Source: a virus. Taken from it: 64,000 bases of DNA. The translations under genes and the position numbers were made by a program. The notes under the pieces were generated by a model. That model ran no database searches, was not told the origin of the DNA, and saw nothing but the letters and a program-made list of their open reading frames with translations. Shown here one piece after another: positions 1-64,000 of this stretch (its first letter is position 1; each line of letters begins with the position of its first letter). Location: IMG/VR virus record IMGVR_UViG_3300030339_001052, positions 83,146 to 147,145 of that record; one strand, written 5' to 3'.

Positions 1-64
1 TAATTTTTTAAAAATAAATGAAAGCCTAAAAAATATTAAACGAAAAGTATGGTAGAAAAAATAT

Positions 65-289
65 ATGAAAGAATCAAATGAAATTTCAAACGCATTAAGT
101 GTATTATGTGAAGCACTTCAAAACGACGAAGGCTATAGAATTGGTTGGGTTGTAAATATTGCAATGGCATATATTGATAACGAACGTTGGTACAAAGAAA
201 AAACTGATAAAGAAGTGTTAGATGATAAAGATAAATTCATAATAGCAAACAATTCAGCAGAATATTTTATTAATAAACTTTGTAAATAA
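65..289 (+). CDS. small hypothetical protein, 74 aa
   Basis: Acidic 74-residue protein with no recognised domain. It is the first complete gene of a tight + strand run (next start 9 nt after its stop). The start is the ATG after an A/T-rich leader without Shine-Dalgarno, as for most genes here. A short overlapping reading frame from 50 (11 codons) is probably not a gene. Function unknown. Confidence 0.7.
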   Translation: MKESNEISNALSVLCEALQNDEGYRIGWVVNIAMAYIDNERWYKEKTDKEVLDDKDKFIIANNSAEYFINKLCK

Positions 290-297
290 ATAATAAT

Positions 298-615
298 ATG
301 AAAAAAGTGACATTTGAAGAATATTTATCAGACGATGGTGATATTGAAATAGCAAAAGAATTAATGGTTTTAATACAATTGGATAATGGTTGTGTTAACA
401 GACAAGAAAAAGAAAGTTATCCAGAAAAATGGGTTAAAAAAATAAGTAAATCAGCTGGCTACTTTTTTTATTTATATCCTGAATTTTTGGGTGATACAGC
501 AATATCAGAATTAGCGGGTGATATAAATGAAATTGATTTTATTGATAAATACTCACTTTTGAGCGGAATAGGTCAATTAATGGGAGATTTAGAAGAATAT
601 TTTAATAATTTATAA
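298..615 (+). CDS. hypothetical protein, 105 aa
   Basis: Acidic soluble protein without recognised motif. It sits 8 nt after the previous gene and 2 nt before the next, so it is probably co-transcribed with them. Nothing in the sequence suggests membrane segments or metal binding. Function unknown. Confidence 0.75.
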   Translation: MKKVTFEEYLSDDGDIEIAKELMVLIQLDNGCVNRQEKESYPEKWVKKISKSAGYFFYLYPEFLGDTAISELAGDINEIDFIDKYSLLSGIGQLMGDLEEYFNNL

Positions 616-617
616 AA

Positions 618-959
618 ATGGAAGAAATAAAACCAGGAAAAACAATTATTTTAAACACACATTTGAATACAACGTTTATTGCAAGTGGTGGTGATTTAGG
701 TATTTTAGATTATGATAAATATAAAGGTAAATTTGAATGGGCTGGAGAGTTGTCTATCAGTATTAATAAAAAAGAAGAGTTATCAGATTTTTTAGATTGG
801 GTACATAACAACTGGTATATTCCGTTTGGAAGTGATGGTCAGTGGAAATTGGATGTGGATAATGAAGAATATACGTTACCAATCCCTCCCGATGGTTTGA
901 ATTGTTTTGATTCTGATTATATTGCTTCAAGATATTTAAATGGGGAGGGTATGTCGTAA
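618..959 (+). CDS. hypothetical protein, 113 aa
   Basis: Soluble protein rich in aromatic and acidic residues. Its TAA stop overlaps the next start codon by one base (TAATG at 957-961), which indicates translational coupling. No family recognised. Confidence 0.75.
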   Translation: MEEIKPGKTIILNTHLNTTFIASGGDLGILDYDKYKGKFEWAGELSISINKKEELSDFLDWVHNNWYIPFGSDGQWKLDVDNEEYTLPIPPDGLNCFDSDYIASRYLNGEGMS

Positions 960-1369
960 TGAAAGAAATAATAGGTGGAAATTTAGACTTAACATTTAAA
1001 ATACTGGGAATTGAAGCCAGCAAAACTCACAATGGTGGTTATTACCAAGTATGGGAATTAGAAGATATCGAATATAATAAGTTAGAAGCGTTAGATGATC
1101 AAATCTGGGAAGGCAATTGGGGCTGGTGGAGATATAGCGAAGGGTCAAATATAGGATCAGTCAATAAACGATTTTCTATTAATGGGCACTGGATTTATGC
1201 TTGGAAAGGAGCTAATATTATTAATAAATATAGTAATTTAATTGAATATATAAACACCGAATTGGACCTATCATCTGAAAGGAATATTTGTGCTCTAACA
1301 GTAGACTTAGCCCAACAAAACAGAGTAACTTTAAGTGAATTATTTAATAAATACCAATCAATAAATTAA
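959..1369 (+). CDS. hypothetical protein, 136 aa
   Basis: Tryptophan-rich in its first half (WEGNWGWWRYSE near residues 51-62), with no recognised domain. It is coupled to the upstream gene through a one-base stop/start overlap. It is part of the same small-gene operon of unknown role. Confidence 0.75.
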   Translation: MKEIIGGNLDLTFKILGIEASKTHNGGYYQVWELEDIEYNKLEALDDQIWEGNWGWWRYSEGSNIGSVNKRFSINGHWIYAWKGANIINKYSNLIEYINTELDLSSERNICALTVDLAQQNRVTLSELFNKYQSIN

Positions 1370-1376
1370 ATAAAAA

Positions 1377-1763
1377 ATGAAAACAATAGAATTAGAGGAT
1401 GTATCTAAATTATTAGATAAAGAATGGCTATCAGAAAATATAGAATTATTTGCTACCAATCGTTCACCAACACATATAAAATTATTAAAAAGTAATAAAT
1501 GGTACTGTTTTGATGAACAAAAATTTAATATTGAAGAATTAATATTTAATGAGGTTGAAATATATTCCTATAGAATTTGTGATAATTTAGATTATATATT
1601 TTCAAATGACGGAAATGTTATAGATAATGGGTTTCCAGTCTTTGCACCTACGATTACAGAATTAAAGACAAAATTATTAATTGATATTAGAAATAGAATT
1701 GATGAGATTGATATTGAGAAAAAAGAGTTACTAAACAGAACTGAAGACATTTGCGAATTATGA
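1377..1763 (+). CDS. hypothetical protein, 128 aa
   Basis: Acidic protein ending in a charged helical segment (about residues 100-128) that could form a short coiled coil. The stop overlaps the start of the next gene as ATGA at 1760-1763. No family recognised. Confidence 0.75.
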   Translation: MKTIELEDVSKLLDKEWLSENIELFATNRSPTHIKLLKSNKWYCFDEQKFNIEELIFNEVEIYSYRICDNLDYIFSNDGNVIDNGFPVFAPTITELKTKLLIDIRNRIDEIDIEKKELLNRTEDICEL

Positions 1764-2125
1764 TCGTATATTTAGATAAAAAAGGGTTATTATCGCTAGT
1801 TAAAGGTACTGAACCACATTATGGAGCTTTCGAACACCCATTAATTAAAAAATATGGTACTTATGTTGGTGGGATTGGTGATCATTGGGAGTGGTATTTT
1901 AGTCAGCTAATTGAAGCAACTGAGGCTGAACTATATGAAATGTATACAATATGTCAAGCTGGGATGGTTAATATACAACGAGAAATAATAGAAGATGAGT
2001 TTCCGATCACAACAGAACAAATGGATAATATGCCAGAATTTAAGTTTATGGAAGATAGATTAGGTTGGGAAATGGCTACATCAATTAATAACCATGTAAT
2101 GGGTAATTTATTAAAACTAAAATAA
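1760..2125 (+). CDS. hypothetical protein, 121 aa
   Basis: The ATG at 1760 is chosen over a TTG at 1751 because it makes the ATGA stop/start overlap typical of this genome. Soluble protein; no domain recognised. Last gene before the helix-turn-helix/phosphoesterase gene. Confidence 0.72.
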   Translation: MIVYLDKKGLLSLVKGTEPHYGAFEHPLIKKYGTYVGGIGDHWEWYFSQLIEATEAELYEMYTICQAGMVNIQREIIEDEFPITTEQMDNMPEFKFMEDRLGWEMATSINNHVMGNLLKLK

Positions 2126-2148
2126 AGAAGTTAAAAACAAAATTAAGA

Positions 2149-3714
2149 ATGAAATTTAAGAAATTAACAGAAGAGGATAAGGAATATATTGCAAGTGTTT
2201 ATAAGAATAAAGATCTTAGTTGGGACGATAGAATGGTTGATCTTTGTAATAAATTTTCAATTTCAGAAAGACAATTACGTAGGTGGTGTAGTGAAAAACT
2301 TGGTTTGAAAGAAAGAGTGGAAGGAACTGTTTCAACAGAACAATTAGAAGTAGCCAAAACGAAGGAATTAAATAGCGATAAAAAATTCTTTTTAATTACA
2401 GCCGTACAAAATGCCAGTAAGATTAATTTAAGTTTTTGGAATAATTTAAAAACATACGCTGAATATTTAGATGCGCAGATACTTGTAATTCCATACACAT
2501 ATCATAACCCAACAAACCCATTGGTGATTAAAGAAGATGGTGATATGTGGTGGCCAAAAGAAGTTGAAGACTACTTAACATTAAATAGGCACAATATAAA
2601 TGAAAATTTCTCAATACTTTCAGATGTTGTTATTTCACCAACAGCAATTATGCCATTAACCAATTTGGAAAGTATGACAGGAGAACACTCGTGTTGTGTT
2701 GCAAGCCCAAGGATACATATGAAAAGTTTGCCAGTATTTGGTGATAGGCCAAAGTTAATGTTCACAACAGGTACTTTATCAAAACCTAATTTCACAAAAA
2801 CAAAAATTGGAAAAATTTCAGAATTCCATTCAACGTATGGTGCATTATTAATTGAAAAAGATGGTAAAGAATTTTATGCGAGACAAATAACTGGAAAAGA
2901 TAATGGTTCATTCAATGATTTATGGTATCACGTAGATAATGAAAATATTTCAAGAAATAAAAGTGTGCCAGCATTAATAAAAGGGGATACGCATTATCCA
3001 TTTGTAGATAAAAATGTTCACAGAATGGGATTTGAAGATTTAGTACCAAAATTAAACCCAAATGAAATATTTTTACATGATTTAATAGATTTTAGATCAA
3101 TTAACCATCATGAAGCCAATAATTTCGTTAAAGTTTTTAGAAATCAGGAAGATGGATTAGGATCAGTCGAAAAAGAAATTGAAGGTGCAATGCAGTTTTT
3201 AGAAAAAATCAAACATTTAAATATTCGAATTGTAAACTCAAATCATGATCGTTTTTTAGAATCATTTATTATTGATAGTGATATTAAAAAAGCTGGTATG
3301 AACACACTACAATATTTAGAATATGCAAAAGTCTTATTAGAAGATAAAGCACCAAAAGGACTGTTAGCTTATATTATCGAAAAAAGATTTCCAGAAATTA
3401 AATGTTTTGGTAGAGATGATAGTTATATTGTTAAAGGAGTGGAACTTGCTTGTCATGGATCTGATGGGATTGGAGGTTCACGAGGCAACGCCAAACAATT
3501 TAAATCGCTAAATATAAAGGTTATTACAGCACATGGACATAATGCACTTAGATATGATGGTAGTGCCCAGGTGGGGTGTAATTGTGATAAACGATTAGGA
3601 TATAACCACTCAGCAAGCGCTTGGGTTCATAGTGATATTATTTTACATAACGATGGAAAATTTCAACATATTTTTTATTTGGGACCAAATTCTGAATATA
3701 CAATATTAAAATAA
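2149..3714 (+). CDS. helix-turn-helix + calcineurin-like metallophosphoesterase fusion
   Basis: 521 aa. Residues about 8-52 look like a helix-turn-helix (ending SERQLRRWCSEKLGL), suggesting DNA binding. The C-terminal half carries calcineurin-like metallophosphoesterase motifs in order: GDTHYP (about 281), HDLIDFRS in the position of GDxxDR, NSNHDRFL for GNHD, then HGSDG and AHGHN for the two late metal-binding histidines. The usual GD of the second block is HD here, so metal use may differ. Known family members hydrolyse phosphodiesters or monoesters with two metals. The substrate cannot be read from sequence. The gene ends at a bidirectional terminator shared with the convergent nuclease gene. 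Coupling of DNA binding and phosphoesterase activity is inference. Confidence 0.8.
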   Translation: MKFKKLTEEDKEYIASVYKNKDLSWDDRMVDLCNKFSISERQLRRWCSEKLGLKERVEGTVSTEQLEVAKTKELNSDKKFFLITAVQNASKINLSFWNNLKTYAEYLDAQILVIPYTYHNPTNPLVIKEDGDMWWPKEVEDYLTLNRHNINENFSILSDVVISPTAIMPLTNLESMTGEHSCCVASPRIHMKSLPVFGDRPKLMFTTGTLSKPNFTKTKIGKISEFHSTYGALLIEKDGKEFYARQITGKDNGSFNDLWYHVDNENISRNKSVPALIKGDTHYPFVDKNVHRMGFEDLVPKLNPNEIFLHDLIDFRSINHHEANNFVKVFRNQEDGLGSVEKEIEGAMQFLEKIKHLNIRIVNSNHDRFLESFIIDSDIKKAGMNTLQYLEYAKVLLEDKAPKGLLAYIIEKRFPEIKCFGRDDSYIVKGVELACHGSDGIGGSRGNAKQFKSLNIKVITAHGHNALRYDGSAQVGCNCDKRLGYNHSASAWVHSDIILHNDGKFQHIFYLGPNSEYTILK

Positions 3715-3723
3715 TTTAAAATA

Positions 3724-3754
3724 AAAAAAGGAGAACTAAACACTCTCCTTTTTT
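3724..3754. terminator. bidirectional intrinsic terminator
   Basis: Perfect 11-bp stem, AAAAAAGGAGA (3724-3734) with TCTCCTTTTTT (3744-3754), 9-nt loop. A- and T-tracts flank both sides, so it can act for the + gene ending at 3714 and the - gene ending at 3736. Confidence 0.85.
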
Positions 3755-4839
3755 ATTATACCAAATTCAAACAACTTTTCTTCTATATTTTCATCAAATT
3801 TAATGATAAGTAAAGGTATTTTGTTATCCTTACAGTAATTAATTTTTATTTTATCTCTTATTTGTTGAGATTCAAATCCTTTACTACCATTAAATATTAA
3901 TACTGGTATATAATGTTGTTCTCCATTATATTCAATACAAGTATTTAACGATGGTATATAAAAATCAAATGGTAACGGATTAATATTTCGACAATCGCTA
4001 AATCTATACTCTAAAATATATTCAATATTTTCTTTATCAAGCAAATTTTTAATTTCTATTGCGTTTCTCGAAAACTTACATTTTGGACACCCCTTACCAG
4101 AAAGATGTCCATGTGGTGTTTGCATAAACATACCATGACTTTCATTTGGGCAAATAATTGGTATTTTTATCTTTGCATTTGTGTAATTAACTAAGGTGTA
4201 ATCATATCTATAATTATGTTTCAAATTTGCTTTTTCAATAAACTCTTCAGTTGTATAGTTATTAGTTCCAGCACATTCAATACAGCCATATTTTAAATGA
4301 TTACTTGGAGTCTGACTAAACATACCGTGTTCTGGACAAATAATATTAACTTTTTCTTTGTTATTCTTATAATTGGTTAAAGAATAATCGTATTTAAAAT
4401 TATGCTTAATATTTGATTCAAAAATGAATTGTTCTGTCGTTTTTCTAATATTTCCCCCACAAACTGGACATCCCTTACCAGAAAGATGGTCAAGTGGTCT
4501 CTGTGAAAAAATACCATGACTAATTATAGGACAACAAATGTTAAGTTTAGTCTCAGAATCAATATAAATTGTTGGAGAATAATCATATTTATAATTATGC
4601 TTAATATTAGATATTTCTATAAACTCTTCTGTCGTTCTATAATATCCCAAGCATCTTGGACATCCAGAACCCTTGTTAATATGTAAGTAAGGCTTTTGCT
4701 CAAATATTCCATGTTTTGGGCAAATTATTTTTACTGGCGTATCGCAATTTAAATATTCAACTAAAGAATAATCATATTTATTTCCGTGTTTAAGTTTTGC
4801 TTTTATAATAAAATCACTTATATTTGAAGCTTTTCCCAT
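3736..4839 (-). CDS. zinc-repeat nuclease, probable EDxHD/Vsr-like homing endonuclease (cassette 1)
   Basis: 367 aa. Four repeats of about 60 residues fill residues 10-255; each starts like KHGNKYDYSLVEY, continues with CPxHGxFxQxPxxHL and ends GCPxC, the pattern of zinc-binding treble-clef/ribbon DNA-binding repeats. The last 100 residues hold a PD-(D/E)XK-type core: LPFDFYIPS, then IEYNGEQHY and a late QIRDKIKINYCKDN helix, as in Vsr-like (EDxHD) homing endonucleases. The likely role is a site-specific nuclease that promotes its own spread. It lies on the opposite strand to its neighbours, 9 nt after a small ribbon-helix-helix gene. The same two-gene order recurs at 22.0-23.7 and 36.3-37.7 kb. 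Confidence 0.82.
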   Translation of the reverse strand: MGKASNISDFIIKAKLKHGNKYDYSLVEYLNCDTPVKIICPKHGIFEQKPYLHINKGSGCPRCLGYYRTTEEFIEISNIKHNYKYDYSPTIYIDSETKLNICCPIISHGIFSQRPLDHLSGKGCPVCGGNIRKTTEQFIFESNIKHNFKYDYSLTNYKNNKEKVNIICPEHGMFSQTPSNHLKYGCIECAGTNNYTTEEFIEKANLKHNYRYDYTLVNYTNAKIKIPIICPNESHGMFMQTPHGHLSGKGCPKCKFSRNAIEIKNLLDKENIEYILEYRFSDCRNINPLPFDFYIPSLNTCIEYNGEQHYIPVLIFNGSKGFESQQIRDKIKINYCKDNKIPLLIIKFDENIEEKLFEFGIIKKESV

Positions 4840-4848
4840 CCTTTAAAC

Positions 4849-4989
4849 CTATTTACTTTTTTCTATTTCTTTAACCAAATAATTTCTAATATTTTGGCTT
4901 AGATTAACGCCATTTTCCTTACACCATTTACGGATTGAAAGATATAGCTCTTCATCAATTCTAACTAAAATTGTTTTTTCTTTATTCAT
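4849..4989 (-). CDS. small ribbon-helix-helix-like protein (cassette 1)
   Basis: 46 aa starting at the ATG 4987-4989 and ending with TAG 4849-4851. A beta strand (KTILVRIDEELY) is followed by two helices (LSIRKWCKENG, LSQNIRNYLVKEI), the ribbon-helix-helix (Arc/CopG-like) plan. Probable dimeric DNA binder, possibly an autorepressor of the nuclease gene that starts 9 nt downstream. Cassettes 2 and 3 carry equivalents of 49 and 59 aa. Fold assignment is by pattern only. Confidence 0.68.
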   Translation of the reverse strand: MNKEKTILVRIDEELYLSIRKWCKENGVNLSQNIRNYLVKEIEKSK

Positions 4990-5006
4990 TTGTTTTTATT
5001 GTTTAT

Positions 5007-5014
5007 TATAAATA
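5007..5014 (-). promoter_or_regulatory. TATTTATA motif (class II promoter candidate)
   Basis: On the - strand reads TATATTTATAATAAAC, 18 nt before the start at 4989. One of seven sites matching ACTATTTATANTAAAA loosely. Confidence 0.4.
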
Positions 5015-5096
5015 TATACAATTTTAGTTTTTGACCAGTTTTTAAAAAATTATTTTCATTTATTTTTTATTTAATATAATTTAACACAAGTAAAAC

Positions 5097-5126
5097 TTGT
5101 TTTTTATAAATATTATTCGTATATTT
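5097..5126 (+). promoter_or_regulatory. Bacteroidota-type promoter
   Basis: CTTGTTTT (TTG at 5097-5099) and TATATTTG (5119-5126), 22 nt apart, 30 nt before the ATG at 5156. Matches the Bacteroidota TTTG / TAnnTTTG promoter. Confidence 0.75.
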
Positions 5127-5155
5127 GTTTTGAAAGATTAAAATTATTTATAACT

Positions 5156-5548
5156 ATGGAAAAATTAGAAGAAGTCATTGGTTTAGAGCAATATAATAGA
5201 TTGAATAAAGGTATTCAAAATTTATTAAATATTAAAACAGAAAATTATAATTCCGTCCTATTATCCCTTGATAATAAAGAATCTGATACAGTATATTTTG
5301 TTAATCACGATTCATTCCCATCCTTTGAGCTGGACATTGAAACAAAACAAATAACAGATGAGACAATTGGTTATTTTCCAACAGGTTTAGGTTATTATAA
5401 CCCTATCAAAATATTCAGCCCAATAGCTACCAATGAAAATTTTGAAAGATTATTAATGGTTTCAAATGAATATATTTTCGAATTAACAGATGTGTTAATT
5501 TCAAAAGAAAATAAAAACCTAACATTTTCATCATCAAAAATTTTATAA
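5156..5548 (+). CDS. hypothetical protein, 130 aa (paralogue of 5851-6255)
   Basis: Soluble acidic protein, first gene behind the promoter at 5097-5126. Its plan (an N-terminal EK/DLE helix, VYFVNHDSFPSF, YYNPIKIFSPI, then EYIFELTDV near the end) matches that of the protein at 5851-6255, so the two look like tandem duplicates. No known family. Stop and next start overlap by one base (TAATG). Confidence 0.75.
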   Translation: MEKLEEVIGLEQYNRLNKGIQNLLNIKTENYNSVLLSLDNKESDTVYFVNHDSFPSFELDIETKQITDETIGYFPTGLGYYNPIKIFSPIATNENFERLLMVSNEYIFELTDVLISKENKNLTFSSSKIL

Positions 5549-5817
5549 TGAAAACATTCAATAAAGAGACAGTTATATTAGTCATTTATGTTGATATCAG
5601 TATGCTTGATGCTTTTGATATTCCAGAATATATGGGCTCCGTTTTAAAATATACGAAATTGGGTGGTAATATCATTCAACACATCATACCAATTTATGGT
5701 GAATCCCGTATAGAGTGTGTTTATCCTAAATTTATAGTTTCAGAAGATGAATTTAATAGAGTAAACGATGAAATCAAATTAATTGAAGAAAATTTATTAA
5801 ACATAATAAAAAAATAG
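5548..5817 (+). CDS. hypothetical protein, 89 aa
   Basis: Lies between two paralogous genes and is coupled to the first by a one-base overlap. The sequence begins with a hydrophobic beta-like segment (VILVIYVDISML) and ends in a charged helix. No recognised family. Confidence 0.7.
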   Translation: MKTFNKETVILVIYVDISMLDAFDIPEYMGSVLKYTKLGGNIIQHIIPIYGESRIECVYPKFIVSEDEFNRVNDEIKLIEENLLNIIKK

Positions 5818-5850
5818 TTCCGAACAAATAAATAATTAAAAAAATTACAA

Positions 5851-6255
5851 ATGAAAGATTTAGAAAAGATTTTTGGCTCAGAACGATTTGGGATTATTAA
5901 AAATTTAGTTATCAACCCATTGGAGGTTACAATTTTTAATTCGGTTATTTTCAAAAAAGATGAAAATGATAATAATCCAATTTATATTACACACACGAAT
6001 TTACCAGCCATCATTGAAGATGAGAGTGAATTAATTTCGCCATTATCGATAGAGGAAGCTGAAGATAGTTATATTATTGGTGATTACCTCTGGGACCCAA
6101 TTGACTACAGTAGTATTATCTTTTCAAATTTAATACCAACTGATGTGTTAGGTGATATTATTCTTTTAACAAAAAAACAAGTATTCGAATTAACAAATGT
6201 GTCGTTGGATGATGATAGGTTATTTTACGATGAAGCTATTGAATTAAACAATTAA
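5851..6255 (+). CDS. hypothetical protein, 134 aa (paralogue of 5156-5548)
   Basis: Shares segment order with the protein at 5156-5548: IYITHTNLPAI, a DPIDYSSI block and KQVFELTNV near the C-terminus. The similarity is low but collinear, so an old tandem duplication is inferred. Function unknown. Confidence 0.72.
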   Translation: MKDLEKIFGSERFGIIKNLVINPLEVTIFNSVIFKKDENDNNPIYITHTNLPAIIEDESELISPLSIEEAEDSYIIGDYLWDPIDYSSIIFSNLIPTDVLGDIILLTKKQVFELTNVSLDDDRLFYDEAIELNN

Positions 6256-6274
6256 ATAATAAATAAATACAAAT

Positions 6275-6592
6275 ATGGAAAAAGATTTTGATAGACAAAA
6301 AGTACGTACAAAAAATGAGCCTAATTTAGAACTTGCGGATAATACCTTATTGGGGGATTTCATTTGTAAACTATCAACGGCTGTAAATAAAAATTGTAGT
6401 CTATCCACAGACATAGAAGGCATTGTCGGCCTAATTGCCCCAATGGATGAGAGTGAAATAACAATACATGATAAAATTGATGATTATTATGTCATAAATA
6501 GATTAAATGATTTATTATTTATTATTGAATCAGCGAATAGAACACTTGATAACACATTAAATACATTACATAAGATAGTACCAAACAAATAA
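6275..6592 (+). CDS. hypothetical protein, 105 aa
   Basis: Soluble, mostly helical by composition, with no recognised motif. It is the fourth gene of the unit that starts at the promoter near 5.1 kb. Confidence 0.7.
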   Translation: MEKDFDRQKVRTKNEPNLELADNTLLGDFICKLSTAVNKNCSLSTDIEGIVGLIAPMDESEITIHDKIDDYYVINRLNDLLFIIESANRTLDNTLNTLHKIVPNK

Positions 6593-6604
6593 ATATATAG
6601 TAAA

Positions 6605-6898
6605 ATGAGTTTAAACCCAAATTATATTTATACAACCACAAAATCGAAATCCACAAGTGAATTATTTGAAATTAATGTACCAGAAGGAAAGCAAATTATT
6701 AAAACCGAATTGGAAGATGGGTTGTTAATTACATTTGAAGATATTATTAATAAAAAAGATAGTGAATATATAACTTTTGGAAATGGTAGAATGTATACTA
6801 GAGTTTTCTGGAAAAAAGCGCTTGAAGAATATATAATAAAATTAAAAAATAACCCTAATTATGGGCCAGTGTATCATGTGAGTGGAACATTTCTATAA
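6605..6898 (+). CDS. hypothetical protein, 97 aa
   Basis: Last gene of the 5.1-6.9 kb unit, followed after 21 nt by a strong hairpin terminator. Contains alternating beta-like segments and no catalytic motif that I can recognise. Confidence 0.72.
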   Translation: MSLNPNYIYTTTKSKSTSELFEINVPEGKQIIKTELEDGLLITFEDIINKKDSEYITFGNGRMYTRVFWKKALEEYIIKLKNNPNYGPVYHVSGTFL

Positions 6899-6919
6899 TT
6901 AATGATTACTAATAAAACT

Positions 6920-6958
6920 AATAATAGCTCATAAAAATAAATCTTATGAGCTATTATT
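6920..6958. terminator. bidirectional intrinsic terminator
   Basis: 15-bp perfect stem (6920-6934 with 6944-6958), 9-nt loop, T-rich downstream on both strands. Separates the convergent genes ending at 6898 (+) and 6984 (-). Confidence 0.85.
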
Positions 6959-6983
6959 ATTTTAATATTTAATTCCAGGATGG

Positions 6984-7322
6984 TTAAACCCCTAAAACGG
7001 CAGCAATTTTATTGATTTCTTCATCAGAGAATTTATAAACGCCTGTACCATCCTGTGTTTTTTTCTGGTGTAACTGCTTAAATGCGTGAGATCTCTTTGC
7101 ATCATCATCAGATTTAAATCCAAGAGCGTTAGACATTACTTGCGTCGCGTTGATTGTATCGTTCTCTAAAGCTTTTTGAATTGATTTATATTTCTTTTCG
7201 TAGTCCTTTGAAACTTCAACATTATCGTTACCTCTTTTTTTCTCATCTTCAGTAATAGCCTGTTTAACTAATTTAGTAATTTTAGCTTCCAATAATTTAA
7301 GTAATTCTGGGTTAGTACTCAT
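6984..7322 (-). CDS. hypothetical protein, 112 aa, with shared N-terminal helix
   Basis: Highly charged, helical protein. Residues 12-25 (KITKLVKQAITED) match the start of the proteins at 53378-53860 (QLTNLVKKIITES) and 44240-45112 (NIAKLVRSGIQEI). A lone monocistronic - gene between + units, preceded by a TATTTATA motif instead of the usual promoter. A late or packaged protein is possible but unproven. Confidence 0.7.
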   Translation of the reverse strand: MSTNPELLKLLEAKITKLVKQAITEDEKKRGNDNVEVSKDYEKKYKSIQKALENDTINATQVMSNALGFKSDDDAKRSHAFKQLHQKKTQDGTGVYKFSDEEINKIAAVLGV

Positions 7323-7338
7323 ATGTTTAGTATTTTAA

Positions 7339-7346
7339 TATAAATA
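7339..7346 (-). promoter_or_regulatory. TATTTATA motif (class II promoter candidate)
   Basis: - strand reads ACTATTTATATTAAAA, 17 nt before the start at 7322; the identical 16-mer occurs before the gene at 53860. Confidence 0.5.
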
Positions 7347-7436
7347 GTTTAATTATTAAAAAAAATAAATAATTGTATGAAATATTTTTAGTTCAGCATT
7401 CAGGTTAAATAAAATCGTTATTTTTATGTTTAGAAC

Positions 7437-7467
7437 TTGCTTTTCTCACATTTTATCGGTACATTTG
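7437..7467 (+). promoter_or_regulatory. Bacteroidota-type promoter
   Basis: TTG at 7437-7439 (ACTTGCTTTT) and TACATTTG at 7460-7467, first bases 23 nt apart, 24 nt before the ATG at 7491. Drives the ClpC-like operon. Confidence 0.8.
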
Positions 7468-7490
7468 TTTTGAGACGATTAAAATAAATA

Positions 7491-7913
7491 ATGGAAAAAT
7501 TTGAAATGGTTCAATTCCCAATAATAAAGAAAATATCAGCAAAATTATTATCAGATGAAATCACATCTTTAAAACCAATGTCACTTGAAGAAGCAGCCAA
7601 AGGAAGAGAAATTAAACAATATGATAATAGTTATAATAGTATAGACGAAATAAAAGATTTTATTATCAAAAAAGTTGTTGAATATAAAGGGTTAAATATA
7701 GATTGGGTAGACTACAAAACATATCATTCATTACCTTTTAATTTAGATAAGAATATTTATTATATTGATAGGATTGGTAGCCTGGGTATTACTTGTTATA
7801 AACCAACAGAACACATTTTAGACCACCCCTATGGTATTGAGATTTGTACTTTAGACCCAAGAATCTGGAGTGAAGATGATATTAAAAAGGTGATCACAGA
7901 ATTAAAAAATTAA
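7491..7913 (+). CDS. hypothetical protein upstream of Clp ATPase, 140 aa
   Basis: Soluble 140-residue protein ending 3 nt before the ClpC-like gene and sharing its promoter. No domain recognised. Position makes an accessory or substrate-delivery role for the Clp protein conceivable, but nothing in the sequence shows it. Confidence 0.72.
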   Translation: MEKFEMVQFPIIKKISAKLLSDEITSLKPMSLEEAAKGREIKQYDNSYNSIDEIKDFIIKKVVEYKGLNIDWVDYKTYHSLPFNLDKNIYYIDRIGSLGITCYKPTEHILDHPYGIEICTLDPRIWSEDDIKKVITELKN

Positions 7914-7916
7914 ATA

Positions 7917-10397
7917 ATGGAAGAAAATAAATATACAACTGAATTAAAAAAAGTATTGGCATTAGTAACTAAAGATTTAGTTGAAGACTTTCCTACCAAA
8001 AAGATAACCATTGAATATTTTATGCTGGCGATTTTGCAATCAAAACAATCAATAGCATATAAAATGTTGATAAAATTTTTAGCAAAAGATGATATAAATG
8101 ATTTGTTAGTTTATTTTTCTGAATTATTAAAAGAATTATCTGCGACCACTTTTAAGCCGAAAGTATTAAATAATATTGAAAAATCAATAGGATTCGATTT
8201 AGTTTTTAGTAATTGTTTAATAGCTGCTAATACAGAAAAAGAAAAATTAAACGATATTAAGATAGGGTCTGAACACGTATTATTATCAATACTTTCAAAT
8301 GTTAAAGATATATCAAAACTAACTCACGTTGGTCTAAAATATGATAACCTATTCAATACCATTAATACTATAAAACAAGGTGAAATAGCCAAATTTGACG
8401 AACAAAATGAAAATACAAACCAAAGCTATGTAGAAACAATACAAGGCCAGAAAAATAAACCATCTGGTAAAGCAAATATGATTAAATTGTATTGTACTAA
8501 TTTAAATACATTAGCAAAACAAGGTAAAATAGATCAAATAGTTGGTAGAGAAGTTGAAATTAATCGTTTAATAAAAATTCTTGGTAGAAGAAATAAAAAT
8601 AACATAATTTTAGTTGGTGATGGGGGTGTTGGCAAGAGTGCTATAATTTACGGCTTGGCTAATATGATAGAAGAGGGTAAGGGTATGTTTCTTAATGGGA
8701 AAGAAATTTTATCTTTAGACTTATCATCTTTAATAGCTGGTACTTCATTCAGAGGGATGCTCGAAGAGAGATTGAATGGTGTTATAAATGAAATAAAAGC
8801 CAATAAAAATTATATGTTATTTATCGATGATATTCATTCTGTATTATCATCAAATTCCAATAATGCGTCTGATATTGGTGGTATATTATCAAAGGCCATG
8901 ATAGATGGTGATATTCAATTAATAGCAACGACATCCTTTAAAGGATATAAAAATTCGATAGAGAACGAACCATCTTTAAACAGAAAATTTCAAAAAAGCG
9001 TTATTACTTCAACAACAATTGAACAAACAGAGAAGATATTATTTAATTCAAAAAAATACTATGAAAAGTATCATAATGTAAGCTATACGGACGAAGCCAT
9101 TAGAGCTTGTGTAACGCTTGCAAATAAATATATCACAGAAAGGCACCTTCCAGACTCAGCAATTGATATAATGGACGAATGCGGCTCAGAAAAAAAGGTT
9201 TCTAACCTATACAATGAATCGGAACTTTTTGAATTAAAGAAAGAGCTTGAATTAAATAAGTTAAACGTCAAAGAAGCATACTCAGAAAATAATTTTGATA
9301 TTGGTGATGGTTATAATTTAATATGTATTGAAATAGAAGGTAAGATAGTAGATTTAGAAAAAAATAAAAAATCACAATCTAAGAATAATATTAAAGAAAT
9401 TACTGAAATCGATGTGTTTAATATTGTATCTGAAATGACAGGTGTCCCAATTAATAGGTTGACTACTTCGGAGAAGGAACGTTATTTAAACATTGAAAAC
9501 AAATTAGGTGAAAGTATAATCGGCCAATCGGAAGCGATTAAAAAGGTTGCTCAATCCATGAAAAGAAGCCGAATGGGACTTGGTAGAAAAAATAAGCCTA
9601 ATGGAGTTTTTATGTTTGTTGGGGAATCTGGGTGTGGAAAAACTTTTTTAGCTAAAAAATTAGCTGAAGAAATATTTGGTAGTGAAGATGCTTTAGTTAG
9701 ATTTGATATGAGCGAATACTCTGACCAAACAGCTGTAAATAAGATGGTTGGAACTGGAAGTGGATTCGTTGGGTATGATCAAGGTGGTTTATTAACGGAA
9801 GCCATTAAAAACAAGCCATATTGTGTATTATTACTGGATGAAATTGAAAAGGCTCATAATGATGTTTATAATATATTTTTACAGATTTTTGATGAAAGTT
9901 TTGCTACCGATAATACAGGTGTTCGTGTTTCATTTAAAAATGTTATTATTATTATGACATCGAACGTTGGCGCAAAAGATGCGGCTTCATTAGGTCGCGG
10001 AACTGGTTTTCAAATAAATGTGGAAGATAATAAAAAGAATATAATTGAAAAAGCCCTCAAAGGTAAGTTTCCGCCAGAATTCATTAGTAGACTTAATGAC
10101 GTTATTTATTTCAACTCATTAACCGAAGACAACTTAAAATCAATTATCGAGTTAGAATTGAGTAAATTAAAAAAACGTTTGAATGAGATTAATTTTGATG
10201 TTGAATTTGGAGATGATGTTACGGACTATTTATTTAAAACAATCGGTTCAGATAAAAACAGTGGTGCACGAAAGATCAATAGGGCCATTGAAAATGAAAT
10301 TGAAAATGTTATTTGTGATATATACTTGGAAAATGAATTAGAAAATGGATATATATTTAATGTGAATATAAATAATAATAAAATCGAAATTAAATGA
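7917..10397 (+). CDS. ClpC/ClpA-like AAA+ unfoldase
   Basis: 826 aa, normal for the ClpA/ClpC group. A Clp N-domain-like region (about 1-150) precedes AAA module 1 with Walker A GDGGVGKS (about 233) and Walker B LFIDDIH (about 301). After a short linker that is too small for a full ClpB M-domain, module 2 has Walker A GESGCGKT (about 567), Walker B LLLDEIEKAH (about 638) and sensor TSNVGA. The segment LGRGTGFQINVED before FPPEFISRLND aligns with the ClpP-docking loop of ClpC (VGF), so TGF (about 695) could dock a host ClpP. It would unfold proteins with ATP and feed a host protease. No ClpP gene is in the window. It starts an operon continuing to the FEN nuclease. Confidence 0.9.
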   Translation: MEENKYTTELKKVLALVTKDLVEDFPTKKITIEYFMLAILQSKQSIAYKMLIKFLAKDDINDLLVYFSELLKELSATTFKPKVLNNIEKSIGFDLVFSNCLIAANTEKEKLNDIKIGSEHVLLSILSNVKDISKLTHVGLKYDNLFNTINTIKQGEIAKFDEQNENTNQSYVETIQGQKNKPSGKANMIKLYCTNLNTLAKQGKIDQIVGREVEINRLIKILGRRNKNNIILVGDGGVGKSAIIYGLANMIEEGKGMFLNGKEILSLDLSSLIAGTSFRGMLEERLNGVINEIKANKNYMLFIDDIHSVLSSNSNNASDIGGILSKAMIDGDIQLIATTSFKGYKNSIENEPSLNRKFQKSVITSTTIEQTEKILFNSKKYYEKYHNVSYTDEAIRACVTLANKYITERHLPDSAIDIMDECGSEKKVSNLYNESELFELKKELELNKLNVKEAYSENNFDIGDGYNLICIEIEGKIVDLEKNKKSQSKNNIKEITEIDVFNIVSEMTGVPINRLTTSEKERYLNIENKLGESIIGQSEAIKKVAQSMKRSRMGLGRKNKPNGVFMFVGESGCGKTFLAKKLAEEIFGSEDALVRFDMSEYSDQTAVNKMVGTGSGFVGYDQGGLLTEAIKNKPYCVLLLDEIEKAHNDVYNIFLQIFDESFATDNTGVRVSFKNVIIIMTSNVGAKDAASLGRGTGFQINVEDNKKNIIEKALKGKFPPEFISRLNDVIYFNSLTEDNLKSIIELELSKLKKRLNEINFDVEFGDDVTDYLFKTIGSDKNSGARKINRAIENEIENVICDIYLENELENGYIFNVNINNNKIEIK

Positions 10398-10582
10398 AAA
10401 ACGAAAAAATTATTGCTGGAGTTTTGACTTCTGAAGAATATTGTAAATATCTTGAAGAAAGTAGACATTTAATCCTCGTAGAAATTGATAACCTGTCAGA
10501 AAGTGGTGAGATAACATAAGAGTTAAGGCATAAAATATTGAATAAAGCTGGAAAATACAAAATAAAAATTTTTGGTGAATAA
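10394..10582 (+). pseudogene. small gene with in-frame TAA (41 + 20 codons)
   Basis: Starts at an ATGA overlap with the Clp gene. The frame runs 41 codons (MKNEKIIAGV to LSESGEIT), meets TAA at 10517-10519, then continues in the same frame for 20 plausible codons (ELRHKILNKAGKYKIKIFGE) to TAA at 10580. Both halves have the same charged helical character, so one 62-residue protein with a nonsense codon, or a readthrough site, is likely. A second case is at 16185-16397. A sequencing error cannot be excluded. Confidence 0.5.
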
Positions 10583-10647
10583 AATTACGAAAAACGAATA
10601 TAAATACGAAAGCCCTTTAAATAAAGGATATGTACAATTTAAATTAA

Positions 10648-11844
10648 GTGATCACATATAAATATAAACTATATAATAATGTCAAATGGAATATAAAACT
10701 CCATGATCTGTGCAGAAGCTCCGCTTTTGTTTGGAATCATTGTCTTGCTCTTCAAAAACGATATTATAGTTTATATGGATCTTATATTAACTCATCTAAA
10801 ATGCAATCCCATTTTGCAAAGAAGATTGTCCCTAAAAACGATTTTCTTAAATTAATGGGGTCGCAGACCATACAGGAAATCATACAAAGATTAGATACTT
10901 CTTATGTTCGTTTTTTTAAAAAGAAACAGAAAAGACCACCTAAATTTAAATCTGGTTTCAGTTTCTCTTCCTTTGTTTTTAAACAAGGTGGATACCTGTT
11001 GACAGAAAATAAACTTTACATTAATAAACTTAAACATAGTTTTAAGTTCTTTAAATCGAGAGATTATGGAACTCCTAAACTAATTAGACTTAAACGTGAT
11101 AAACTAGGTGACTTTTATTTAACCATCACATCAGAAGAAGATGTTAGAAATAAAAATTTTTACTCAAAGACACACGATGGTGCATCAGTAGGAATTGATT
11201 TCGGATTAAAAACATATCTAACGATGTCCGATGGAGAAAGTAGTATTTCCCCTTTATTCTTTAAAAAGGATATAAAGAAAATTAAAAAACTACATAATAA
11301 ACTCTCTTCTAAGGGTAGAGTTAAGACTGGAAAGCAGAAATATAGTACTAAGTGGAAAAAGATGGTCGATATTACCGTTTTATCTTCAAATGGGAATAAG
11401 GCAAGGAAAACCCTTGTCAGAGCCTATAAAAAGATAACAAATCGTCGTTCTGATTATCAGTATAAGCTTGCTCATGAACTTTGTCGAAAATACGATCTCA
11501 TTTTTTTAGAAACTCTGAATTTAGATGGAATGAAAAGACTGTGGGGAAGAAAAGTTAGTGACCTTTGTCACGCTTCATTTATTTATATATTAAAAGAAGT
11601 GTCTTTAAAATATAAAAATAATATTTATCAGATAGATCAATGGTACGCTTCTTCAAAAACTTGTAGTGAATGTGGAAACAAGCATAAAGGACTTAGATTA
11701 GAAGATAGAACTTTCATCTGTCCATCCTGCGGAGTGGAGATAGATAGGGATTTAAATGCAGCAATAAATATACATCGACAGGGCTTTGTCGAATACCTTA
11801 GTAGTTGTAAGACCCCCAGCTTGCTGGTGGCAAACTGCGCCTGA
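10648..11844 (+). CDS. tnpB: TnpB RNA-guided nuclease (IS605 OrfB family)
   Basis: 398 aa with GTG start (ITYKYKLY). An N-terminal helix-turn-helix region (about 1-110, including RPPKFKSG) precedes a RuvC-like core: GIDFGLKT (catalytic Asp about 183), FLETLNLDGM (Glu about 286), a zinc ribbon CSECG...CPSCG (about 339-360) and DRDLNAAINI (Asp about 366). All catalytic residues are present, so it should be active. Known relatives use an RNA from their own 3' end to cut DNA next to a short target motif. It inserts in the operon between Clp and the FEN nuclease and splits a small gene. Confidence 0.92.
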   Translation: MITYKYKLYNNVKWNIKLHDLCRSSAFVWNHCLALQKRYYSLYGSYINSSKMQSHFAKKIVPKNDFLKLMGSQTIQEIIQRLDTSYVRFFKKKQKRPPKFKSGFSFSSFVFKQGGYLLTENKLYINKLKHSFKFFKSRDYGTPKLIRLKRDKLGDFYLTITSEEDVRNKNFYSKTHDGASVGIDFGLKTYLTMSDGESSISPLFFKKDIKKIKKLHNKLSSKGRVKTGKQKYSTKWKKMVDITVLSSNGNKARKTLVRAYKKITNRRSDYQYKLAHELCRKYDLIFLETLNLDGMKRLWGRKVSDLCHASFIYILKEVSLKYKNNIYQIDQWYASSKTCSECGNKHKGLRLEDRTFICPSCGVEIDRDLNAAINIHRQGFVEYLSSCKTPSLLVANCA

Positions 11845-11883
11845 CGGTAGAATTCCACTGATTTATCTGTGGGAGTAAGTCAA
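11760..11883 (+). ncRNA. candidate omega (guide) RNA scaffold of TnpB
   Basis: In TnpB elements the guide RNA covers the 3' end of tnpB and the right end. Here that region contains a CCAGC/GCTGG hairpin (11816-11827) and a CCAC/GTGG hairpin (11855-11872), then GGGAGTAAGTCAA. The guide would begin at about 11884 (TTAGGTTATATCATC). The 5' limit is a guess. Confidence 0.5.
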
Positions 11884-11986
11884 TTAGGTTATATCATCAA
11901 AAAGATAGGGGTTCATTTATTTCAGATAGTATTAGCTGTAAATCAGAAAAATATACTCAAATAATGGAAATAATAACAAAAAATAG

Positions 11987-12112
11987 ATGAATAAAACTAA
12001 ACAAATAATACCAAATCCTGATATTGAATATATCTTTTATAGAAATGGTGCATCAAATGATATTGAAATAAAGAAAATTTTAGATAATGAATTTAACCAA
12101 ATAATAAATTAA
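11987..12112 (+). CDS. small hypothetical protein, 41 aa
   Basis: ATG overlaps the TGA of the split gene (ATGA at 11987-11990) and the stop is 5 nt before the FEN-type nuclease gene. Sequence MNKTKQIIPNPD to NEFNQIIN, acidic. Probably a real link in the operon; function unknown. Confidence 0.55.
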   Translation: MNKTKQIIPNPDIEYIFYRNGASNDIEIKKILDNEFNQIIN

Positions 12113-12117
12113 AAAAC

Positions 12118-13293
12118 ATGGCTCAACCAATCCCAAAGAAAATTTCTGAAACTCACGAAATACCAGAAAAAAGCACATACACATTATTTATTGATGGAGA
12201 TTCGCTTTTACAATTAAGTTGGAATGCCGATACAAAGATAAATACAAAAGGGCAACCATATGGCGGGGTATTTCAATTTTTACTTCAATTAAAAATTTTA
12301 TTATCAAAACGCGATTTTGATTTTGCATATGTTGCTTGGGATGAGGGTGTTAGTGGTCAATTAAGACATGATATATATCCAGAATACAAAGAAAATAGGC
12401 ATAAAAATTTTTCAAATGATAATGTTCATTCAGATTATTATGACCAAATGGATGCATTCGTGAAAAGAACATTAGAATACAGTAGAAAGAATAAAGAAAA
12501 AATTGAATCTAAATTAACAGAGAAAGAAGATTTTCATAGACAGAAAGCAATTTTACAAGCCTATTTAGAGGAGCTTTTTGTGAGGCAAGTATCAAGTAAT
12601 AACATAGAAGGAGATGATCATTTAGCGTTTTACTGTTTAAATAAAAAATCGAATGATTTAACTTATCTTGTAAGCGGAGATATGGACGTATCACAATTAA
12701 TAAATGAACAAATATGTATATATATTCCGCGATTGAAAAAATTTATATCAACCAAAAATTTCAGTGAAACATTCGGTTACAATTATAAAAATGTAGCTTT
12801 ACGGAAAATATTGTGCGGAGATACCAGTGATAACATCAAGGGCGTGAAAGGGTTATCTGAAGATGGGTTAATGGAAATTATGCCAGAGATAGCCACAAGA
12901 GAAGTATATTTATGGGAGGTAATTGCAAGAGCCAAAGAAATCAATCAAAAAAGGGTATCCGAAAAGAAAAAACCATTTGTAAAATGTTTAAATATTATAA
13001 ATCAAGAGACAGTTGGAATGCAAGGAAAAAAACTTTTCGAAATCAACGAAAAAATTATAAATTTAAAAAAACCATTATTGACACCAGATGCTATTGAACA
13101 ACTAAACAATTTAATGTATTCACCGATAGACCCCGACGGTAGATCATTATCAAATCTATATAAACTTATGTTACGCGATGGAATTGACGAACTACTTAAC
13201 GAAAATAAGTTTGCTTCGTTTTTTTCTACGTTCAACAACTTAAAGAACAATGAGGTAAAAATGTACGAAAAGTGGGTTAAAGAAAATAATTAA
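12118..13293 (+). CDS. FEN-family 5'-3' exonuclease / flap endonuclease
   Basis: 391 aa. Motifs of the PIN-like 5' nuclease superfamily: FIDGDSLL (about 23-30), YPEYKENR (about 88, the arginine-rich arch base), GDDH (about 166), SGDMDVSQL (about 184) and CGDTSDNIKGVKG (about 238, the helix-hairpin-helix and metal site). Acidic residues for the two metals are conserved. It is like T4 RNase H, which removes RNA primers and flaps during replication. It follows the Clp/small gene/TnpB stretch in the same direction. Confidence 0.87.
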   Translation: MAQPIPKKISETHEIPEKSTYTLFIDGDSLLQLSWNADTKINTKGQPYGGVFQFLLQLKILLSKRDFDFAYVAWDEGVSGQLRHDIYPEYKENRHKNFSNDNVHSDYYDQMDAFVKRTLEYSRKNKEKIESKLTEKEDFHRQKAILQAYLEELFVRQVSSNNIEGDDHLAFYCLNKKSNDLTYLVSGDMDVSQLINEQICIYIPRLKKFISTKNFSETFGYNYKNVALRKILCGDTSDNIKGVKGLSEDGLMEIMPEIATREVYLWEVIARAKEINQKRVSEKKKPFVKCLNIINQETVGMQGKKLFEINEKIINLKKPLLTPDAIEQLNNLMYSPIDPDGRSLSNLYKLMLRDGIDELLNENKFASFFSTFNNLKNNEVKMYEKWVKENN

Positions 13294-13304
13294 CTAAATC
13301 AGAT

Positions 13305-14087
13305 ATGATAGAAGAAGAAAAAGAATTATTATATTTCAAGGCTTTCATTCGAGTCGTTAAATCAATTATTTCAAAAGATGAATATTTTAGTAGTGGATTT
13401 GATACGGTTGAAGTTATTAGGGAGCCAATTATAATGGCAAAAGATAAAGCAGAGGTTAAACAAATATTATTAGAAAAATACCCACAATTTTTCCCAACTG
13501 GGAAGGTTTACGAAAAAGAAACAAAAGATCAGGCTCAATTCTTTTATGTAATCATATTTCCTCTTTATGAATATGAAAAAAAGTTAATTACTGAGGGTTC
13601 TTGGGTATGTAATAGCTGTGGTCAAATTCATGAAAATAAATATGTTTCAAAACCAAGGATTAGTGAAAGATTATTCGGTTCAGAAATATTGTTTTGTAGG
13701 AGTGATGATGATATTTGTTTAAATAATTATAAGAAAGATAAATATAAAAACATTGAGTTTCCAGACGATGAAAACTACATTAAAACTGATTCACCAAATT
13801 ACATTTACAAGTGTACCGAAAAATCAACCAATAAATGTTATGTAGGTAAAACACGAAACGCACCATTTTTTAGGTGGTGGAATCATCTAACGCATTCAAG
13901 CAGCCCATTTGGAATATACCTCAGATCAACAAAATTAAGTGATTGGACATTTGAAGTTTTAGAGGAATTACCATCAAACATAGGTGATAGTGAAATTTTT
14001 AAAGTAGAATCAGAATATATACTTAAATATGATAGTATCAGTAATGGTTTTAACTCTGTAATTAGTAATAAAAAAGTTTTATTATAG
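13305..14087 (+). CDS. GIY-YIG nuclease-domain protein
   Basis: 260 aa. The N-terminal part is unknown but contains CNSCG (about 100) and a second cysteine pair (FCRSDDDIC), possibly a zinc finger. The C-terminal 100 residues carry a GIY-YIG domain: YIYKCTEKSTNKCYVGKT, RWWNHLT with the usual Arg, and a late ESEYILKYDS supplying the Glu. Likely a free-standing homing-type or repair-type endonuclease. It lies 11 nt after the FEN gene. Confidence 0.75.
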   Translation: MIEEEKELLYFKAFIRVVKSIISKDEYFSSGFDTVEVIREPIIMAKDKAEVKQILLEKYPQFFPTGKVYEKETKDQAQFFYVIIFPLYEYEKKLITEGSWVCNSCGQIHENKYVSKPRISERLFGSEILFCRSDDDICLNNYKKDKYKNIEFPDDENYIKTDSPNYIYKCTEKSTNKCYVGKTRNAPFFRWWNHLTHSSSPFGIYLRSTKLSDWTFEVLEELPSNIGDSEIFKVESEYILKYDSISNGFNSVISNKKVLL

Positions 14088-14103
14088 TTTAAGATAAAAA
14101 TAC

Positions 14104-14134
14104 TTGTTTTATTAAAATATTATTAGTATATTTG
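14104..14134 (+). promoter_or_regulatory. Bacteroidota-type promoter
   Basis: ACTTGTTTT (TTG 14104-14106) and TATATTTG (14127-14134), first bases 23 nt apart, 26 nt before the ATG at 14160. Starts the methyltransferase operon. Confidence 0.8.
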
Positions 14135-14159
14135 TTTAAAATAAATTAGGAAAATAAAA

Positions 14160-14348
14160 ATGAAAGACCAAACAATAAAATATTTAACTATAAAAGAAGT
14201 TGCCAATTTATATGGTGAAAGGATCAACTATAAGTGGTTATCTCCAGATGGATGCGACTGGATAGACTCTAAAGGGAAAGTAACTGGAAGTATAATTTGT
14301 GAAATTGAAGATGAGACCATTAAAGATTGTTATAAAATAAGCAAATAA
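14160..14348 (+). CDS. small hypothetical protein, 62 aa
   Basis: First gene of the methyltransferase operon. The start YLTIKEVANLYG resembles a short helix-turn-helix of the excisionase/MerR type, but the rest (WLSPDGCDWIDSKG) does not support it firmly. It abuts the next gene directly. Confidence 0.6.
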   Translation: MKDQTIKYLTIKEVANLYGERINYKWLSPDGCDWIDSKGKVTGSIICEIEDETIKDCYKISK

Positions 14349-14726
14349 ATGAAAATAATAGAAGGAATATCTTATTACCCTATCACATTACACTATTTAA
14401 TTGAAATAGATAAAACAATCCCAGTAGATAAATACAAGCCAGCATCGTATGATCAGTGGATAATGCTTAAAGAATTGGAACCAACTAAATTTGGATATGA
14501 TTACCAACTTTATATTAATCTTAAAGAAAAAGAATTTAATGAAGAAGTAGAATCATTAAAAAACTGTGCCTTTAAATTAGAAACTATCACGATAGCAATA
14601 GACATTAGAGTAGTTGAAACAATTGAAAAACTTAAAAATAAAATAAAAGAAATTGAAACCAACGTTCTTTTTAATAGATGGTTGAATCCAATCGAAGTTA
14701 AGGATTTATTAACTCTACAATTATAA
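14349..14726 (+). CDS. hypothetical protein, 125 aa
   Basis: Starts immediately after the previous stop and ends 3 nt before the MT-A70 gene. Mostly helical and charged, with no recognised motif. May be a companion of the methyltransferases by position only. Confidence 0.7.
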   Translation: MKIIEGISYYPITLHYLIEIDKTIPVDKYKPASYDQWIMLKELEPTKFGYDYQLYINLKEKEFNEEVESLKNCAFKLETITIAIDIRVVETIEKLKNKIKEIETNVLFNRWLNPIEVKDLLTLQL

Positions 14727-14729
14727 AAT

Positions 14730-15245
14730 ATGAAATACGACGTAATTTACGCAGATCCAGCCTGGCAGTATAGTTTTTCAAAATCAACAAGTAGATCGAT
14801 TGAGAAAAATTACCCAACAATGACAGTCGATGAAATATGTGCTTTAAATGTGCCTTCAGCTGATAATTCAGTTCTCTATTTGTGGGCAACAGCTCCAAAA
14901 TTGCTTGAGGCCTTAAAAGTCATAGAAGCCTGGGGATTTACATACAAAACGCAGGCCGTTTGGGATAAAGAAATAAAAGGTATGGGCTATTGGTTTCGTG
15001 GTCAACATGAGATACTAATTGTTGCCACAAAGGGTCATTTTTCACCCCCTGAACCAAGTGTCAGAGATAGCAGTGTAATACGCGAGAAACGAACGAAACA
15101 CAGTAAAAAACCATTAATTGTACGCGAAATGATTGAAAAATGGTTTCCAAACGCTAATAGATTGGAGATGTTTGCTCGGACCACAGCTGAAAATTGGAGT
15201 TCGTGGGGCAATGAAATTGAAGGAGGGGTTGAAATTGGAGATTAA
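14730..15245 (+). CDS. MT-A70 family DNA adenine methyltransferase
   Basis: 171 aa, short but complete. VIYADPAWQY near the N-terminus contains the DPPW-type catalytic motif (DPAW here). VLYLWATAPKLLEAL, AVWDKEIKGMGYWFRGQHE and PNANRLEMFAR are the usual MT-A70 blocks; the last binds SAM. It transfers methyl from S-adenosylmethionine to adenine N6. In phages this usually protects DNA from host restriction. Its 3' end overlaps the next methyltransferase gene. Confidence 0.9.
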   Translation: MKYDVIYADPAWQYSFSKSTSRSIEKNYPTMTVDEICALNVPSADNSVLYLWATAPKLLEALKVIEAWGFTYKTQAVWDKEIKGMGYWFRGQHEILIVATKGHFSPPEPSVRDSSVIREKRTKHSKKPLIVREMIEKWFPNANRLEMFARTTAENWSSWGNEIEGGVEIGD

Positions 15246-16014
15246 CAAAAACTATAATGAAGATTGTTTAGAAACAATGTCACACATGTCAAACGAATTT
15301 ATTGATTTAACAATAACATCGCCACCATATGATAAATTAAGGACATATAATGGATATTGTTTTGATTTTGAAAATGTAGCTAAAGAATTATATAGAGTTA
15401 CAAAAGTTGGTGGAGTTGTAGTTTGGATAGTTGGTGATGCAACAATTAAAGGTAGTGAATCTGGAACATCGTTTAAACAGGCATTATACTTTATGCAATG
15501 TGGTTTTAATTTGCATGATACAATGATATATGAGAAACCTCCGCGTGGGGCTTGTGGAAATAACAAATCGTATTGGCAGGCTTTTGAGTATATGTTTGTA
15601 TTTTCCAAGGGTAAAATCGGAACCATAAATCTACTTCTCGACAGAGAAAACAAAGAGTCCAGAAATGGAGACAATGGGACTAAGAGATTAATAGATGGAA
15701 CTCTTAAACAGGTTTCTCGTGGTGGATATGGTGAGTTTGGCAGAAGAACTAATATATGGAAGTATAAAGTGGGAAAAGGTAAAAGCAGCTTAGATGAAGT
15801 TGCATTTCAACACCCTGCTATTTTCCCAGAACAATTAGCTAACGATCATATAGTCAGTTGGTCTAACGAAGGGGATTTAGTCTACGATCCTTTTATGGGA
15901 AGTGGAACGACTGCTAAAATGGCAATTAAAAATAATAGAGATTGGATTGGAAGCGAAATATCAAGCGAATATTGTGATATAATTAATAAACGTATAGAAA
16001 AATATGAACAATGA
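15211..16014 (+). CDS. DNA N4-cytosine / N6-adenine methyltransferase
   Basis: About 267 aa from ATG 15211 (TTG 15229 is an alternative); an ATG at 15133 is less likely because it adds a non-conserved stretch inside the MT-A70 gene. TSPPYDKL is catalytic motif IV near the N-terminus and DPFMGSGTTAKMA is the SAM-binding motif I near the C-terminus, so this is the beta-class order. The last residues WIGSEISSEYCDII are typical of the family. Target base and site cannot be told. Overlaps the previous and next genes. Confidence 0.88.
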   Translation: MKLKEGLKLEINKNYNEDCLETMSHMSNEFIDLTITSPPYDKLRTYNGYCFDFENVAKELYRVTKVGGVVVWIVGDATIKGSESGTSFKQALYFMQCGFNLHDTMIYEKPPRGACGNNKSYWQAFEYMFVFSKGKIGTINLLLDRENKESRNGDNGTKRLIDGTLKQVSRGGYGEFGRRTNIWKYKVGKGKSSLDEVAFQHPAIFPEQLANDHIVSWSNEGDLVYDPFMGSGTTAKMAIKNNRDWIGSEISSEYCDIINKRIEKYEQ

Positions 16015-16192
16015 AAACTATTTAGGAAGCCAACAGGCTATTGAAGATGAAATAAACGAACGTTACGATGAAATGGAAAGTTATTGTAAACAACAGGAAA
16101 ATGAATACTTCAAAGAATGTTATCTTGATATGCAAAACGAATACTATAAAGAACAAGAGGAAGAATACTATAAATACTTAAAAAATGTATAA
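16004..16192 (+). CDS. small acidic hypothetical protein, 62 aa
   Basis: Very rich in Glu, Tyr and Gln (EYYKEQEEEYYKYL at the C-terminus), probably a helix. Overlaps the methyltransferase end by 11 nt and the next small gene by 8 nt. Confidence 0.65.
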   Translation: MNNENYLGSQQAIEDEINERYDEMESYCKQQENEYFKECYLDMQNEYYKEQEEEYYKYLKNV

Positions 16193-16397
16193 CATAGAAG
16201 ACGAAAATTTATTAGCTTGGTATTATTAAGGGTTTAGAGATAAATCATATGGAAAAACAACAGTAGAGTCAAATATTGAACTTGAAAATGTAGCTTATAG
16301 GTTTGGTGTATCATTATTACTTGGGTCTGAATATATGGGTATTGATGATTTTCCGAATAGTGATGAAATTTTAAAATTAATAAAAAATGGAAAATAA
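16185..16397 (+). pseudogene. small gene with in-frame TAA at codon 15
   Basis: Reads MYNIEDENLLAWYY, TAA at 16227-16229, then GFRDKSYGKTTVES to LIKNGK with a stop at 16395-16397, all in one frame (70 codons). The junction AWYY-x-GFRD suggests a Lys, Gln or Glu codon changed to TAA by a single base. Overlaps both neighbours as real genes here do (start inside the previous stop, end across the next start at 16387). Nonsense mutation, readthrough or sequencing error are all possible. Confidence 0.55.
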
Positions 16398-16635
16398 AAT
16401 AATGGAGTCACTTATCGAAAAGCTAGGTAATTCAAAAGTAACATTCGGATTAAGAGATTCACAAATAACATATATTGAAGATGAGTTAAAACGGTTTGGA
16501 AGCCGTGAAATTAATGCTAAATATGTTAAATATATTTGGGAAAAGTTAGGTACTGAGTTATACTGGGAGCCACTTACACTTGCATTAACATATTTTGAAT
16601 ATTTAGATAAAAAAGAACTTATTAAAAAATTTTAA
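16387..16635 (+). CDS. hypothetical protein, 82 aa
   Basis: Small helical protein, start overlapping the end of the interrupted gene before it. The second Met (IMESLIEK) is an alternative start. No family recognised. Confidence 0.7.
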   Translation: MENKIMESLIEKLGNSKVTFGLRDSQITYIEDELKRFGSREINAKYVKYIWEKLGTELYWEPLTLALTYFEYLDKKELIKKF

Positions 16636-16652
16636 TAAATAAAATACTAATT

Positions 16653-17117
16653 ATGAAACAAGAAATCACATATCAATTTAACGGCATAACAATCAATGAC
16701 CAACATTTTATAAGCTTAAGTGAAATCATCGAAAAATGTAACTTAGAAAAAATTAAGTTAGATAATTTACGACTTTTAAAAATGGAGTGGAGAGGTTGGA
16801 GAGGTTTTAGTGAGGGTATTATTGAAAGAATAGTTTTACCAGCATCAAACATAGAGACAATTTTAAAATACATTATAGGGAAAACCATCTATTTTGGTGA
16901 AATCGCGGGTAAACATTCGGATGTATATAACACACTTGATGAAAACGATATTGAAATAATTGATGATCCAAAAATAATAGTTGATTTTATGAGTAAATAT
17001 CCAGATGGACACGAATACAACCATTCTTTTCTACATCATTTTAGCGATAAAGCATATGATGAGGTATATGAGGATATGGGTGAAGAACAAATTGTGGAAT
17101 TTAACAATTGTTATTAA
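16653..17117 (+). CDS. hypothetical protein, 154 aa
   Basis: Soluble acidic protein with beta-like N-terminus and MEWRGWRGFSEG in the middle. No catalytic motif recognised. Member of the operon begun near 14.1 kb. Confidence 0.75.
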   Translation: MKQEITYQFNGITINDQHFISLSEIIEKCNLEKIKLDNLRLLKMEWRGWRGFSEGIIERIVLPASNIETILKYIIGKTIYFGEIAGKHSDVYNTLDENDIEIIDDPKIIVDFMSKYPDGHEYNHSFLHHFSDKAYDEVYEDMGEEQIVEFNNCY

Positions 17118-17125
17118 TTTAAAAT

Positions 17126-17350
17126 ATGGGAAATAAATATGATTATGATAAAACAATTGATTTAGGCTGGGAAACATTTTTGGAAGATATGAAAGTTTTC
17201 CCATATTTGGAGGATACGACTGATGAACATAAATTAAACGTTGAGAATCTTGTCAAATCTTTTGAAGAATTTGATGTGTGGTATAATAAAGTAATAAAAT
17301 TAAAATTAGAAAGTGGTCATTCGGATACTTCATTAATAGGTTTAAAATAA
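17126..17350 (+). CDS. small hypothetical protein, 74 aa
   Basis: Acidic helical protein, 8 nt after the previous gene and 3 nt before the next. No family recognised. Confidence 0.7.
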   Translation: MGNKYDYDKTIDLGWETFLEDMKVFPYLEDTTDEHKLNVENLVKSFEEFDVWYNKVIKLKLESGHSDTSLIGLK

Positions 17351-17353
17351 ATT

Positions 17354-17734
17354 ATGAAAACAGTACCATTTACAAAAGAAGAGGAAAAATTAATTAGGAA
17401 GTGGAGAAGAAAGATTAATTATGGGTTTAACGGAATACCAATATCAGAAAGTCTATTTTTGGCTATCCATTGTGAAAATATGTATAATAAAATTATTGGT
17501 GAAAATCGGAATGATTTTAGTTTATTTTACGAAGTAATATTATCTCTTAAGTTATTATATATGCATTATTATTCTAAAGAGCCTAATTTAGAAAAATATT
17601 TAGAATTTTTTATACCAAGATATGATTTAGTAAAAGATAAAATAGATCGACCACATTATATTGATACAGCTGCTTGCCTGGAATGGGGTTCAGCAGAATT
17701 ATATTATAATACAGTAATTAAAAAAAATAATTAA
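17354..17734 (+). CDS. hypothetical protein, 126 aa
   Basis: Helical protein with repeated aromatic residues. Followed by a short gap with a 9-bp hairpin. No family recognised. Confidence 0.72.
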   Translation: MKTVPFTKEEEKLIRKWRRKINYGFNGIPISESLFLAIHCENMYNKIIGENRNDFSLFYEVILSLKLLYMHYYSKEPNLEKYLEFFIPRYDLVKDKIDRPHYIDTAACLEWGSAELYYNTVIKKNN

Positions 17735-17755
17735 ATAGTTTAATATAACCACCAG

Positions 17756-17776
17756 AACTATATTAATAATATAGTT
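17756..17776. other. short perfect hairpin in an intergenic gap
   Basis: AACTATATT and AATATAGTT with a 3-nt loop, between the stop at 17734 and the start at 17800. No T-tract follows, so it is probably an RNA-processing or stability element and not a terminator. Confidence 0.4.
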
Positions 17777-17799
17777 ACAGAAACTAATATAAACTAAAT

Positions 17800-18159
17800 A
17801 TGAAAAAATGTAAATTAACAATACCACCAGGACAGGAATGGATAGTACTAATCGATGATGAAGAAGCATTAGCTAACCCAGGGGAAATATTTTTAACATT
17901 TATTAAACCATGTAATGACAAAACATGTTTTAATGAGATAAGTGGATGGATTAATAGTTACTGGCCAGGATATATATTCAGCAAACGAAAGGAAGGAGTT
18001 CCATACAAACGAGACGTTGCTAAAAATGTTCAATTAGAAGATTATGAGACTGAAAATAAGAATAAAATAGTTTTTAATAATGCATATTTTAATAATGCTC
18101 ATAAATTTTCTTTAGATAAACCGATGTTAATAGTATATGATTACTATATTTATATGTAA
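17800..18159 (+). CDS. hypothetical protein, 119 aa
   Basis: Soluble protein with beta-like segments and four cysteines, two in a CNDKTC pattern that alone does not define a zinc site. Last gene before a 157-nt non-coding leader. Confidence 0.7.
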   Translation: MKKCKLTIPPGQEWIVLIDDEEALANPGEIFLTFIKPCNDKTCFNEISGWINSYWPGYIFSKRKEGVPYKRDVAKNVQLEDYETENKNKIVFNNAYFNNAHKFSLDKPMLIVYDYYIYM

Positions 18160-18176
18160 AAAATAAAAATTTTCGC

Positions 18177-18184
18177 TATTTATA
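18177..18184 (+). promoter_or_regulatory. TATTTATA motif (class II promoter candidate)
   Basis: GCTATTTATAATAGAA, the only clear + strand copy, about 30 nt before the structured leader of the gene at 18317. Confidence 0.4.
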
Positions 18185-18212
18185 ATAGAATAATAAAATT
18201 GAAACCTTGTGA

Positions 18213-18286
18213 TTGAAAAGCTAACGTATAAAATATTAATTTTGGTGCGTTAAGTTGGGGTGATAATCCAACAATTAGTTTTTCAA
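18213..18286 (+). ncRNA. structured leader RNA, element A
   Basis: A 12-bp closing stem (18213-18224 with 18275-18286, one G-U pair) encloses a hairpin GTTGG/CCAAC (18254-18272) and a segment ATATTAATTTTGGTG that recurs in element B at 19305-19319. The alternative pairing TAACG/CGTTA (18222-18226 with 18248-18252) competes with the closing stem, as in a switch. It ends 30 nt before the ATG at 18317. A cis-regulatory RNA or riboswitch is possible; no known class is recognised. Confidence 0.45.
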
Positions 18287-18316
18287 ATAAAATAATAAAT
18301 AAAAATAATAAGGAAA

Positions 18317-19189
18317 ATGATTACAAATTCCAAAACAATGGGTAATGCTTGTCCAGTCGCATATATTGCAGCAAATAAGCAGCGGATTAAACAATATGTT
18401 AATAATGTTGTTTACCTGAAGAATAAAAACAATTTCGAAATTGAGTTGTTTAATCCAACACAATTCAAAGTTCTCGCCACGATTGAACTAAATGGGGTTT
18501 CAATAGGCTCTGGAATCATTTTAAGGCCAGCAGAGCGAGTTTTTCTTGAAAGGTATATAAATGAACCTAAAAAGTTTTTATTTGAAACCTATGGGGTAGA
18601 AGGTGAAAACAACGAAGTTATTAAAGCAATAGAAAAGAATGGATTGGTAAGGGTTAAATTCTATAAAGAATCTATTTTCGCACCAAATATTTCTTGGGGT
18701 TCTTTCGAAATTCCAGAAAGAATAATATATGGTGGTCCGCACATAGAAGATAATATTACTTGGCTTGATGGCTCAAAATTGACAAATTTTAATCCTTTAT
18801 TTGGCAGTGCGATAACAACAAGTGCCAGTTGTTATTATAATTCAACAGGATATAATGTGGAAATGGGATGTCAAGAACCTAACGGTACGTTAACCGTATC
18901 AGGTAATTTAATTTTTAATTCATCAACGGGTGGCCAATCAACCAATTCATTACATTCTAAAAAATCAATTGAAACTGGGAGGGTTGGAGAAGGTTCTGAT
19001 TCTGACCAGAGATTTAACACTGTCGATACCAAATTTGAGATGTTTCATACTTGGAGTAGTGAGTGGAAACTATTACCAGAATCAAGGAAATTGGTGGTAG
19101 CCGAAGATTTGGTTCTTTTTTGTTCTGGGTGTGGTCGACGCTTTAAAACAAAAGAACGCTTTTGTCCATCCTGTGGATCTAAAAAATAA
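18317..19189 (+). CDS. hypothetical protein with C-terminal zinc ribbon, 290 aa
   Basis: The first 250 residues look like beta-rich domains with no recognised family (FEIELFNPTQFKVLATIELNG could be a beta-sandwich strand pair). The last 30 residues are a zinc ribbon, CSGCGRRF...RFCPSCGSK. It has its own long leader with a structured RNA, and a strong terminator after it, so it is regulated separately. A virion or host-surface role is conceivable from the beta-rich nature but is a guess. Confidence 0.78.
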   Translation: MITNSKTMGNACPVAYIAANKQRIKQYVNNVVYLKNKNNFEIELFNPTQFKVLATIELNGVSIGSGIILRPAERVFLERYINEPKKFLFETYGVEGENNEVIKAIEKNGLVRVKFYKESIFAPNISWGSFEIPERIIYGGPHIEDNITWLDGSKLTNFNPLFGSAITTSASCYYNSTGYNVEMGCQEPNGTLTVSGNLIFNSSTGGQSTNSLHSKKSIETGRVGEGSDSDQRFNTVDTKFEMFHTWSSEWKLLPESRKLVVAEDLVLFCSGCGRRFKTKERFCPSCGSKK

Positions 19190-19231
19190 ATAAAATATAT
19201 ATTATCAATTACAAGGTTTAAATAAATTAAA

Positions 19232-19269
19232 AAATGGCTACTGAAATATAAAATTTTCGGTAGCCATTT
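19232..19269. terminator. strong bidirectional terminator at the strand switch
   Basis: 15-bp stem (19232-19246 with 19255-19269, one G-U), 8-nt loop, A-tract before and T-tract after. Closes both the + block and the - block. Confidence 0.88.
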
Positions 19270-19291
19270 ATTTTTTTATTATTGTTGGTAA

Positions 19292-19332
19292 AACCCAACG
19301 TTAAATATGATTTTTGGTGTTAATGTTGGGTT
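19292..19332. repeat. structured element B, relative of element A
   Basis: 13-bp stem AACCCAACGTTAA / TTAATGTTGGGTT (one G-U) with loop ATATGATTTTTGGTG, followed by a TTGG...CCAA mini-hairpin. Loop and following hairpin match element A (18213-18286) at 13 of 15 loop bases. Lies in the 126-nt gap between the terminator and the CCA-enzyme gene. Further imperfect repeats (TGTTATTATCA, TGTTATCATA) fill the rest up to 19402. Confidence 0.5.
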
Positions 19333-19402
19333 AAACCAATGTTATTATCAACATATTTGCATTGTTATCATATGCTGTGATAATGGTGCAAAAACTATGA
19401 TA

Positions 19403-20827
19403 TTATAGGTATTTATTTATTAATTCCAATGCTTCATCTTTTGTTAAATCTGGATTTTCATACCAGGCATCTTGAATAACATCTAATAGTTCACCCATAA
19501 AAGGTGATGGCTTAACACCTAATCCAATTAGGTCACTCCCATTAATTGGTAAGTTTCTATTTGAATTATTTATTTTAGAAGATAAATTATCAATTCTATC
19601 TCTAAGAATACCTATTTGATTAGGCATTGATGCTTCAGCTGTATGCGATATATTATCGGCGTGAATCAAGTCCAAAACCTGTTCGATATTATCACCAACA
19701 GTAGCTTTAAACTTTCGTAATGTTTTATCTAATAATTTATTTCCGTCATCACCGCCTTGTTTTAAATACATATGATTTTTAACTCCGCAAGCAACTATAT
19801 CGATTATATCATTAGAATATTTTAAACGACTCATTATAGATCGCACTAATACTTCACTTTCTTTCTCATGCCCCAAGAAATGAACTTCACCATTTTCGTC
19901 TATCGTTTTAGTAATAACCTTACCAATATCATGAAATAAAGCCATTAACCTTGTTTCCAAAACAGGAGGAGTATTATCCAGTACAGACATAGTATGTCCG
20001 AATACATCATTAATATGATATTTATTTTGTTTCATCCCAATAGTAGGGATTAACTCTTCAACAATATAAGGTAATAGCCCAGTAACTTTCAATAACCGAA
20101 TACCTTTAGCTGGATTATCAAATAATAATATTTTATTTAATTCGTCAGAAATACGTTCATTTGAAATATTATTTAACAAATATGCATTGTTTCTCATTAC
20201 ACGAATAGTATCTAAATCCAACTTGAAATTATATTTAACTGTAAACCGAACTGCGCGAAGCATTCTTAACCCATCCTGTTTAAATATTTCATCTGCATTT
20301 GATGTTGTTCGGATGATACCATTTTTAATATCATCGATACCATAACCAGTTAAATCAAGTATTTCATTTGTTGAAACATTTTTTAGTAAAGAGTTGATTG
20401 TCAGATCACGACGAGAAACATCCACCTTTAAATCACCACCTACCACATCTGGTTTTCTTGAGTTAATATTATTATATGCTTCAGCCCTTGGAGCAACAAA
20501 TTCTAAATCAATATTTGGTAAATTGAATACATTGTTATTTAAAGATAATTTTGAAGTTCCAAAACGTGGATAAATAACAGGATTTGAGTCCTCTTTATAA
20601 TTGCCCAACTTGTTAGCAAGCCAAAATGAAAAGTTAATACCAGCATTGATATCTCCGTTAACTACAAAGTCAAGATCTTTAGCTGCCTTTCCCATCAACT
20701 CATCTCTCACTGCCCCGCCCGCCAAATAGATATTATTATCGTATTCGGTTCCAGCTATAAGATTTTTTAGGAAATCCAAGACTTCTTGTTCAAGTGTTCC
20801 TTCGGTTAAAACTTTTTTAATACTCAT
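19403..20827 (-). CDS. cca: CCA-adding tRNA nucleotidyltransferase with HD domain
   Basis: 474 aa, a usual size. N-terminal poly(A) polymerase head domain: YLAGGAVRDELMG and KDLDFVV (metal-binding DxD), then VSRRDLTINSLL (RRD nucleotide motif) and QDGLRMLRAVRFTVKYNF (ERxRxE-like helix). The HD domain has LMALFHDIGKV and FLGHEKES. It adds or repairs the CCA end of tRNAs from CTP and ATP. For a phage this maintains tRNAs cut by host defence nucleases. Its start overlaps the stop of the metallopeptidase gene. Confidence 0.92.
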   Translation of the reverse strand: MSIKKVLTEGTLEQEVLDFLKNLIAGTEYDNNIYLAGGAVRDELMGKAAKDLDFVVNGDINAGINFSFWLANKLGNYKEDSNPVIYPRFGTSKLSLNNNVFNLPNIDLEFVAPRAEAYNNINSRKPDVVGGDLKVDVSRRDLTINSLLKNVSTNEILDLTGYGIDDIKNGIIRTTSNADEIFKQDGLRMLRAVRFTVKYNFKLDLDTIRVMRNNAYLLNNISNERISDELNKILLFDNPAKGIRLLKVTGLLPYIVEELIPTIGMKQNKYHINDVFGHTMSVLDNTPPVLETRLMALFHDIGKVITKTIDENGEVHFLGHEKESEVLVRSIMSRLKYSNDIIDIVACGVKNHMYLKQGGDDGNKLLDKTLRKFKATVGDNIEQVLDLIHADNISHTAEASMPNQIGILRDRIDNLSSKINNSNRNLPINGSDLIGLGVKPSPFMGELLDVIQDAWYENPDLTKDEALELINKYL

Positions 20828-21921
20828 CTTATTAGTTTATTTTTAAATTGTTTCTTAATTTCAGTCATTTGGTCATTCGTCCCAAAAATCAATTTATTTA
20901 GGACATCTTTGTAATTAGATGAAATCCTATTATCAAGTTCGGAGTATACCATTGGTAAATATTCCTTCAATATACTTGGGACTGCGAAATAATGCATAAA
21001 ATTTTCGGCAAACACCTCACTATGTTTACCAATATAATAGGAGCTACTGGCGTAAGTGATTGTTTTTGCATAACCCTCGTATTCACCTGAGATTCTGTGA
21101 TCAAAATGGTGGCCAATCTCATGTATTAATGTATCAAGATCGATTATATTAGGTACTGTTATAATGCCAGCAACGTAATCAGCAAAATTACCTGGGCCGC
21201 CATCATATTCCCTTCTCTCAACTTTAAAATCAAAAATTTTTGATAGGTATTCAACATCCTCAACACTTGCAATTTTACCAGAAAGTTTCATAGCTGGAAA
21301 TTCTCTTAATTGGAATATTCTATAGGCATATTTAACATAATTATCAAAGCTCATAAAATCATTCTTCTCTTTAATATTTTCTAAACTTGCATTATCTATA
21401 AATGACTGGTCCAAATCAACCGAATCGTAATCTATACCAAATTTATCTTTTAATACTTGTTTATATTTTCCATATCTTTCATTATTTGGATCTATTGAAA
21501 TAATATCAATATACTGTTGTGCTTCCTCGTTATCCGATTCGAACCGAGATTCATTTATAGTTAACAACCCACTAAATTTATTAAAATTTTCTTTCATTTC
21601 AGTTAAACCCTCCGATTTTTCACCATCAAGTTCCTTTTGCGCCCAATTTTTTGGTTTCGAAGCTGTATAATAATCCAAGTTTTCTATTAAATGTTGTAAT
21701 GCAATTATTTTCTGGAACTGAGTGTCCTCTAACGTATGCTCACGCTCTATTTGCTGCCCTATTTTGAGACTTTTTAATACATCCTTATCATCTACGTCAT
21801 TTAACTCCGCAATGAGCGATATAGCCTTTGAAATCATTTTTTCAATATAGACCTGGTGAACTCCATTCTTCTTTGAATTAAAAATCGAATATAAGTAGTC
21901 AACTATTTCTTCTTTTGTCAT
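20824..21921 (-). CDS. zinc metallopeptidase-like protein (HExxH)
   Basis: 365 aa from ATG 21921; an upstream ATG at 22023 is rejected because it would put a promoter and hairpin inside the gene. LIHEIGHHFDHRIS supplies the zinc-binding HExxH and HSEVFAENFMHYF, about 50 residues later, the third ligand Glu. The spacing resembles the anthrax-lethal-factor-like (ATLF) peptidase group. The N-terminal 230 residues are helical and unknown. No signal peptide. Could cleave a host protein or process a phage protein. Coupled to the CCA enzyme by a 4-nt overlap. Confidence 0.75.
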   Translation of the reverse strand: MTKEEIVDYLYSIFNSKKNGVHQVYIEKMISKAISLIAELNDVDDKDVLKSLKIGQQIEREHTLEDTQFQKIIALQHLIENLDYYTASKPKNWAQKELDGEKSEGLTEMKENFNKFSGLLTINESRFESDNEEAQQYIDIISIDPNNERYGKYKQVLKDKFGIDYDSVDLDQSFIDNASLENIKEKNDFMSFDNYVKYAYRIFQLREFPAMKLSGKIASVEDVEYLSKIFDFKVERREYDGGPGNFADYVAGIITVPNIIDLDTLIHEIGHHFDHRISGEYEGYAKTITYASSSYYIGKHSEVFAENFMHYFAVPSILKEYLPMVYSELDNRISSNYKDVLNKLIFGTNDQMTEIKKQFKNKLIR

Positions 21922-21943
21922 AATAATGATTGGTATATGTTTA

Positions 21944-21951
21944 TATAAATA
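21944..21951 (-). promoter_or_regulatory. TATTTATA motif (class II promoter candidate)
   Basis: - strand ACTATTTATATAAACA, 23 nt before the start at 21921 and downstream of a class I promoter, so the gene may have two start sites. Confidence 0.4.
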
Positions 21952-21964
21952 GTCATGAAATAGA

Positions 21965-21991
21965 AAAAGATACCTTTTTAGGGTATCTTTT
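21965..21991 (-). terminator. intrinsic terminator nested with a promoter
   Basis: AAAAGATACC/GGTATCTTTT (21965-21974 with 21982-21991), followed on the - strand by a T-tract. Would stop transcripts from the nuclease gene at 22039-23514. The start point of the promoter at 21993-22023 falls inside it, so that promoter's own RNA cannot form the full hairpin. Confidence 0.65.
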
Positions 21992-21992
21992 G

Positions 21993-22023
21993 CAAATGTA
22001 GTGGAAATTTTTAATTTCGACAA
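21993..22023 (-). promoter_or_regulatory. Bacteroidota-type promoter
   Basis: TTG (22021-22023) and TACATTTG (21993-22000), first bases 23 nt apart. Serves the metallopeptidase/CCA operon. Confidence 0.75.
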
Positions 22024-22038
22024 ATAAATTAACTTATG

Positions 22039-23514
22039 TTATGTTATTATTGATTCATATGGGTTAATTGGTAATATATCCTTAGAAAATAATTCAGTGC
22101 TCCAACGTCTACCCATTCTATATTCAGAATTCTCAACTAATATAAATTGTTCTTTATTATAACAATTCAATAACGTATCATTATATACCCAAATAGCTTC
22201 AATTTTATTTATTTCCCCATTTGATTTTGATTTTAATGCTCCCATTCTTATATTTAATTTTCTTGATGTTATTCCAATTTTATAATATTTACCATCATTA
22301 ATTTTTAAATAATACAATATAGCAGGTTTTTCCCCAATTTTGGGATTTTCAATAAATATTGTTGAGTTATAACCCCCAACTAATTTATTATCTTTAATCA
22401 ATTGTTCAATTCCACATTCAATACACCCTTGTCCCGATAAATGTTTTTGAGCTGATTTTGTAAATATCCCGTGCTCAGGACAACATATTTTAATTTTACT
22501 TTTTTTATTTTTATAAATTTTTTCGTTTTCTATTGGATATGTATATTTATCCCCATGTACGATTTTAATTTGTTCTATAGCATTAGCATAAGATTTTGTT
22601 CTATTTTTTGCCGAACTTTCCTTACCGCATTTGGGGCATCCACAGGTATTATTTAATAAAATTAAATTTCTGGCAATAGTCTCAAAATTACCATGTTCTG
22701 GACAATAAGCCAAAATATTGGTTTTAGTAAGTCCATGCCATTCTCCTATTAACTTTAATGTTAATCTATCCCCATGTTTATCAAAAACCCTTTTTTTTAA
22801 ATCATCAAAGCTTACAGGTGGTTTAGGTTTTCTATTTTTGATCGATTTATAAGCTGAAGATCTATTTTCACTCCAGCATTCCATACAACCATATTTACTA
22901 TTTAAATGTTTATCTGGTGATTGTGAAAATACTCCGTGTTCTGGGCAAATTATATCAACATGTATTTTTGCTGATATATATTCTACTAAAGAATAATCAA
23001 ATTTATTACCATGTTTTTTAACTGCATTTTCTATAAATTTTTGTTTTTCTGTTTCATTTTTATGATCTGTTTCTTTATGAATTTCTTTAAATGAAAAAGC
23101 ATAACACGATGGACACGGATACTCGGCGTTTAAATGATTTGTTGGTGATTGCTCAAATACTCCATGTTCTGGACATATAATTTTTACTTTTGTTTTGTAG
23201 TGTTGATAGTCAACCAAGGAATAGTCAAACTTATTATTATGTTTTAAATTTGCATTATTAATAAAAATATCTTTTTCAATAATTCTTGATTTTTTATTTT
23301 TATCATCAATAGCACATTTTGGGCATCCAAAGATATATCTTAAATGATGAGTTGGCGTTTGGGTAAAAATTCCATGATCTGGACAGATAATATCTACTGG
23401 AATTTTAGCTGTTTTAAAATTAACCAAAGAATAGTCAAATTTATTATCATATTTTAAATTTGCATTCTTAATAAACGTTGCTTTTCTAATTTCTATATTA
23501 TTACTTCTGGGCAT
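22039..23514 (-). CDS. zinc-repeat nuclease with C-terminal GIY-YIG-like domain (cassette 2)
   Basis: 491 aa. Five zinc repeats (starts like KYDNKFDYSLVNF, each with CPxHGxF and GCPxC) span residues 10-370, the same type as in the proteins at 3736-4839 and 36286-37572. The C-terminal 110 residues differ: LYYLKINDGKYYKIGITSRKLNIRM is a GIY-YIG/T5orf172-like start with the Arg, and NKEQFILVE supplies a Glu. So the DNA-binding array is shared while the nuclease module is swapped. Likely homing-type nuclease. Its ATG lies inside the small ribbon-helix-helix gene before it. Confidence 0.8.
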   Translation of the reverse strand: MPRSNNIEIRKATFIKNANLKYDNKFDYSLVNFKTAKIPVDIICPDHGIFTQTPTHHLRYIFGCPKCAIDDKNKKSRIIEKDIFINNANLKHNNKFDYSLVDYQHYKTKVKIICPEHGVFEQSPTNHLNAEYPCPSCYAFSFKEIHKETDHKNETEKQKFIENAVKKHGNKFDYSLVEYISAKIHVDIICPEHGVFSQSPDKHLNSKYGCMECWSENRSSAYKSIKNRKPKPPVSFDDLKKRVFDKHGDRLTLKLIGEWHGLTKTNILAYCPEHGNFETIARNLILLNNTCGCPKCGKESSAKNRTKSYANAIEQIKIVHGDKYTYPIENEKIYKNKKSKIKICCPEHGIFTKSAQKHLSGQGCIECGIEQLIKDNKLVGGYNSTIFIENPKIGEKPAILYYLKINDGKYYKIGITSRKLNIRMGALKSKSNGEINKIEAIWVYNDTLLNCYNKEQFILVENSEYRMGRRWSTELFSKDILPINPYESIIT

Positions 23515-23650
23515 TTAAATCGTTTTTCATCAAACTTATTATTCTCTTAGATAATGTATACCCATTATCATCACAAAAGTTTTTATACTTCTCTTTAAAG
23601 TCAACACTTGTTCTGATCACGAAGTGTGTGTTTTTTAATTGTTTATCCAT
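23501..23650 (-). CDS. small ribbon-helix-helix-like protein (cassette 2)
   Basis: 49 aa (MDKQLKNTHFVIRTSVDF to MKNDLNAQK). Strand HFVIRTSVDF, then helices KEKYKNFCDDNG and TLSKRIISLM, the ribbon-helix-helix plan seen in cassettes 1 and 3. Overlaps the nuclease start by 14 nt, indicating coupled translation. Candidate autorepressor. Confidence 0.65.
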   Translation of the reverse strand: MDKQLKNTHFVIRTSVDFKEKYKNFCDDNGYTLSKRIISLMKNDLNAQK

Positions 23651-23679
23651 ATTTGTTTTTGTTGGTACGATTATTTTAA

Positions 23680-23687
23680 TATAAATA
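23680..23687 (-). promoter_or_regulatory. TATTTATA motif (class II promoter candidate)
   Basis: - strand GTATTTATATTAAAA, 30 nt before the cassette 2 start at 23650. Confidence 0.45.
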
Positions 23688-23740
23688 CATAAAATATTAA
23701 TAAAATATCATATTTTCCTGAATTATTTTAATAAAAAAAA

Positions 23741-23764
23741 GAGTTTACCAGTTAAGATAAACTC
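23741..23764 (-). terminator. intrinsic terminator of the NAD operon
   Basis: GAGTTTA/TAAACTC stem (23741-23747 with 23758-23764), followed on the - strand by a T-tract (A-run 23732-23740). Closes the operon ending with the NAMPT-like gene. Confidence 0.7.
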
Positions 23765-23785
23765 TCCCATTATTTTTATTTATAG

Positions 23786-25453
23786 TTACGCTTTATTTAT
23801 CTTTTCCCGAATTTCTGTTAAAGTTGTCCTTGAGATAAACTCTCCATTTTCAAAGATGAGTTTTAATTCGCCTTGTCCTTCCTCTTCCCACGTACATTCA
23901 TTTTTCAACTTATATGACCCATCAGAATCTTTATAAACTTGAAGTAAACCTTTAGCTGACTTTTTTAGCCCACGGTCTGTAACTGGATCTTTAAATATAT
24001 TAACTCCAATTGTTTCAATCTCATTTGTTAAATCATTTATTTTTTCGATTTCGATAAATGTGGATTTTACAGCCCCTCCTTGATTATCGCGTGTACAGTA
24101 ACCCATTGAAAATGATCCAGTTCCAAGCGTTATATTAGTAGTCGCAAAGCCTTTTTCTTTTAGTCTCTTACATATTTGTTCTGCCCTGTCCAGTGTAATG
24201 GCATCTCCGTAAACGCACCCGATAAATTTTGAAAGAACTTTAAAACCTTGATCATTTATATTACCTCCAAATATATCCCAAAGTAATTCAACTAACCCTT
24301 TATTCTCAGATATTGGTTCTATTTGGTTCCATGTACAATCAAGATATCCAAATCCTTTTGGTGTAAGTTCAAAATACACTTTATCAGATGTAACAATAAA
24401 TTTAGCCCCATCTTTATTCTCATGAATATTCATTAAAGTGTAAACTTCTTTATGTGCTTCTGAATCAATAACTAAATCAGATGATTTAAAATCTACTTGG
24501 TATGCGTTTCCACAGATAATATCCACTGGATTCCCCGAATCAGGGCGGATAATTAACTTACCATCACGAGCAAGAATTGATTCTTTTAATTCTGGTAAAA
24601 ATTTTGTCACAACTTGCCAAAGATCATATTGGTCTGATACTACAGATAATAATCCAGTTGGGAATATTTTGATAAGCCTTTTAAACCCATCTATCTCATT
24701 TTCTTTTCCATAGGATGTCATACAGCTATGTTCAGAGGCTGGTATACTGAATCCAATATTCCTATCACCATAATAATAAGCTACCGATTGTAATGCTGGA
24801 ATAGTATCAGTTCCCCAAAATGAGGTTAAAAATCCCATACTTGAACTAATTGCAGCTTCAGGATGTTGCATTCCGCGAAAACTGAAATCGTGGGCTTGAA
24901 AGTTTACTCCAAATAAATTTTCTTTATCAGTTTCTTCAGCATTTTTTAGTAAAATTTGTTTATAAGCATAAGCCATAGATGCAGAGTGTATAGTTTTCCA
25001 AATTAAACTAGAAACTAAGGTCTCAAGAAAATTAGTTAGCCAAAAGAAATCAGGGTGAGTATTACATATTGTTAGCATTGGGATATTTTCTCCAATTATA
25101 GTACCTTCTGGTAAAGCTTTAACCCTGATTGGTAAATAGCCTAAATCATATAATTTTTCAAAATGTGTAACATCAAAATCAGTACTAAGATATTGTGATA
25201 AAAATTCTTTAGCCTCACCAATTACTTTTTCTTTTGGTTGTCCAAAAAAATTGTTGTCATATAAGTCTTTAATATATTGGATCGTATATTGAATACCGAA
25301 TACAACTATTTTCTTTGCCTGATCTGGCATTCTGGCTACATTTCTGGTAGTATAGTTAGAATATACTAAACTGGTACCTTCGGTGTACATTTTTACATGA
25401 GAAGTCTTGTATCCATCTTCCATTAGAAGAGGATTTTGAATTAATTTTGTCAT
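23786..25453 (-). CDS. NAMPT-like nicotinamide transferase (NadV or NARP1 Namat)
   Basis: 555 aa, slightly longer than NAMPT. Clear family motifs: DGYKTSH near the start, FSFRGM (about 197), SIPASEHSCMTSYGKE (catalytic His about 245), VVSDQYDLW, LIIRPDSGNP and LGTGSFSMG. NAMPT joins nicotinamide to PRPP to give NMN. The NARP1 enzyme Namat is a homologue that uses ADP-ribose pyrophosphate and gives NAD+ directly. The operon has a PRPP-synthetase-like gene and a macro domain but no NMN adenylyltransferase, which favours the NARP1 reading; substrate choice cannot be read from the sequence. Last gene of the operon. Confidence 0.92.
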   Translation of the reverse strand: MTKLIQNPLLMEDGYKTSHVKMYTEGTSLVYSNYTTRNVARMPDQAKKIVVFGIQYTIQYIKDLYDNNFFGQPKEKVIGEAKEFLSQYLSTDFDVTHFEKLYDLGYLPIRVKALPEGTIIGENIPMLTICNTHPDFFWLTNFLETLVSSLIWKTIHSASMAYAYKQILLKNAEETDKENLFGVNFQAHDFSFRGMQHPEAAISSSMGFLTSFWGTDTIPALQSVAYYYGDRNIGFSIPASEHSCMTSYGKENEIDGFKRLIKIFPTGLLSVVSDQYDLWQVVTKFLPELKESILARDGKLIIRPDSGNPVDIICGNAYQVDFKSSDLVIDSEAHKEVYTLMNIHENKDGAKFIVTSDKVYFELTPKGFGYLDCTWNQIEPISENKGLVELLWDIFGGNINDQGFKVLSKFIGCVYGDAITLDRAEQICKRLKEKGFATTNITLGTGSFSMGYCTRDNQGGAVKSTFIEIEKINDLTNEIETIGVNIFKDPVTDRGLKKSAKGLLQVYKDSDGSYKLKNECTWEEEGQGELKLIFENGEFISRTTLTEIREKINKA

Positions 25454-25481
25454 TTTATTTTAGTTTTTTTATAATTTTAAT

Positions 25482-26438
25482 TTAATAATTAGATAATAAT
25501 TTACTTGGGTGAACTGAGTTCACGCCGATTGATTTATATTTTTCAAGCACTTGGTGGTCATCATCAACAACCATACAATCACATACATTTAACTTAAGTT
25601 TTTTAATTAGCTGTTGTAGAAATACGTGTTTGTACTTACGGTTTCCAACAAAGTATATGTTTTCCATTTTGATAAAATTTGCATTCCAATAAAGCCATTC
25701 CATTTTTTCGTTATTAGCAATACTATTTGGGGAAGCGCTGACAACATAAATTTCTTTACCGCTATCAGATAGTTTTTTAATTTTTTCAATAACTTCTTTT
25801 ACTGGTTTCCCTTTCAGGAAAACCGAATATTGAACGAAGTCAATATTACCATATGTATCAGCTTGTAAATTCTGATATTCAGCAAGGGTTCCGTCCAAAT
25901 CCACAAATATATGACTGTCAGTGAAGTAGTCAACCTGTTCAAACTCATCCGCTAACAGTTTTAATTTCACAACAGATACTTGTAGTTTATATGCCTTATC
26001 AATGATAGCATCGGCTTTTACAAAACGTTCACCATATTCATACCTATATTGGTTTCTTTCAATACATACTTCAACTGGTGTATTGATAAAAACAACCTTG
26101 ATATGATAATCTAACTTTTTTAATTCAGCAATGATATTAACAGTATAGTTATTATTAATACCACCACCATCCATAACCAAATTGAATCCTCTTTCAGCAA
26201 CTTCAAACACCTTTTCTTTTGCCAATTTCACACATTCTTCATGAATTAACTCTGGGTGTTCTGGGTCATAGTCTGGATGATTTAATCTAATTTCATCTGC
26301 TGAAACCAATACATATTGGTTTTCTTGCAAAATAAAAATTTTACCTAGTGAACAGCTGTTAACAACTGAAAGTTTGGATTCTATAAGTTTAGTTTTCCCA
26401 CTTCCTGGCAATCCAAGCATAAATATTGCTTCTTTCAT
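25482..26438 (-). CDS. polynucleotide kinase/phosphatase-like: P-loop kinase + HAD
   Basis: 318 aa. N-terminal kinase has Walker A GLPGSGKT (about 9-16) and a DGGGINNN region typical of small kinases. The C-terminal HAD phosphatase has DLDGTLAEY (about 182), VVSASPN (motif II) and VVDDD (motif IV). The kinase-then-HAD order is that of T4 Pnkp, which repairs 5'-OH and 3'-phosphate RNA ends. It overlaps the PRPP-synthetase-like gene by 4 nt. A role in phosphorylating ADP-ribose-type metabolites is also conceivable because of the operon. Confidence 0.8.
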   Translation of the reverse strand: MKEAIFMLGLPGSGKTKLIESKLSVVNSCSLGKIFILQENQYVLVSADEIRLNHPDYDPEHPELIHEECVKLAKEKVFEVAERGFNLVMDGGGINNNYTVNIIAELKKLDYHIKVVFINTPVEVCIERNQYRYEYGERFVKADAIIDKAYKLQVSVVKLKLLADEFEQVDYFTDSHIFVDLDGTLAEYQNLQADTYGNIDFVQYSVFLKGKPVKEVIEKIKKLSDSGKEIYVVSASPNSIANNEKMEWLYWNANFIKMENIYFVGNRKYKHVFLQQLIKKLKLNVCDCMVVDDDHQVLEKYKSIGVNSVHPSKLLSNY

Positions 26439-27262
26439 AGTTTTAAATTAAATATTTTTACTCGTTCATTTTCAATATTACATCTGCTGTCAGTTGTAAA
26501 TATCATTTCAAATTCTTTTAATAAGTCTTCAACTGGATCACTAAAACCACCGTTATTTAAAACTCCGTGAGAAATTGCTAGATAACACTTGTTTTTAATC
26601 TGTGTTTTTATTTTCAAAAATGTTCGGCCACCCAAAGCAATATCATCTAAAATCAAAACAGTTTTATTTTCATCAAATACAGGAACTTTTGTTGTAATTT
26701 CACCATTATCTCTGGATTTTGAACACGACTCAATTTGTCCTTGAAAATTAATTTTCTTACATAATTTAAATATTTTTTTGTAAGAACCAGCATCGGTTGC
26801 GAGAATGATCATATCTTGTTCAGCAATGTCATTCTTGTTTAAAATATAATCTAAAACATTCTCAACGAATTCCGAATTATCAATCACCTCACAATTATTT
26901 AATAATGCTGGAGTAACCTCCGAATGAGGATCGAAGACATACACTTTATTTAATTCCATCGAATTAATTAAGTTACAAACAGTTTTCAGGCTGAAACATT
27001 CGCCAACACCAAAATTTCTATCCGCTTGTTGATATGCCATATATGGAATAAACAAATTTATTTTAACACGATTATTATCTTTTTTAATTGTATCAACAAC
27101 CAATAATAGAAACATAATATCATCTGAAGATTTTAAATTCGCTTTTATTGTTATATCTTCAATAATTCTAATTTTTAATTGAAAATGAATTTCACCTCCT
27201 GGAAATTTCCAAGCCTTATACTGCAAATTCTCGCAGATCCCGTTCGTTAAATCTAATACCAT
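26435..27262 (-). CDS. PRPP synthetase-like phosphotransferase (Prs or NARP1 Adps)
   Basis: 275 aa, a little shorter than Prs (about 310). FPGGEIHFQL (for FSDGE), IPYMAYQQADR (for PYxxYxRQDR), FDPHSE (for DLHS) and VLILDDIALGGRTF (the PRPP-binding loop) are in family order. Prs moves pyrophosphate from ATP to ribose 5-phosphate; the homologue Adps of NARP1 does so on ADP-ribose. The loop departs from the DDxxxTGGT consensus, which could reflect a different substrate. Followed directly by the kinase/HAD gene and the NAMPT-like gene. Confidence 0.88.
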   Translation of the reverse strand: MVLDLTNGICENLQYKAWKFPGGEIHFQLKIRIIEDITIKANLKSSDDIMFLLLVVDTIKKDNNRVKINLFIPYMAYQQADRNFGVGECFSLKTVCNLINSMELNKVYVFDPHSEVTPALLNNCEVIDNSEFVENVLDYILNKNDIAEQDMIILATDAGSYKKIFKLCKKINFQGQIESCSKSRDNGEITTKVPVFDENKTVLILDDIALGGRTFLKIKTQIKNKCYLAISHGVLNNGGFSDPVEDLLKEFEMIFTTDSRCNIENERVKIFNLKL

Positions 27263-27291
27263 TATTTTATTTATTTTAAATTATTATTTTT

Positions 27292-27684
27292 TTAAACTAA
27301 ACATGGCTTAATCCATGATTTTTCTTCATCATCTTTGATATATATTATTTCAGATTTACCTAAATGTGTTACAACCTCATAGTAATCTGTGTTTATATTT
27401 GTTATATATTTTTTAGCTTCCAACGTAATAGCAAAAAAACAATCGACTGGAAACCAATATTCTTTTAAATGTTTTTCATCTTCAATTGAATAAAAACACA
27501 TCCCACTTCTAATATATGTTATTTTTAATAAACGAACGCATTCAAATTCACAGTCAAAATAATAAAACTCACCACCAACCTTCAGATATTCTTTTGACAT
27601 ATACTTATGTGGCTTTATTTTAATTTTTTTCTCGTCATTAAAAATAAACATCATTTTATCAACATCATTTAAATCTATTTCCAT
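27292..27684 (-). CDS. hypothetical protein, 130 aa
   Basis: Start chosen at MEIDLND (ATG 27684); a longer frame from 27738 would run into the upstream small gene. Beta-rich soluble protein with no recognised motif. Member of the NAD operon. Confidence 0.7.
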   Translation of the reverse strand: MEIDLNDVDKMMFIFNDEKKIKIKPHKYMSKEYLKVGGEFYYFDCEFECVRLLKITYIRSGMCFYSIEDEKHLKEYWFPVDCFFAITLEAKKYITNINTDYYEVVTHLGKSEIIYIKDDEEKSWIKPCLV

Positions 27685-27697
27685 AACTATTCTGTTT

Positions 27698-27880
27698 TTA
27701 AAATGTTTTTTTGAAATTACAAGTAAAGCGAATAACATCTATCCTATCATGATAATCATCTGTTTTATAATCGGAGCAGTGTTCACAACCAGCAGTATAA
27801 CCCGCACTACCAATAAATTTACCATCCACGTTTGGACATATTTCTGGTGTCCCATAAGGACTTAATTCATATTTTTTCAT
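27698..27880 (-). CDS. small cysteine-containing protein, 60 aa
   Basis: Four cysteines (EICPNV, GCEHCSDY, FTCNF) could bind a metal. Starts 1 nt after the radical SAM gene ends. No family recognised. Confidence 0.65.
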   Translation of the reverse strand: MKKYELSPYGTPEICPNVDGKFIGSAGYTAGCEHCSDYKTDDYHDRIDVIRFTCNFKKTF

Positions 27881-27881
27881 C

Positions 27882-28922
27882 TTAAATTATTTCTTTATAT
27901 TCAGTTTTTGGTAAATTTCCACTTAAAATAGCATTTCCACAGGTGATTAATCCATTATCTTCATCATAGCTTGGTACAAATACAATAACATCAAAACCAA
28001 CACGTTTTAACTCAGTTTCTTTTTGTTTATAGGGTGTAAATGCATCATATCCACCTGTTGTTTCAATATTGTTTTCAATACAACTGTTTGTTTTATGTAA
28101 TGGTGTTAGTTTGCATATGAATTTATTAGGATCAAACAATTTAAGTAATACATCAGCATCCAACGTATATTCATCGGCCAATGCAAAATTCAAAGCATAT
28201 TTTCTTCCAACTGGTTCTGGTAACATTTTACCTATTTCAGATATTTCTTCTAATGACAGACTATTATTAGAGAACATATCATTCCTTTGTTCGTTATCGG
28301 TTGAGTTTATTGAAAATTGTAACCCAGCATCCCCATTATATAATTTATTTTTAATATCATTACACCAAATCAATAAAAATTTAATCAAATTTTTATTCGC
28401 TTTTGGAAGCATTGTTGATATTACTGGGTGAATTGCACCAGAACCTTCCCAAAAATCATAGATATTTCTATGTAAACAAGTTGCAAGATCCAGTACGTTA
28501 CCATTCCACGTCGGCTCTCCCATACGAGCCAGATGTAAATTTAATCGTTTAGTTGATTTAATCTCTGGGTGTAAAGCTAAAGCAGATAATATTTGATCCA
28601 GCATATCATGATAGGTAGCATTTAATCCAGGCCCAACCTTTGGAACATCACAAAACTTGCAATTCATAGAGCAACCATATTGGGTGCTTATGGTTATAAC
28701 AAATTTTTCTGTTAACGGCATTATTTCACCATTTGGAACACCATTCAATTCTCTTGAAATACCAAGAAAATCAGCTTTTATATTAGCGTTTTTACCATAA
28801 TCACCAACAGTTAAAAACTCTAACAAGCCTTTTTCACCTTGCATAATACAAATGTTTCCCGTTGGGACTTCAATGTTTCTTAAAACTTTATTAATCATTA
28901 ATTTATTTTTTATATAAGACAA
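27882..28922 (-). CDS. RlmN/Cfr-like radical SAM enzyme
   Basis: 346 aa. CSMNCKFC (about residue 100) is the CxxxCxxC iron-sulfur motif; HLARMGEPTWN matches the RlmN block MGMGEPLLN; near the C-terminus DNGLITCGNA supplies the cysteine that in RlmN forms the methyl-cysteine intermediate. RlmN methylates A2503 of 23S rRNA and A37 of some tRNAs at C2. The phage enzyme probably modifies RNA similarly. Its 5' end overlaps the macro-domain gene by 20 nt. Confidence 0.83.
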   Translation of the reverse strand: MSYIKNKLMINKVLRNIEVPTGNICIMQGEKGLLEFLTVGDYGKNANIKADFLGISRELNGVPNGEIMPLTEKFVITISTQYGCSMNCKFCDVPKVGPGLNATYHDMLDQILSALALHPEIKSTKRLNLHLARMGEPTWNGNVLDLATCLHRNIYDFWEGSGAIHPVISTMLPKANKNLIKFLLIWCNDIKNKLYNGDAGLQFSINSTDNEQRNDMFSNNSLSLEEISEIGKMLPEPVGRKYALNFALADEYTLDADVLLKLFDPNKFICKLTPLHKTNSCIENNIETTGGYDAFTPYKQKETELKRVGFDVIVFVPSYDEDNGLITCGNAILSGNLPKTEYKEII

Positions 28923-29430
28923 GTGTTACATAACAATCTTTTAATTCTATCTCTATAATTTGACGAATGATATTTATATCACCACCAGCAAGGCCACCAC
29001 AAATTAAAGGCATTACAACTTTCAATCCTTTAAATTTATAATTAATTTTTCTAAGACATAAAGTTAATGCTTCATAGTCTGCAGGTCTATCAGTCCAATC
29101 TAAATGATTTTTACCATAGTGAAATTGCGAATAGCAATTAACGACATATAAATCACGTCCTTTAGTACTATCTGGTAGCCAAGTATTAGGTTCGCCATCA
29201 ACAATAGTGAATAATTGCCAATCAATTTGACCAAGCTTATTAATATCACCTTTACCAGTTAATTCCATTGGAAACGTATCTGTACCAAAATACTTCTTGA
29301 ATGGTATTACTATTCCAGCCCCCTGGGTACAAAAAGCGTTAACTCCTTGAAGTGTAACATCATACTGTTCACTAAATATTTCTTTAAATAAATCTCCCTC
29401 TATTTCTTTATATTTTTCTTTATTCTCCAT
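28903..29430 (-). CDS. macro domain protein (ADP-ribose binding)
   Basis: 175 aa, a single macro domain. EIEGDLFKE (strand 1), GVNAFCTQGAGIVIPFKKYF (the ligand loop with Asn and glycines) and VMPLICGGLAGGDINIIRQII (phosphate-binding loop) are the family blocks. Most like Poa1p/ALC1-type macro domains, which remove ADP-ribose from proteins or hydrolyse ADP-ribose 1''-phosphate. In this operon it may supply or recycle ADP-ribose for NAD+ remaking. Overlaps genes on both sides. Confidence 0.85.
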   Translation of the reverse strand: MENKEKYKEIEGDLFKEIFSEQYDVTLQGVNAFCTQGAGIVIPFKKYFGTDTFPMELTGKGDINKLGQIDWQLFTIVDGEPNTWLPDSTKGRDLYVVNCYSQFHYGKNHLDWTDRPADYEALTLCLRKINYKFKGLKVVMPLICGGLAGGDINIIRQIIEIELKDCYVTLVLYKK

Positions 29431-29690
29431 TTCAAAATTTTTATAATTATTTTATAGGAATATGATTTATTTACTTTTGGTCTATTTTTAAGTAAATCCA
29501 TTAATAATTCCAACACTTTATCGGGGTTTTTCACATAAAACGCTTGTGGAATAAACAAAATATTCCTAACCCATATTTGGAAATCAGTTGGTATGATATA
29601 ATTCCAAATAAAATATAAAATACCCAGTAAGAATGGTATGATAACAAACGTCCAAAAAATCATTCCTGTTATAATTAAAAATTGTTCCAT
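29400..29690 (-). CDS. small membrane protein, 96 aa
   Basis: One long hydrophobic segment (residues 3-32), probably one or two passes, then an amphipathic and very basic C-terminus. Overlaps the macro-domain gene by 31 nt. Function unknown. Confidence 0.7.
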   Translation of the reverse strand: MEQFLIITGMIFWTFVIIPFLLGILYFIWNYIIPTDFQIWVRNILFIPQAFYVKNPDKVLELLMDLLKNRPKVNKSYSYKIIIKILKWRIKKNIKK

Positions 29691-29692
29691 TA

Positions 29693-29968
29693 TTAATCAG
29701 GAATGTAATCTTCAATATATGCAGTTGCTTCTATTCCTTGCATAACAGATGCTCTTGTATTTGATACTATTGCAGCACAATTTGGATTATATTTTTCTGT
29801 ATTACCTAAATGAAGCATTAAAAATCTTGATGCAAATTCAAAATCTTTCATTTCATTATCAAACCATATTTCAAAATCTACTTCAAGTTTTTCCTGTTCA
29901 CTTGCTTCTAAATTTGAAGCATCTGATTTCGAATTAAAGAAATTATTTAATACATTAATTTTTTTCAT
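29693..29968 (-). CDS. hypothetical acidic protein, 91 aa
   Basis: Acidic soluble protein, first of the closely packed genes leading into the macro-domain gene. No motif recognised. Confidence 0.7.
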   Translation of the reverse strand: MKKINVLNNFFNSKSDASNLEASEQEKLEVDFEIWFDNEMKDFEFASRFLMLHLGNTEKYNPNCAAIVSNTRASVMQGIEATAYIEDYIPD

Positions 29969-30026
29969 ATTATTTATTTTTTTAGTTTATTTTGTGTAGT
30001 TAATCGGTTTATTATCGATTATCGTG

Positions 30027-30578
30027 TTATAATTTACTAACATCAACATTATACTCTTTAATAATTGTATTTAGTGGTACGTGAATTATTGTTTCACCAT
30101 CTTTAGAAAAGAATTTGTTTTTAAAGATTATTTTTGCAAACCAATTTATGTGTACGGCATTATATTTTGTAAATTCAATGAATGGTTTATTATTAATTTT
30201 AATATCTTCTTTAACATATGTGTTACCATCATTTTCAAGTTTAGATATTTTATAACCAAATTCTGAATTTGATATATAATAGTAATAATCTTTGTTTTCG
30301 ATACGCCCAGAGCCTAAAAAGAAATTACCACTAATTGAAGAATTAACTGATAATGAATTTATATAAGTCACACCAAATTTCGGGCATTTCTCATATTTAA
30401 TATTGATAGATGAAAAGCAAGAAATAATAAGAAAAATACCAAGTGTAATACCAAAAGTACCAATAAAAGCTAAAAATCCAGCATCAAAATCCCAATTATC
30501 GTCAGTAATTTCTTTATATATTAACATAAAAACACCCAATATGATTGAGATAAAAATAATAATTCCAAATATTGTCAT
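30027..30578 (-). CDS. membrane protein, 183 aa
   Basis: Two N-terminal hydrophobic segments (about 1-21 and 35-57) and a beta-like soluble C-terminal domain of about 120 residues. Function unknown; an envelope location is inferred. Confidence 0.72.
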   Translation of the reverse strand: MTIFGIIIFISIILGVFMLIYKEITDDNWDFDAGFLAFIGTFGITLGIFLIISCFSSINIKYEKCPKFGVTYINSLSVNSSISGNFFLGSGRIENKDYYYYISNSEFGYKISKLENDGNTYVKEDIKINNKPFIEFTKYNAVHINWFAKIIFKNKFFSKDGETIIHVPLNTIIKEYNVDVSKL

Positions 30579-30589
30579 AACTTTAGTTT

Positions 30590-30832
30590 TTAATTTAAAA
30601 TGTTTAATAGTTCTTTTAATTTATTAATTTCAATTGAAAATAAATCTTCCTTGGTTGGGTTACAATTTAATATAATTGAGATAATTTTATTTAGTATTTC
30701 ACAATCACAATCGTAGTTCTCAAATGTGCCACTAATTTCCTGGATCATTGACCCAACATCCGATATTTCATATTGGACGACTATATTTTTAAATTCTATA
30801 TCAATTTCCTGTGTAAGTTTAACTTTTTTCAT
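30590..30832 (-). CDS. hypothetical protein, 80 aa
   Basis: Small acidic protein without recognised domain, 12 nt after the nucleotidyltransferase-like gene. Confidence 0.68.
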   Translation of the reverse strand: MKKVKLTQEIDIEFKNIVVQYEISDVGSMIQEISGTFENYDCDCEILNKIISIILNCNPTKEDLFSIEINKLKELLNILN

Positions 30833-30844
30833 AATTTGATTAAT

Positions 30845-31411
30845 TTAAAATGGTAAATCATTAATTTCGTTTTCAGTTGGTTTTGGAAAATGTTGATTAA
30901 AATATTTCAATTCAGCTTCGGTTGTGATTATTTTATTAGCTTCTAAATCAAATTCGTGTTTTGTATATCCCTTGTATGCATATTCTTTCTTCTTAAACCA
31001 AATATCCTCTTCATCTTGTAATTTAAGTGATATTCCATCAATTATAATGGTAGTATAATCGACTTTTCCAGTCCAGGTTAATACGTCATATAATTCACCA
31101 TTTAGGCCCTCAAAACAATATTTTGAATCTCCTTGGTGTGATGTACTAGGACAATCATTCAAATCTTCAAAAAATTTAATTATTTTACCATTGTCAAAAT
31201 CATTAGTTGATATAATTAGATCAACCTCAATAATTGGTCTTCTAATGTCATAACCATATAACCTCAAAGCAAGTGATCCACCAATAATGAAACCAGCATT
31301 ATTTAATTCGGCTAATTTTTGTGGAGTAAAGACTTTGTTTGTGTCTGTATTTTGTAAACAAAGCGAATCAAGTAATAAACATTGTGAGAGGAGGGAGTCT
31401 AAATAATCCAT
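30845..31411 (-). CDS. nucleotidyltransferase-fold protein
   Basis: 188 aa. FIIGGSLALRLYGY followed by IIEVDLII gives the GS-x(n)-DxD pattern of pol-beta-like nucleotidyltransferases (the DxD is EVDLI, so only one Asp is certain). The size and plan resemble AbiEii/MNT-type proteins. Target unknown; RNA modification or an inactive fold are both possible. Confidence 0.6.
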   Translation of the reverse strand: MDYLDSLLSQCLLLDSLCLQNTDTNKVFTPQKLAELNNAGFIIGGSLALRLYGYDIRRPIIEVDLIISTNDFDNGKIIKFFEDLNDCPSTSHQGDSKYCFEGLNGELYDVLTWTGKVDYTTIIIDGISLKLQDEEDIWFKKKEYAYKGYTKHEFDLEANKIITTEAELKYFNQHFPKPTENEINDLPF

Positions 31412-31437
31412 ATTTCAATTTTATTTATTTTTTTTAT

Positions 31438-31911
31438 TCAAAATTTAGCACTTAAATGTATGATATATGCTGTATAACTTTCACATGAAAATGTAGTTCC
31501 ATTCCAACTTCTACAAGTTATTTCTACATTTTTAAATCCTTGTGATTCAATTTGCTTACATAATGTATCAAAATAATCTTTCCCTTTCTTATTCATTATT
31601 ATATCATATAAGTCTCCCAAGCATACTCCTGTTATATTACGGCAATCTGATGTCATATCATAATCTTTTTCTGATACATTTCTACCTCGTTCATCTAATA
31701 TAACACTAAAATAGGTTTCACCATCCAAGGCTGCTTTATTAGCTTCTTTAAGCCAATTACTTTCAAAATGATTGTAAGTTTTTTGGATTATTAAGTTAAT
31801 TCTATCTTGTTCTAGTTTTTCCTTATCCAAAGCAATTAACTCTCTTTCATTTTTCAATTCAACTGCTCTATTTAAAGAGGTTTCTTTTAATTCTTCTGCT
31901 AATGTTTTCAT
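31438..31911 (-). CDS. hypothetical protein, 157 aa
   Basis: Helical N-terminus (about 1-60, charged, coiled-coil-like), then a mixed domain. First gene behind the promoter at 31961-31991. A small GC-rich hairpin (ATCCC/GGGAT, 31926-31943) lies just before its start and may affect translation. Confidence 0.72.
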   Translation of the reverse strand: MKTLAEELKETSLNRAVELKNERELIALDKEKLEQDRINLIIQKTYNHFESNWLKEANKAALDGETYFSVILDERGRNVSEKDYDMTSDCRNITGVCLGDLYDIIMNKKGKDYFDTLCKQIESQGFKNVEITCRSWNGTTFSCESYTAYIIHLSAKF

Positions 31912-31960
31912 ATTATTAATTTTTTATCCCCTCGGATCGGGATTTATTTTAATTTCACAA

Positions 31961-31991
31961 CAAATGTACTGATAATAATTTAATAAAACAA
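31961..31991 (-). promoter_or_regulatory. Bacteroidota-type promoter
   Basis: TTG (31989-31991) and TACATTTG (31961-31968), first bases 23 nt apart. Probably the main promoter for the 31.9 to 23.8 kb operon, including the NAD genes. Confidence 0.8.
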
Positions 31992-32047
31992 GTTTTAGGC
32001 TAACTTTTTGTTTAAAAAAATTCATTTAAAGCGATAATATTAAGTAT

Positions 32048-32362
32048 ATGGGGTTCATTTATCTAATAAACGAGGCTGGCACTTCCAATTATAAAATTGG
32101 AGTAACAAAAGCCAAAACAGTCAACAAAAGAAAGTTAGAGCTTCAAACTGGGAATTCTAATGAACTTATTTTGTGTAGAAAGTTTGAAACAGATTATCCA
32201 TATAAGTTAGAAAATATGCTACATAATCATTATCATTTAAAACGGTTGATGGGGGAATGGTTTAATTTAACCGATGCTCAGGCAACAGATTTTATAAACA
32301 TCTGTGAGTCTAAACATCGGTTAATTAGGTATTTATTGGAGAATAATGAATTTTATAACTAA
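32048..32362 (+). CDS. GIY-YIG-like (T5orf172/MUG113 type) protein
   Basis: 104 aa. Begins MGFIYLINEAGTSNYKIGVT, then RKLELQTGN and later GEWFNLTD, the T5orf172/MUG113 version of GIY-YIG. It is the only + strand gene between 19 and 64 kb and its stop overlaps the convergent gene by 4 nt, which suggests a later arrival. Nuclease function is likely from the family; the target is unknown. Confidence 0.75.
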   Translation: MGFIYLINEAGTSNYKIGVTKAKTVNKRKLELQTGNSNELILCRKFETDYPYKLENMLHNHYHLKRLMGEWFNLTDAQATDFINICESKHRLIRYLLENNEFYN

Positions 32363-32607
32363 GTTGTTTTTGGAAATATTTTTTTAGATAGGTTATATAT
32401 AGCAAATTGATTTTTAACATCGGTAATTGAAGAATCCAAGGTATCATTGTGATTACCTTTTTTAGTTATAAATCTTGGAATCCCATTCTCTAATATGATT
32501 AATCGAACCTTTAATCTATTTTTAGGACCTATTTCAATTACAATACGTAAATTAGAACTTTCTTTAATCCAATTTAACCAAATTTGGTTTTCTTCTGAAA
32601 TATTCAT
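32359..32607 (-). CDS. hypothetical protein, 82 aa
   Basis: Basic, soluble, no recognised motif. Last gene of a small - strand group and convergent with the GIY-YIG gene. Confidence 0.68.
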   Translation of the reverse strand: MNISEENQIWLNWIKESSNLRIVIEIGPKNRLKVRLIILENGIPRFITKKGNHNDTLDSSITDVKNQFAIYNLSKKIFPKTT

Positions 32608-32659
32608 TATTTTTAGTTTTTATAATATATCTAATATATAAGCGTGACAAATTAATTGT

Positions 32660-32890
32660 TTATTCAAAGCTTTTTATCCAATTTTTAGCTTTTCCAGATA
32701 TTTTATTTGTAAATATGATAGCAGATCTTTCAGATTTAAACACTTCATATTCTCCTGTTAATTTTATCATAGCTGACCAATACCCATAATTACGTTCTTC
32801 CAATTTATCACCAAATTCGTTGGTTAAAGTATTATAATGGGTAGTTGTTAAATCTCTTTTTTGGTTAATTAAACGATCTCTATTTTTCAT
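32660..32890 (-). CDS. hypothetical protein, 76 aa
   Basis: Basic, helical protein, 12 nt after the gene upstream. No motif recognised. Confidence 0.68.
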   Translation of the reverse strand: MKNRDRLINQKRDLTTTHYNTLTNEFGDKLEERNYGYWSAMIKLTGEYEVFKSERSAIIFTNKISGKAKNWIKSFE

Positions 32891-32902
32891 ATGTCTAATT
32901 GA

Positions 32903-33118
32903 TTAAATAATTGTATATTCACATGCTGTTTCATTAATTTCAACAGATTGACCAGGTTTTAGTTTTGATACTGATAAAACATATTCTTTATATGTTGGTT
33001 GTAGACACCCATAATGCGGCTCATTATCCCTATAATCGTATTCTTCCTCTATCTCTTTTTTTAATTCTTCGTAAGTGTAGGTATTTATGATTTCTTCATA
33101 AGATTCATCGTTGTACAT
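32903..33118 (-). CDS. hypothetical acidic protein, 71 aa
   Basis: Very acidic N-terminal half (YDDEDY-type composition, EEEYDYRDNE), then a short beta-like end. No family recognised. Could be a DNA-mimic type by composition, but nothing else supports this. Confidence 0.66.
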   Translation of the reverse strand: MYNDESYEEIINTYTYEELKKEIEEEYDYRDNEPHYGCLQPTYKEYVLSVSKLKPGQSVEINETACEYTII

Positions 33119-33135
33119 AATTTAAATTTTTATTA

Positions 33136-34284
33136 TTAATTTTCTTCGTCGTTCAAAACAACATATATGGACATTCCAAGGTTAAATACGAATATTATTA
33201 TTAACGTCCACATAAATTGAGTTCCTGTTAATTGAATATCAATATAATTGAAGTCTTTAAATTCTTTTCTTTTCCAGTATTGTGGTATCGCTGCTTTTGT
33301 CCAATTAGCAAATTCTATGAAATCTAACTTTTCCTTACCATTAAAATATGATTTTAAATTAACCTCATATGTTGGTTTATCGCACCAAGAAAATGCATCA
33401 ACCCACAAAATTTTTTTACTTGTGGAATCCAAACAAATGCAAGTAACCAACTCGTTTTTATTTCCACCCTCCCAATAACTCCTTTGATCTTGAACTATCG
33501 AAAGTGGTTTATTATAAAATACCAGATTATAGGTTCTAAACTGATTTCTATGACCATAATAACCATTAATGAATCCCCATTGGACTAATTCATCCTTTGA
33601 TGGTTTATACCCCAAAAACGGGCTTTGATTTGAGTCGTTATCGCTATTGAAAAACCCACCATTGCTTTGGTTATATAAACTTGGATAATCATATAATCCC
33701 AATATTTTCGCTTCATCTGGCGTTATATTTTCAAATCCAAATATAGATTTGGAACCTTTTATTTTATTCTCATATTTATGGTCGATTGTTCTAGTTTTTG
33801 AGTGACTTATATTACCGTCCCATAATTTTGAATAACAATCACCATCTTGCGAATCGTAATTTCGATGCATATCAATAAATGAATTTTCAGTATTCCAAAG
33901 TGAGAATAAACGATTATATTCCTTATTTGAAATACTATACTCATAACCATTATTCAATGTTTGCTTCCATTCAGGTCCATGATTTTCAACATAGGAACAA
34001 TCATAAGACTCAGTTGTTTGGTTCTTACCGCTACCAACTGTTCTTGTACAAGTTCTATGGATATATTCATCCCAAGGTTCATAATATTTTATTCCAGTCA
34101 CATAATTACCATAATATTCTGTATCTGAAGTTGTATATGAAATCATCCCGAAATATAAACACCCAGCAATAAACATCGATGGAAGTACAATAATAAGATA
34201 TTCCCACCATACAACCTTCTGTCTAAAAAAGACAAGAAGGAAGATGGCGAAAATAAGAGGTATAATAAACGCTATGGTTGTCAT
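33136..34284 (-). CDS. membrane protein paired with LemA-like gene, 382 aa
   Basis: Hydrophobic segments at about 1-20, 28-50 and near 350-375 frame a large soluble middle domain with many Tyr, Trp and Asn. Lies 12 nt after the LemA-like gene, a pair also found in other large phages. Middle domain could face the periplasm. Function unknown. Confidence 0.75.
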   Translation of the reverse strand: MTTIAFIIPLIFAIFLLVFFRQKVVWWEYLIIVLPSMFIAGCLYFGMISYTTSDTEYYGNYVTGIKYYEPWDEYIHRTCTRTVGSGKNQTTESYDCSYVENHGPEWKQTLNNGYEYSISNKEYNRLFSLWNTENSFIDMHRNYDSQDGDCYSKLWDGNISHSKTRTIDHKYENKIKGSKSIFGFENITPDEAKILGLYDYPSLYNQSNGGFFNSDNDSNQSPFLGYKPSKDELVQWGFINGYYGHRNQFRTYNLVFYNKPLSIVQDQRSYWEGGNKNELVTCICLDSTSKKILWVDAFSWCDKPTYEVNLKSYFNGKEKLDFIEFANWTKAAIPQYWKRKEFKDFNYIDIQLTGTQFMWTLIIIFVFNLGMSIYVVLNDEEN

Positions 34285-34296
34285 AAATTGATGTTA

Positions 34297-34827
34297 TTAT
34301 AATTCAACGTTATCATCAATACCAGATACCATTACTTCTTTAGTTCTAGTGCTTGAAATGGTAGTATACTGAATATGTGTCTTATTAGTAATAAAGAATT
34401 TACTTGGTATAGTACTTAATAACGTTTCATGCTGACGAATAATATCCAACATACGCGTCTGCTGTGTCACAAACCCTTGACGTTCGATATTTATGGCATC
34501 CATAACGCGAGTATACATTTGAGGTGATAACGTTGGATTTTGCTCAACAACCAATTTCATCAAACTACCATCACCTTTAGCATATCGGCCTTCCATAATA
34601 CCTTTAACGGTTTCTTTAAAATCAGATGAATAACTGTTTTTAACCTCATTCGTCTGGTGAATAACTTTCCACATATTATCATAAACAATTTCCACTTTTC
34701 CACGTTGTGCTTCAGCTTCTTTTCGAATTGATACATCCTGGTTGTTATAATTAAAATACATTGCGGTATAAATAACACCACCAAAAATCAAAATACCCAA
34801 TACAATAGCTGCAATAATTTTTCCCAT
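34297..34827 (-). CDS. LemA-like membrane-anchored protein
   Basis: 176 aa. One N-terminal membrane helix (3-25), then a helical region with the LemA features QRGKVEIVYDNMWK and DIIRQHETLLS. LemA proteins are membrane-anchored helical proteins of uncertain function. Downstream is a multi-pass protein. A phage role in the envelope is inferred. Confidence 0.75.
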   Translation of the reverse strand: MGKIIAAIVLGILIFGGVIYTAMYFNYNNQDVSIRKEAEAQRGKVEIVYDNMWKVIHQTNEVKNSYSSDFKETVKGIMEGRYAKGDGSLMKLVVEQNPTLSPQMYTRVMDAINIERQGFVTQQTRMLDIIRQHETLLSTIPSKFFITNKTHIQYTTISSTRTKEVMVSGIDDNVEL

Positions 34828-34879
34828 TCTTTTTCTTTTTTTAATTTATAGTTTATATTAATTTTATTTAATTCTGGTA

Positions 34880-34910
34880 CAAAAGTAATGTAATTTACTT
34901 ATTAATGGAA
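34880..34910 (-). promoter_or_regulatory. weak Bacteroidota-type promoter
   Basis: TACTTTTG (34880-34887) before the LemA-like gene; the -33 box at the usual place is TTC (34908-34910), not TTG. Confidence 0.4.
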
Positions 34911-34911
34911 A

Positions 34912-35160
34912 TCACTTAACAATTTTTTCGATATCTTCTTTATTAAATACGATATTCCCTTTATATTCTGAACATGCCCAATATATTTTAGTATAGTCCA
35001 TTAAACCTTCGTAATGGCAATCATTACAACGAGGATATCCTTGATTTCTATGTATATAATCAGTTATTTTTACAATTACAATACTCGTTTTATCACTTCC
35101 GCATTTTGGACATGCGGGGTGGTTTTCTATTGTTAAAGAGGTGAAATCTTTTCTACTCAT
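34912..35160 (-). CDS. small zinc-ribbon protein, Lar-like
   Basis: 82 aa. CPKCGSDKTS and, after about 25 residues, RCNDCHYEG form a zinc ribbon like that of the restriction-alleviation (Lar) family. Starts in an ATGA overlap with the RlaP gene. Lar relieves type I restriction in known phages; here the similarity is limited to the ribbon. Confidence 0.55.
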   Translation of the reverse strand: MSRKDFTSLTIENHPACPKCGSDKTSIVIVKITDYIHRNQGYPRCNDCHYEGLMDYTKIYWACSEYKGNIVFNKEDIEKIVK

Positions 35161-36293
35161 TGTTTAATTTCTTCATTTAATATTTCATCAATTATTTTAT
35201 TAGAATCAAATGGAAGGCTTTTGGTTGATATTATATTAATATCATCAATTGGCATTTTCCTAATCTTAAGTAATAATTCTTTTACAAATAGTGGATCAAC
35301 TTTTTCTGGTAAATTTGATTTATCATACAATTCCTGTAAACCAGCGATATCGCGTTCTGCATCTTCAATTATTTTATCTAAAGGAACTTCACCACGTTTG
35401 ATTGAAAGTAAATAGTCGGCATTTGGGCGTTTAACGGTAAAAGTGCCTGTAGTGGCAATCGAAACCCCCACATCGATGAGCCTCCGACAATGCAATAGGT
35501 TCTTACCATCTATAAATGAACCACTTAGAGTTTGTCCGTGCTTTTTAACATCAACATATCTTTGGGTGTTCCTATTTTTTAACCATTCATTATACTCCTT
35601 CCACTCCTTCATGAACTTTGAATATGCTTCAACATTATAATATATCATCACAAATGGCGTTTCTCCTTTTTTAATAGATGACAATCTAACCTCATTACTA
35701 TTTTCACCAATTATTCCTCTATAACCATCATTATTGTAATCATAATAAACGGCATAACAATCTTTCATATGATCCAATCGAACTAAGCCACATTTTTCTT
35801 GTAATAGCCCATTGTCGTTCAAATATTCTTTAAAAGAATATGTTTTACCATTATTATAAAAATATATAAAATCTAAAGGTGTCTTTAATTTATAATCATT
35901 TTCATTGTAATTTAATTTTTTACCCAACGAATTTGCCTTTGAAATCTGACTGTAACCATATGAAGTAAAGGCATTTGCGCATTTTTTTGTTACAAACACA
36001 TCCCTATTTTCACGTATTAGTTCAAATTGAGGTGATGTATGTAAAATATATTCATCATCAGAAAATAGCAATTCTAAACAGGTCGGATTTCCGACAGAAC
36101 ATAATTCTAAAAATCGACGAACCTCATAGTACGTTTCATCTTTAGTTACATTAATTTGCTCGGTATAGCCAAATGATAATAAATTATCAATAGGGCATAA
36201 AAAAATACCCTTTTTATCTAAATCACTGGTTTCAATATTTGTACCATAAGCAACGCTACCAACAATAGCTTCAAAAATTAAATTTTCAATCAT
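35157..36293 (-). CDS. RlaP-type nucleotidyltransferase (RNA-repair associated)
   Basis: 378 aa. EAIVGSVAYGTNIETSDLDKKGIF near the N-terminus has the GS and DxD of pol-beta nucleotidyltransferases in the RlaP arrangement (here split: GSVAYG, SDLDKK). The middle has RRFLELCSVGNPTCLELLF, another family block. RlaP proteins accompany RNA ligases and are thought to add or process RNA ends. It starts 8 nt inside the end of the nuclease cassette 3, which may have inserted upstream of it. Confidence 0.82.
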   Translation of the reverse strand: MIENLIFEAIVGSVAYGTNIETSDLDKKGIFLCPIDNLLSFGYTEQINVTKDETYYEVRRFLELCSVGNPTCLELLFSDDEYILHTSPQFELIRENRDVFVTKKCANAFTSYGYSQISKANSLGKKLNYNENDYKLKTPLDFIYFYNNGKTYSFKEYLNDNGLLQEKCGLVRLDHMKDCYAVYYDYNNDGYRGIIGENSNEVRLSSIKKGETPFVMIYYNVEAYSKFMKEWKEYNEWLKNRNTQRYVDVKKHGQTLSGSFIDGKNLLHCRRLIDVGVSIATTGTFTVKRPNADYLLSIKRGEVPLDKIIEDAERDIAGLQELYDKSNLPEKVDPLFVKELLLKIRKMPIDDINIISTKSLPFDSNKIIDEILNEEIKQ

Positions 36294-37572
36294 AAATTTC
36301 TTTATTTAATATTTCTTCTATATTATTAAATTCCGTATAAGGAATTCTAATTAACTTAATATTATTATCAAGGCAATATTGGGTTTTTATTTTATCATTT
36401 CTTTGAATTGATTCAAAACCTTCTATTCCACCAAATCTATCTACTTGTTTATAATGTTGTTCCCCATCGTATTCAATACAAGTATTATATTTAGGAATAT
36501 AAAAATCAAATGGGAGAGAATATTTATATCTACAATCATCAAATTTATGTTCCCGAATAAATTTAAGTTTAAAATTTGTTAATGTTTGATTTACAATTTT
36601 TTCACCTTTACTTTCATTACATTTAGGACATCCCTGACCTTTTAAATGATTATGAGGTGTTTGCCAAAATTCTCCGTGAATAGGGCATATTATTTTAACC
36701 TTTATATTGGTTCCTTTATATTCTACCTTTGAATAATCATATTTATCTCTATGAATTAGTTTTGTTTTTTCAATAAAATAATTATAATCCATATAACTAC
36801 CTGAACACTTAGGGCATCCTTTACCATCTAAATGACTATTTGGTGTTTGCCAAAATTCGCCATGAATCGGGCATGTTATATCTACTTTAATTATTGAATT
36901 TATGTAATCAACATTTTCATATGTGAATTTATTATTATGTTTTTCTTTAGATTTTTCAATGAATGTATCTAAATCCATAAAGTTTCCGCCACATTTAGAA
37001 CATCCATAACCAATCATGTGTGAATTAGCTTTTTGATAAAACTCCCCATGTTCTGGGCAAACTATACATACGTCACTCTCACTATTTACATAATTAGTCT
37101 TGGAATAATCATATTTAAAATTATGTTTTTTATTAGATTTTTTAATAAAGTATTCAGTATTATTAGTTTTGCTTAAAGATCTATTAACATTTCCACACAT
37201 AGAACATCCCCTACCTTGTAAATGATCACTTGGTGTTTGCCAAAATTCACCATGTATAGGACAAATGATACATACTTTAGTTTGAGCATTTTTATAATCT
37301 ATCTTAGTATAATTATATTTATCTCCATGTATCACAATTGCTTTAGAGATAAAAATATCATTGTTGTGCCTAAGTTTATCACTTTTTAATTTTATTCCAC
37401 ATTTGTTACACCCATTACCCACCAAATGGGAATTTGGTAATTGTAAAAATTCGCCATGTTCTGGACAAATTATGATTACTTTGATATTTGATTTTACATA
37501 TTCAACCAGTGAATAATCATATTTGTCACCATGTTTTGCTTTTGCTTTTTTAATAAATTCATCTTTCGTCAT
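36286..37572 (-). CDS. zinc-repeat nuclease, EDxHD/Vsr-like (cassette 3)
   Basis: 428 aa. Five zinc repeats (KHGDKYDYSLVEY, then IHGDKYNYTKIDY and so on, each with CPxHGEFxQxPxxHL and GCxKC) fill residues 10-315. The C-terminus is a PD-(D/E)XK-type nuclease: LPFDFYIPKYNTC, IEYDGEQHYK, and QRNDKIKTQYCLDNN, nearly the same as in the protein at 3736-4839. Its 3' end overlaps the RlaP start by 8 nt. Homing-type nuclease inferred. Confidence 0.82.
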   Translation of the reverse strand: MTKDEFIKKAKAKHGDKYDYSLVEYVKSNIKVIIICPEHGEFLQLPNSHLVGNGCNKCGIKLKSDKLRHNNDIFISKAIVIHGDKYNYTKIDYKNAQTKVCIICPIHGEFWQTPSDHLQGRGCSMCGNVNRSLSKTNNTEYFIKKSNKKHNFKYDYSKTNYVNSESDVCIVCPEHGEFYQKANSHMIGYGCSKCGGNFMDLDTFIEKSKEKHNNKFTYENVDYINSIIKVDITCPIHGEFWQTPNSHLDGKGCPKCSGSYMDYNYFIEKTKLIHRDKYDYSKVEYKGTNIKVKIICPIHGEFWQTPHNHLKGQGCPKCNESKGEKIVNQTLTNFKLKFIREHKFDDCRYKYSLPFDFYIPKYNTCIEYDGEQHYKQVDRFGGIEGFESIQRNDKIKTQYCLDNNIKLIRIPYTEFNNIEEILNKEIYD

Positions 37573-37738
37573 TCTTTAAATTGTTAATACTCTTATTTTC
37601 TTCACACCATTTTCTAATAAAATTAGAAATCATTTTAGATCTATTAAAACCAAATTCATCACTAATTTTAATAAAATCATATTTTAGATCTGGATCAATC
37701 GTAAAATTAATTGTTGTTTTTTTATTTTTCATATTCAT
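37559..37738 (-). CDS. small ribbon-helix-helix-like protein (cassette 3)
   Basis: 59 aa (MNMKNKKTTINFTIDPDL to NLKNDER); a second Met at 37732 is an alternative start. Strand TTINFTIDP, then helices LKYDFIKISDEFG and RSKMISNFIRKWC. Overlaps the nuclease gene by 14 nt. Same arrangement as cassettes 1 and 2. Confidence 0.68.
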   Translation of the reverse strand: MNMKNKKTTINFTIDPDLKYDFIKISDEFGFNRSKMISNFIRKWCEENKSINNLKNDER

Positions 37739-37822
37739 TTCTATTTATAAATATACGGGAATGGAATTTATTCACGTTTTTATTTAAATTAATTTCCAAA
37801 AACTTGTTATTTATAAATTATT

Positions 37823-38503
37823 CTAAATAGCCTTAATTAATAGTGGGGTTACTCCTCCTTGAAAACAGCCACATATGGGCAGTAATCCGTCACCCCTGGC
37901 ATCACAATTAGGTAATTTAGTTATACCATTATAATAAGTCTTTTTATATTTATCTTCAATCTTTGATACTTCAATAAGAACGTGAAATCCCCCGTGAGTT
38001 TGCACAAAAGTTATTGCACTCTCGTTAATTACTTCAACAATACTTGACTTCATTTCTTCAATAGTTGTATTATCAAAGTCAAAATCCATAAAAACAGTTC
38101 TACTACAAGCTTTTTGGATAGCTGTTAATGCTTCAGCTTGTGGGTTATATCCGCTATATTTATCAAAACATAAATCTATTAACTTTTTAGCTAAATTCTT
38201 ACCAGCTTTCTCGTAACTTCTTGGGTTTGGTGTGATATATAAACACATTGATTCAACAGGAATTGGTTCACCTTTGTATTTATATGTGCCAAGTTCACAT
38301 TCCATTTGTTTAATTTTATCAAATAAAAATTCTTTATTTGATGTTATTCTCTTCAATTGAACCTTATCTTTTAATAATTTATCGGTATATTTATTACGAC
38401 ATAATAATGTAACATAGTATCCCTCCCCATCTTCTAACTCTGGCAACCAATCTATAAAATTACACAAAGCAACTTCGTCAGTGATTATCTTATAATTTTC
38501 CAT
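37823..38503 (-). CDS. hypothetical protein, 226 aa, possible primase-like fold
   Basis: Contains VFMDFDFDN (about 137) and THGGFHVLIEV (about 168), spaced as the acidic and His motifs of archaeo-eukaryotic primase (AEP/PrimPol) domains, and a cysteine pair CGCF near the end. This match is weak and the protein is short. Otherwise no family recognised. The gene precedes cassette 3 in the direction of transcription. Confidence 0.55.
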   Translation of the reverse strand: MENYKIITDEVALCNFIDWLPELEDGEGYYVTLLCRNKYTDKLLKDKVQLKRITSNKEFLFDKIKQMECELGTYKYKGEPIPVESMCLYITPNPRSYEKAGKNLAKKLIDLCFDKYSGYNPQAEALTAIQKACSRTVFMDFDFDNTTIEEMKSSIVEVINESAITFVQTHGGFHVLIEVSKIEDKYKKTYYNGITKLPNCDARGDGLLPICGCFQGGVTPLLIKAI

Positions 38504-38506
38504 ATA

Positions 38507-38746
38507 TTATTTGTATTTTCTAATTAGTTTAAATATTTCATTCAAATCACTAAATTTAAAATCCCCATCACGTTTTATTGGATAATAACCAAGTGTAAAA
38601 CCATGATTTGCTTGGAATTTTTCAACAACTTTTTTATTATTAATTTTATCAATATAAATCCACGGAAAATTAGCACATAAATTAAGATTAATACCAATCT
38701 TTTTTAAACGATCAACGAATTTAGTTAATTCAATGAAGTTTTCCAT
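38507..38746 (-). CDS. hypothetical protein, 79 aa
   Basis: Soluble small protein, 3 nt before the next gene downstream. No motif recognised. Confidence 0.66.
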   Translation of the reverse strand: MENFIELTKFVDRLKKIGINLNLCANFPWIYIDKINNKKVVEKFQANHGFTLGYYPIKRDGDFKFSDLNEIFKLIRKYK

Positions 38747-38749
38747 AGA

Positions 38750-38998
38750 TTATTTTTGAAGTGAATATAATTTAATTTCATTTAAACAGTTAGGACATTG
38801 CACAATACGATAATTAACATCTTCTTTTGTTTCAATTTGTACACCTGTTTCATCAAAACCAATTGTTTTAACCGAGCATTTATATGTATCTAAATGTTCA
38901 CCATTTAATGGTATAATAGTTTTACAAATTTTACATTTTTTTTGAGCTGGAACATCCAATCCCATAAGAGATCGTAATAAATAAGATAGTGAATTCAT
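38750..38998 (-). CDS. small zinc-binding protein, 82 aa
   Basis: CKICKTIIP and CPNCLNE, about 45 residues apart, form a likely zinc ribbon with a central beta segment. A lone Cys (KCSVK) lies between. Function unknown. Confidence 0.66.
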   Translation of the reverse strand: MNSLSYLLRSLMGLDVPAQKKCKICKTIIPLNGEHLDTYKCSVKTIGFDETGVQIETKEDVNYRIVQCPNCLNEIKLYSLQK

Positions 38999-39002
38999 AA
39001 TT

Positions 39003-39245
39003 TTATTTTAGATTTTTAATTTTAAGTTTTTTATTTATTTCAACTAATCTACTATAATTATCTATAGTAGCTGAATAATATGTGGTATCAATTTTAATAA
39101 TAACTATATAATCGAGTATAGTTCCATAACCATTTTTTGCGACATAAGTTGTATCAATAACCTCATAGTCATAAACTTTTGATAAATCCTTTGTACACGA
39201 GGAAAATAGTAAAATAGCAAAAATAAGTGGTATTAATTTTTTCAT
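39003..39245 (-). CDS. phage lipoprotein, 80 aa
   Basis: Type II signal peptide: MKKLIPLIFAILLFSSC with lipobox LFSSC, cleavage before Cys17. The mature protein starts CTKD, and an acidic residue soon after the Cys is typical of surface-exposed Bacteroidota lipoproteins. The 64-residue mature part is beta-rich. A superinfection-exclusion or surface role is inferred. 4 nt overlap with the gene upstream. Confidence 0.78.
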   Translation of the reverse strand: MKKLIPLIFAILLFSSCTKDLSKVYDYEVIDTTYVAKNGYGTILDYIVIIKIDTTYYSATIDNYSRLVEINKKLKIKNLK

Positions 39246-39505
39246 GACATTAATAGTTTTAAAATTGAATCTTCATCTATAACACGTTCGATATGATAAC
39301 CACCAGCCCTAACACCATCGTATTCTATTTTTTTATCTATTAATTTAGCATTATTTATCGCGTCGGATACGCCCTGATTATAAACGTCTTTCATAACATC
39401 AATTACCATTTCGGCATATTTTGAATCTACAGGTGCTAAACTCCAATACGACTTTGTATCGCGATATCTATTTTGGAGCATTTCTTTAAGTTTTTCTTCT
39501 GTCAT
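39242..39505 (-). CDS. hypothetical protein, 87 aa
   Basis: Soluble protein with helical start; no recognised motif. Coupled to the lipoprotein gene by a 4-nt overlap. Confidence 0.68.
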   Translation of the reverse strand: MTEEKLKEMLQNRYRDTKSYWSLAPVDSKYAEMVIDVMKDVYNQGVSDAINNAKLIDKKIEYDGVRAGGYHIERVIDEDSILKLLMS

Positions 39506-39523
39506 ATTATATTATATAATCTA

Positions 39524-39796
39524 TTATTTTATTATTAATAAGTTATTTTTATTTTCAGTACTCAAATGAGTATCTACTTTGGGTTTAAATGTAAAAAATA
39601 TTAATTCATTTAATTCATATACTGGTCCAGCAACTGATTTTATTTTAATAACTGGTTTAAACATTTCCCATTTGGAACCTCTACATTCTTGGATTATTAT
39701 ACAATTTTCAACAGTTCCAATCCAGTCACATTCCTTCTTATCACCATATTTGGAGATATATTTGAAGTTTTTACCTATTAAATCGTTCAGCTCCAT
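39524..39796 (-). CDS. hypothetical protein, 90 aa
   Basis: Beta-rich small protein (KYISKYGDKKECDWIG), no family recognised. Follows the frameshifted small gene. Confidence 0.66.
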   Translation of the reverse strand: MELNDLIGKNFKYISKYGDKKECDWIGTVENCIIIQECRGSKWEMFKPVIKIKSVAGPVYELNELIFFTFKPKVDTHLSTENKNNLLIIK

Positions 39797-39802
39797 ATAT
39801 TA

Positions 39803-39993
39803 TTATTTTGGTTTACAATTAATAAATTCTTTAGTATACACTACTTTATCGAATGAATATTCAGTAATAAATTTACCGTAATTTCTTCGGTTATACCGTC
39901 TCCAACATATGGTATTTTTCGCTTTGAAATGTCACATATTAAACAAATATCAGTAAGTTCATCAAATTTATGATAGTATTTCTCCTGACCCAC
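39803..39993 (-). pseudogene. small gene with one-base frameshift
   Basis: GTG start at 39993 overlaps the upstream TAG by one base. Frame 1 gives MGQEKYYHKFDELTD to PYVGDGITEEIT. The natural continuation GKFITEYSFDKVVYT to FINCKPK lies in another frame and ends with TAA at 39803-39805. The joined length, 191 nt, is one base short of a multiple of three. Both parts are protein-like and fill the gap, so a single deleted base near 39880 or a -1 shift is inferred. Confidence 0.5.
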
Positions 39994-40271
39994 TATTCTT
40001 CAATTTTTAAAGCATAAACAGACGCATATTCATATAAGAATTTTGTTTTAACCATATCTGGATGCATTTCAGGAAATTTTTCTTCCAAAGTGTTAATACA
40101 TGAATGAAACCAGTTTTTATATTCATTTTCTGTTAATGTATAATTCTCTTGCCAATGAACACCGTTGACGGATGCATTTTTAAACTTTTTAATGTCCTTA
40201 ACGGTAATACTGTATTTTTCTAATGACTTGTTAATAATCAAATTCCTGATTTCTTCACATACAAACTCCAT
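39993..40271 (-). CDS. hypothetical protein, 92 aa
   Basis: Helical acidic protein, first gene behind the promoter at 40322-40352. No family recognised. Confidence 0.68.
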   Translation of the reverse strand: MEFVCEEIRNLIINKSLEKYSITVKDIKKFKNASVNGVHWQENYTLTENEYKNWFHSCINTLEEKFPEMHPDMVKTKFLYEYASVYALKIEE

Positions 40272-40321
40272 AATGTTTTAATTTTTTAAATTGTTTTTAT
40301 CTGTTTAATAATTTTATAATA

Positions 40322-40352
40322 CAAAGATAAGTAAATTAATTGATTTAAGCAA
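40322..40352 (-). promoter_or_regulatory. Bacteroidota-type promoter
   Basis: TTG (40350-40352) and TATCTTTG (40322-40329), first bases 23 nt apart. Faces the gene at 39993-40271. Confidence 0.7.
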
Positions 40353-40363
40353 AACAATTAACC

Positions 40364-40624
40364 CTAAAATTGTTCTAATAATGAAATTATTTTTTTAGGT
40401 AGTTTCATATCTTGCATATCTTGTTTTATTATGATATTATCATCTTTTCGAACAATCATATATTCTAAACCAGCAGTTGGTAAAACTCTATATGTAACAA
40501 TATAAAATTCATCCGTTTCATAGTAATGCTCATATAAATATATTTTGGTTAACTTTATCCACTTACCAATAATTGAGTCAGTTATAACCCTATCAGATTT
40601 TATTTTCTTCTTTATTAATTTCAT
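40364..40624 (-). CDS. hypothetical protein, 86 aa
   Basis: Basic protein with an N-terminal KKKIK run and a beta-like core. No family recognised. Follows a similarly small gene after 9 nt. Confidence 0.67.
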   Translation of the reverse strand: MKLIKKKIKSDRVITDSIIGKWIKLTKIYLYEHYYETDEFYIVTYRVLPTAGLEYMIVRKDDNIIIKQDMQDMKLPKKIISLLEQF

Positions 40625-40633
40625 TAAAATTAT

Positions 40634-40819
40634 TTATTTTTCAAATATTACAATCATTTCATATGCATTACTTGTTACATTTTTAAAAGGCTTCAATTGA
40701 CTTGAAATAACCTTATAACCCATATTTCCCATTTCATTTAATTTATCCTCTAATATTTGATTATAACGGGTTGTACCGTAAGGATATTCGAATATATGAT
40801 ATTTAAAATTACTTTCCAT
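40634..40819 (-). CDS. hypothetical protein, 61 aa
   Basis: Small DUF4177-like protein by pattern: FKYHIFEYPYG, then LEDKLNEMGNMGYKVIS and YEMIVIFEK, a beta-helix-beta plan common in short proteins. Function unknown. Confidence 0.62.
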   Translation of the reverse strand: MESNFKYHIFEYPYGTTRYNQILEDKLNEMGNMGYKVISSQLKPFKNVTSNAYEMIVIFEK

Positions 40820-40822
40820 ATT

Positions 40823-41452
40823 TTAGTTTTCTAATTTTTTAAAATCTGTTTCTTTGATCATTTTACTGATTTTATTAGTATATTGTGGATCACTACCATA
40901 AACACCTGTTGATAAAAATCTTAGATATTCAGCCTGTGAAAGTGTATTTAAATTATTTTCAAACCCATATATAATATAGTCCGTTACCGATTCTTTCCAA
41001 TTACTATATTTCTGAAATTCACCGCTTTCTGCACCACCAACACAAACTCTTGAATTCGATATTTTCATACCAAACAAGTTATTTGCTCTTAAATATAAAG
41101 GTGAACTGTAAGAAGATGATTCATGTTTAGCTTGACAAAATATAATTTCAGGGTTTCCAACCCTTGTTTTAAGAAGATACTGGTATAGTTTAGCATCCGA
41201 AATAGTCGAATCTTTTTTTATTGTTGTTAAAAATTCTTTAGGTGCCTTTATGACTAAATTTAATTTTTCATTCACCTCACTCGCTTTACCTATTAATAAG
41301 ATAAAATTTGAAAGTAATAATACACCAAGACCAATAAATAACCAATTAGTCAAGGAAATTTTTTTAACTAAAAAAGTAAAATACCCAAGTATGTATAATA
41401 CCGAAACTGTTAGTACGCATAGTACCGTGAAAACTATAAATAAATTATTCAT
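40823..41452 (-). CDS. membrane-anchored GH73-type peptidoglycan hydrolase
   Basis: 209 aa. Two N-terminal membrane segments (3-28, 36-57), then a glucosaminidase (FlgJ/Bax-like) domain: ILHxES-type site as CQAKHESSSYSSPL, ANNLFGMK, KYSNWKESVTDYI and VYGSDPQYTNKI. The Glu in KHES is the likely catalytic acid. It cuts peptidoglycan between N-acetylglucosamine and N-acetylmuramic acid. Candidate endolysin or spanin-like lysis helper. Membrane anchoring suggests export before action. Confidence 0.78.
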   Translation of the reverse strand: MNNLFIVFTVLCVLTVSVLYILGYFTFLVKKISLTNWLFIGLGVLLLSNFILLIGKASEVNEKLNLVIKAPKEFLTTIKKDSTISDAKLYQYLLKTRVGNPEIIFCQAKHESSSYSSPLYLRANNLFGMKISNSRVCVGGAESGEFQKYSNWKESVTDYIIYGFENNLNTLSQAEYLRFLSTGVYGSDPQYTNKISKMIKETDFKKLEN

Positions 41453-41494
41453 TCTATATTTTTTATTTTTTAAATTAATACTATATCAATATAT

Positions 41495-41908
41495 TTATAT
41501 TGACTTTTTGATTTCTCTGATTTGTTTTTCTAATTCTATGATTTGTTTTTCTTTCTCTTTTTCTGATTTTTCATATTTAATATGCATATCTATCTCATCA
41601 GGAGTTGATCGTCTAATTTCTAATCCAATAAGCTCACAACACAAATGATCAGAATGATATACTATTTGGGCGAAATTACAACCATCTTCTTTAATAGTGG
41701 TAAGTATTTTAATCATTTCATCGATATAAACAGGGCAAATATGTTTATATAACCCACCGTTAATATCAATTTCAAAAAATGTGGAATCTTCATTCCTAGT
41801 ATCTAAAGCATTCTCGACAGCTTCAAAATATTCGGTAGTTGCAATCACATCCGTCAAAGATGTTCTTGTTACAAAATAATCTGTTTTATCTTCATCTATT
41901 TTTTCCAT
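41495..41908 (-). CDS. hypothetical protein, 137 aa
   Basis: Soluble protein ending in a long charged helix (EKSEKEKEKQIIELEKQI), likely coiled coil. Function unknown. Confidence 0.7.
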   Translation of the reverse strand: MEKIDEDKTDYFVTRTSLTDVIATTEYFEAVENALDTRNEDSTFFEIDINGGLYKHICPVYIDEMIKILTTIKEDGCNFAQIVYHSDHLCCELIGLEIRRSTPDEIDMHIKYEKSEKEKEKQIIELEKQIREIKKSI

Positions 41909-41916
41909 AATATAAA

Positions 41917-42165
41917 TTATTTTTTTAATTCACTTTGATATGATTGAAGTAATTCATTCTCATATACTAATAGTTCTTTAGCATATTCTGATGCCATATT
42001 AGCTGAATGTTTTTGTGAAAGAGTAGGTTTATTTGGCTTAACAGGATATTCACATATTGATCGTTCTACATAAGTTAGTAAACCACTAAAACTATAATGA
42101 GAACCTTCGTTCGTGTACCACCAATTCTTTATTTCTTCAACCGTTTTAAATACTTTTTGTTCCAT
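41917..42165 (-). CDS. hypothetical protein, 82 aa
   Basis: Helical small protein without recognised motif, 8 nt upstream of the gene it precedes. Confidence 0.66.
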   Translation of the reverse strand: MEQKVFKTVEEIKNWWYTNEGSHYSFSGLLTYVERSICEYPVKPNKPTLSQKHSANMASEYAKELLVYENELLQSYQSELKK

Positions 42166-42179
42166 AACATTTTTACTTT

Positions 42180-42428
42180 TTATTTGTTTAATTGATATAA
42201 ATTTTCTAAAGCATCGAAAAATTTACCTTCATCAACTGTAGCTATATTATTATATGTGTTAACATAGCTAATAAGTCCACCACCAAAATCTCTTCGTTCA
42301 TATCTCATATGAACCATTTCACCAACCAATACATTATGAGGTTCATACCATTCAATATATGTTCTTGGTCTATTTTCAATAACTATTTTAGCCTCTTCAA
42401 ATACCCATTTAATTTCTTCTTTTTCCAT
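42180..42428 (-). CDS. hypothetical protein, 82 aa
   Basis: Soluble protein, first of three small genes behind the promoter at 42456-42486. No motif recognised. Confidence 0.67.
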   Translation of the reverse strand: MEKEEIKWVFEEAKIVIENRPRTYIEWYEPHNVLVGEMVHMRYERRDFGGGLISYVNTYNNIATVDEGKFFDALENLYQLNK

Positions 42429-42455
42429 AATAAGTTATTATTTAATTTTATAATG

Positions 42456-42486
42456 CAAAGATAATTTAAATAATCGATTTAAGCAA
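42456..42486 (-). promoter_or_regulatory. Bacteroidota-type promoter
   Basis: TTG (42484-42486) and TATCTTTG (42456-42463), first bases 23 nt apart. The -33 box overlaps the end of the HAD gene. Confidence 0.7.
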
Positions 42487-43036
42487 TTATTTTAACATTA
42501 TTTAGAATATCAATTACCTTTTGTGTACATATATCTGTTAAACCGTAACCGTAATCTATTTTATCTATGTGATCATGGTTTTCGCTACATTGAACATAGT
42601 TATCTTTTTGGTTAAATAAAAAATCTGTGTCGTCGTCAACACAAGCCCACGATTCAATTTCTCCAAATTTTTCACTTTCGTGATTGAGCCAATATTCTAT
42701 TTCACACCCTCTTGGTATTGAATATCCACCAATTGATTCTGTTGGGTGCCTTGATAATTTATCATTCCAAAATTGAATAGAACCACCTTTTTGTAACCGT
42801 AGTGTAGGTGTCACATCAAGTATTTCCCCTGGATAATTTCTAAATCCCCACATATCTTGAATAAATTTTAAACCACTTTGTCTCCAAGAAGATGTAATTA
42901 TGATCTTACAATCAGTCTCATCAATTATTCGTTTAAGATTTGACACAAAATGTTTATGAAATATCGAACCAAAATCATCAAATCCTTCGGGTATAACGTT
43001 TAAAACACCATCAAAATCAAGAAATAGGTACTTCAT
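42479..43036 (-). CDS. HAD-fold phosphatase, Swiss-army-knife RNA-repair type
   Basis: 185 aa. FLDFDGVLNV at the N-terminus is HAD motif I (both Asp present), IIITSSWR is motif II, and WACVDDDTDFL is motif IV. This set with SSWR is typical of the HAD domain in Swiss-army-knife RNA-repair proteins. It probably removes 3' or 5' phosphates; substrate unknown. It has its own promoter. Confidence 0.8.
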   Translation of the reverse strand: MKYLFLDFDGVLNVIPEGFDDFGSIFHKHFVSNLKRIIDETDCKIIITSSWRQSGLKFIQDMWGFRNYPGEILDVTPTLRLQKGGSIQFWNDKLSRHPTESIGGYSIPRGCEIEYWLNHESEKFGEIESWACVDDDTDFLFNQKDNYVQCSENHDHIDKIDYGYGLTDICTQKVIDILNNVKIIA

Positions 43037-43062
43037 AAATTTTACATATTTAAATTATATTA

Positions 43063-43093
43063 CAAATGTACTTTAATTTATTGGTTAAAACAA
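43063..43093 (-). promoter_or_regulatory. Bacteroidota-type promoter
   Basis: TTG (43091-43093) and TACATTTG (43063-43070), first bases 23 nt apart. Drives the HAD gene. Confidence 0.8.
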
Positions 43094-43108
43094 GTCAATT
43101 AACTTTAT

Positions 43109-44095
43109 TTAAATAATATGCTCTTTTCTATTTCCTTTAGCATCAAAAATAAGAAATTCATGCGGAAAGCCACCTCTGATAACGGCATCTTCTTTCATTT
43201 TAATTAAATCAACGTTTAATTTTATTGTGTAAGTTGATTTTACTTCGTATATTTTATTCTCACTTTTAATATAAATGTCTGGAAAGTATCTTCTATTCTT
43301 ATTTACTTTTAAATCGTAAAACATAATTTTTCCTATTATATTTTCGATTTCTTTATTACCTATCACAATATCATCTTCTACATATCCATTGGCTAACAAA
43401 TATTGTAACCCATAATGTTCATAACCTTGATAACTTACTATTCTTCCAGATGGAAGAGTATATTTTTTTGCACATATTCCAGTTAAAAATTTTTTATCCA
43501 TAATTTCCGCAACTTGACTAATATTAGTAATATTGTCTCCATATTTTAATTGTAATTTCTTAATTATTTTATTCTTAATCTTAGTAGACTGGAGCGCATA
43601 TTCGACACCGTAGTGTAATTTACAAGTAGTGATTTTCTGTTTTTTAATAATCTCAGATTGTGATATATTATCAACACCATAAACCCTAAGTGAAGATTGT
43701 TTTTTCTGTTCTTTAATTTCTTTAGATTGCGAAATATTATCAACACCATATTTTTTTATTGCTGATTGTTTCTTTTTTTCTTTAATTTCTTTTAATTGAG
43801 AGAAATTAGTAACCCCAAATTCATCTTTTAAATTTCTATTTGTTTTTCTCATTTTACATTTACTAGAACATACAAATCCCTTTTTACAGTTCATATATTG
43901 TTTAAAAGGTACATCCACAATTTTTCCACATTCAGAGCAAACACACTTAACTCTTTCAGATGTTGAAGGGTTTAGATTACTTGAGGTTACAGTTATAATT
44001 TCGCCATAAACACAATTATACCCAATTTTTTTATAATAGCTAATATTTCTTCCATATATTTTTATTTGATGCGTTTGTTCTATTAGATTATCCAT
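43109..44095 (-). CDS. homing-type nuclease with NUMOD-like repeats
   Basis: 328 aa. A zinc-like CVCSECGKIV...FVCSSKCK part (about 50-83) is followed by repeats such as FGVTNFSQLKEIKEKKKQ, YGVDNISQSKEIKEQKKQ and another YGVDNISQ, short DNA-binding modules of selfish endonucleases. The C-terminal PD-(D/E)XK core is RRYFPDIYIKSENKIYEVKST (in two parts: PDIYIK and YEVKS). A type different from the three zinc-repeat cassettes and without a ribbon-helix-helix gene. It sits between two operons. Confidence 0.78.
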   Translation of the reverse strand: MDNLIEQTHQIKIYGRNISYYKKIGYNCVYGEIITVTSSNLNPSTSERVKCVCSECGKIVDVPFKQYMNCKKGFVCSSKCKMRKTNRNLKDEFGVTNFSQLKEIKEKKKQSAIKKYGVDNISQSKEIKEQKKQSSLRVYGVDNISQSEIIKKQKITTCKLHYGVEYALQSTKIKNKIIKKLQLKYGDNITNISQVAEIMDKKFLTGICAKKYTLPSGRIVSYQGYEHYGLQYLLANGYVEDDIVIGNKEIENIIGKIMFYDLKVNKNRRYFPDIYIKSENKIYEVKSTYTIKLNVDLIKMKEDAVIRGGFPHEFLIFDAKGNRKEHII

Positions 44096-44108
44096 AATTT
44101 TCTTTTAC

Positions 44109-44116
44109 TATAAATA
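44109..44116 (-). promoter_or_regulatory. TATTTATA motif (class II promoter candidate)
   Basis: - strand ACTATTTATAGTAAAA, 14 nt before the nuclease start at 44095. Confidence 0.45.
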
Positions 44117-44175
44117 GTAAGAAAATTATTTTTCTTCTAAATCATCATCAATTATTATATACTATTTTTACACAT

Positions 44176-44200
44176 AAAAAAGACTCACAAAAGCAAGTCT
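44176..44200 (-). terminator. intrinsic terminator, moderate
   Basis: AGACT/AGTCT stem (44181-44185 with 44196-44200) and a T-tract on the - strand (A-run 44176-44180). Ends the kinase-like gene unit. Confidence 0.5.
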
Positions 44201-44239
44201 ATTAAGTAATTTTAATATTTTATTTTAATAATGATGATA

Positions 44240-45112
44240 TTATAGCGGTGTGTTGTCTGTTCCAGAATAAAGAACTATTTTATCAATAACAGCTTGGGTT
44301 ATTTCATCAATGGTTTTCATTGGTTTATTTTTTCCTTTGATTTTAATATAGTTTGTTTTATTTACATATCTTCCGCCCATTGGTGAAAAAGACATTTCAG
44401 TATCGACATTCTTTTGGTTAAAAACAATATAAAAATCACCGCTCATATAATCTAAGATTGGAAATCTACCTGTAAGTATATTTTTTAAACTAAGAAATAC
44501 TTGATCGTGAATTTGTGTAAACATAGCTTCCGATACAACCCTTGGTCTATTTTTATTCTGAGCTCTTGCAACCTCAATATCATTAATTATCCATACAATA
44601 TGAATATTTTCCATTGAATAACCATATTCAACAACTTGATTTGAAACATATTCTAATTTTGCTAAATTTGCGAGGGTAACATCAAAAATCAAATTAGGTT
44701 TATTTTCTCTTCCAACCATTGCATTTAATAAATTTTCAACTTGCTTATCGGCAATTTGTAGTTCTTTGAATACATCGTGTAGAAATGAAACGTCATAAGG
44801 ATTACGTAAATCAAGTTCAGTAATATCTCTACCTGTTAAACTTAAAACCTTGTCTTTAATCAACTTACTTCTTATACCAAGAGATTTTAGTTGGTCTACA
44901 TCAAAAACTTTCCCCTGTATACCAACAAGATTATTTAATACAAATCCTTTACCAACCCCCGTACCACCAGCTAAGATAACAACCTGATCGTAATTAGGTC
45001 TTCCACTACCGAATGTGATAAGGTCTTCAGTTATGAATTGTTTTTCTTTTATTTCCTGAATTCCGCTTCTAACAAGTTTTGCTATGTTTTCTCTTAAGGT
45101 TTCTTTTTTCAT
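44240..45112 (-). CDS. P-loop kinase, zeta-toxin-like
   Basis: 290 aa. VILAGGTGVGKGFVLNN (about 46-62) is a Walker A loop; DVDQLKSLGI and LIFDVTLANLA resemble zeta-toxin/polynucleotide kinase blocks. The N-terminus (NIAKLVRSGIQEI) shares a helix motif with the proteins at 6984 and 53378. Many phages pack such kinases; the substrate cannot be told. Own promoter upstream and terminator downstream. Confidence 0.7.
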   Translation of the reverse strand: MKKETLRENIAKLVRSGIQEIKEKQFITEDLITFGSGRPNYDQVVILAGGTGVGKGFVLNNLVGIQGKVFDVDQLKSLGIRSKLIKDKVLSLTGRDITELDLRNPYDVSFLHDVFKELQIADKQVENLLNAMVGRENKPNLIFDVTLANLAKLEYVSNQVVEYGYSMENIHIVWIINDIEVARAQNKNRPRVVSEAMFTQIHDQVFLSLKNILTGRFPILDYMSGDFYIVFNQKNVDTEMSFSPMGGRYVNKTNYIKIKGKNKPMKTIDEITQAVIDKIVLYSGTDNTPL

Positions 45113-45145
45113 GGTTTGTTTTATTTGTTATTATTTTTAATGTTA

Positions 45146-45176
45146 CAAATTTATTAATAAATACTCAATAAACCAA
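45146..45176 (-). promoter_or_regulatory. Bacteroidota-type promoter
   Basis: TTG (45174-45176) and TAAATTTG (45146-45153), first bases 23 nt apart. Drives the kinase-like gene. Confidence 0.7.
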
Positions 45177-45191
45177 ATAAATAAACACATT

Positions 45192-45581
45192 TTAAAATAA
45201 TGCTAAAATTTCAATATCCAATGCGATATTAATAGCCTGTTCCATTCCTTTATATCTATCTTCATCGGGATAAGTTTCGTTAATTTCAACAACATCTTCC
45301 AATGCCATTGTTGAAACACATACGAATCCTTTCCATTCATTTAATGAAACAGTTTCAACACCAACAATTAACTTATACTCATTGTATAACCAATTAATCA
45401 CTTGTTGATGTAATGGAGCTGAACACATTAAAGTTTCAGTTCTATTATAGTTTTTAGAGTTAAAAATATCTGAATACGTTGATAGCATACCGCAGTTATC
45501 GTAACAAGCAAAACAAGGTTCAGTAAAACCAAGCCTTTTTAGTTTCTTTGCAATTTCAAGTGAGACAAATTCTTTATTCAT
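45192..45581 (-). CDS. hypothetical protein, 129 aa
   Basis: Soluble protein with CFACYDNCGM near residue 18; no zinc site is clear. Carries KKLKRLGFTEPCFACYD, a pattern common to small phage proteins of unknown role. Confidence 0.7.
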   Translation of the reverse strand: MNKEFVSLEIAKKLKRLGFTEPCFACYDNCGMLSTYSDIFNSKNYNRTETLMCSAPLHQQVINWLYNEYKLIVGVETVSLNEWKGFVCVSTMALEDVVEINETYPDEDRYKGMEQAINIALDIEILALF

Positions 45582-45593
45582 ATATTTATTTTA

Positions 45594-45917
45594 TTATTTT
45601 TTCATTCTTTTTGAATTATCAAATAGTCTAAAGTATTTCATACCATCAACCCCTGGGTTACAAAATATCATTGTAAAATCATCACCAACATAAACCCATT
45701 GGTTGTAAAATCTTTGCTTGTAAATTTCATCAACATAGTAGCCACCATCTTCAGAGTCAAACTCCTCATATGTGTCAGCATAATATACACTATCACCATC
45801 CTCATCCCAATACCTATTTAATTGATCATCTAAAGGATAAATCACCCAATCTTCTACAAACCCAACATGATCGTATATTTTCTGTAATGATTCTAAATAA
45901 TTTTTAATTAATTCCAT
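45594..45917 (-). CDS. hypothetical protein, 107 aa
   Basis: Acidic, Tyr/Asp-rich, soluble. Overlaps the upstream gene end by 14 nt. No family recognised. Confidence 0.7.
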   Translation of the reverse strand: MELIKNYLESLQKIYDHVGFVEDWVIYPLDDQLNRYWDEDGDSVYYADTYEEFDSEDGGYYVDEIYKQRFYNQWVYVGDDFTMIFCNPGVDGMKYFRLFDNSKRMKK

Positions 45918-46257
45918 GATTTATTTTATTATTTTTATAATATTTTGTTATTTGTTTAAAACGCTCTGGCCAACGATCAATTAGATGTATGTTATCAAAA
46001 TCAATTTTTATTTTTATTGCTGGATGGTTAACGTATTTGGTGATGAACCTTTTTCTTCTATCAATTGAGTTTACTGTATTTGTAAAATTACAATTTATAT
46101 CACAACTATAAATAAATACAAATTCACTATACCTTGAAATGCCAGTTTTTAAATCATGTAAATTAACGAATCCCAAATCATGTTTACCTAATTTTATCAT
46201 TCCCAGGTAATTAGATTCAAATATTTTACGATATTCAAGGTATTTTTCCTTTTTCAT
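45904..46257 (-). CDS. hypothetical protein, 117 aa
   Basis: Basic soluble protein, no recognised motif. Lies between the phosphoesterase gene and an acidic small gene. Confidence 0.7.
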   Translation of the reverse strand: MKKEKYLEYRKIFESNYLGMIKLGKHDLGFVNLHDLKTGISRYSEFVFIYSCDINCNFTNTVNSIDRRKRFITKYVNHPAIKIKIDFDNIHLIDRWPERFKQITKYYKNNKINHGIN

Positions 46258-46265
46258 TATTATTA

Positions 46266-46967
46266 TTATAGTTCTAATATTAGACAGTTTTCTTTATAGC
46301 CTAAGCAATCAATAAAATATATTTCACCATAATTTTTATTTATATAATATGAAATATCTTTAACTCTATTATGCCCAACAACCTGAATAACTCCTTTTAA
46401 TGATTTATTAAGTTCACTTTTATCAGCCCAAAATATACCACCAACATCTTTCCACCCACCCCTAATTTTACCAACTTGATATAATGCATTTAACTGATTT
46501 TCATCTTTCGGATTATTTAGTTGATCAGCTACGTTTAGTGTGATATCACCTTTAAACTCGTTTATAAACCAATTATGTTGTATTCCAGCGTGAGTCGCAA
46601 CCACATTTTTATATTGCCAAGCGTTTTGGAATAAATCTTTATTGAAAGAATATAGGTCGTTTAGTTCCATCGCAATACTTTCCCTAAAACGAGAACATTT
46701 AAATATTGGATAGTTTAAATACCAGTAACTTAAATCGTGGTTCCCTTTTAGGACAATAACACTATTCATATTTTTACGTTTGAAATCAATAATGTCTTGA
46801 AAATTTTCAATCATTTCTTCATCAGAAATAACCATACCCATATCATTATCAACATAGTCACCAGAGAACACGAAAAAGTTAATGGTTGGATCTTTTATGA
46901 ATTTTTTCCAAACAGATTTTCCGTGGATGTCCCCTATGAAACATATTTTAATAGTGTCGTTATTCAT
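46266..46967 (-). CDS. calcineurin-like metallophosphoesterase
   Basis: 233 aa. Canonical motifs: FIGDIHG (D,H), VFSGDYVDND (GDxxD), VLKGNHDLSYW (GNHD), VATHAG and VVGHNRV. Closest in plan to Ser/Thr-type or bis-tetraphosphatase phosphoesterases. Overlaps the small gene at 46960-47181 by 8 nt. The phosphoester target is unknown. Confidence 0.88.
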   Translation of the reverse strand: MNNDTIKICFIGDIHGKSVWKKFIKDPTINFFVFSGDYVDNDMGMVISDEEMIENFQDIIDFKRKNMNSVIVLKGNHDLSYWYLNYPIFKCSRFRESIAMELNDLYSFNKDLFQNAWQYKNVVATHAGIQHNWFINEFKGDITLNVADQLNNPKDENQLNALYQVGKIRGGWKDVGGIFWADKSELNKSLKGVIQVVGHNRVKDISYYINKNYGEIYFIDCLGYKENCLILEL

Positions 46968-47181
46968 TACAGATAGTTATAATTGGGTCTGTATTAGTTT
47001 CAATAACGCCAATACCAGCTTCCTTCATTAATCTTTTAGCTCTTTCCATATATACTGACATATGTTTCATACCAACTGTTGGTGGGCCAATAATTAATTC
47101 TAATTCAGTTGGATTAATCCCATTTGATAATATATTATCAATATCGATTATTCCAGTTTTAATATTATTATTATTTTTCAT
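46960..47181 (-). CDS. short RecA/DnaB-like fragment with altered Walker A
   Basis: 73 aa. DIDNILSNGINPTELELIIGPPTVGMKHMS resembles the start of a RecA/DnaB-type ATPase in which GxxxxGKT has become GPPTVGMKH; no second half exists in the window. Written in two parts: DIDNILSNGINPTELELII and GPPTVGMKH. May be a remnant or a small regulator. In an operon with the phosphoesterases. Confidence 0.55.
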   Translation of the reverse strand: MKNNNNIKTGIIDIDNILSNGINPTELELIIGPPTVGMKHMSVYMERAKRLMKEAGIGVIETNTDPIITICNE

Positions 47182-47183
47182 TA

Positions 47184-47366
47184 TTATAATTTTCTTAATT
47201 CATTTAATTGGTTCATAGCATCCATAATTTTTTTATTAAATTCTACGGAATAGCAATCAGAACCCCAAGTATCTGGATTAATAACCACCAATAATGACTT
47301 ATAGGCATCTAATATGTGTTCTCTTGCATTTTCCAATGCATCATCTGCTGTCGTCCTTACGCTCAT
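47184..47366 (-). CDS. small hypothetical protein, 60 aa
   Basis: Start at MSVRTTADDALEN (ATG 47366). A longer frame upstream to 47429 would contain the promoter at 47400-47429 and is rejected. Helical; no motif. Confidence 0.6.
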   Translation of the reverse strand: MSVRTTADDALENAREHILDAYKSLLVVINPDTWGSDCYSVEFNKKIMDAMNQLNELRKL

Positions 47367-47399
47367 AATATTTATTTTTTTATAATTTATTTTATGTGA

Positions 47400-47429
47400 C
47401 AAAAGTAAATAATTTAATTGATATATCAA
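47400..47429 (-). promoter_or_regulatory. Bacteroidota-type promoter
   Basis: TTG (47427-47429) and TACTTTTG (47400-47407), first bases 22 nt apart. Faces the gene at 47184-47366. Confidence 0.55.
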
Positions 47430-47454
47430 AATATTTTAACAAATATCATATAAT

Positions 47455-47859
47455 TTAATCAGTCCACATTTGGTCACAGGATTTACATTTCGTGTGTTTT
47501 AATACAAATGAGTGAAGGTGTTTTGAATTACAAAATGGGCAAGTATCATTATAGTTTAATACTTCTTTTTTATATATTTCGATTAAATCTGATATTTCTA
47601 ATTTTTTCGGTGGTGTGATTGTTGTGTTATAAATATTAAATTCTCCAACATAATTTTTTTCAAGCCATCTACCGAAATCACCCATTTGTACATCGCTAAT
47701 AGCTTGTTTGTTTACTTTTTTTTGTATTTTAATCACATTTAATTTAGTAAAAAATCGTTTAATTGGAAATATTTCAAAACTTGCACCACCTATTGATACT
47801 TTAACACCATACCAAGAGATCACCAAGATAAGTCCTATAAATATTATTAGTTCTATCAT
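47455..47859 (-). CDS. membrane-anchored zinc-ribbon protein, 134 aa
   Basis: N-terminal hydrophobic segment (3-20), then a cytoplasm-type region and a C-terminal zinc ribbon CPFCNSKHL...KCKSCDQMW. Overlaps the upstream phosphoesterase gene by 4 nt. Function unknown. Confidence 0.74.
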   Translation of the reverse strand: MIELIIFIGLILVISWYGVKVSIGGASFEIFPIKRFFTKLNVIKIQKKVNKQAISDVQMGDFGRWLEKNYVGEFNIYNTTITPPKKLEISDLIEIYKKEVLNYNDTCPFCNSKHLHSFVLKHTKCKSCDQMWTD

Positions 47860-48575
47860 TTTTCTAATGTATAATAAAATGGATGATAGATTGGTTGGTA
47901 ATCTTCATCTTTGATCGAAACGTTTACACATTTTCCACCATTAAATTCATATGGTATATGGCTACCACTATGTATATGACCACAGCATAGAAATTTATAT
48001 TTGATTTGTTGCAATCTTTTTGCTAAAGGTTTATTTCCAATATGCGTGATTGGTTCATTTAAATTATATTGTTCCAAAATAACATCAACTTCACCAACAC
48101 CATAAGGCGGGTCATGAGAAATAATTATATCAACTTCATCTGGAATTTTCAGAAATTTGAAATACATATTATCATCTGGTATCATAAATACCCAACCAGA
48201 ACTAAATATGTGACAATAAGGCGTTCCAAAAATCACCCAAGAACAACCGTTATCATCAACGTGGTTAAATGTTTCGTTTTCTAAATATTTAAGTTTTCCG
48301 CCAAATAATTTTTCAAAAAAATATTTTTCAGTATCAGATAAACCCTCTAACGCAAAATCATGATTACCAGCCACAAGGAATACTTTCTTAACTGGTAAAT
48401 TATTGACCCATTCGAGAAACGTTGTTTCAAGCCAAATTTTCGTTTTAGGTTTATTACGTTGAATATTTAAAGGAGAAATATCCCCACCGATGATCATTAT
48501 ATCAGCTTCTTCGGTTATTTCAGGTAGATACCCGTGAAGGTCGGAAATTGCAACAATTGAAAGTTTATTTTTCAT
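47856..48575 (-). CDS. calcineurin-like metallophosphoesterase
   Basis: 239 aa. VAISDLHGYL, MIIGGDISP, LVAGNHDFAL, IISHDPPYG and CCGHIHSG are the five family blocks with all metal ligands. Similar to small cytosolic phosphoesterases of broad specificity. A second such gene lies 1 kb away (46266-46967). Stop and start overlaps link it to its neighbours. Confidence 0.88.
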   Translation of the reverse strand: MKNKLSIVAISDLHGYLPEITEEADIMIIGGDISPLNIQRNKPKTKIWLETTFLEWVNNLPVKKVFLVAGNHDFALEGLSDTEKYFFEKLFGGKLKYLENETFNHVDDNGCSWVIFGTPYCHIFSSGWVFMIPDDNMYFKFLKIPDEVDIIISHDPPYGVGEVDVILEQYNLNEPITHIGNKPLAKRLQQIKYKFLCCGHIHSGSHIPYEFNGGKCVNVSIKDEDYQPIYHPFYYTLEK

Positions 48576-49276
48576 TAATATTTTAACAATTTATGATATA
48601 ATTCGTTTATTGTATTTTTTAATTTCGAAAACTTAATCTCATTACCCAAATAAATATTTTTATTTACTTCAATCATAATAGATTTTAAGTTTTTATTTAA
48701 ATATTTTGATGGATATATTGATCCTGAAAACGGATAATTTATCTTAAATTTATACCCATTATCAATAAAATGATTTATAATAGACCATAATGTTTCAGGA
48801 CCTGGGTCATTTTTATCATAATTAACCCCAATACATATATCTGGCTCATTTTCATTCGTTGGTGTAAAAGAATGACAATCAATGATTAAACAAGAACCAT
48901 TTTCCGCAATAAGTTTTTGGGAAATATAGTTTAATTTTGAGTGATGCTCATTGTAAACTAATTTAATATCATCCTTTGAGTCGGTTCTATTAATTAATGA
49001 ACCATCAGAATATTGTTTATAATATACACCCTGTCCAATTAGTGACATTGGTTCTTTTTTGTCATCCCAATATCTTTCCACATCACAATAAAACCGACTA
49101 TAAATAAATTTTAATGTTTTAACATTTGTAGTTACTGGGTGGTAAAATAAGTCATCAACTAATAAATCTGTTTGAATAACAACATTTCCCATTAATGTGT
49201 AGTCATTAATATTTCCAAAAGAATCTGGAATGTAAGTACTTGAATGGGGGATGTGTAATAATAGGCTTTGAAACAT
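48575..49276 (-). CDS. N-formylglutamate amidohydrolase-like protein
   Basis: 233 aa. LLHIPHSSTYIP at the N-terminus, SRFYCDVERYWDD, then LIIDCHSFTP match the HutG/N-formylglutamate amidohydrolase family, with the His and Asp that bind zinc. The family also includes peptide and glutamyl-amide hydrolases. What a phage gains is unknown; cell-wall or amino-acid scavenging are guesses. Confidence 0.8.
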   Translation of the reverse strand: MFQSLLLHIPHSSTYIPDSFGNINDYTLMGNVVIQTDLLVDDLFYHPVTTNVKTLKFIYSRFYCDVERYWDDKKEPMSLIGQGVYYKQYSDGSLINRTDSKDDIKLVYNEHHSKLNYISQKLIAENGSCLIIDCHSFTPTNENEPDICIGVNYDKNDPGPETLWSIINHFIDNGYKFKINYPFSGSIYPSKYLNKNLKSIMIEVNKNIYLGNEIKFSKLKNTINELYHKLLKY

Positions 49277-49296
49277 TATAAATTTAAATTTTTATA

Positions 49297-50010
49297 TTAT
49301 AGTGAGCGATACACAACATCTGGCATTCCAGAACCATATAAGTTAATTTCCTGTTTTAATTCTGGAGTAATTTCATTTTCACTTGGGAATTTCTTCAATG
49401 TATTTGCGTAAATCGAGCTATCAGGGTTAAATATGTCTACAGGTACGTATTTCCAATCAGATGGGGAATAATCATCGTTCCATTGATCTGAATTAACAAC
49501 ATTAAACCCATTTTTTGAATATAATCCTGTTAAAAATCCATCAAAATGATCCATTTTAGTGCCACCTAATGATACAGCTGATTTAACTAAAGCTCCACCT
49601 AACCCACCAATACCACTATTATTATGAAGTGAAACTATGTCACCATCCAACTTAATAGCAAACCCAATATTATAACCTTTCAGTTTATATGTTTTCATTT
49701 GTCCATATTCATCTTCGGTGTAATCACTTAAAAATTCACCACGATTACCATATTTTAATGAATTCTTAAATTCAATATTATTATTAACATCATATTGGTT
49801 ACTACCGATTAAATCCAAGACATTTTGTTGATCACCAGATTCGGTTAAATTTGTAGCATCCAACTCCATAGACAACGATTCAGATAATCTATGTGAATAT
49901 CGATTTATTTCCGATATGGTTACAAATGATTCAAATAACCTTTTTTGTGTGTTTTTTAGATTATAATCGTACTCGCTTAATATTTTAAATTGCTTTAATT
50001 CTTTTTTCAT
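49297..50010 (-). CDS. hypothetical protein, 237 aa
   Basis: Start MKKELKQFKILSEYD (ATG 50010); a longer frame to 50043 would cover the promoter at 50041-50071. The middle reads AIKLDGDIVSLHNNSGIGGLGG in a fold I cannot name (as AIKLDGDIVSLH, then NNSGIGGLGG), later GFLTGLYSKNGFNVV and DQWNDDYSPSDW. The IKLDGDIVS...GGLGGALV and SKNGF plan recalls acetyltransferase (GNAT)-like proteins, without a clear acetyl-CoA loop. Own promoter. Confidence 0.68.
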   Translation of the reverse strand: MKKELKQFKILSEYDYNLKNTQKRLFESFVTISEINRYSHRLSESLSMELDATNLTESGDQQNVLDLIGSNQYDVNNNIEFKNSLKYGNRGEFLSDYTEDEYGQMKTYKLKGYNIGFAIKLDGDIVSLHNNSGIGGLGGALVKSAVSLGGTKMDHFDGFLTGLYSKNGFNVVNSDQWNDDYSPSDWKYVPVDIFNPDSSIYANTLKKFPSENEITPELKQEINLYGSGMPDVVYRSL

Positions 50011-50040
50011 TATATATTTTGTTTTTTTAATAATTAGCCA

Positions 50041-50071
50041 CAAAGGTAATATTTAAACCGCAATAACCCAA
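50041..50071 (-). promoter_or_regulatory. Bacteroidota-type promoter
   Basis: TTG (50069-50071) and TACCTTTG (50041-50048), first bases 23 nt apart. Faces the gene at 49297-50010. Confidence 0.7.
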
Positions 50072-50083
50072 ATTAATTAACTT

Positions 50084-51115
50084 CTATTCGAAATTATTTA
50101 TTTTAGCCAACAACCAATCTCTACCTTTTTTTGATATACCACCTGTAACGGCTTTTGGTTCCAAATTATTCCCAATCAAAACATCTGTTTCTTCTTTAAT
50201 AATATCATTAGCTAACCATCTCAAGAAATCACCCATCTTCTCAATAAACAAAACTCCGTTACCGTATATTTTTTCAAGCCCTTGGTTTAATCTATTTTCA
50301 GTAACAGCATACTCAATAAATTCATTAATTGAATTCATTCTATCTATATCGATTGCAACCAATTCCTTCGTTTTTGAAATTTTACTTTTTTCGGCTTTTA
50401 CTTTAAACCTAAGTTTTTCACCAGTTTCAGTAAAGAAAGTGTAAACTATGCCTTCTCCCCTACCTTCAACACCCATAGCGTCACCAAATGGGCATTTAAT
50501 ACCAACTTGGGTAGTTATTTCAGTTAGTTTATCTAAAGCTGCCTGAGGCTCGTTAAAATCAATTTCAACTTCAAACGTTGGGAAGTCATATATGTTATAA
50601 ATATCATTTTCAGGTGAACGCAATAGTTTAATTTGATCTATTGGCGCATATTTATTATCACCTTTTGAATTATCTTCATATGATCGCTTAATGTCATATA
50701 TAACAAATATTCTTGGAAGCTGACATACGGCCATTCCAGCCTGTATCCCTTTTCCTGCAAATTCACCAAAAATAGTTATGTAATCATATCCTTTGAAATC
50801 AATTTTATTTAGTAGATCTTTAAAAACATCTTTTTTTGATTCTAACGTGAAAGCAAAATTATAATTATCATTCTTTAAAGTCAATATATTGTCTTTTGAT
50901 TGAGCCCAGATTTCACCATTTTTATTCATTGAAATCCCTCCGTTTGTTCCATCAATTTTTATTGTACCTGAAACTTTGATAATTGGAAGAGGAATTGTTG
51001 TATCATACATACAGTCCCCATTTTCATCCTTACCAATGTATTGCGTTCTATGTTTAATTGTTGAATAAATTTCCCTAAATTGACCTATGTCCGAGAATTT
51101 GCAAAGTTTTTTCAT
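50084..51115 (-). CDS. Rnl2-family RNA ligase
   Basis: 343 aa. TIKIDGTNGGI (about 55-60) has the nucleotidyl-lysine motif I; GEFAGKGIQ is motif III, GEGIVYTF motif IV and RFKVKAEKS motif V. A C-terminal helical domain of about 80 residues follows. It seals nicks in RNA, joining a 3'-OH to a 5'-phosphate with ATP. Together with RlaP and the kinase/HAD protein it forms an RNA-repair set. Abuts a coiled-coil gene upstream by 1 nt. Confidence 0.88.
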   Translation of the reverse strand: MKKLCKFSDIGQFREIYSTIKHRTQYIGKDENGDCMYDTTIPLPIIKVSGTIKIDGTNGGISMNKNGEIWAQSKDNILTLKNDNYNFAFTLESKKDVFKDLLNKIDFKGYDYITIFGEFAGKGIQAGMAVCQLPRIFVIYDIKRSYEDNSKGDNKYAPIDQIKLLRSPENDIYNIYDFPTFEVEIDFNEPQAALDKLTEITTQVGIKCPFGDAMGVEGRGEGIVYTFFTETGEKLRFKVKAEKSKISKTKELVAIDIDRMNSINEFIEYAVTENRLNQGLEKIYGNGVLFIEKMGDFLRWLANDIIKEETDVLIGNNLEPKAVTGGISKKGRDWLLAKINNFE

Positions 51116-51116
51116 A

Positions 51117-51407
51117 TTATCTATTTTGTGAGTGTATATGGTTAATTCTTAATTTTAAACTTGTGTTTTCATACGTAAGTATTTGATTTCTCTCTTTTAA
51201 TTTGTTATTTTTGTTTTCCAAACCTTTAATATGATTATTTTTTCGAACATCATCTTCAATTTTAGAGTGTTTTTCTTCTAATTTATTTAAATCGTGTTTT
51301 AATTCCAGTATATAGGCATTGGCTTTTCCTAGTTCAATTCTCAATTCTTTAATAATAACATAATCTGGAACTTTTAATAAATCTGGATAATTTTCAGCAT
51401 CTTTCAT
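51117..51407 (-). CDS. coiled-coil protein, 96 aa
   Basis: Nearly all helix with heptads (KHDLNKLEEKHSKIEDD, ENKNNKLKERNQILTYEN). Ends one base before the RNA ligase gene. May mediate oligomerisation; partner unknown. Confidence 0.7.
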   Translation of the reverse strand: MKDAENYPDLLKVPDYVIIKELRIELGKANAYILELKHDLNKLEEKHSKIEDDVRKNNHIKGLENKNNKLKERNQILTYENTSLKLRINHIHSQNR

Positions 51408-51431
51408 AAATATGCAAGCTAATTAATTAAA

Positions 51432-51995
51432 TTATACATAAATTATATTTTCATTTTCATAATTATTCATATCACTGACCGTTCCTTCTAAAAAGAAATC
51501 ACGTTCAATTCTGCAAGTATGATATTTTTCCCACTCTATTGGTAACATCAATTTCTGACATTTTGATAATGCTTCTAAGGATTGTAGTAATTCGTATTTT
51601 GAATCAACCCCAGTCGATAATCCTAAATGTTCGAGCGACTTAGGTTCAAATCCCAATTTTTTAACATCCAATTCTCTTTCGGAATACTCATCAAAGAAAC
51701 AATTTGAAATCCAGCATTTTAATGGCCTATAACCTTTAACCCAAGAACGATAACTAACATCACTCTCTTTTTCAACCGAAAATTCATACCAATCAAAAAT
51801 TATCTTCTCTTCAACATTTTCATCAATATCAAGTCGTATATCATCAAAATTAAAATAATAATCACCAATCATTATAATATCCCCAATTTCTTTACCAACC
51901 CAATAACCATCTTGAATGTTAAATTCGTGTTTTTCACAAAAAAGTTGAAGATATTTATTAACAATTTTCTCGTAAGATTCTTTTAATTTTTTCAT
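51432..51995 (-). CDS. hypothetical protein, 187 aa
   Basis: Soluble protein beginning with a basic helix (KKLKESYEKIVNKYL). No catalytic motif recognised. Abuts the zinc-binding gene upstream by its stop at 51432. Confidence 0.72.
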   Translation of the reverse strand: MKKLKESYEKIVNKYLQLFCEKHEFNIQDGYWVGKEIGDIIMIGDYYFNFDDIRLDIDENVEEKIIFDWYEFSVEKESDVSYRSWVKGYRPLKCWISNCFFDEYSERELDVKKLGFEPKSLEHLGLSTGVDSKYELLQSLEALSKCQKLMLPIEWEKYHTCRIERDFFLEGTVSDMNNYENENIIYV

Positions 51996-52214
51996 TTATT
52001 TAATTTTTATTGGTTTAATTATTATATTATCAATACTATCAATGGTATAACAATTAGGGCAATAATGCTTTCCTTCATCTTCTATCCAACCACTTTCAGA
52101 TGCATCATCCCAGGCCGTCGATTCGTCATTCCAACACGAATAATCTGAATCTTGTCCACTAAACTTTTTACAATTATCACACTGTACTGTAAACATTTTA
52201 ACTTCTATTATCAT
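51996..52214 (-). CDS. small zinc-ribbon protein, 72 aa
   Basis: CDNCKKF near the start and YCPNCYT near residue 52 give four cysteine ligands. Middle is acidic and Trp-rich. Start overlaps the upstream stop by 4 nt (ATGA). Confidence 0.7.
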   Translation of the reverse strand: MIIEVKMFTVQCDNCKKFSGQDSDYSCWNDESTAWDDASESGWIEDEGKHYCPNCYTIDSIDNIIIKPIKIK

Positions 52215-52495
52215 AAACTATCAATTTTAAATTTTATTGGGTCTTTTCTATATTCTCTAAGTGATTTTGATAGTAATTTTAAATATCCTTCTGGATCTCC
52301 ACCAATATATCCATCACAAATACCTATTCCCATTATATGGATTATAAATGAGTCATCCGTCATTTCTTCACTTATTTTCATATCATAGTAATATGAACCA
52401 TTCACCATTGAGTAGTAATCACAATCAGGCTCAAAATTTACATTATATCTTTTTAGTATTCGTTTATGTTTATTAATAAATATTGCTGTTTTCAT
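52211..52495 (-). CDS. hypothetical protein, 94 aa
   Basis: Start MKTAIFINKHKR (ATG 52495) after a short run of TA repeats (52496-52508). An upstream ATG (52576) is disfavoured because it overlaps the next gene. Beta-rich, no motif. Confidence 0.64.
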   Translation of the reverse strand: MKTAIFINKHKRILKRYNVNFEPDCDYYSMVNGSYYYDMKISEEMTDDSFIIHIMGIGICDGYIGGDPEGYLKLLSKSLREYRKDPIKFKIDSL

Positions 52496-52533
52496 ATATA
52501 TATATATATTATTTTTGAATTTACTATTTAAAA

Positions 52534-52746
52534 TTATCTTGTTTCGTAGTATCGTACATATCCGCAATGTGGACAACTAATAGTACCATCGGCATCATCA
52601 TAAGAATAATGTCCACATCTACTACAAGTAGGTCTTAACCATCTTTCACAAATATATATCAGTAACCTTATTTTACGGGTTAAACGTTTTATTTTTCGCA
52701 TTATTGAATACATAAAATAATTATTCTCATTGATTTTTTGCTTCAT
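52534..52746 (-). CDS. small zinc-ribbon protein, 70 aa
   Basis: CSRCGHYSYD and CPHCGYVRY at the C-terminus form a zinc ribbon. N-terminus is basic (KIKRLTRKIRLL), possibly an amphipathic helix. Overlaps the upstream gene by 20 nt. Confidence 0.66.
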   Translation of the reverse strand: MKQKINENNYFMYSIMRKIKRLTRKIRLLIYICERWLRPTCSRCGHYSYDDADGTISCPHCGYVRYYETR

Positions 52747-52981
52747 TAAACCATTTATTTATTTTTTGTTTATATTTTTCCACCCTAATATTATAATCTT
52801 CCAGCATCTGATTTTCAGGATTAAATCTTATAGTGTTTGTTTCAAATCTATTAAAACTATTATCTAAATCCTTACATATAAAACTTAAATTTTTAAACAT
52901 AGAATCTTCTTCAAATTCAAACATATATGGCCTTTTCATAGATTGAACCTTCATGATAAATTCTTTTTTAGTTTTTACCAT
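52727..52981 (-). CDS. hypothetical protein, 84 aa
   Basis: Basic and helical. Ends inside the zinc-ribbon gene downstream. No motif recognised. Confidence 0.66.
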   Translation of the reverse strand: MVKTKKEFIMKVQSMKRPYMFEFEEDSMFKNLSFICKDLDNSFNRFETNTIRFNPENQMLEDYNIRVEKYKQKINKWFNEAKNQ

Positions 52982-52984
52982 ACG

Positions 52985-53287
52985 TTATTTTTGATTGTTA
53001 ATTAAACGTTCTAATATATTTGTGATAAAATAGTCAATGCTTTCTAAATCAAATAAACGAATATCAGTATCACACTTTTCACCATCTTTAAAATGGTTTG
53101 ATATAACCGAAATAGTACTTTCTTCACAAATTAATTTTGTTATGAAAAAACCATAGTCCAAGGTTGTCTCAATACAAAGTTTTTCGTTAATATCAATATC
53201 CACAATACCATCTTTATTTAAAGAAAGTAAACGACCCATATTCTCTTTTATAATTTGGGTTTTTAAAGCCGTAATCCGTTTATCCAT
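52985..53287 (-). CDS. hypothetical protein, 100 aa
   Basis: Soluble mixed protein, first gene behind the promoter at 53312-53342. No motif recognised. Confidence 0.68.
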   Translation of the reverse strand: MDKRITALKTQIIKENMGRLLSLNKDGIVDIDINEKLCIETTLDYGFFITKLICEESTISVISNHFKDGEKCDTDIRLFDLESIDYFITNILERLINNQK

Positions 53288-53311
53288 TTTACATATTTTT
53301 TTATTTCAAAA

Positions 53312-53342
53312 CAAATGTACAAAAAAAATCCCTAAAAAACAA
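53312..53342 (-). promoter_or_regulatory. Bacteroidota-type promoter inside a terminator
   Basis: TTG (53340-53342) and TACATTTG (53312-53319), first bases 23 nt apart. The TTG box lies in the hairpin at 53330-53353, so termination of upstream RNA and new initiation share the same bases. Confidence 0.8.
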
Positions 53343-53353
53343 GTTTCTTAGGG
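53330..53353 (-). terminator. intrinsic terminator overlapping a promoter
   Basis: 11-bp stem CCCTAAAAAAC/GTTTCTTAGGG (53330-53340 with 53343-53353, one G-U), 2-nt loop, then a T-tract on the - strand (A-run 53322-53328). Ends the unit with the gene at 53378-53860. Confidence 0.75.
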
Positions 53354-53377
53354 TATTTTAACATTAAATGTTTTATT

Positions 53378-53860
53378 TCAGATTACCTTTTTAATATATT
53401 CCATCAATAAATAATTTATATTTGACTCAATTAATTTTGATTCAAAATATGGTTCATTAGCTAACTTGTTACTCGACCTTTTTATACCAGAATAGTATTT
53501 ATCAAAATCAGATTGCGCTTTCTGTTTCCAATCATCTGGCCGATTTATTATCGGTAAACTTTCTTTAGGTACATTATTTTTTTCGAGTTCTTTGGGGTCA
53601 AAATTTTTATATTTATCTCCGAATATATCAATAGTATCTTGTAAGTTATTTTTCTCAATCAACTTAATATATTTATCCAAATTACGATTTACTAAATCCC
53701 TATTAGACCTACCGTAAATACGTGTAAGCGACCTTCGCATATATTCAATATAATTAATAGCAGCCTGTGTTTTAGACTCACCAAAAGACTCTGTTATAAT
53801 TTTTTTAACCAAATTAGTAAGTTGGCTCTCATTTAGACTTATTAATGTTTTATTTTCCAT
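53378..53860 (-). CDS. hypothetical protein with shared N-terminal helix, 160 aa
   Basis: Start MENKTLISLNESQ (ATG 53860); a two-residue longer start at 53866 exists. The N-terminus has QLTNLVKKIITES, the same helix motif as at 6984-7322 and 44240-45112. The rest is helical and basic. Preceded by the class II motif at 53882-53889 and followed by a terminator. Possibly a packaged protein; this is inference. Confidence 0.7.
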   Translation of the reverse strand: MENKTLISLNESQLTNLVKKIITESFGESKTQAAINYIEYMRRSLTRIYGRSNRDLVNRNLDKYIKLIEKNNLQDTIDIFGDKYKNFDPKELEKNNVPKESLPIINRPDDWKQKAQSDFDKYYSGIKRSSNKLANEPYFESKLIESNINYLLMEYIKKVI

Positions 53861-53881
53861 TAGCATTATAAATATTTTTAA

Positions 53882-53889
53882 TATAAATA
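53882..53889 (-). promoter_or_regulatory. TATTTATA motif (class II promoter candidate)
   Basis: - strand ACTATTTATATTAAAA, identical for 16 nt to the site at 7339; 22 nt before the start at 53860. Confidence 0.5.
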
Positions 53890-53926
53890 GTGTAGAAAAA
53901 TAAAAAAGATTTAGTTTATTAATTTT

Positions 53927-54238
53927 TTATTTGACAATACCAAGGTTTCCCCAACGACTTTTTAATATTTTTGTTTTGCCATCTTTATCAACAAAAATAA
54001 CCAATTCGGCTTTCATTGGTTTTCTAAGAGGTGATATACTTGGGTTATTATCAAAAGAGAAATGTTTTAAAGATAGCTCTTTAATAAGTGTTTTTCTATT
54101 TTCATAACGTAGATTATCCCTAAACAAAACGATTGTTATAACATCTTCAATCATCCCATTATCATATTTTGGTAAAAGATAAGATGATAATTTATCCACC
54201 GAAATAAGATCCTCTTTAATTAATTCTTCTGCTTTCAT
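53927..54238 (-). CDS. hypothetical protein, 103 aa
   Basis: Soluble protein with a short helix at the start (KAEELIKEDLI) and beta-like end. No motif recognised. No class I or class II promoter is evident in front of it. Confidence 0.68.
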   Translation of the reverse strand: MKAEELIKEDLISVDKLSSYLLPKYDNGMIEDVITIVLFRDNLRYENRKTLIKELSLKHFSFDNNPSISPLRKPMKAELVIFVDKDGKTKILKSRWGNLGIVK

Positions 54239-54282
54239 ATTTGTTTTTTAAATAGCTAATTATTATATAATAGATTAAAAAA

Positions 54283-54314
54283 AGAATTACCGATTTTCAC
54301 AAACTGGCAATTCT
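54283..54314 (-). terminator. intrinsic terminator
   Basis: AGAATTACC/GGCAATTCT (54283-54291 with 54306-54314); on the - strand AGAATTGCC/GGTAATTCT pairs with a G-U, followed by a T-tract (A-run 54277-54283). Ends the unit from 54509-57056. Confidence 0.6.
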
Positions 54315-54508
54315 TATTGGTTGTGTAAAAAAAACAGTAAAAGTTGTGTAAAATATGATTTGAATTACAAACAATACAACCAATTTATTTTACAACTTAT
54401 TTCACCCCGAATTTTTGTATTAAAAACATATCAGAAACAACTAAGATTAGTTTTTAAATTGTTAATTATTTTAGTTTAACTTTTCAGGGTAAAATAAGTA
54501 TTTTTTCA
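54315..54508. other. structured non-coding gap with repeats
   Basis: 194 nt without a gene. It holds the direct repeat TTGTGTAAAA (54321-54330 and 54344-54353, 23 nt apart) and an inverted repeat ATTGGTTGTGT / (AT)ACAACCAAT (54316-54326 with 54374-54384). It is the 3' region of the gene ending at 54509. Could be a small RNA, a 3' UTR structure or a protein-binding site. Confidence 0.35.
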
Positions 54509-54886
54509 CTATTGAAGCATCGATTCAAGTTCTTCGATAGACTTCTCTCCAAGTTGAAGTTCTTTTTTAGCAGCTATAAGCTCGATAATTTTCTTATTGT
54601 TAAGCCTTTTGGCAGCTTCAGTTCTTGCAGTTTCTTCTTCCGTTTCAATAGTATCTAACACATCTGAAACGATTGATAATTTCAATTTTAAAAGCTCAAC
54701 ATTCTTACCTCTAACTCCAGTAGACCTTCTTGATACCTTACCAAGCTTTTCAACTTGATCAGTTAAACTCTCTTCCGCTAAAATAAGAGTTTCCTTATCT
54801 GTTCCAAACAACTGTTCTACCGACAAAGGGCCTTTAACAGTAACAATTCGTAATCCCAGCTTTGCAGCTTCTTTGTACATTTCCAT
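54509..54886 (-). CDS. hypothetical protein, 125 aa
   Basis: Helical, charged and without cysteine; EEETARTEAAKRLNNKK and a C-terminal EELESMLQ. Placed 37 nt after the large DUF2135-like protein and probably translated from the same RNA. No family recognised. Confidence 0.7.
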   Translation of the reverse strand: MEMYKEAAKLGLRIVTVKGPLSVEQLFGTDKETLILAEESLTDQVEKLGKVSRRSTGVRGKNVELLKLKLSIVSDVLDTIETEEETARTEAAKRLNNKKIIELIAAKKELQLGEKSIEELESMLQ

Positions 54887-54923
54887 AATAATTAATTGTT
54901 TTAATTTTGTTAGTTAATAATTT

Positions 54924-57056
54924 TTAAAATTTAATTTTGATAACTCTTTTAAATGAACCTTGTAGTCTAACTACTATCTCATCCCTTACAGTGGCATTAA
55001 ATCCAAGACCTGATAGCTGTTTATCTGTTGGCTTAATCATATTAGTCGCACCAAGTACCTCCAATACTTTTCTATGTTCAGCCAATTCAGGTAATAGGTT
55101 TTCATTATGAAAACTTCTAATATCTGTTGGACATTTACAACCATCTAACATAAATAAATAGTGCTTATTACCAACATTATTATCACCCCAATGGTTAGGT
55201 GAAAGGCATACTAAGTTAACCTTATGAAAATTATTTGTTTCCAACCCATAAACTTCTTTTGATAAATTTGTACTTTCCTTTAAAGTCATATAAGCATCAG
55301 GATGTAATTCAAACATACCATTTTTAACTACAATATTACCGACCTCAGCTTTATTACCTGAATGATTCCTATCATATGTTAATGTTGTAATATCACCCTC
55401 AATTTCAATTTCAATATCAAATGGAACTCTTAATCCTCTTTGTGAGTAATTTTCAACCCAAATTTTTATATTTCCATTTTTTATTTTTGATTTATCTGTA
55501 AATATTATGTTTTCTACTCTTTTTTCTGGGGTTTGAGCACCGTCTACACCTTGAGCATCTAAATCTAGCATTCCAGAAGAGTTGTGTTTTTGTCTTACAT
55601 TTGAATAATAAATATGGTTTCCATCAGTATCTTGTACGTGAAGATCGTAGTCATCAGTAGTTAGAGGGAATGCCAAACTTATTCTAACATCACCAATCAC
55701 ATTTCCACCACGTCCTTTAACAGCTTCTTTGATTTGAGATTTACCTGCTAAATTACCATTAAAAGTCCAAGAGTAGTTATTATTCCATTTAAAAATAGGC
55801 TTACTTTCAGACTTGTTTGAAGTGGTAAGTGAAACCAAATTACCCTCATGTTTACTTAACAAAAAGGCTTCCACAGAGGTACAATTAGGTAGAATATCAG
55901 ACATAAACTTATCAATTGTAACTTCATCAATACCATCGAATTCACTCCTCTTGTGTCTTGTCGAAGTAGATTTTACATTATCGAATATTGAAACATTTTT
56001 AATAGATCCATCCCCCATATTAACGTGAAGTATTTCGGATGCCTTTATATCATCAATGGTAGCAAACCTTCTATCAAAAGATTCGACAAATCCATTTTCC
56101 TCTACAAATAATTTTGCCTCCTCAATTTGTTTCTTGGTAATAGGGGTAGTTGTTTTCATATAATTAATTGGATCAACACGTTTATTCCAAGATTTACAAG
56201 CTTCGTTAAGTTCCTTACCCTCAGACAATTCACTACAAAGTACACCAATCAGTTCGTTACGGAACTTAGCAAGCTGATTATTATATGAAGCCACCCAGCA
56301 ATAATTATCTTTCTCTTTTTGAGATTTAGACTCATATTCTGTTTTAAACGTGATCATTTTTTCAACCTTAAATAAATGAGTTTTACCATCAAGTAGTGAC
56401 TCCTGATTGATTAAATCTTTTACAAGTATCAATGTATCTAATGAAATTTCTTCCATCCCACGTTGAAAAACATTTTTTGAATCTCTATAATTACCAATTA
56501 TACTTTCAACTGAAGAACCAGTTTGATCAACGAATTGTTTTGATATAGATAAATTGAAATGGTCGAAAGTTATTTCTTCATTTGGCTTTACAACACCGAA
56601 CATTTCAGCCTCCTCTTTCGTATACCTTTTTGTATTTTTTTCAACACCTAATTTAAATGTAGCTTGTGTTTTAGTACAATTCTTTTCATAAGGTAATGAG
56701 TTTAATTCATTATATGTTTCAAAGAATACCTCAACTATTTTAGAATTTGCTATTAAATTATTTAATGTGTTTGCTGAATTTTTATACTCTTCAGGTGCAT
56801 CAACACCCCAAATAGACATAATTTCATTATCATCACCAATAGCAACAATATTACCATACCTACGAACAAAATTTTTACAGAAATTACAGTTATGAACTGT
56901 TGAATTTGGATCTCGAAAAATAGGATTATCTTCTGGATTAAAAGCTTGAAGATATACATCCCAAACTTTTTGACCAGTAACTTCACTCCTAAAAAGTTTA
57001 CCAGTAGCGCACATCTTATCAAATTGTGCTTGCATTAAATTAGTTAGTTCTTTCAT
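54924..57056 (-). CDS. large phage protein with DUF2135-like domain, 710 aa
   Basis: N-terminal domain with HNCNFCKNF (about 52-60), a possible metal site, and a DDNEIMSIW segment. Residues about 455-555 resemble the DUF2135 beta-sandwich (VRISLAFPLTTDDYDLHV, IYYSN, SGMLDLDAQGVDG, PENI replaced by PEKRVENI). The C-terminal 100 residues have HYLFMLDGCKCPTDIRSFHN. Long single-copy genes of this plan are frequent in large phages but functionally unknown. Strong promoter in front, preceded by a 30-bp palindrome. Confidence 0.75.
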   Translation of the reverse strand: MKELTNLMQAQFDKMCATGKLFRSEVTGQKVWDVYLQAFNPEDNPIFRDPNSTVHNCNFCKNFVRRYGNIVAIGDDNEIMSIWGVDAPEEYKNSANTLNNLIANSKIVEVFFETYNELNSLPYEKNCTKTQATFKLGVEKNTKRYTKEEAEMFGVVKPNEEITFDHFNLSISKQFVDQTGSSVESIIGNYRDSKNVFQRGMEEISLDTLILVKDLINQESLLDGKTHLFKVEKMITFKTEYESKSQKEKDNYCWVASYNNQLAKFRNELIGVLCSELSEGKELNEACKSWNKRVDPINYMKTTTPITKKQIEEAKLFVEENGFVESFDRRFATIDDIKASEILHVNMGDGSIKNVSIFDNVKSTSTRHKRSEFDGIDEVTIDKFMSDILPNCTSVEAFLLSKHEGNLVSLTTSNKSESKPIFKWNNNYSWTFNGNLAGKSQIKEAVKGRGGNVIGDVRISLAFPLTTDDYDLHVQDTDGNHIYYSNVRQKHNSSGMLDLDAQGVDGAQTPEKRVENIIFTDKSKIKNGNIKIWVENYSQRGLRVPFDIEIEIEGDITTLTYDRNHSGNKAEVGNIVVKNGMFELHPDAYMTLKESTNLSKEVYGLETNNFHKVNLVCLSPNHWGDNNVGNKHYLFMLDGCKCPTDIRSFHNENLLPELAEHRKVLEVLGATNMIKPTDKQLSGLGFNATVRDEIVVRLQGSFKRVIKIKF

Positions 57057-57149
57057 TTTTTTTAATTTTTTGTTTTTTTTCTTTCCAACACTACTTTATT
57101 CGTAATTGGACTTGTTTAATTTTATTTATAACTGTTTTAAAATTCGATA

Positions 57150-57180
57150 CAAATGTACGATTAATATATGTGATTAACAA
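57150..57180 (-). promoter_or_regulatory. Bacteroidota-type promoter
   Basis: TTG (57178-57180) and TACATTTG (57150-57157), first bases 23 nt apart, with a leader of about 95 nt to the start at 57056. Confidence 0.8.
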
Positions 57181-57186
57181 TTTCTT

Positions 57187-57216
57187 TAACATATATTAAA
57201 TATTTAATATATGTTA
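57187..57216. promoter_or_regulatory. perfect 30-bp palindrome next to a promoter
   Basis: Each 15-base arm (TAACATATATTAAAT) is followed by its exact complement with no spacer. It lies 7 nt upstream of the -33 box of the promoter for the 710-aa gene. Candidate operator for a dimeric regulator, or a cruciform/RNA hairpin. The rest of the 290-nt gap (57057-57346) holds the promoter, this palindrome and the frameshift candidate. Confidence 0.5.
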
Positions 57217-57288
57217 GGCTCTTCATTTTCCAAGTAAAAATAAAAAGCAATAATTATACAAATTAACCACATAATATATTAGTATTTT

Positions 57289-57538
57289 TTAATATCCAAG
57301 CAAAACATACCCTTCCTTCAGCCTGTCGGCTTGGTGGTGGTTTAGTTCACATAGAACGTAATAATTGAGAAATACCATATAGTGAAATGTTTTTACAATC
57401 ATCACATTCATCAGCACCACTATCTGATGGGTTTTTATAACCATAACGTAAAACAGTATATACTGAGTCACTTTTCAACATTTCAATTACATCATCAAAG
57501 TTAAAACCAGTATGGGTGTAAAATTCTTTATTTGTCAT
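57289..57538 (-). CDS. small protein, 63 aa, possibly frameshifted
   Basis: The intact frame is 57347-57538 (MTNKEFYTHTGF to SQLLRSM; contains DECDDCKNI). Just past its stop, in another frame, the sequence ELNHHQADRLKEGYVLLGY continues to 57289 and looks coding, so the natural protein may be about 83 residues. The total length of 250 nt is one base over a multiple of three. Sequencing error, mutation or programmed shift cannot be told apart. Confidence 0.5.
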
Positions 57539-57540
57539 GA

Positions 57541-58098
57541 TTAATCAATTTTTATTTTTAATTCCGAACCATCTATTTTTGAATATACTATTTTTGTTGG
57601 TTGTAATTCATATTTCAGGTCTTTAAACATTTCAATATATTTATCACCTTCACCTAATTTTAAATACGCCAGTGTTAAATGAGGATTAAATATTTTATAT
57701 TCGTTTGTATTAGGTAATTTTGAAAGTTCCTTATTACATTTAGATAAATACTTTTCTTTATAAACTTCAAATTTTAGTACTTCGAATGTTTCATTTTTAA
57801 ATAAAGAAACATTTTTAATTTCTACATCTTCAAAATCAAATTTACTCATAATATCTTTAACTTGTTGATCTTTAACTTCTTCGTGGAGACCATATAAAAG
57901 GGTAATATGTTCCGATTTTTCAAAACCATATGACTTTGTATCATCATTATATAAATCCTTCTCATCAATTTTAGATTGTAACTCTTTAAATTCTGGAAAG
58001 TAGACATACAACATCACACAACCAAAACCATTTACTTGTTTATTTTCTTTTAAGCCCATAAGACCCTTGATTTTACTACCAAACTCATTTAATTCCAT
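57541..58098 (-). CDS. 2H phosphoesterase (LigT / Acb1-like)
   Basis: 185 aa. Two HxT motifs, SEHITLLYGLH (about 61) and NPHLTLAYLKL (about 144), are the catalytic pair of the 2H phosphoesterase superfamily. Members open 2',3'-cyclic phosphates or 2'-5' bonds. The T4 anti-CBASS protein Acb1 belongs to this superfamily and degrades cyclic nucleotide signals. Size and arrangement would fit Acb1-like or RNA-repair roles. Lies 2 nt after a possibly frameshifted gene. Confidence 0.8.
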   Translation of the reverse strand: MELNEFGSKIKGLMGLKENKQVNGFGCVMLYVYFPEFKELQSKIDEKDLYNDDTKSYGFEKSEHITLLYGLHEEVKDQQVKDIMSKFDFEDVEIKNVSLFKNETFEVLKFEVYKEKYLSKCNKELSKLPNTNEYKIFNPHLTLAYLKLGEGDKYIEMFKDLKYELQPTKIVYSKIDGSELKIKID

Positions 58099-58104
58099 AT
58101 AAGT

Positions 58105-58329
58105 TTATTTTGTTATATATTTATCGTAAAATTTATTTTCATTTTCAATTTCATTTCGATATTTTTTATACACCGAAGACATACAGACACCAATAAATGC
58201 ACCAGATGTTGGGTAGTTTTTCTCTTTTAAACTCTCTCTCCACAATGCAGATGCCAATACCATCATATGTCCATAGCCAATTGTTTCACCCAAAGCCTTA
58301 ACAATTTCAATTTCGTTATTTTCTTTCAT
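58105..58329 (-). CDS. hypothetical protein, 74 aa
   Basis: Helical protein with SGAFIGVCMSSVYKKYRN, no recognised motif. Starts 1 nt before the membrane-protein gene ends. Confidence 0.66.
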   Translation of the reverse strand: MKENNEIEIVKALGETIGYGHMMVLASALWRESLKEKNYPTSGAFIGVCMSSVYKKYRNEIENENKFYDKYITK

Positions 58330-58330
58330 A

Positions 58331-58747
58331 TTATTTTATTTTTTTAAGTTTCCAAAAACTACCATCTAAAAACAGTACCTTAGTAGTATAAGTGTTTATT
58401 ATTTTTTCATTTTCACTTATAGGAACGTATAATGTAAATGTCTTATTAATAAACATTTTTATTGGTGATTCTAGTTTATCAACATAGTAATCGATTAATT
58501 CCTTTTCGCCATCTTTTTTTTCTATTTCAATAATCATATTAAATCCGACTATTTTTTGATCCGAGATATTAATATATTTAATTTTAAGTAGGTCATCTTT
58601 CACCCATATTTCATCAAATATTAGCGGAATTTTATGTTTAATAAAGTAGGTTTTTAGTTGATTGATTTTATTAATACCCAAATTAATAACTAAATGTGAT
58701 ATACCCAAAAACGTAACGAATATAATTGCGTAGAACTGCCAAGCCAT
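58331..58747 (-). CDS. membrane-anchored protein, 138 aa
   Basis: One N-terminal membrane helix (3-25), then a beta-rich soluble domain. Adjacent to another small membrane protein. Function unknown. Confidence 0.7.
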   Translation of the reverse strand: MAWQFYAIIFVTFLGISHLVINLGINKINQLKTYFIKHKIPLIFDEIWVKDDLLKIKYINISDQKIVGFNMIIEIEKKDGEKELIDYYVDKLESPIKMFINKTFTLYVPISENEKIINTYTTKVLFLDGSFWKLKKIK

Positions 58748-58758
58748 ATTTTATAGAT

Positions 58759-58959
58759 TTATTTAGTTAATTTTTTATTTATATTATCAATTGATTCAGA
58801 AATATCGAAGAGTATGTTTAAAAACATTGCGATAATCGTTGCAACAAAAATTTCCGATTTTATATTAAGTACTTCACCAACACCAAAATGAACAATTAAT
58901 AGACACACAATAAAAAAAATAAAATACGGTATAAAAGTGTTAGTGATAAATTTTTTCAT
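58759..58959 (-). CDS. small membrane protein, 66 aa
   Basis: Two membrane segments (about 7-25, 35-55). Holin-like in size and hydrophobic pattern, but a single hairpin is common to many phage proteins, so no call is made. Gap of 11 nt to the next. Confidence 0.62.
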   Translation of the reverse strand: MKKFITNTFIPYFIFFIVCLLIVHFGVGEVLNIKSEIFVATIIAMFLNILFDISESIDNINKKLTK

Positions 58960-58970
58960 TATATTGGTTT

Positions 58971-59294
58971 TTATTTAATGTGTTTAAGTAACTGGTTTAG
59001 ATCTTGTTCAAAATTTTTAGCTACTTCCACAATTGCTTTTGTTAATCTATCTTTGGTTGTATCAACATCTTCTGGAAATGCATAGGTATTGTACTCTATG
59101 AAATTAGTTGTGTGATGCATATGTGATCTTAAAACAGTCAATTCACCTTTGGGTATTTTTCTAATTACAGTATCACCATCAACTGAACATCTGGTGAGTA
59201 CATATATTAGCTTTTTTTCTGAAGCATCATATTCCACTATATCCGTTGTAAATCCAGCCTTATTTAAACTAATTGAGATTCTTAGTATTTTCAT
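58971..59294 (-). CDS. hypothetical protein, 107 aa
   Basis: Soluble protein with beta N-terminus and helical end. Contains MHHTTNF. No family recognised. Confidence 0.68.
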   Translation of the reverse strand: MKILRISISLNKAGFTTDIVEYDASEKKLIYVLTRCSVDGDTVIRKIPKGELTVLRSHMHHTTNFIEYNTYAFPEDVDTTKDRLTKAIVEVAKNFEQDLNQLLKHIK

Positions 59295-59320
59295 ATTATT
59301 AATATTATGTTTTCAATTGT

Positions 59321-60145
59321 TTAAAATATTATTAAATTCGGATCATTAGCTTCATTTCCCCATTTGGTAATAACTTGAATTCCACCATTAACATATCGAA
59401 AAACAATCGGGTCTTTTGGCTCTATTTTAAAGATTTTAAAAAATCCTTTTCCTTGTTTTTCCAATCCATTCAAATTGAAATGTGACTTTGGTGCAGCTAT
59501 AAATAAACCAGACTTTTCTACCCTAGCTATAATATCACAGTGAATAGTACTAAATTGAAACAATATTGATCTACCCAATAATTTAGAAACAATTATATCT
59601 GGACTATAACCATACATCCCAGAACCAGAACCAATTAAATCTTTATTATTAATATAAAACCCTTTAACATATATTAACTCTTTCTCCTCATCTGTTAAAT
59701 AGGATATACATTCATTGTCTATACGAACCTTTATTTGTATTACATTAACAAAATAGTCGCTTGGGTTCAACTCTATTACTGTTTCAATTTCTTTCAAATT
59801 AACCTCAGGTATATCTTTAATATAATTAGCTACAGGTGCATAAATCAATTTGTATTTATCACAAATCCTATCAAATTCTGTTTCGGTTAAAAACTTTAAT
59901 CCTGGGTACTCGGTTTTATAATGAGAAATAGTATTTGCTTGTTCGGTTGTTTTTACCAAACTATTTGTTTTATTCAAAACATCTTTAATCAATGGGTTAC
60001 TTGTAAACCCAATTTTTAGAAGTCTATCAGCTTTGCTTTTAAGTTCTTGAGAAACATCATTCATTGAAATTAATAACATAGCCTGATTGAGTAAACGATC
60101 TTGGGCTGTATCAATTTCATTATGTATTTTTTCAACTTCAGTCAT
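59321..60145 (-). CDS. hypothetical protein, 274 aa
   Basis: Start MTEVEKIHNE (ATG 60145), three residues shorter than the furthest ATG, so the overlap with the upstream gene is 8 nt. Soluble with helical N-terminus, no catalytic motif recognised. Lies in a unit of four genes from the promoter at 60574-60604. Confidence 0.72.
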   Translation of the reverse strand: MTEVEKIHNEIDTAQDRLLNQAMLLISMNDVSQELKSKADRLLKIGFTSNPLIKDVLNKTNSLVKTTEQANTISHYKTEYPGLKFLTETEFDRICDKYKLIYAPVANYIKDIPEVNLKEIETVIELNPSDYFVNVIQIKVRIDNECISYLTDEEKELIYVKGFYINNKDLIGSGSGMYGYSPDIIVSKLLGRSILFQFSTIHCDIIARVEKSGLFIAAPKSHFNLNGLEKQGKGFFKIFKIEPKDPIVFRYVNGGIQVITKWGNEANDPNLIIF

Positions 60146-60539
60146 AATTTTCAATTGTTTTAAAATAATTAATTTGTGCTTCTAATTGGCTTAATTTAAT
60201 ATATTCAATTCCATACTCTTCGAAGTTACCATAGTAGTCAGGAAATTCATCTTTCTCTGTTGATATGATTAATTCTTCAATTTCTTTAAATTGTGAGAAC
60301 GTTATATTTTGTTTCAGTTCTTTTAAAACCAAATTTAATACTTCAAATTGTGGTTTACCGTTGCCATCATATCGTCGTTGATAATCGTCTTCGTGATAGC
60401 CTCCACCGCCAATCCCACCAGTAACCCACCGAATATAAATTAATGGTTCATTTATTCCATCGCAACCGAATGGTTCAATAAAAATACCCTGATTTTCTGG
60501 GCATAATTTATTTATTTTATCAATTAATTGTTGTTCCAT
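60138..60539 (-). CDS. hypothetical protein, 133 aa
   Basis: First gene behind the promoter at 60574-60604. Glycine-rich WVTGGIGGGGYHEDDYQRRYDG, given in parts: WVTGGIGGGGYHE and DDYQRRYDG. Function unknown. Confidence 0.7.
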   Translation of the reverse strand: MEQQLIDKINKLCPENQGIFIEPFGCDGINEPLIYIRWVTGGIGGGGYHEDDYQRRYDGNGKPQFEVLNLVLKELKQNITFSQFKEIEELIISTEKDEFPDYYGNFEEYGIEYIKLSQLEAQINYFKTIENYD

Positions 60540-60573
60540 ATAATTTAGTTTTAAGTTTGTTTTTAATTCGATA

Positions 60574-60604
60574 CAAATGTACTAATAAAAATAGTAATAA
60601 ACAA
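60574..60604 (-). promoter_or_regulatory. Bacteroidota-type promoter
   Basis: TTG (60602-60604) and TACATTTG (60574-60581), first bases 23 nt apart. Starts the unit to 57.3 kb. Confidence 0.8.
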
Positions 60605-60624
60605 GTTGGTTAACAAATTTTAAT

Positions 60625-60659
60625 AAAAAACCCACAAGTATTTAGCTTATGGGTTTTTT
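60625..60659. terminator. bidirectional intrinsic terminator
   Basis: 14-bp stem AAAAAACCCACAAG/CTTATGGGTTTTTT (60625-60638 with 60646-60659, one G-U), 7-nt loop. Ends the GHKL gene. Confidence 0.85.
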
Positions 60660-60693
60660 TATTAGTAATAATTGAAAAACTACATTAATCTAA

Positions 60694-62277
60694 TTAATAT
60701 ATAATAAACTTCCTTAGTCGTTCACTTACTTTAATAAAATACTCATTCAATAAGTCTTCCTTTTCAGGGTTATTATAATATTCGGTTTCTTCTAAAGATA
60801 CACCTAACGAAAATAACATTTTAATAATTACATCTTTCGTTTGGAGAGTTGCATTATTTAAAAATCTAATCCAAAATGGATGCTCTTGATTTATCTCTAT
60901 AATATATAGTCCGTGTTCCTTAACCGATTTAAAGATTAACCCATTTTCACCAAGCTTAGTAAACCGATAATCAGCAAATTTATCTTCTCTTTTTCGAGGA
61001 GCAAGTTTGTTTTTTATCCTATCGTCAACTGGTTCCTTCTTTTCTTTTTCTGTTGTTGCTGGAATAATATCTTTATGTTGCTCATTTTTCCCACGTTCCT
61101 TTTTTATTCCAATAAATGGATTTTGGTTAATTGATTTGACTATTTCAGCCATTTCACTTTTAACATCATCGCTAATCTTTTCGTTGGTTGTTTTAGAATC
61201 TTCGTTGTTTTTTACTGTCTTAATATAACCACGAAGTTTACCTTTACATACATCTCTGAACCCTTGATCGATTTCATTTTTATCTTTTTCGTGTATAATC
61301 TTATTAAAGGTTGAGCCAAATAAGTTATCACTATCACCACTACAAAATAGTTCAATTCTAAGACCATTTAAGTGACCATCACCAACCTTACCAACAATAC
61401 CTAAATCCAAGCTACTCCCAACTAAACGATTGTTTCTATAAACATACAACCCAGAATAAGCTGAACTTCGGTTTACTTCATTTGAAAGTGATTGGCTAAC
61501 GAACTCAATATTAAATACGCTGAATCTAAATTCAGACTCATTATACTCAAATTTTTCATTCGATGTTAGACATGTAGTATATGGTTCATTTCTAAGCATT
61601 GGATCAACACTTTTTATATATTCATTATTAACAAATAAATTAATATTTAATTCATCAATAAAGTACTTATAAAACAATCCAAGTTTACCTTTTAATATGT
61701 CCTTGAATACAGTAATATTAGCATTTGTTATTCTATCTAATTTAGATACTATCACAACTGTACCTATATCACTTCCAGTCTCACGTTTAAATTCACTATA
61801 TTCTTCCCAACTACCTATTGTAACAGGAATTTCAAATGTATTTGTCATTATCATAACATCCAAATCATATGTAGCGATATAAAAATCGTCATCTGACGCT
61901 TTAGTTTTAACAACAAATTTACGACCCAATGATAGAGCCGCTGCCTTTAACCCAGTCCCATACGAACCAAGATCAAATTCTTTATTTTTACCCATTAACG
62001 CACCAAGCTTAAAGGCCTCATTAAGAGTTTCAATATTCATACCACACCCATCATCACAAATTTTAATAAACTCGTAATCATCTTTAGTTCTCTTAATTTG
62101 AACCTTAACGTTTTTAGAGTTTACATCTGTATCTAACGAGTTATCAATTATATCAGCAATAGCCGTATAATTATTATAACCAGAATTTCTTAATGTTGTT
62201 AAAAAATTCACATTTGGAGTTACGTCAATTTGCGTAACCAATTCTTTCAAGTCTTGTTTCACATTTAAATTTTTCAT
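60694..62277 (-). CDS. GHKL/MORC-like ATPase, 527 aa
   Basis: GHKL fold: AIADIIDNSLD (N box, about 41), CDDGCGM (G1, about 75), FDLGSYGTGLKAAALS (G2, about 102) with Gly-rich lid. MORC-like plan: GHKL domain, S5-like middle (FVNNEYIKSVDP), and a basic unstructured part (about 380-430) before a C-terminal helix. ATP-driven clamp or DNA/chromatin compaction is the known role of relatives. Own promoter and terminator. A phage role in DNA handling or defence avoidance is inferred. Confidence 0.83.
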   Translation of the reverse strand: MKNLNVKQDLKELVTQIDVTPNVNFLTTLRNSGYNNYTAIADIIDNSLDTDVNSKNVKVQIKRTKDDYEFIKICDDGCGMNIETLNEAFKLGALMGKNKEFDLGSYGTGLKAAALSLGRKFVVKTKASDDDFYIATYDLDVMIMTNTFEIPVTIGSWEEYSEFKRETGSDIGTVVIVSKLDRITNANITVFKDILKGKLGLFYKYFIDELNINLFVNNEYIKSVDPMLRNEPYTTCLTSNEKFEYNESEFRFSVFNIEFVSQSLSNEVNRSSAYSGLYVYRNNRLVGSSLDLGIVGKVGDGHLNGLRIELFCSGDSDNLFGSTFNKIIHEKDKNEIDQGFRDVCKGKLRGYIKTVKNNEDSKTTNEKISDDVKSEMAEIVKSINQNPFIGIKKERGKNEQHKDIIPATTEKEKKEPVDDRIKNKLAPRKREDKFADYRFTKLGENGLIFKSVKEHGLYIIEINQEHPFWIRFLNNATLQTKDVIIKMLFSLGVSLEETEYYNNPEKEDLLNEYFIKVSERLRKFIIY

Positions 62278-62366
62278 ATCAAGTTAAATTTTTTGATAGG
62301 CGAAAAATCCATTTTGTTTTTAATGGTTGTAATCACCTACCGATTGTTATTAAAAAAAACAGTTTG

Positions 62367-62397
62367 CAAATGTAAGGTATTTCATTGATTAAAACAA
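62367..62397 (-). promoter_or_regulatory. Bacteroidota-type promoter
   Basis: TTG (62395-62397) and TACATTTG (62367-62374), first bases 23 nt apart. The rest of the gap (62398-62525) shows no gene. Confidence 0.8.
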
Positions 62398-62525
62398 ATT
62401 TAAGGGGTTATTTTTATATTGTTTATGTATTATTTTGGAATAAAGACAATTTTGTGTTGGTTATCTATTAATTGGACTGTAAAAATATAATAAATAATTC
62501 AAATATACAAATTAATTAAGCTTTT

Positions 62526-62759
62526 TTAAGATAATTCGTCATCAATGAGGTTTGAAACACCCTCTAGTGCCATAATATATCCAGCATCATAATCACAAAT
62601 ATCGGTACTACTAACTATAAGCGTATTTATTTTAGTGAGTAATGATGATTTAATTACAGCCATGATTTTATTTGCAATATGTTCATCCTCACCATAAGCA
62701 ATTATTTTAAATTCTTTCATTGAATCCAAAATCTCACTAAGTAATTCTTTATTTTCCAA
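62526..62759 (-). CDS. hypothetical protein, 77 aa
   Basis: Soluble protein with helical start; no motif recognised. Ends the group from 63.9 kb. Confidence 0.67.
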   Translation of the reverse strand: MENKELLSEILDSMKEFKIIAYGEDEHIANKIMAVIKSSLLTKINTLIVSSTDICDYDAGYIMALEGVSNLIDDELS

Positions 62760-62778
62760 TGTGTGTTGTTATTTTTAT

Positions 62779-63054
62779 TTATAAATCTATTAACATTATA
62801 TCAACCAAATCAAGTGAATCTTTTGTCGTGTTTACGGCAAGTGTAAATGGTAATGTGATAAGACTACTTACATCTTTTTTGTCACGTTCCTTAGTATAGT
62901 ATTCGAGCATATACTCAAGATATTTTTTCTTTTTAAGAAGTAAATCTTTTTTTGTGCTTATAATTTTTGGTTGTACCATTGTCGATATTGTCGATCTAAC
63001 TGCCCGTTTAATATAATCATTACAGTCATATGCTAATTTTTCATCCATTCCCAT
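62779..63054 (-). CDS. hypothetical protein, 91 aa
   Basis: Basic helical protein with KKKKYLEYMLEYY. No family recognised. Confidence 0.67.
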   Translation of the reverse strand: MGMDEKLAYDCNDYIKRAVRSTISTMVQPKIISTKKDLLLKKKKYLEYMLEYYTKERDKKDVSSLITLPFTLAVNTTKDSLDLVDIMLIDL

Positions 63055-63071
63055 AATATATCTTATTTAAT

Positions 63072-63368
63072 TTAATCTTCTGTTTGACAAATTTGTTTAA
63101 TTACATTTTTCGATTTAACTATTTCAACTTTGAAAAGTTTACTTACGTTTGTTTCTTCCGCTATTAAGTTAACATTAAAATTTTCCACCAAAGCAATTAA
63201 ATTTTTGATTGGACTCATTTTATTACGAACAGCTGCTAATTGAGCATATAGTTCATCTTCAATTGCTAACAATAAATCTTGTTTATCGTGATACGATGAG
63301 GCTGGGTATTGATCATCATCAAATTTCCAATAACTGTCTATTAATTCTAATATTTTATTATCTTTCAT
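63072..63368 (-). CDS. hypothetical protein, 98 aa
   Basis: Soluble helical protein, 18 nt after the gene upstream. No motif recognised. Confidence 0.67.
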   Translation of the reverse strand: MKDNKILELIDSYWKFDDDQYPASSYHDKQDLLLAIEDELYAQLAAVRNKMSPIKNLIALVENFNVNLIAEETNVSKLFKVEIVKSKNVIKQICQTED

Positions 63369-63386
63369 AATATTTTAATTGTTATT

Positions 63387-63653
63387 TTAGTCAATATATG
63401 ATTCTACTTTATTCCAGATAAACCATCTTGTTGGTCTAATGTCGTTTGGATTTGTACATCTTCCAAAATCAGATTCATCACGAACAAATGCCGAAGCACC
63501 AAATTCTCCATTATCAACAACGCATACAAGATTTTTACACCATTCTTTAGGTTGTTCAATTTCAATAGCCCCATCTTCAAGAATACCTTTGCATTTAGAA
63601 TTGTAAGAGCTTCCCAAGAAACCGATGGTTGAAGTTTTATGTATGTAGTCCAT
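63387..63653 (-). CDS. hypothetical protein, 88 aa
   Basis: Beta-rich, with an even spread of Gly and Trp (KEWCKNLVCVVDNGEFGA). No motif recognised. Confidence 0.67.
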   Translation of the reverse strand: MDYIHKTSTIGFLGSSYNSKCKGILEDGAIEIEQPKEWCKNLVCVVDNGEFGASAFVRDESDFGRCTNPNDIRPTRWFIWNKVESYID

Positions 63654-63673
63654 AACTTGTTTTTATTATTTAT

Positions 63674-63862
63674 TTATTTCAGTTCATATTCTTTTTTAAA
63701 CGCAAATACTAACGCATCGGTAAAAAACGTACTGGTAGTGACAAACCCATTTTCATTAATAATTCCATATTTATTATAATTCTGTGGTTTCAATGCGAAT
63801 TCTGTAAATTTTTCTTTATCAAATTTATAATTCGAAGCAATAATATTTAAATGGTGTCTCAT
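63674..63862 (-). CDS. hypothetical protein, 62 aa
   Basis: Small basic/aromatic protein. Its start lies 7 nt after the stop of the partial gene at the window edge. Confidence 0.64.
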   Translation of the reverse strand: MRHHLNIIASNYKFDKEKFTEFALKPQNYNKYGIINENGFVTTSTFFTDALVFAFKKEYELK

Positions 63863-63869
63863 AATATAT

Positions 63870-64000
63870 TTATTTTTTTTTATAATTAGTTATGTAACAA
63901 CGAAAACAGTCAACAAATGTACCATCTTCCATTTTAAAAGCGATTTTATTAGATAATGGGTTAATCATCATATTAACAACTTTTTCTATTTTTGAACCAC
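63870..64000 (-). CDS. partial hypothetical protein at the right edge
   Basis: 3' part of a - strand gene whose start lies beyond the window. It reads SKIEKVVNMMINP and ends DCFRCYITNYKKK with TAA at 63870-63872. The CFRC pair may be part of a zinc site. No more can be said. Confidence 0.55.
   Translation of the reverse strand, partial: GSKIEKVVNMMINPLSNKIAFKMEDGTFVDCFRCYITNYKKK

What the first reader, a model, noticed from the sequence alone, without database searches (positions are those of the whole stretch)
23786..29430. Probable NARP1-type NAD+ rebuilding operon with macro domain
A PRPP-synthetase-like gene and a NAMPT-like gene lie in one operon, with a kinase-HAD gene, a macro (ADP-ribose-binding) domain and an RlmN-like enzyme. 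No NMN adenylyltransferase (HxGH motif) is in the window, which the classical NadV route would need. The two enzymes of NARP1 (Adps and Namat) are known to look like Prs and NAMPT but rebuild NAD+ from ADP-ribose and nicotinamide, countering defences that deplete NAD+. The macro domain in the same operon is a new partner that could feed ADP-ribose. The PRPP loop departs from consensus (LDDIALGGRT).
Basis: partly seen in the sequence, partly recalled or inferred. Interest (0 to 1): 0.85.

Follow-up and report, generated by a model that had tools for sequence, protein, structure and literature searches.

The report
Phage NAD+ rebuilding operon with macrodomain
A large bacterial virus carries the two known genes that rebuild the coenzyme NAD+ from its breakdown product ADP-ribose, with a macrodomain gene in the same operon that probably frees ADP-ribose; such genes recur beside this pathway in many unrelated phages and in Bacteroidota chromosomes, which suggests a wider ADP-ribose recycling pathway.

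Summary
In detail: at 23786-29430 (- strand) a tight, co-directional gene block ends in an intrinsic terminator and encodes macro domain, radical-SAM, two small ORFs, a Prs-like protein, a kinase-HAD (polynucleotide kinase type) and a NAMPT-like protein. The NARP1 reading passes the sequence tests available. The NAMPT-like protein falls with Namat, not Nampt (split supported 99%), and keeps 19 of 20 NAD+-contact residues of the solved SPbetaL1 Namat, including the clamp GSFSMGYCTRD. The Prs-like protein falls with phage Adps, not Prs; its odd loop LDDIALGGRTF is a variant of the Adps loop DDICDGGRTF. No NMN adenylyltransferase is found in the whole 147 kb record. The macro gene is not a chance neighbour: 9 of 58 dereplicated Namat-seeded loci have one between or within 2 kb of the pair, against 1 in 552 kb further out (p = 1.6e-4), and the window macro's clade is almost entirely NARP1-linked. 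One paper already proposed this role for a macro protein in Pakpunavirus Adele, so the idea is not new; its breadth is. Bacteroidota chromosomes carry NrtR-Adps-(ARG/NADAR/macro/KptA)-Namat operons, pointing to general ADP-ribose salvage. The macro substrate is untested.

The parts
23786..25453 (-). Namat (nicotinamide ADP-ribose transferase), 555 aa; selectivity-clamp motif GSFSMGYCTRD
   Evidence: best PDB match SPbetaL1 Namat 9w5x/9w5w, 404 bits against 231 for mammalian NAMPT; 19/20 NAD+-contact residues; tree
26435..27262 (-). Adps (ADP-ribose pyrophosphate synthetase), 275 aa; loop LDDIALGGRTF
   Evidence: phrog_619; 42% to the Adps of L090, 19-27% to true Prs; groups with Adps, Prs split off at 99
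28903..29430 (-). macro domain protein, 175 aa, ALC1/TARG1/Poa1p-like; Asn31 and Gln102 at the sites of the ADPR-binding Asn and of the catalytic Lys80 (DarG) / Gln85 (SCO6735)
   Evidence: phrog_335; AlphaFold model pLDDT 88 matching TARG1, BT1257, Poa1p, DarG; residues
25482..26438 (-). polynucleotide kinase-phosphatase type protein (P-loop GLPGSGKT, HAD DLDGT), 318 aa, between Adps and Namat
   Evidence: phrog_505 5e-22, Pfam AAA_33 and HAD_PNKP
27882..28922 (-). radical SAM protein (CSMNCKFC), RlmN-like core only; likely start ATG at about 28898
   Evidence: phrog_24834 4e-159; 68% to a gene of Bacteroides phage Versailles without NARP1 nearby
27292..27738 (-). unknown ORF, 148 aa, directly upstream of Adps
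   Evidence: no family, no relative in the loci fetched
27698..27880 (-). unknown small ORF, 60 aa, Cys-rich
   Evidence: no family, no relative
23737..23768 (-). intrinsic terminator after Namat (13-pair stem, T-run)

Best explanation
This is a NARP1 operon of a large, probably Bacteroidota-infecting phage. When host defence enzymes cut NAD+ to nicotinamide plus ADP-ribose, Adps puts a pyrophosphate from ATP on ADP-ribose, and Namat joins the resulting ADPR-PP to nicotinamide, giving NAD+ directly without NMN or NMNAT (core: inferred from family membership, about 0.92 likely). The macro domain protein in the same operon cleaves ADP-ribose off a derivative that Adps cannot use, such as ADPR-1''-phosphate made by NAD+-phosphorolysing RES toxins, decayed ADPR-PP, or ADP-ribose bound to DNA, RNA or protein, and so enlarges the ADP-ribose pool fed to Adps (inferred from recurrent linkage and fold, about 0.55 likely). 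The kinase-HAD, the RNA ligase and the CCA enzyme elsewhere in the window are an RNA-repair set against tRNA-cutting defences (inferred).
For: Namat: closest solved relative is SPbetaL1 Namat; 19 of 20 NAD+-contact residues identical, including Ser190, Ala362, Phe392, Tyr396 and Thr398-Arg-Asp, where Nampts carry Gly190, Gly362 and mostly GG(A/G); tree. Adps: tree and loop. No NMNAT in the record. Macro: 9 of 58 dereplicated Namat-seeded loci have one within 2 kb or between the pair, 1 further out in 552 kb, p = 1.6e-4; Adps-macro-Namat order in Vibrio phages K460, JSF10, Chester and IMG/VR loci, Adps-Namat-macro in Pakpunavirus, Saclayvirus, Otagovirus; 6 of 6 IMG/VR loci found with the window macro as query have Adps 0 to about 0.5 kb upstream; window macro in an 11-row clade (97) with 9 NARP1-linked other members. 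Precedents: RyDEP feeds ADPR to NARP1; Poa1p-type macros make ADPR from ADPR phosphates and MbcT makes ADPR-1''-P.
Against: No biochemistry. The window macro carries Gln28 where Poa1p and nearly all its relatives have His, so it may be inactive or specialised. In the window the macro is 1.6 kb and three genes from Adps, not adjacent. Cellulophaga phage phi17:2 has a 39% identical macro gene without NARP1 in the 25 kb around it, and most NARP1 loci (49 of 58) have no macro gene nearby. Namat can also use PRPP in vitro (PMC12774641), so NMN formation is not excluded. Arg40 of the clamp is Ala here, though Arg41 follows.
Confidence: 0.62

Rival explanations
1. NARP1 is right but the macro domain acts on its own account: it strips ADP-ribose from phage DNA or proteins modified by host ADP-ribosyltransferases (DarT-type defence). 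It sits in the operon because both are early counter-defence genes; the ADP-ribose it frees is a side effect.
For: The model matches TARG1, DarG and Poa1p about equally. Gln102 aligns with DarG Lys80, and in SCO6735 the Gln at that site is catalytic for thymidine-linked ADP-ribose. phi17:2 has such a macro without NARP1 nearby.
Against: Macro genes in NARP1 loci are clustered at the pair itself, not spread over the neighbourhood, and Bacteroidota operons combine Adps-Namat with several other ADPR-releasing or ADPR-phosphate enzymes and a regulator of the ADPR-sensing NrtR type, which points to the product rather than to one substrate.
Confidence: 0.25
2. Classical NadV route: the pair makes PRPP and NMN, and a host NMN adenylyltransferase finishes NAD+.
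For: Annotation names (phrog_448, PRK09198, phrog_619); Namat keeps PRPP activity in vitro.
Against: Clamp signature and NAD+-contact residues; both trees; contrast with phage CBB, whose Nampt has the GKLVHPEKGRD motif and an NMNAT gene nearby.
Confidence: 0.07
3. The macro and kinase-HAD genes belong to an RNA-repair unit (end healing by kinase-HAD, macro clearing ADPR phosphates left by 2'-phosphotransferases) and share the operon with NARP1 only for timing.
For: Kinase-HAD between Adps and Namat, CCA enzyme downstream, RNA ligase at 50084-51115; PNK-type genes next to NARP1 in MiniLon, JSF10, Chester, K5; Bacteroidota operons hold KptA.
Against: No KptA/Tpt1 in this record; RNA ligase shows no enrichment near NARP1 (p = 0.68) and PNK only a weak one (p = 0.03).
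Confidence: 0.12

Closest known systems
NARP1 of Bacillus phage SPbetaL1 (Adps + Namat; PDB 9W5X, 9W5W; PMC12774641)
   Same: Adps and Namat pair, catalytic core, selectivity-clamp motif GSxxxxxxTRD with aromatics at positions 3 and 7
   Different: kinase-HAD inserted between the pair, macro and radical-SAM genes upstream; clamp Arg40 replaced by Ala-Arg; Adps loop DDIALGGRTF
NARP1 plus macro of Pseudomonas phage Adele / Pakpunavirus (PMC12846349)
   Same: Poa1p-like macro gene in the NARP1 block; the authors proposed that it frees ADP-ribose for NARP1
   Different: order Adps-Namat-macro; His of Poa1p kept there, Gln in the window; one genus described, here shown in several unrelated lineages
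NARP1 plus RyDEP of mycobacteriophage DyoEdafos (PMC13232231)
   Same: an extra operon gene that turns an ADP-ribose derivative into ADPR and so feeds Adps-Namat; shown in vitro there
   Different: RyR-domain glycosidase acting on 2'/3'cADPR, unrelated to macro domains
NrsAB of Vibrio phage ICP1 (PMC11559045)
   Same: Adps-Namat pair; overcomes NAD+ depletion by the SIR2-HerA system Nezha in vivo
   Different: two genes only, no macro gene in the stretch examined
Nampt + NMNAT pair of Pectobacterium phage CBB (NARP2-like)
   Same: phage NAD+ salvage from nicotinamide
   Different: Nampt-type motif GKLVHPEKGRD, NMNAT gene nearby, no Adps in the stretch seen; the window has neither the motif nor an NMNAT

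Membership tests
NARP1 | Namat: Nampt-like enzyme with the clamp signature GSX-Phi-X-Phi-X-Phi-TRD, aromatics at positions 3 and 7 | tested here: met
   GSFSMGYCTRD, Phe at 3, Tyr at 7 (signature from PMC12774641)
NARP1 | Namat NAM/ribose catalytic residues (Asp13, Tyr15, Phe189, Arg192, Asp215, Arg306, Asp308 in SPbetaL1 numbering) | tested here: met
   all identical
NARP1 | additional stacking residue in the clamp loop (Arg at 40, or the next residue) | tested here: inconclusive
   Ala at 40, Arg at 41; relatives have Lys-Arg
NARP1 | Adps gene, distinct from true Prs, next to Namat | tested here: met
   one gene away; Prs outgroup split at 99; DDIxxGGRTF loop. Only three Prs sequences were used, two of them partial
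NARP1 | NAD+ formed from ADPR, ATP and nicotinamide | not testable with these tools
   needs purified proteins
NARP1 | protection against NAD+-depleting defence | not testable with these tools
   needs a phage or plasmid assay
NARP2 / NadV route (Nampt + NMNAT) | NMN adenylyltransferase encoded with Nampt | tested here: not met
   no PF01467 in the 147 kb record, 14 of 14 control genomes ring; the record may be incomplete
NARP2 / NadV route (Nampt + NMNAT) | Nampt residues Gly190, Gly362 and GG(A/G) at the clamp | tested here: not met
   Ser, Ala, GSF
Macro domain, ALC1/TARG1/Poa1p-like class | macro fold with the ADPR-binding Asn | tested here: met
   model pLDDT 88.4; Foldseek TARG1 9e-9, BT1257, Poa1p, DarG; Asn31
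Poa1p (ADPR-1''-phosphatase) | His23 of Poa1p | tested here: not met
   Gln28 in the window; His in nearly all NARP1-linked relatives
DarG / TARG1 | catalytic Lys80 / Lys84 | tested here: not met
   Gln102 at that column; same exchange as the catalytic Gln85 of SCO6735
RlmN | full-length RlmN similarity | tested here: not met
   only about 79 residues of the radical-SAM core match, far below the cut-off
Polynucleotide kinase-phosphatase | P-loop kinase and HAD phosphatase domains in one chain, as in T4 Pnkp | tested here: met
   phrog_505, residues 1-308; activity not tested

The most novel reading that the evidence does not exclude
NARP1 is the last step of a general ADP-ribose salvage pathway, not only an answer to NADases: phages and Bacteroidota chromosomes couple Adps-Namat to a changing set of ADP-ribose-releasing enzymes (macro, NADAR, ARG, RyDEP, with KptA as a source of ADPR phosphate), in bacteria next to an NrtR-type regulator of the kind known to sense ADP-ribose. 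The window's macro protein is one such front end.
Probability: 0.5. Interest if true: 0.75.

Novelty: new variant of a known kind. Interest (0 to 1): 0.52.

Why it matters
NARP1 is, to my knowledge, the only described route that makes NAD+ straight from ADP-ribose. If macro, NADAR and ARG enzymes routinely feed it, phages can recycle not just the product of simple NADases but also the products of ADP-ribosyltransferase and NAD+-phosphorolysing defences. The chromosomal Bacteroidota operons make the open question of what bacterial NARP1 is for (left open in PMC12774641) directly testable, with a regulator of the ADPR-sensing type and candidate donor enzymes named.

Tried and rejected
IMG/VR scan with the kinase-HAD protein: no relatives. 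IMG/VR scan with the mixed macro alignment: not conserved enough, not run. Placing the phage by a large ORF of the record: no match among 50,697 phage records. NADAR near NARP1 in phages: seen, but too few for significance (p = 0.09). RNA ligase link: rejected as not enriched (p = 0.68). A true Prs/Nampt reading: rejected on trees and residues. Radical SAM as a NARP1 part: rejected; its only close relative (68%) sits in Bacteroides phage Versailles without NARP1 nearby. Sigma-70 promoter hits: not above shuffles, not used. The full text of Osterman et al. 2024 (the original NARP1 paper) did not come up in the library searches, so its own account of neighbouring genes could not be checked for macro genes.
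Full report
WHAT IS THERE. The window is bases 83146-147145 of a 147,145-base IMG/VR virus record with 28% G+C. On the - strand a co-directional block reads macro (28903-29430), radical SAM (27882-28922), a 60-aa ORF, a 148-aa ORF, a Prs-like gene (26435-27262), a kinase-HAD gene (25482-26438) and a NAMPT-like gene (23786-25453). Gaps are 30 bases or less, or small overlaps, and a terminator-like hairpin follows at 23768-23737. The macro gene is in turn overlapped by an upstream ORF, so the start of the transcription unit is not fixed. Downstream lie a homing-endonuclease-like gene, a DUF5661 protein and a CCA-adding tRNA nucleotidyltransferase. The host is not known. The 68% radical-SAM relative in a Bacteroides phage, the macro relatives in Cellulophaga phages and the low G+C suggest Bacteroidota (inference).

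THE NAMPT-LIKE PROTEIN IS A NAMAT. Its best match among solved structures is 9w5x/9w5w, 404 bits, against 231 for the best mammalian NAMPT; these two entries are the Namat structures of PMC12774641. That paper lists 20 NAD+-contact residues and a signature, GSX-Phi-X-Phi-X-Phi-TRD with aromatics at positions 3 and 7, which separates Namat from Nampt. The window has 19 of the 20 residues and GSFSMGYCTRD. True Nampts aligned alongside (mammal, phages 44RR2.8t and CBB, four IMG/VR loci without Adps) carry Gly at 190 and 362 and GG(A/G)LLQ or GKL at the clamp. The single difference is Arg40 to Ala, with Arg at 41; the nearest relatives have Lys-Arg there, and the paper reports that the next residue stacks when Lys or Tyr occupies the site. 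In a 75-row tree the five Nampt rows split off at 99 and the window lies among the Namats.

THE PRS-LIKE PROTEIN IS AN ADPS. It is 42% identical to the Adps-like gene of L090 and 19-27% to three true Prs sequences, which split off at 99 in the tree. Where Prs has DDMIDTGGT, the group has DDICDGG(R/A/G)TF; the window has DDIALGGRTF. Lys182, Arg184 and the Asp206-Asp207 pair are invariant in a 20-row alignment. The group includes an ICP1 relative of NrsA (L106); the NrsAB system restores NAD+ and overcomes the Nezha defence in vivo (PMC11559045). No NMN adenylyltransferase family member is in the record, while all 14 control genomes ring.

THE MACRO GENE IS A RECURRENT PARTNER. An IMG/VR scan with the window macro found six relatives, and all six have Adps 0 to about 0.5 kb upstream on the same strand. 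From the other side, among loci found only through Namat, dereplicated at 80% and without loci chosen for a macro gene, 9 of 58 have a macro gene between the pair or within 2 kb, while 552 kb of sequence at 2-10 kb holds one (p = 1.6e-4). Cultured phages show it too: Adps-macro-Namat in Vibrio phages K460, JSF10 and Chester; Adps-Namat-macro in Pakpunavirus K5, Saclayvirus-type Rocket, Otagovirus PPSC2 and, split, Lahexavirus LAh_6. Others lack it nearby: Taipeivirus, a Staphylococcus phage, ICP1, Listeria LMTA-34, Felixounavirus BPSELC-1, MiniLon. On the Adps tree the macro state needs 11 changes, so it was gained or lost many times. The window macro sits in an 11-row clade (97) in which all others but phi17:2 are NARP1-linked.

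WHAT THE MACRO PROTEIN MAY DO. The model (pLDDT 88) matches TARG1, B. thetaiotaomicron BT1257, Poa1p and DarG; sequence profiles agree. The ADPR-binding Asn is kept (Asn31). At the column of DarG Lys80 / TARG1 Lys84 the family mostly has Gln (Gln102 in the window), the same exchange as the catalytic Gln85 of SCO6735, which cleaves thymidine-linked ADP-ribose (PMC9411070). Poa1p His23 is kept in nearly all relatives but is Gln28 in the window. Poa1p-type enzymes make ADP-ribose from ADP-ribose phosphates, and the RES-type toxin MbcT makes ADP-ribose-1''-phosphate from NAD+ (PMC8883491; also PMC9503650). A defence that phosphorolyses NAD+ would give Adps an unusable substrate that a macro phosphatase could rescue; this, dead-end decay of ADPR-PP, and ADP-ribosylated macromolecules are the three substrates to test. 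Which one applies is not decided here.

PRIOR ART. PMC12846349 (Adele, December 2025) already states that a downstream Poa1p-like macro protein may release ADP-ribose for NARP1. PMC13232231 shows another operon enzyme, RyDEP, doing so from cADPR signals. PMC9503650 reports NADAR genes beside phage NAD+ salvage genes and macro domains in 40-56% of medium and jumbo phages. New here are the window member, the breadth and statistics of the macro link, and its mirror in bacteria.

BACTERIAL MIRROR. A scan of bacterial genomes with the Adps alignment gave at least 539 relatives; the best 80 are nearly all Bacteroidota. In co-directional runs with Adps, 44 of 80 hold Namat, 47 NADAR and 17 a macro gene; 42 of 43 full-length Namats carry a GS(F/Y) clamp motif. 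In the loci scanned in detail the gene upstream is NUDIX plus NrtR winged helix (one tested by Pfam), and others are ADP-ribosylglycohydrolase, KptA and MacroD-like macro. In 99 genomes of one order, 8 have such a Namat, one of them the starting genome, so it is sporadic. This makes ADP-ribose salvage the simplest common theme (inference).

RNA REPAIR. The kinase-HAD gene, an RNA ligase (50084-51115) and the CCA enzyme look like an RNA-repair set. PNK-type genes occur next to NARP1 in several phages, with weak enrichment (p = 0.03); RNA ligase shows none. I treat this as a shared counter-defence neighbourhood.

LIMITS. Loci were found through patterns of window-like sequences, so frequencies are not population estimates; the Prs outgroup is small; trees are quick ones with SH-aLRT support only; the record may be incomplete; no activity was measured.

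Noticed in passing
L116-L195 (genome contigs, e.g. L121:5183-11678, L125:5233-11657, L147:5195-9291): Bacteroidota chromosomes carry NrtR-like - Adps - (ARG, NADAR, macro, KptA) - Namat operons; an apparent chromosomal ADP-ribose salvage operon.
   Followed up: partly
L095:322-999 (G000:80322-80999), just outside the window: A second, divergent macro-family protein (225 aa, phrog_335) in the same phage record.
   Followed up: partly
L089:9535-12841, L088:179-2025, L058:8980-10957: Namat genes in two or three pieces with other ORFs in or beside the gaps, as if split by introns or homing elements; in L058 the break falls at the selectivity-clamp motif.
   Followed up: no
L078:2-2081: A Nampt-type protein (motif GGLLLQQHNRD) next to a gene with an Adps-type loop (CDGGATF); a mixed pair that fits neither NARP1 nor the classical route.
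   Followed up: no
L096 (NC_073678.1, Pseudomonas phage PPSC2): Product labels near NARP1 look shifted by one gene: 'macro domain protein' on Namat, 'ribose-phosphate pyrophosphokinase' on the kinase gene, while the real Adps and macro are called hypothetical.
   Followed up: yes
window 50084-51115, 19403-20827: RNA ligase and CCA-adding tRNA nucleotidyltransferase; with the kinase-HAD gene a likely RNA-repair set.
   Followed up: partly
window 22039-23514, 36286-37572, 43109-44095, 10648-11844: Several homing-endonuclease-like genes and a transposase in one phage window, one directly after the NARP1 terminator.
   Followed up: no
PDB 9ke8/9keo: A solved 'nicotinamide phosphoribosyltransferase' that falls among Namats in the tree but has a non-aromatic clamp (GAQTYQRNTRD).
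   Followed up: no
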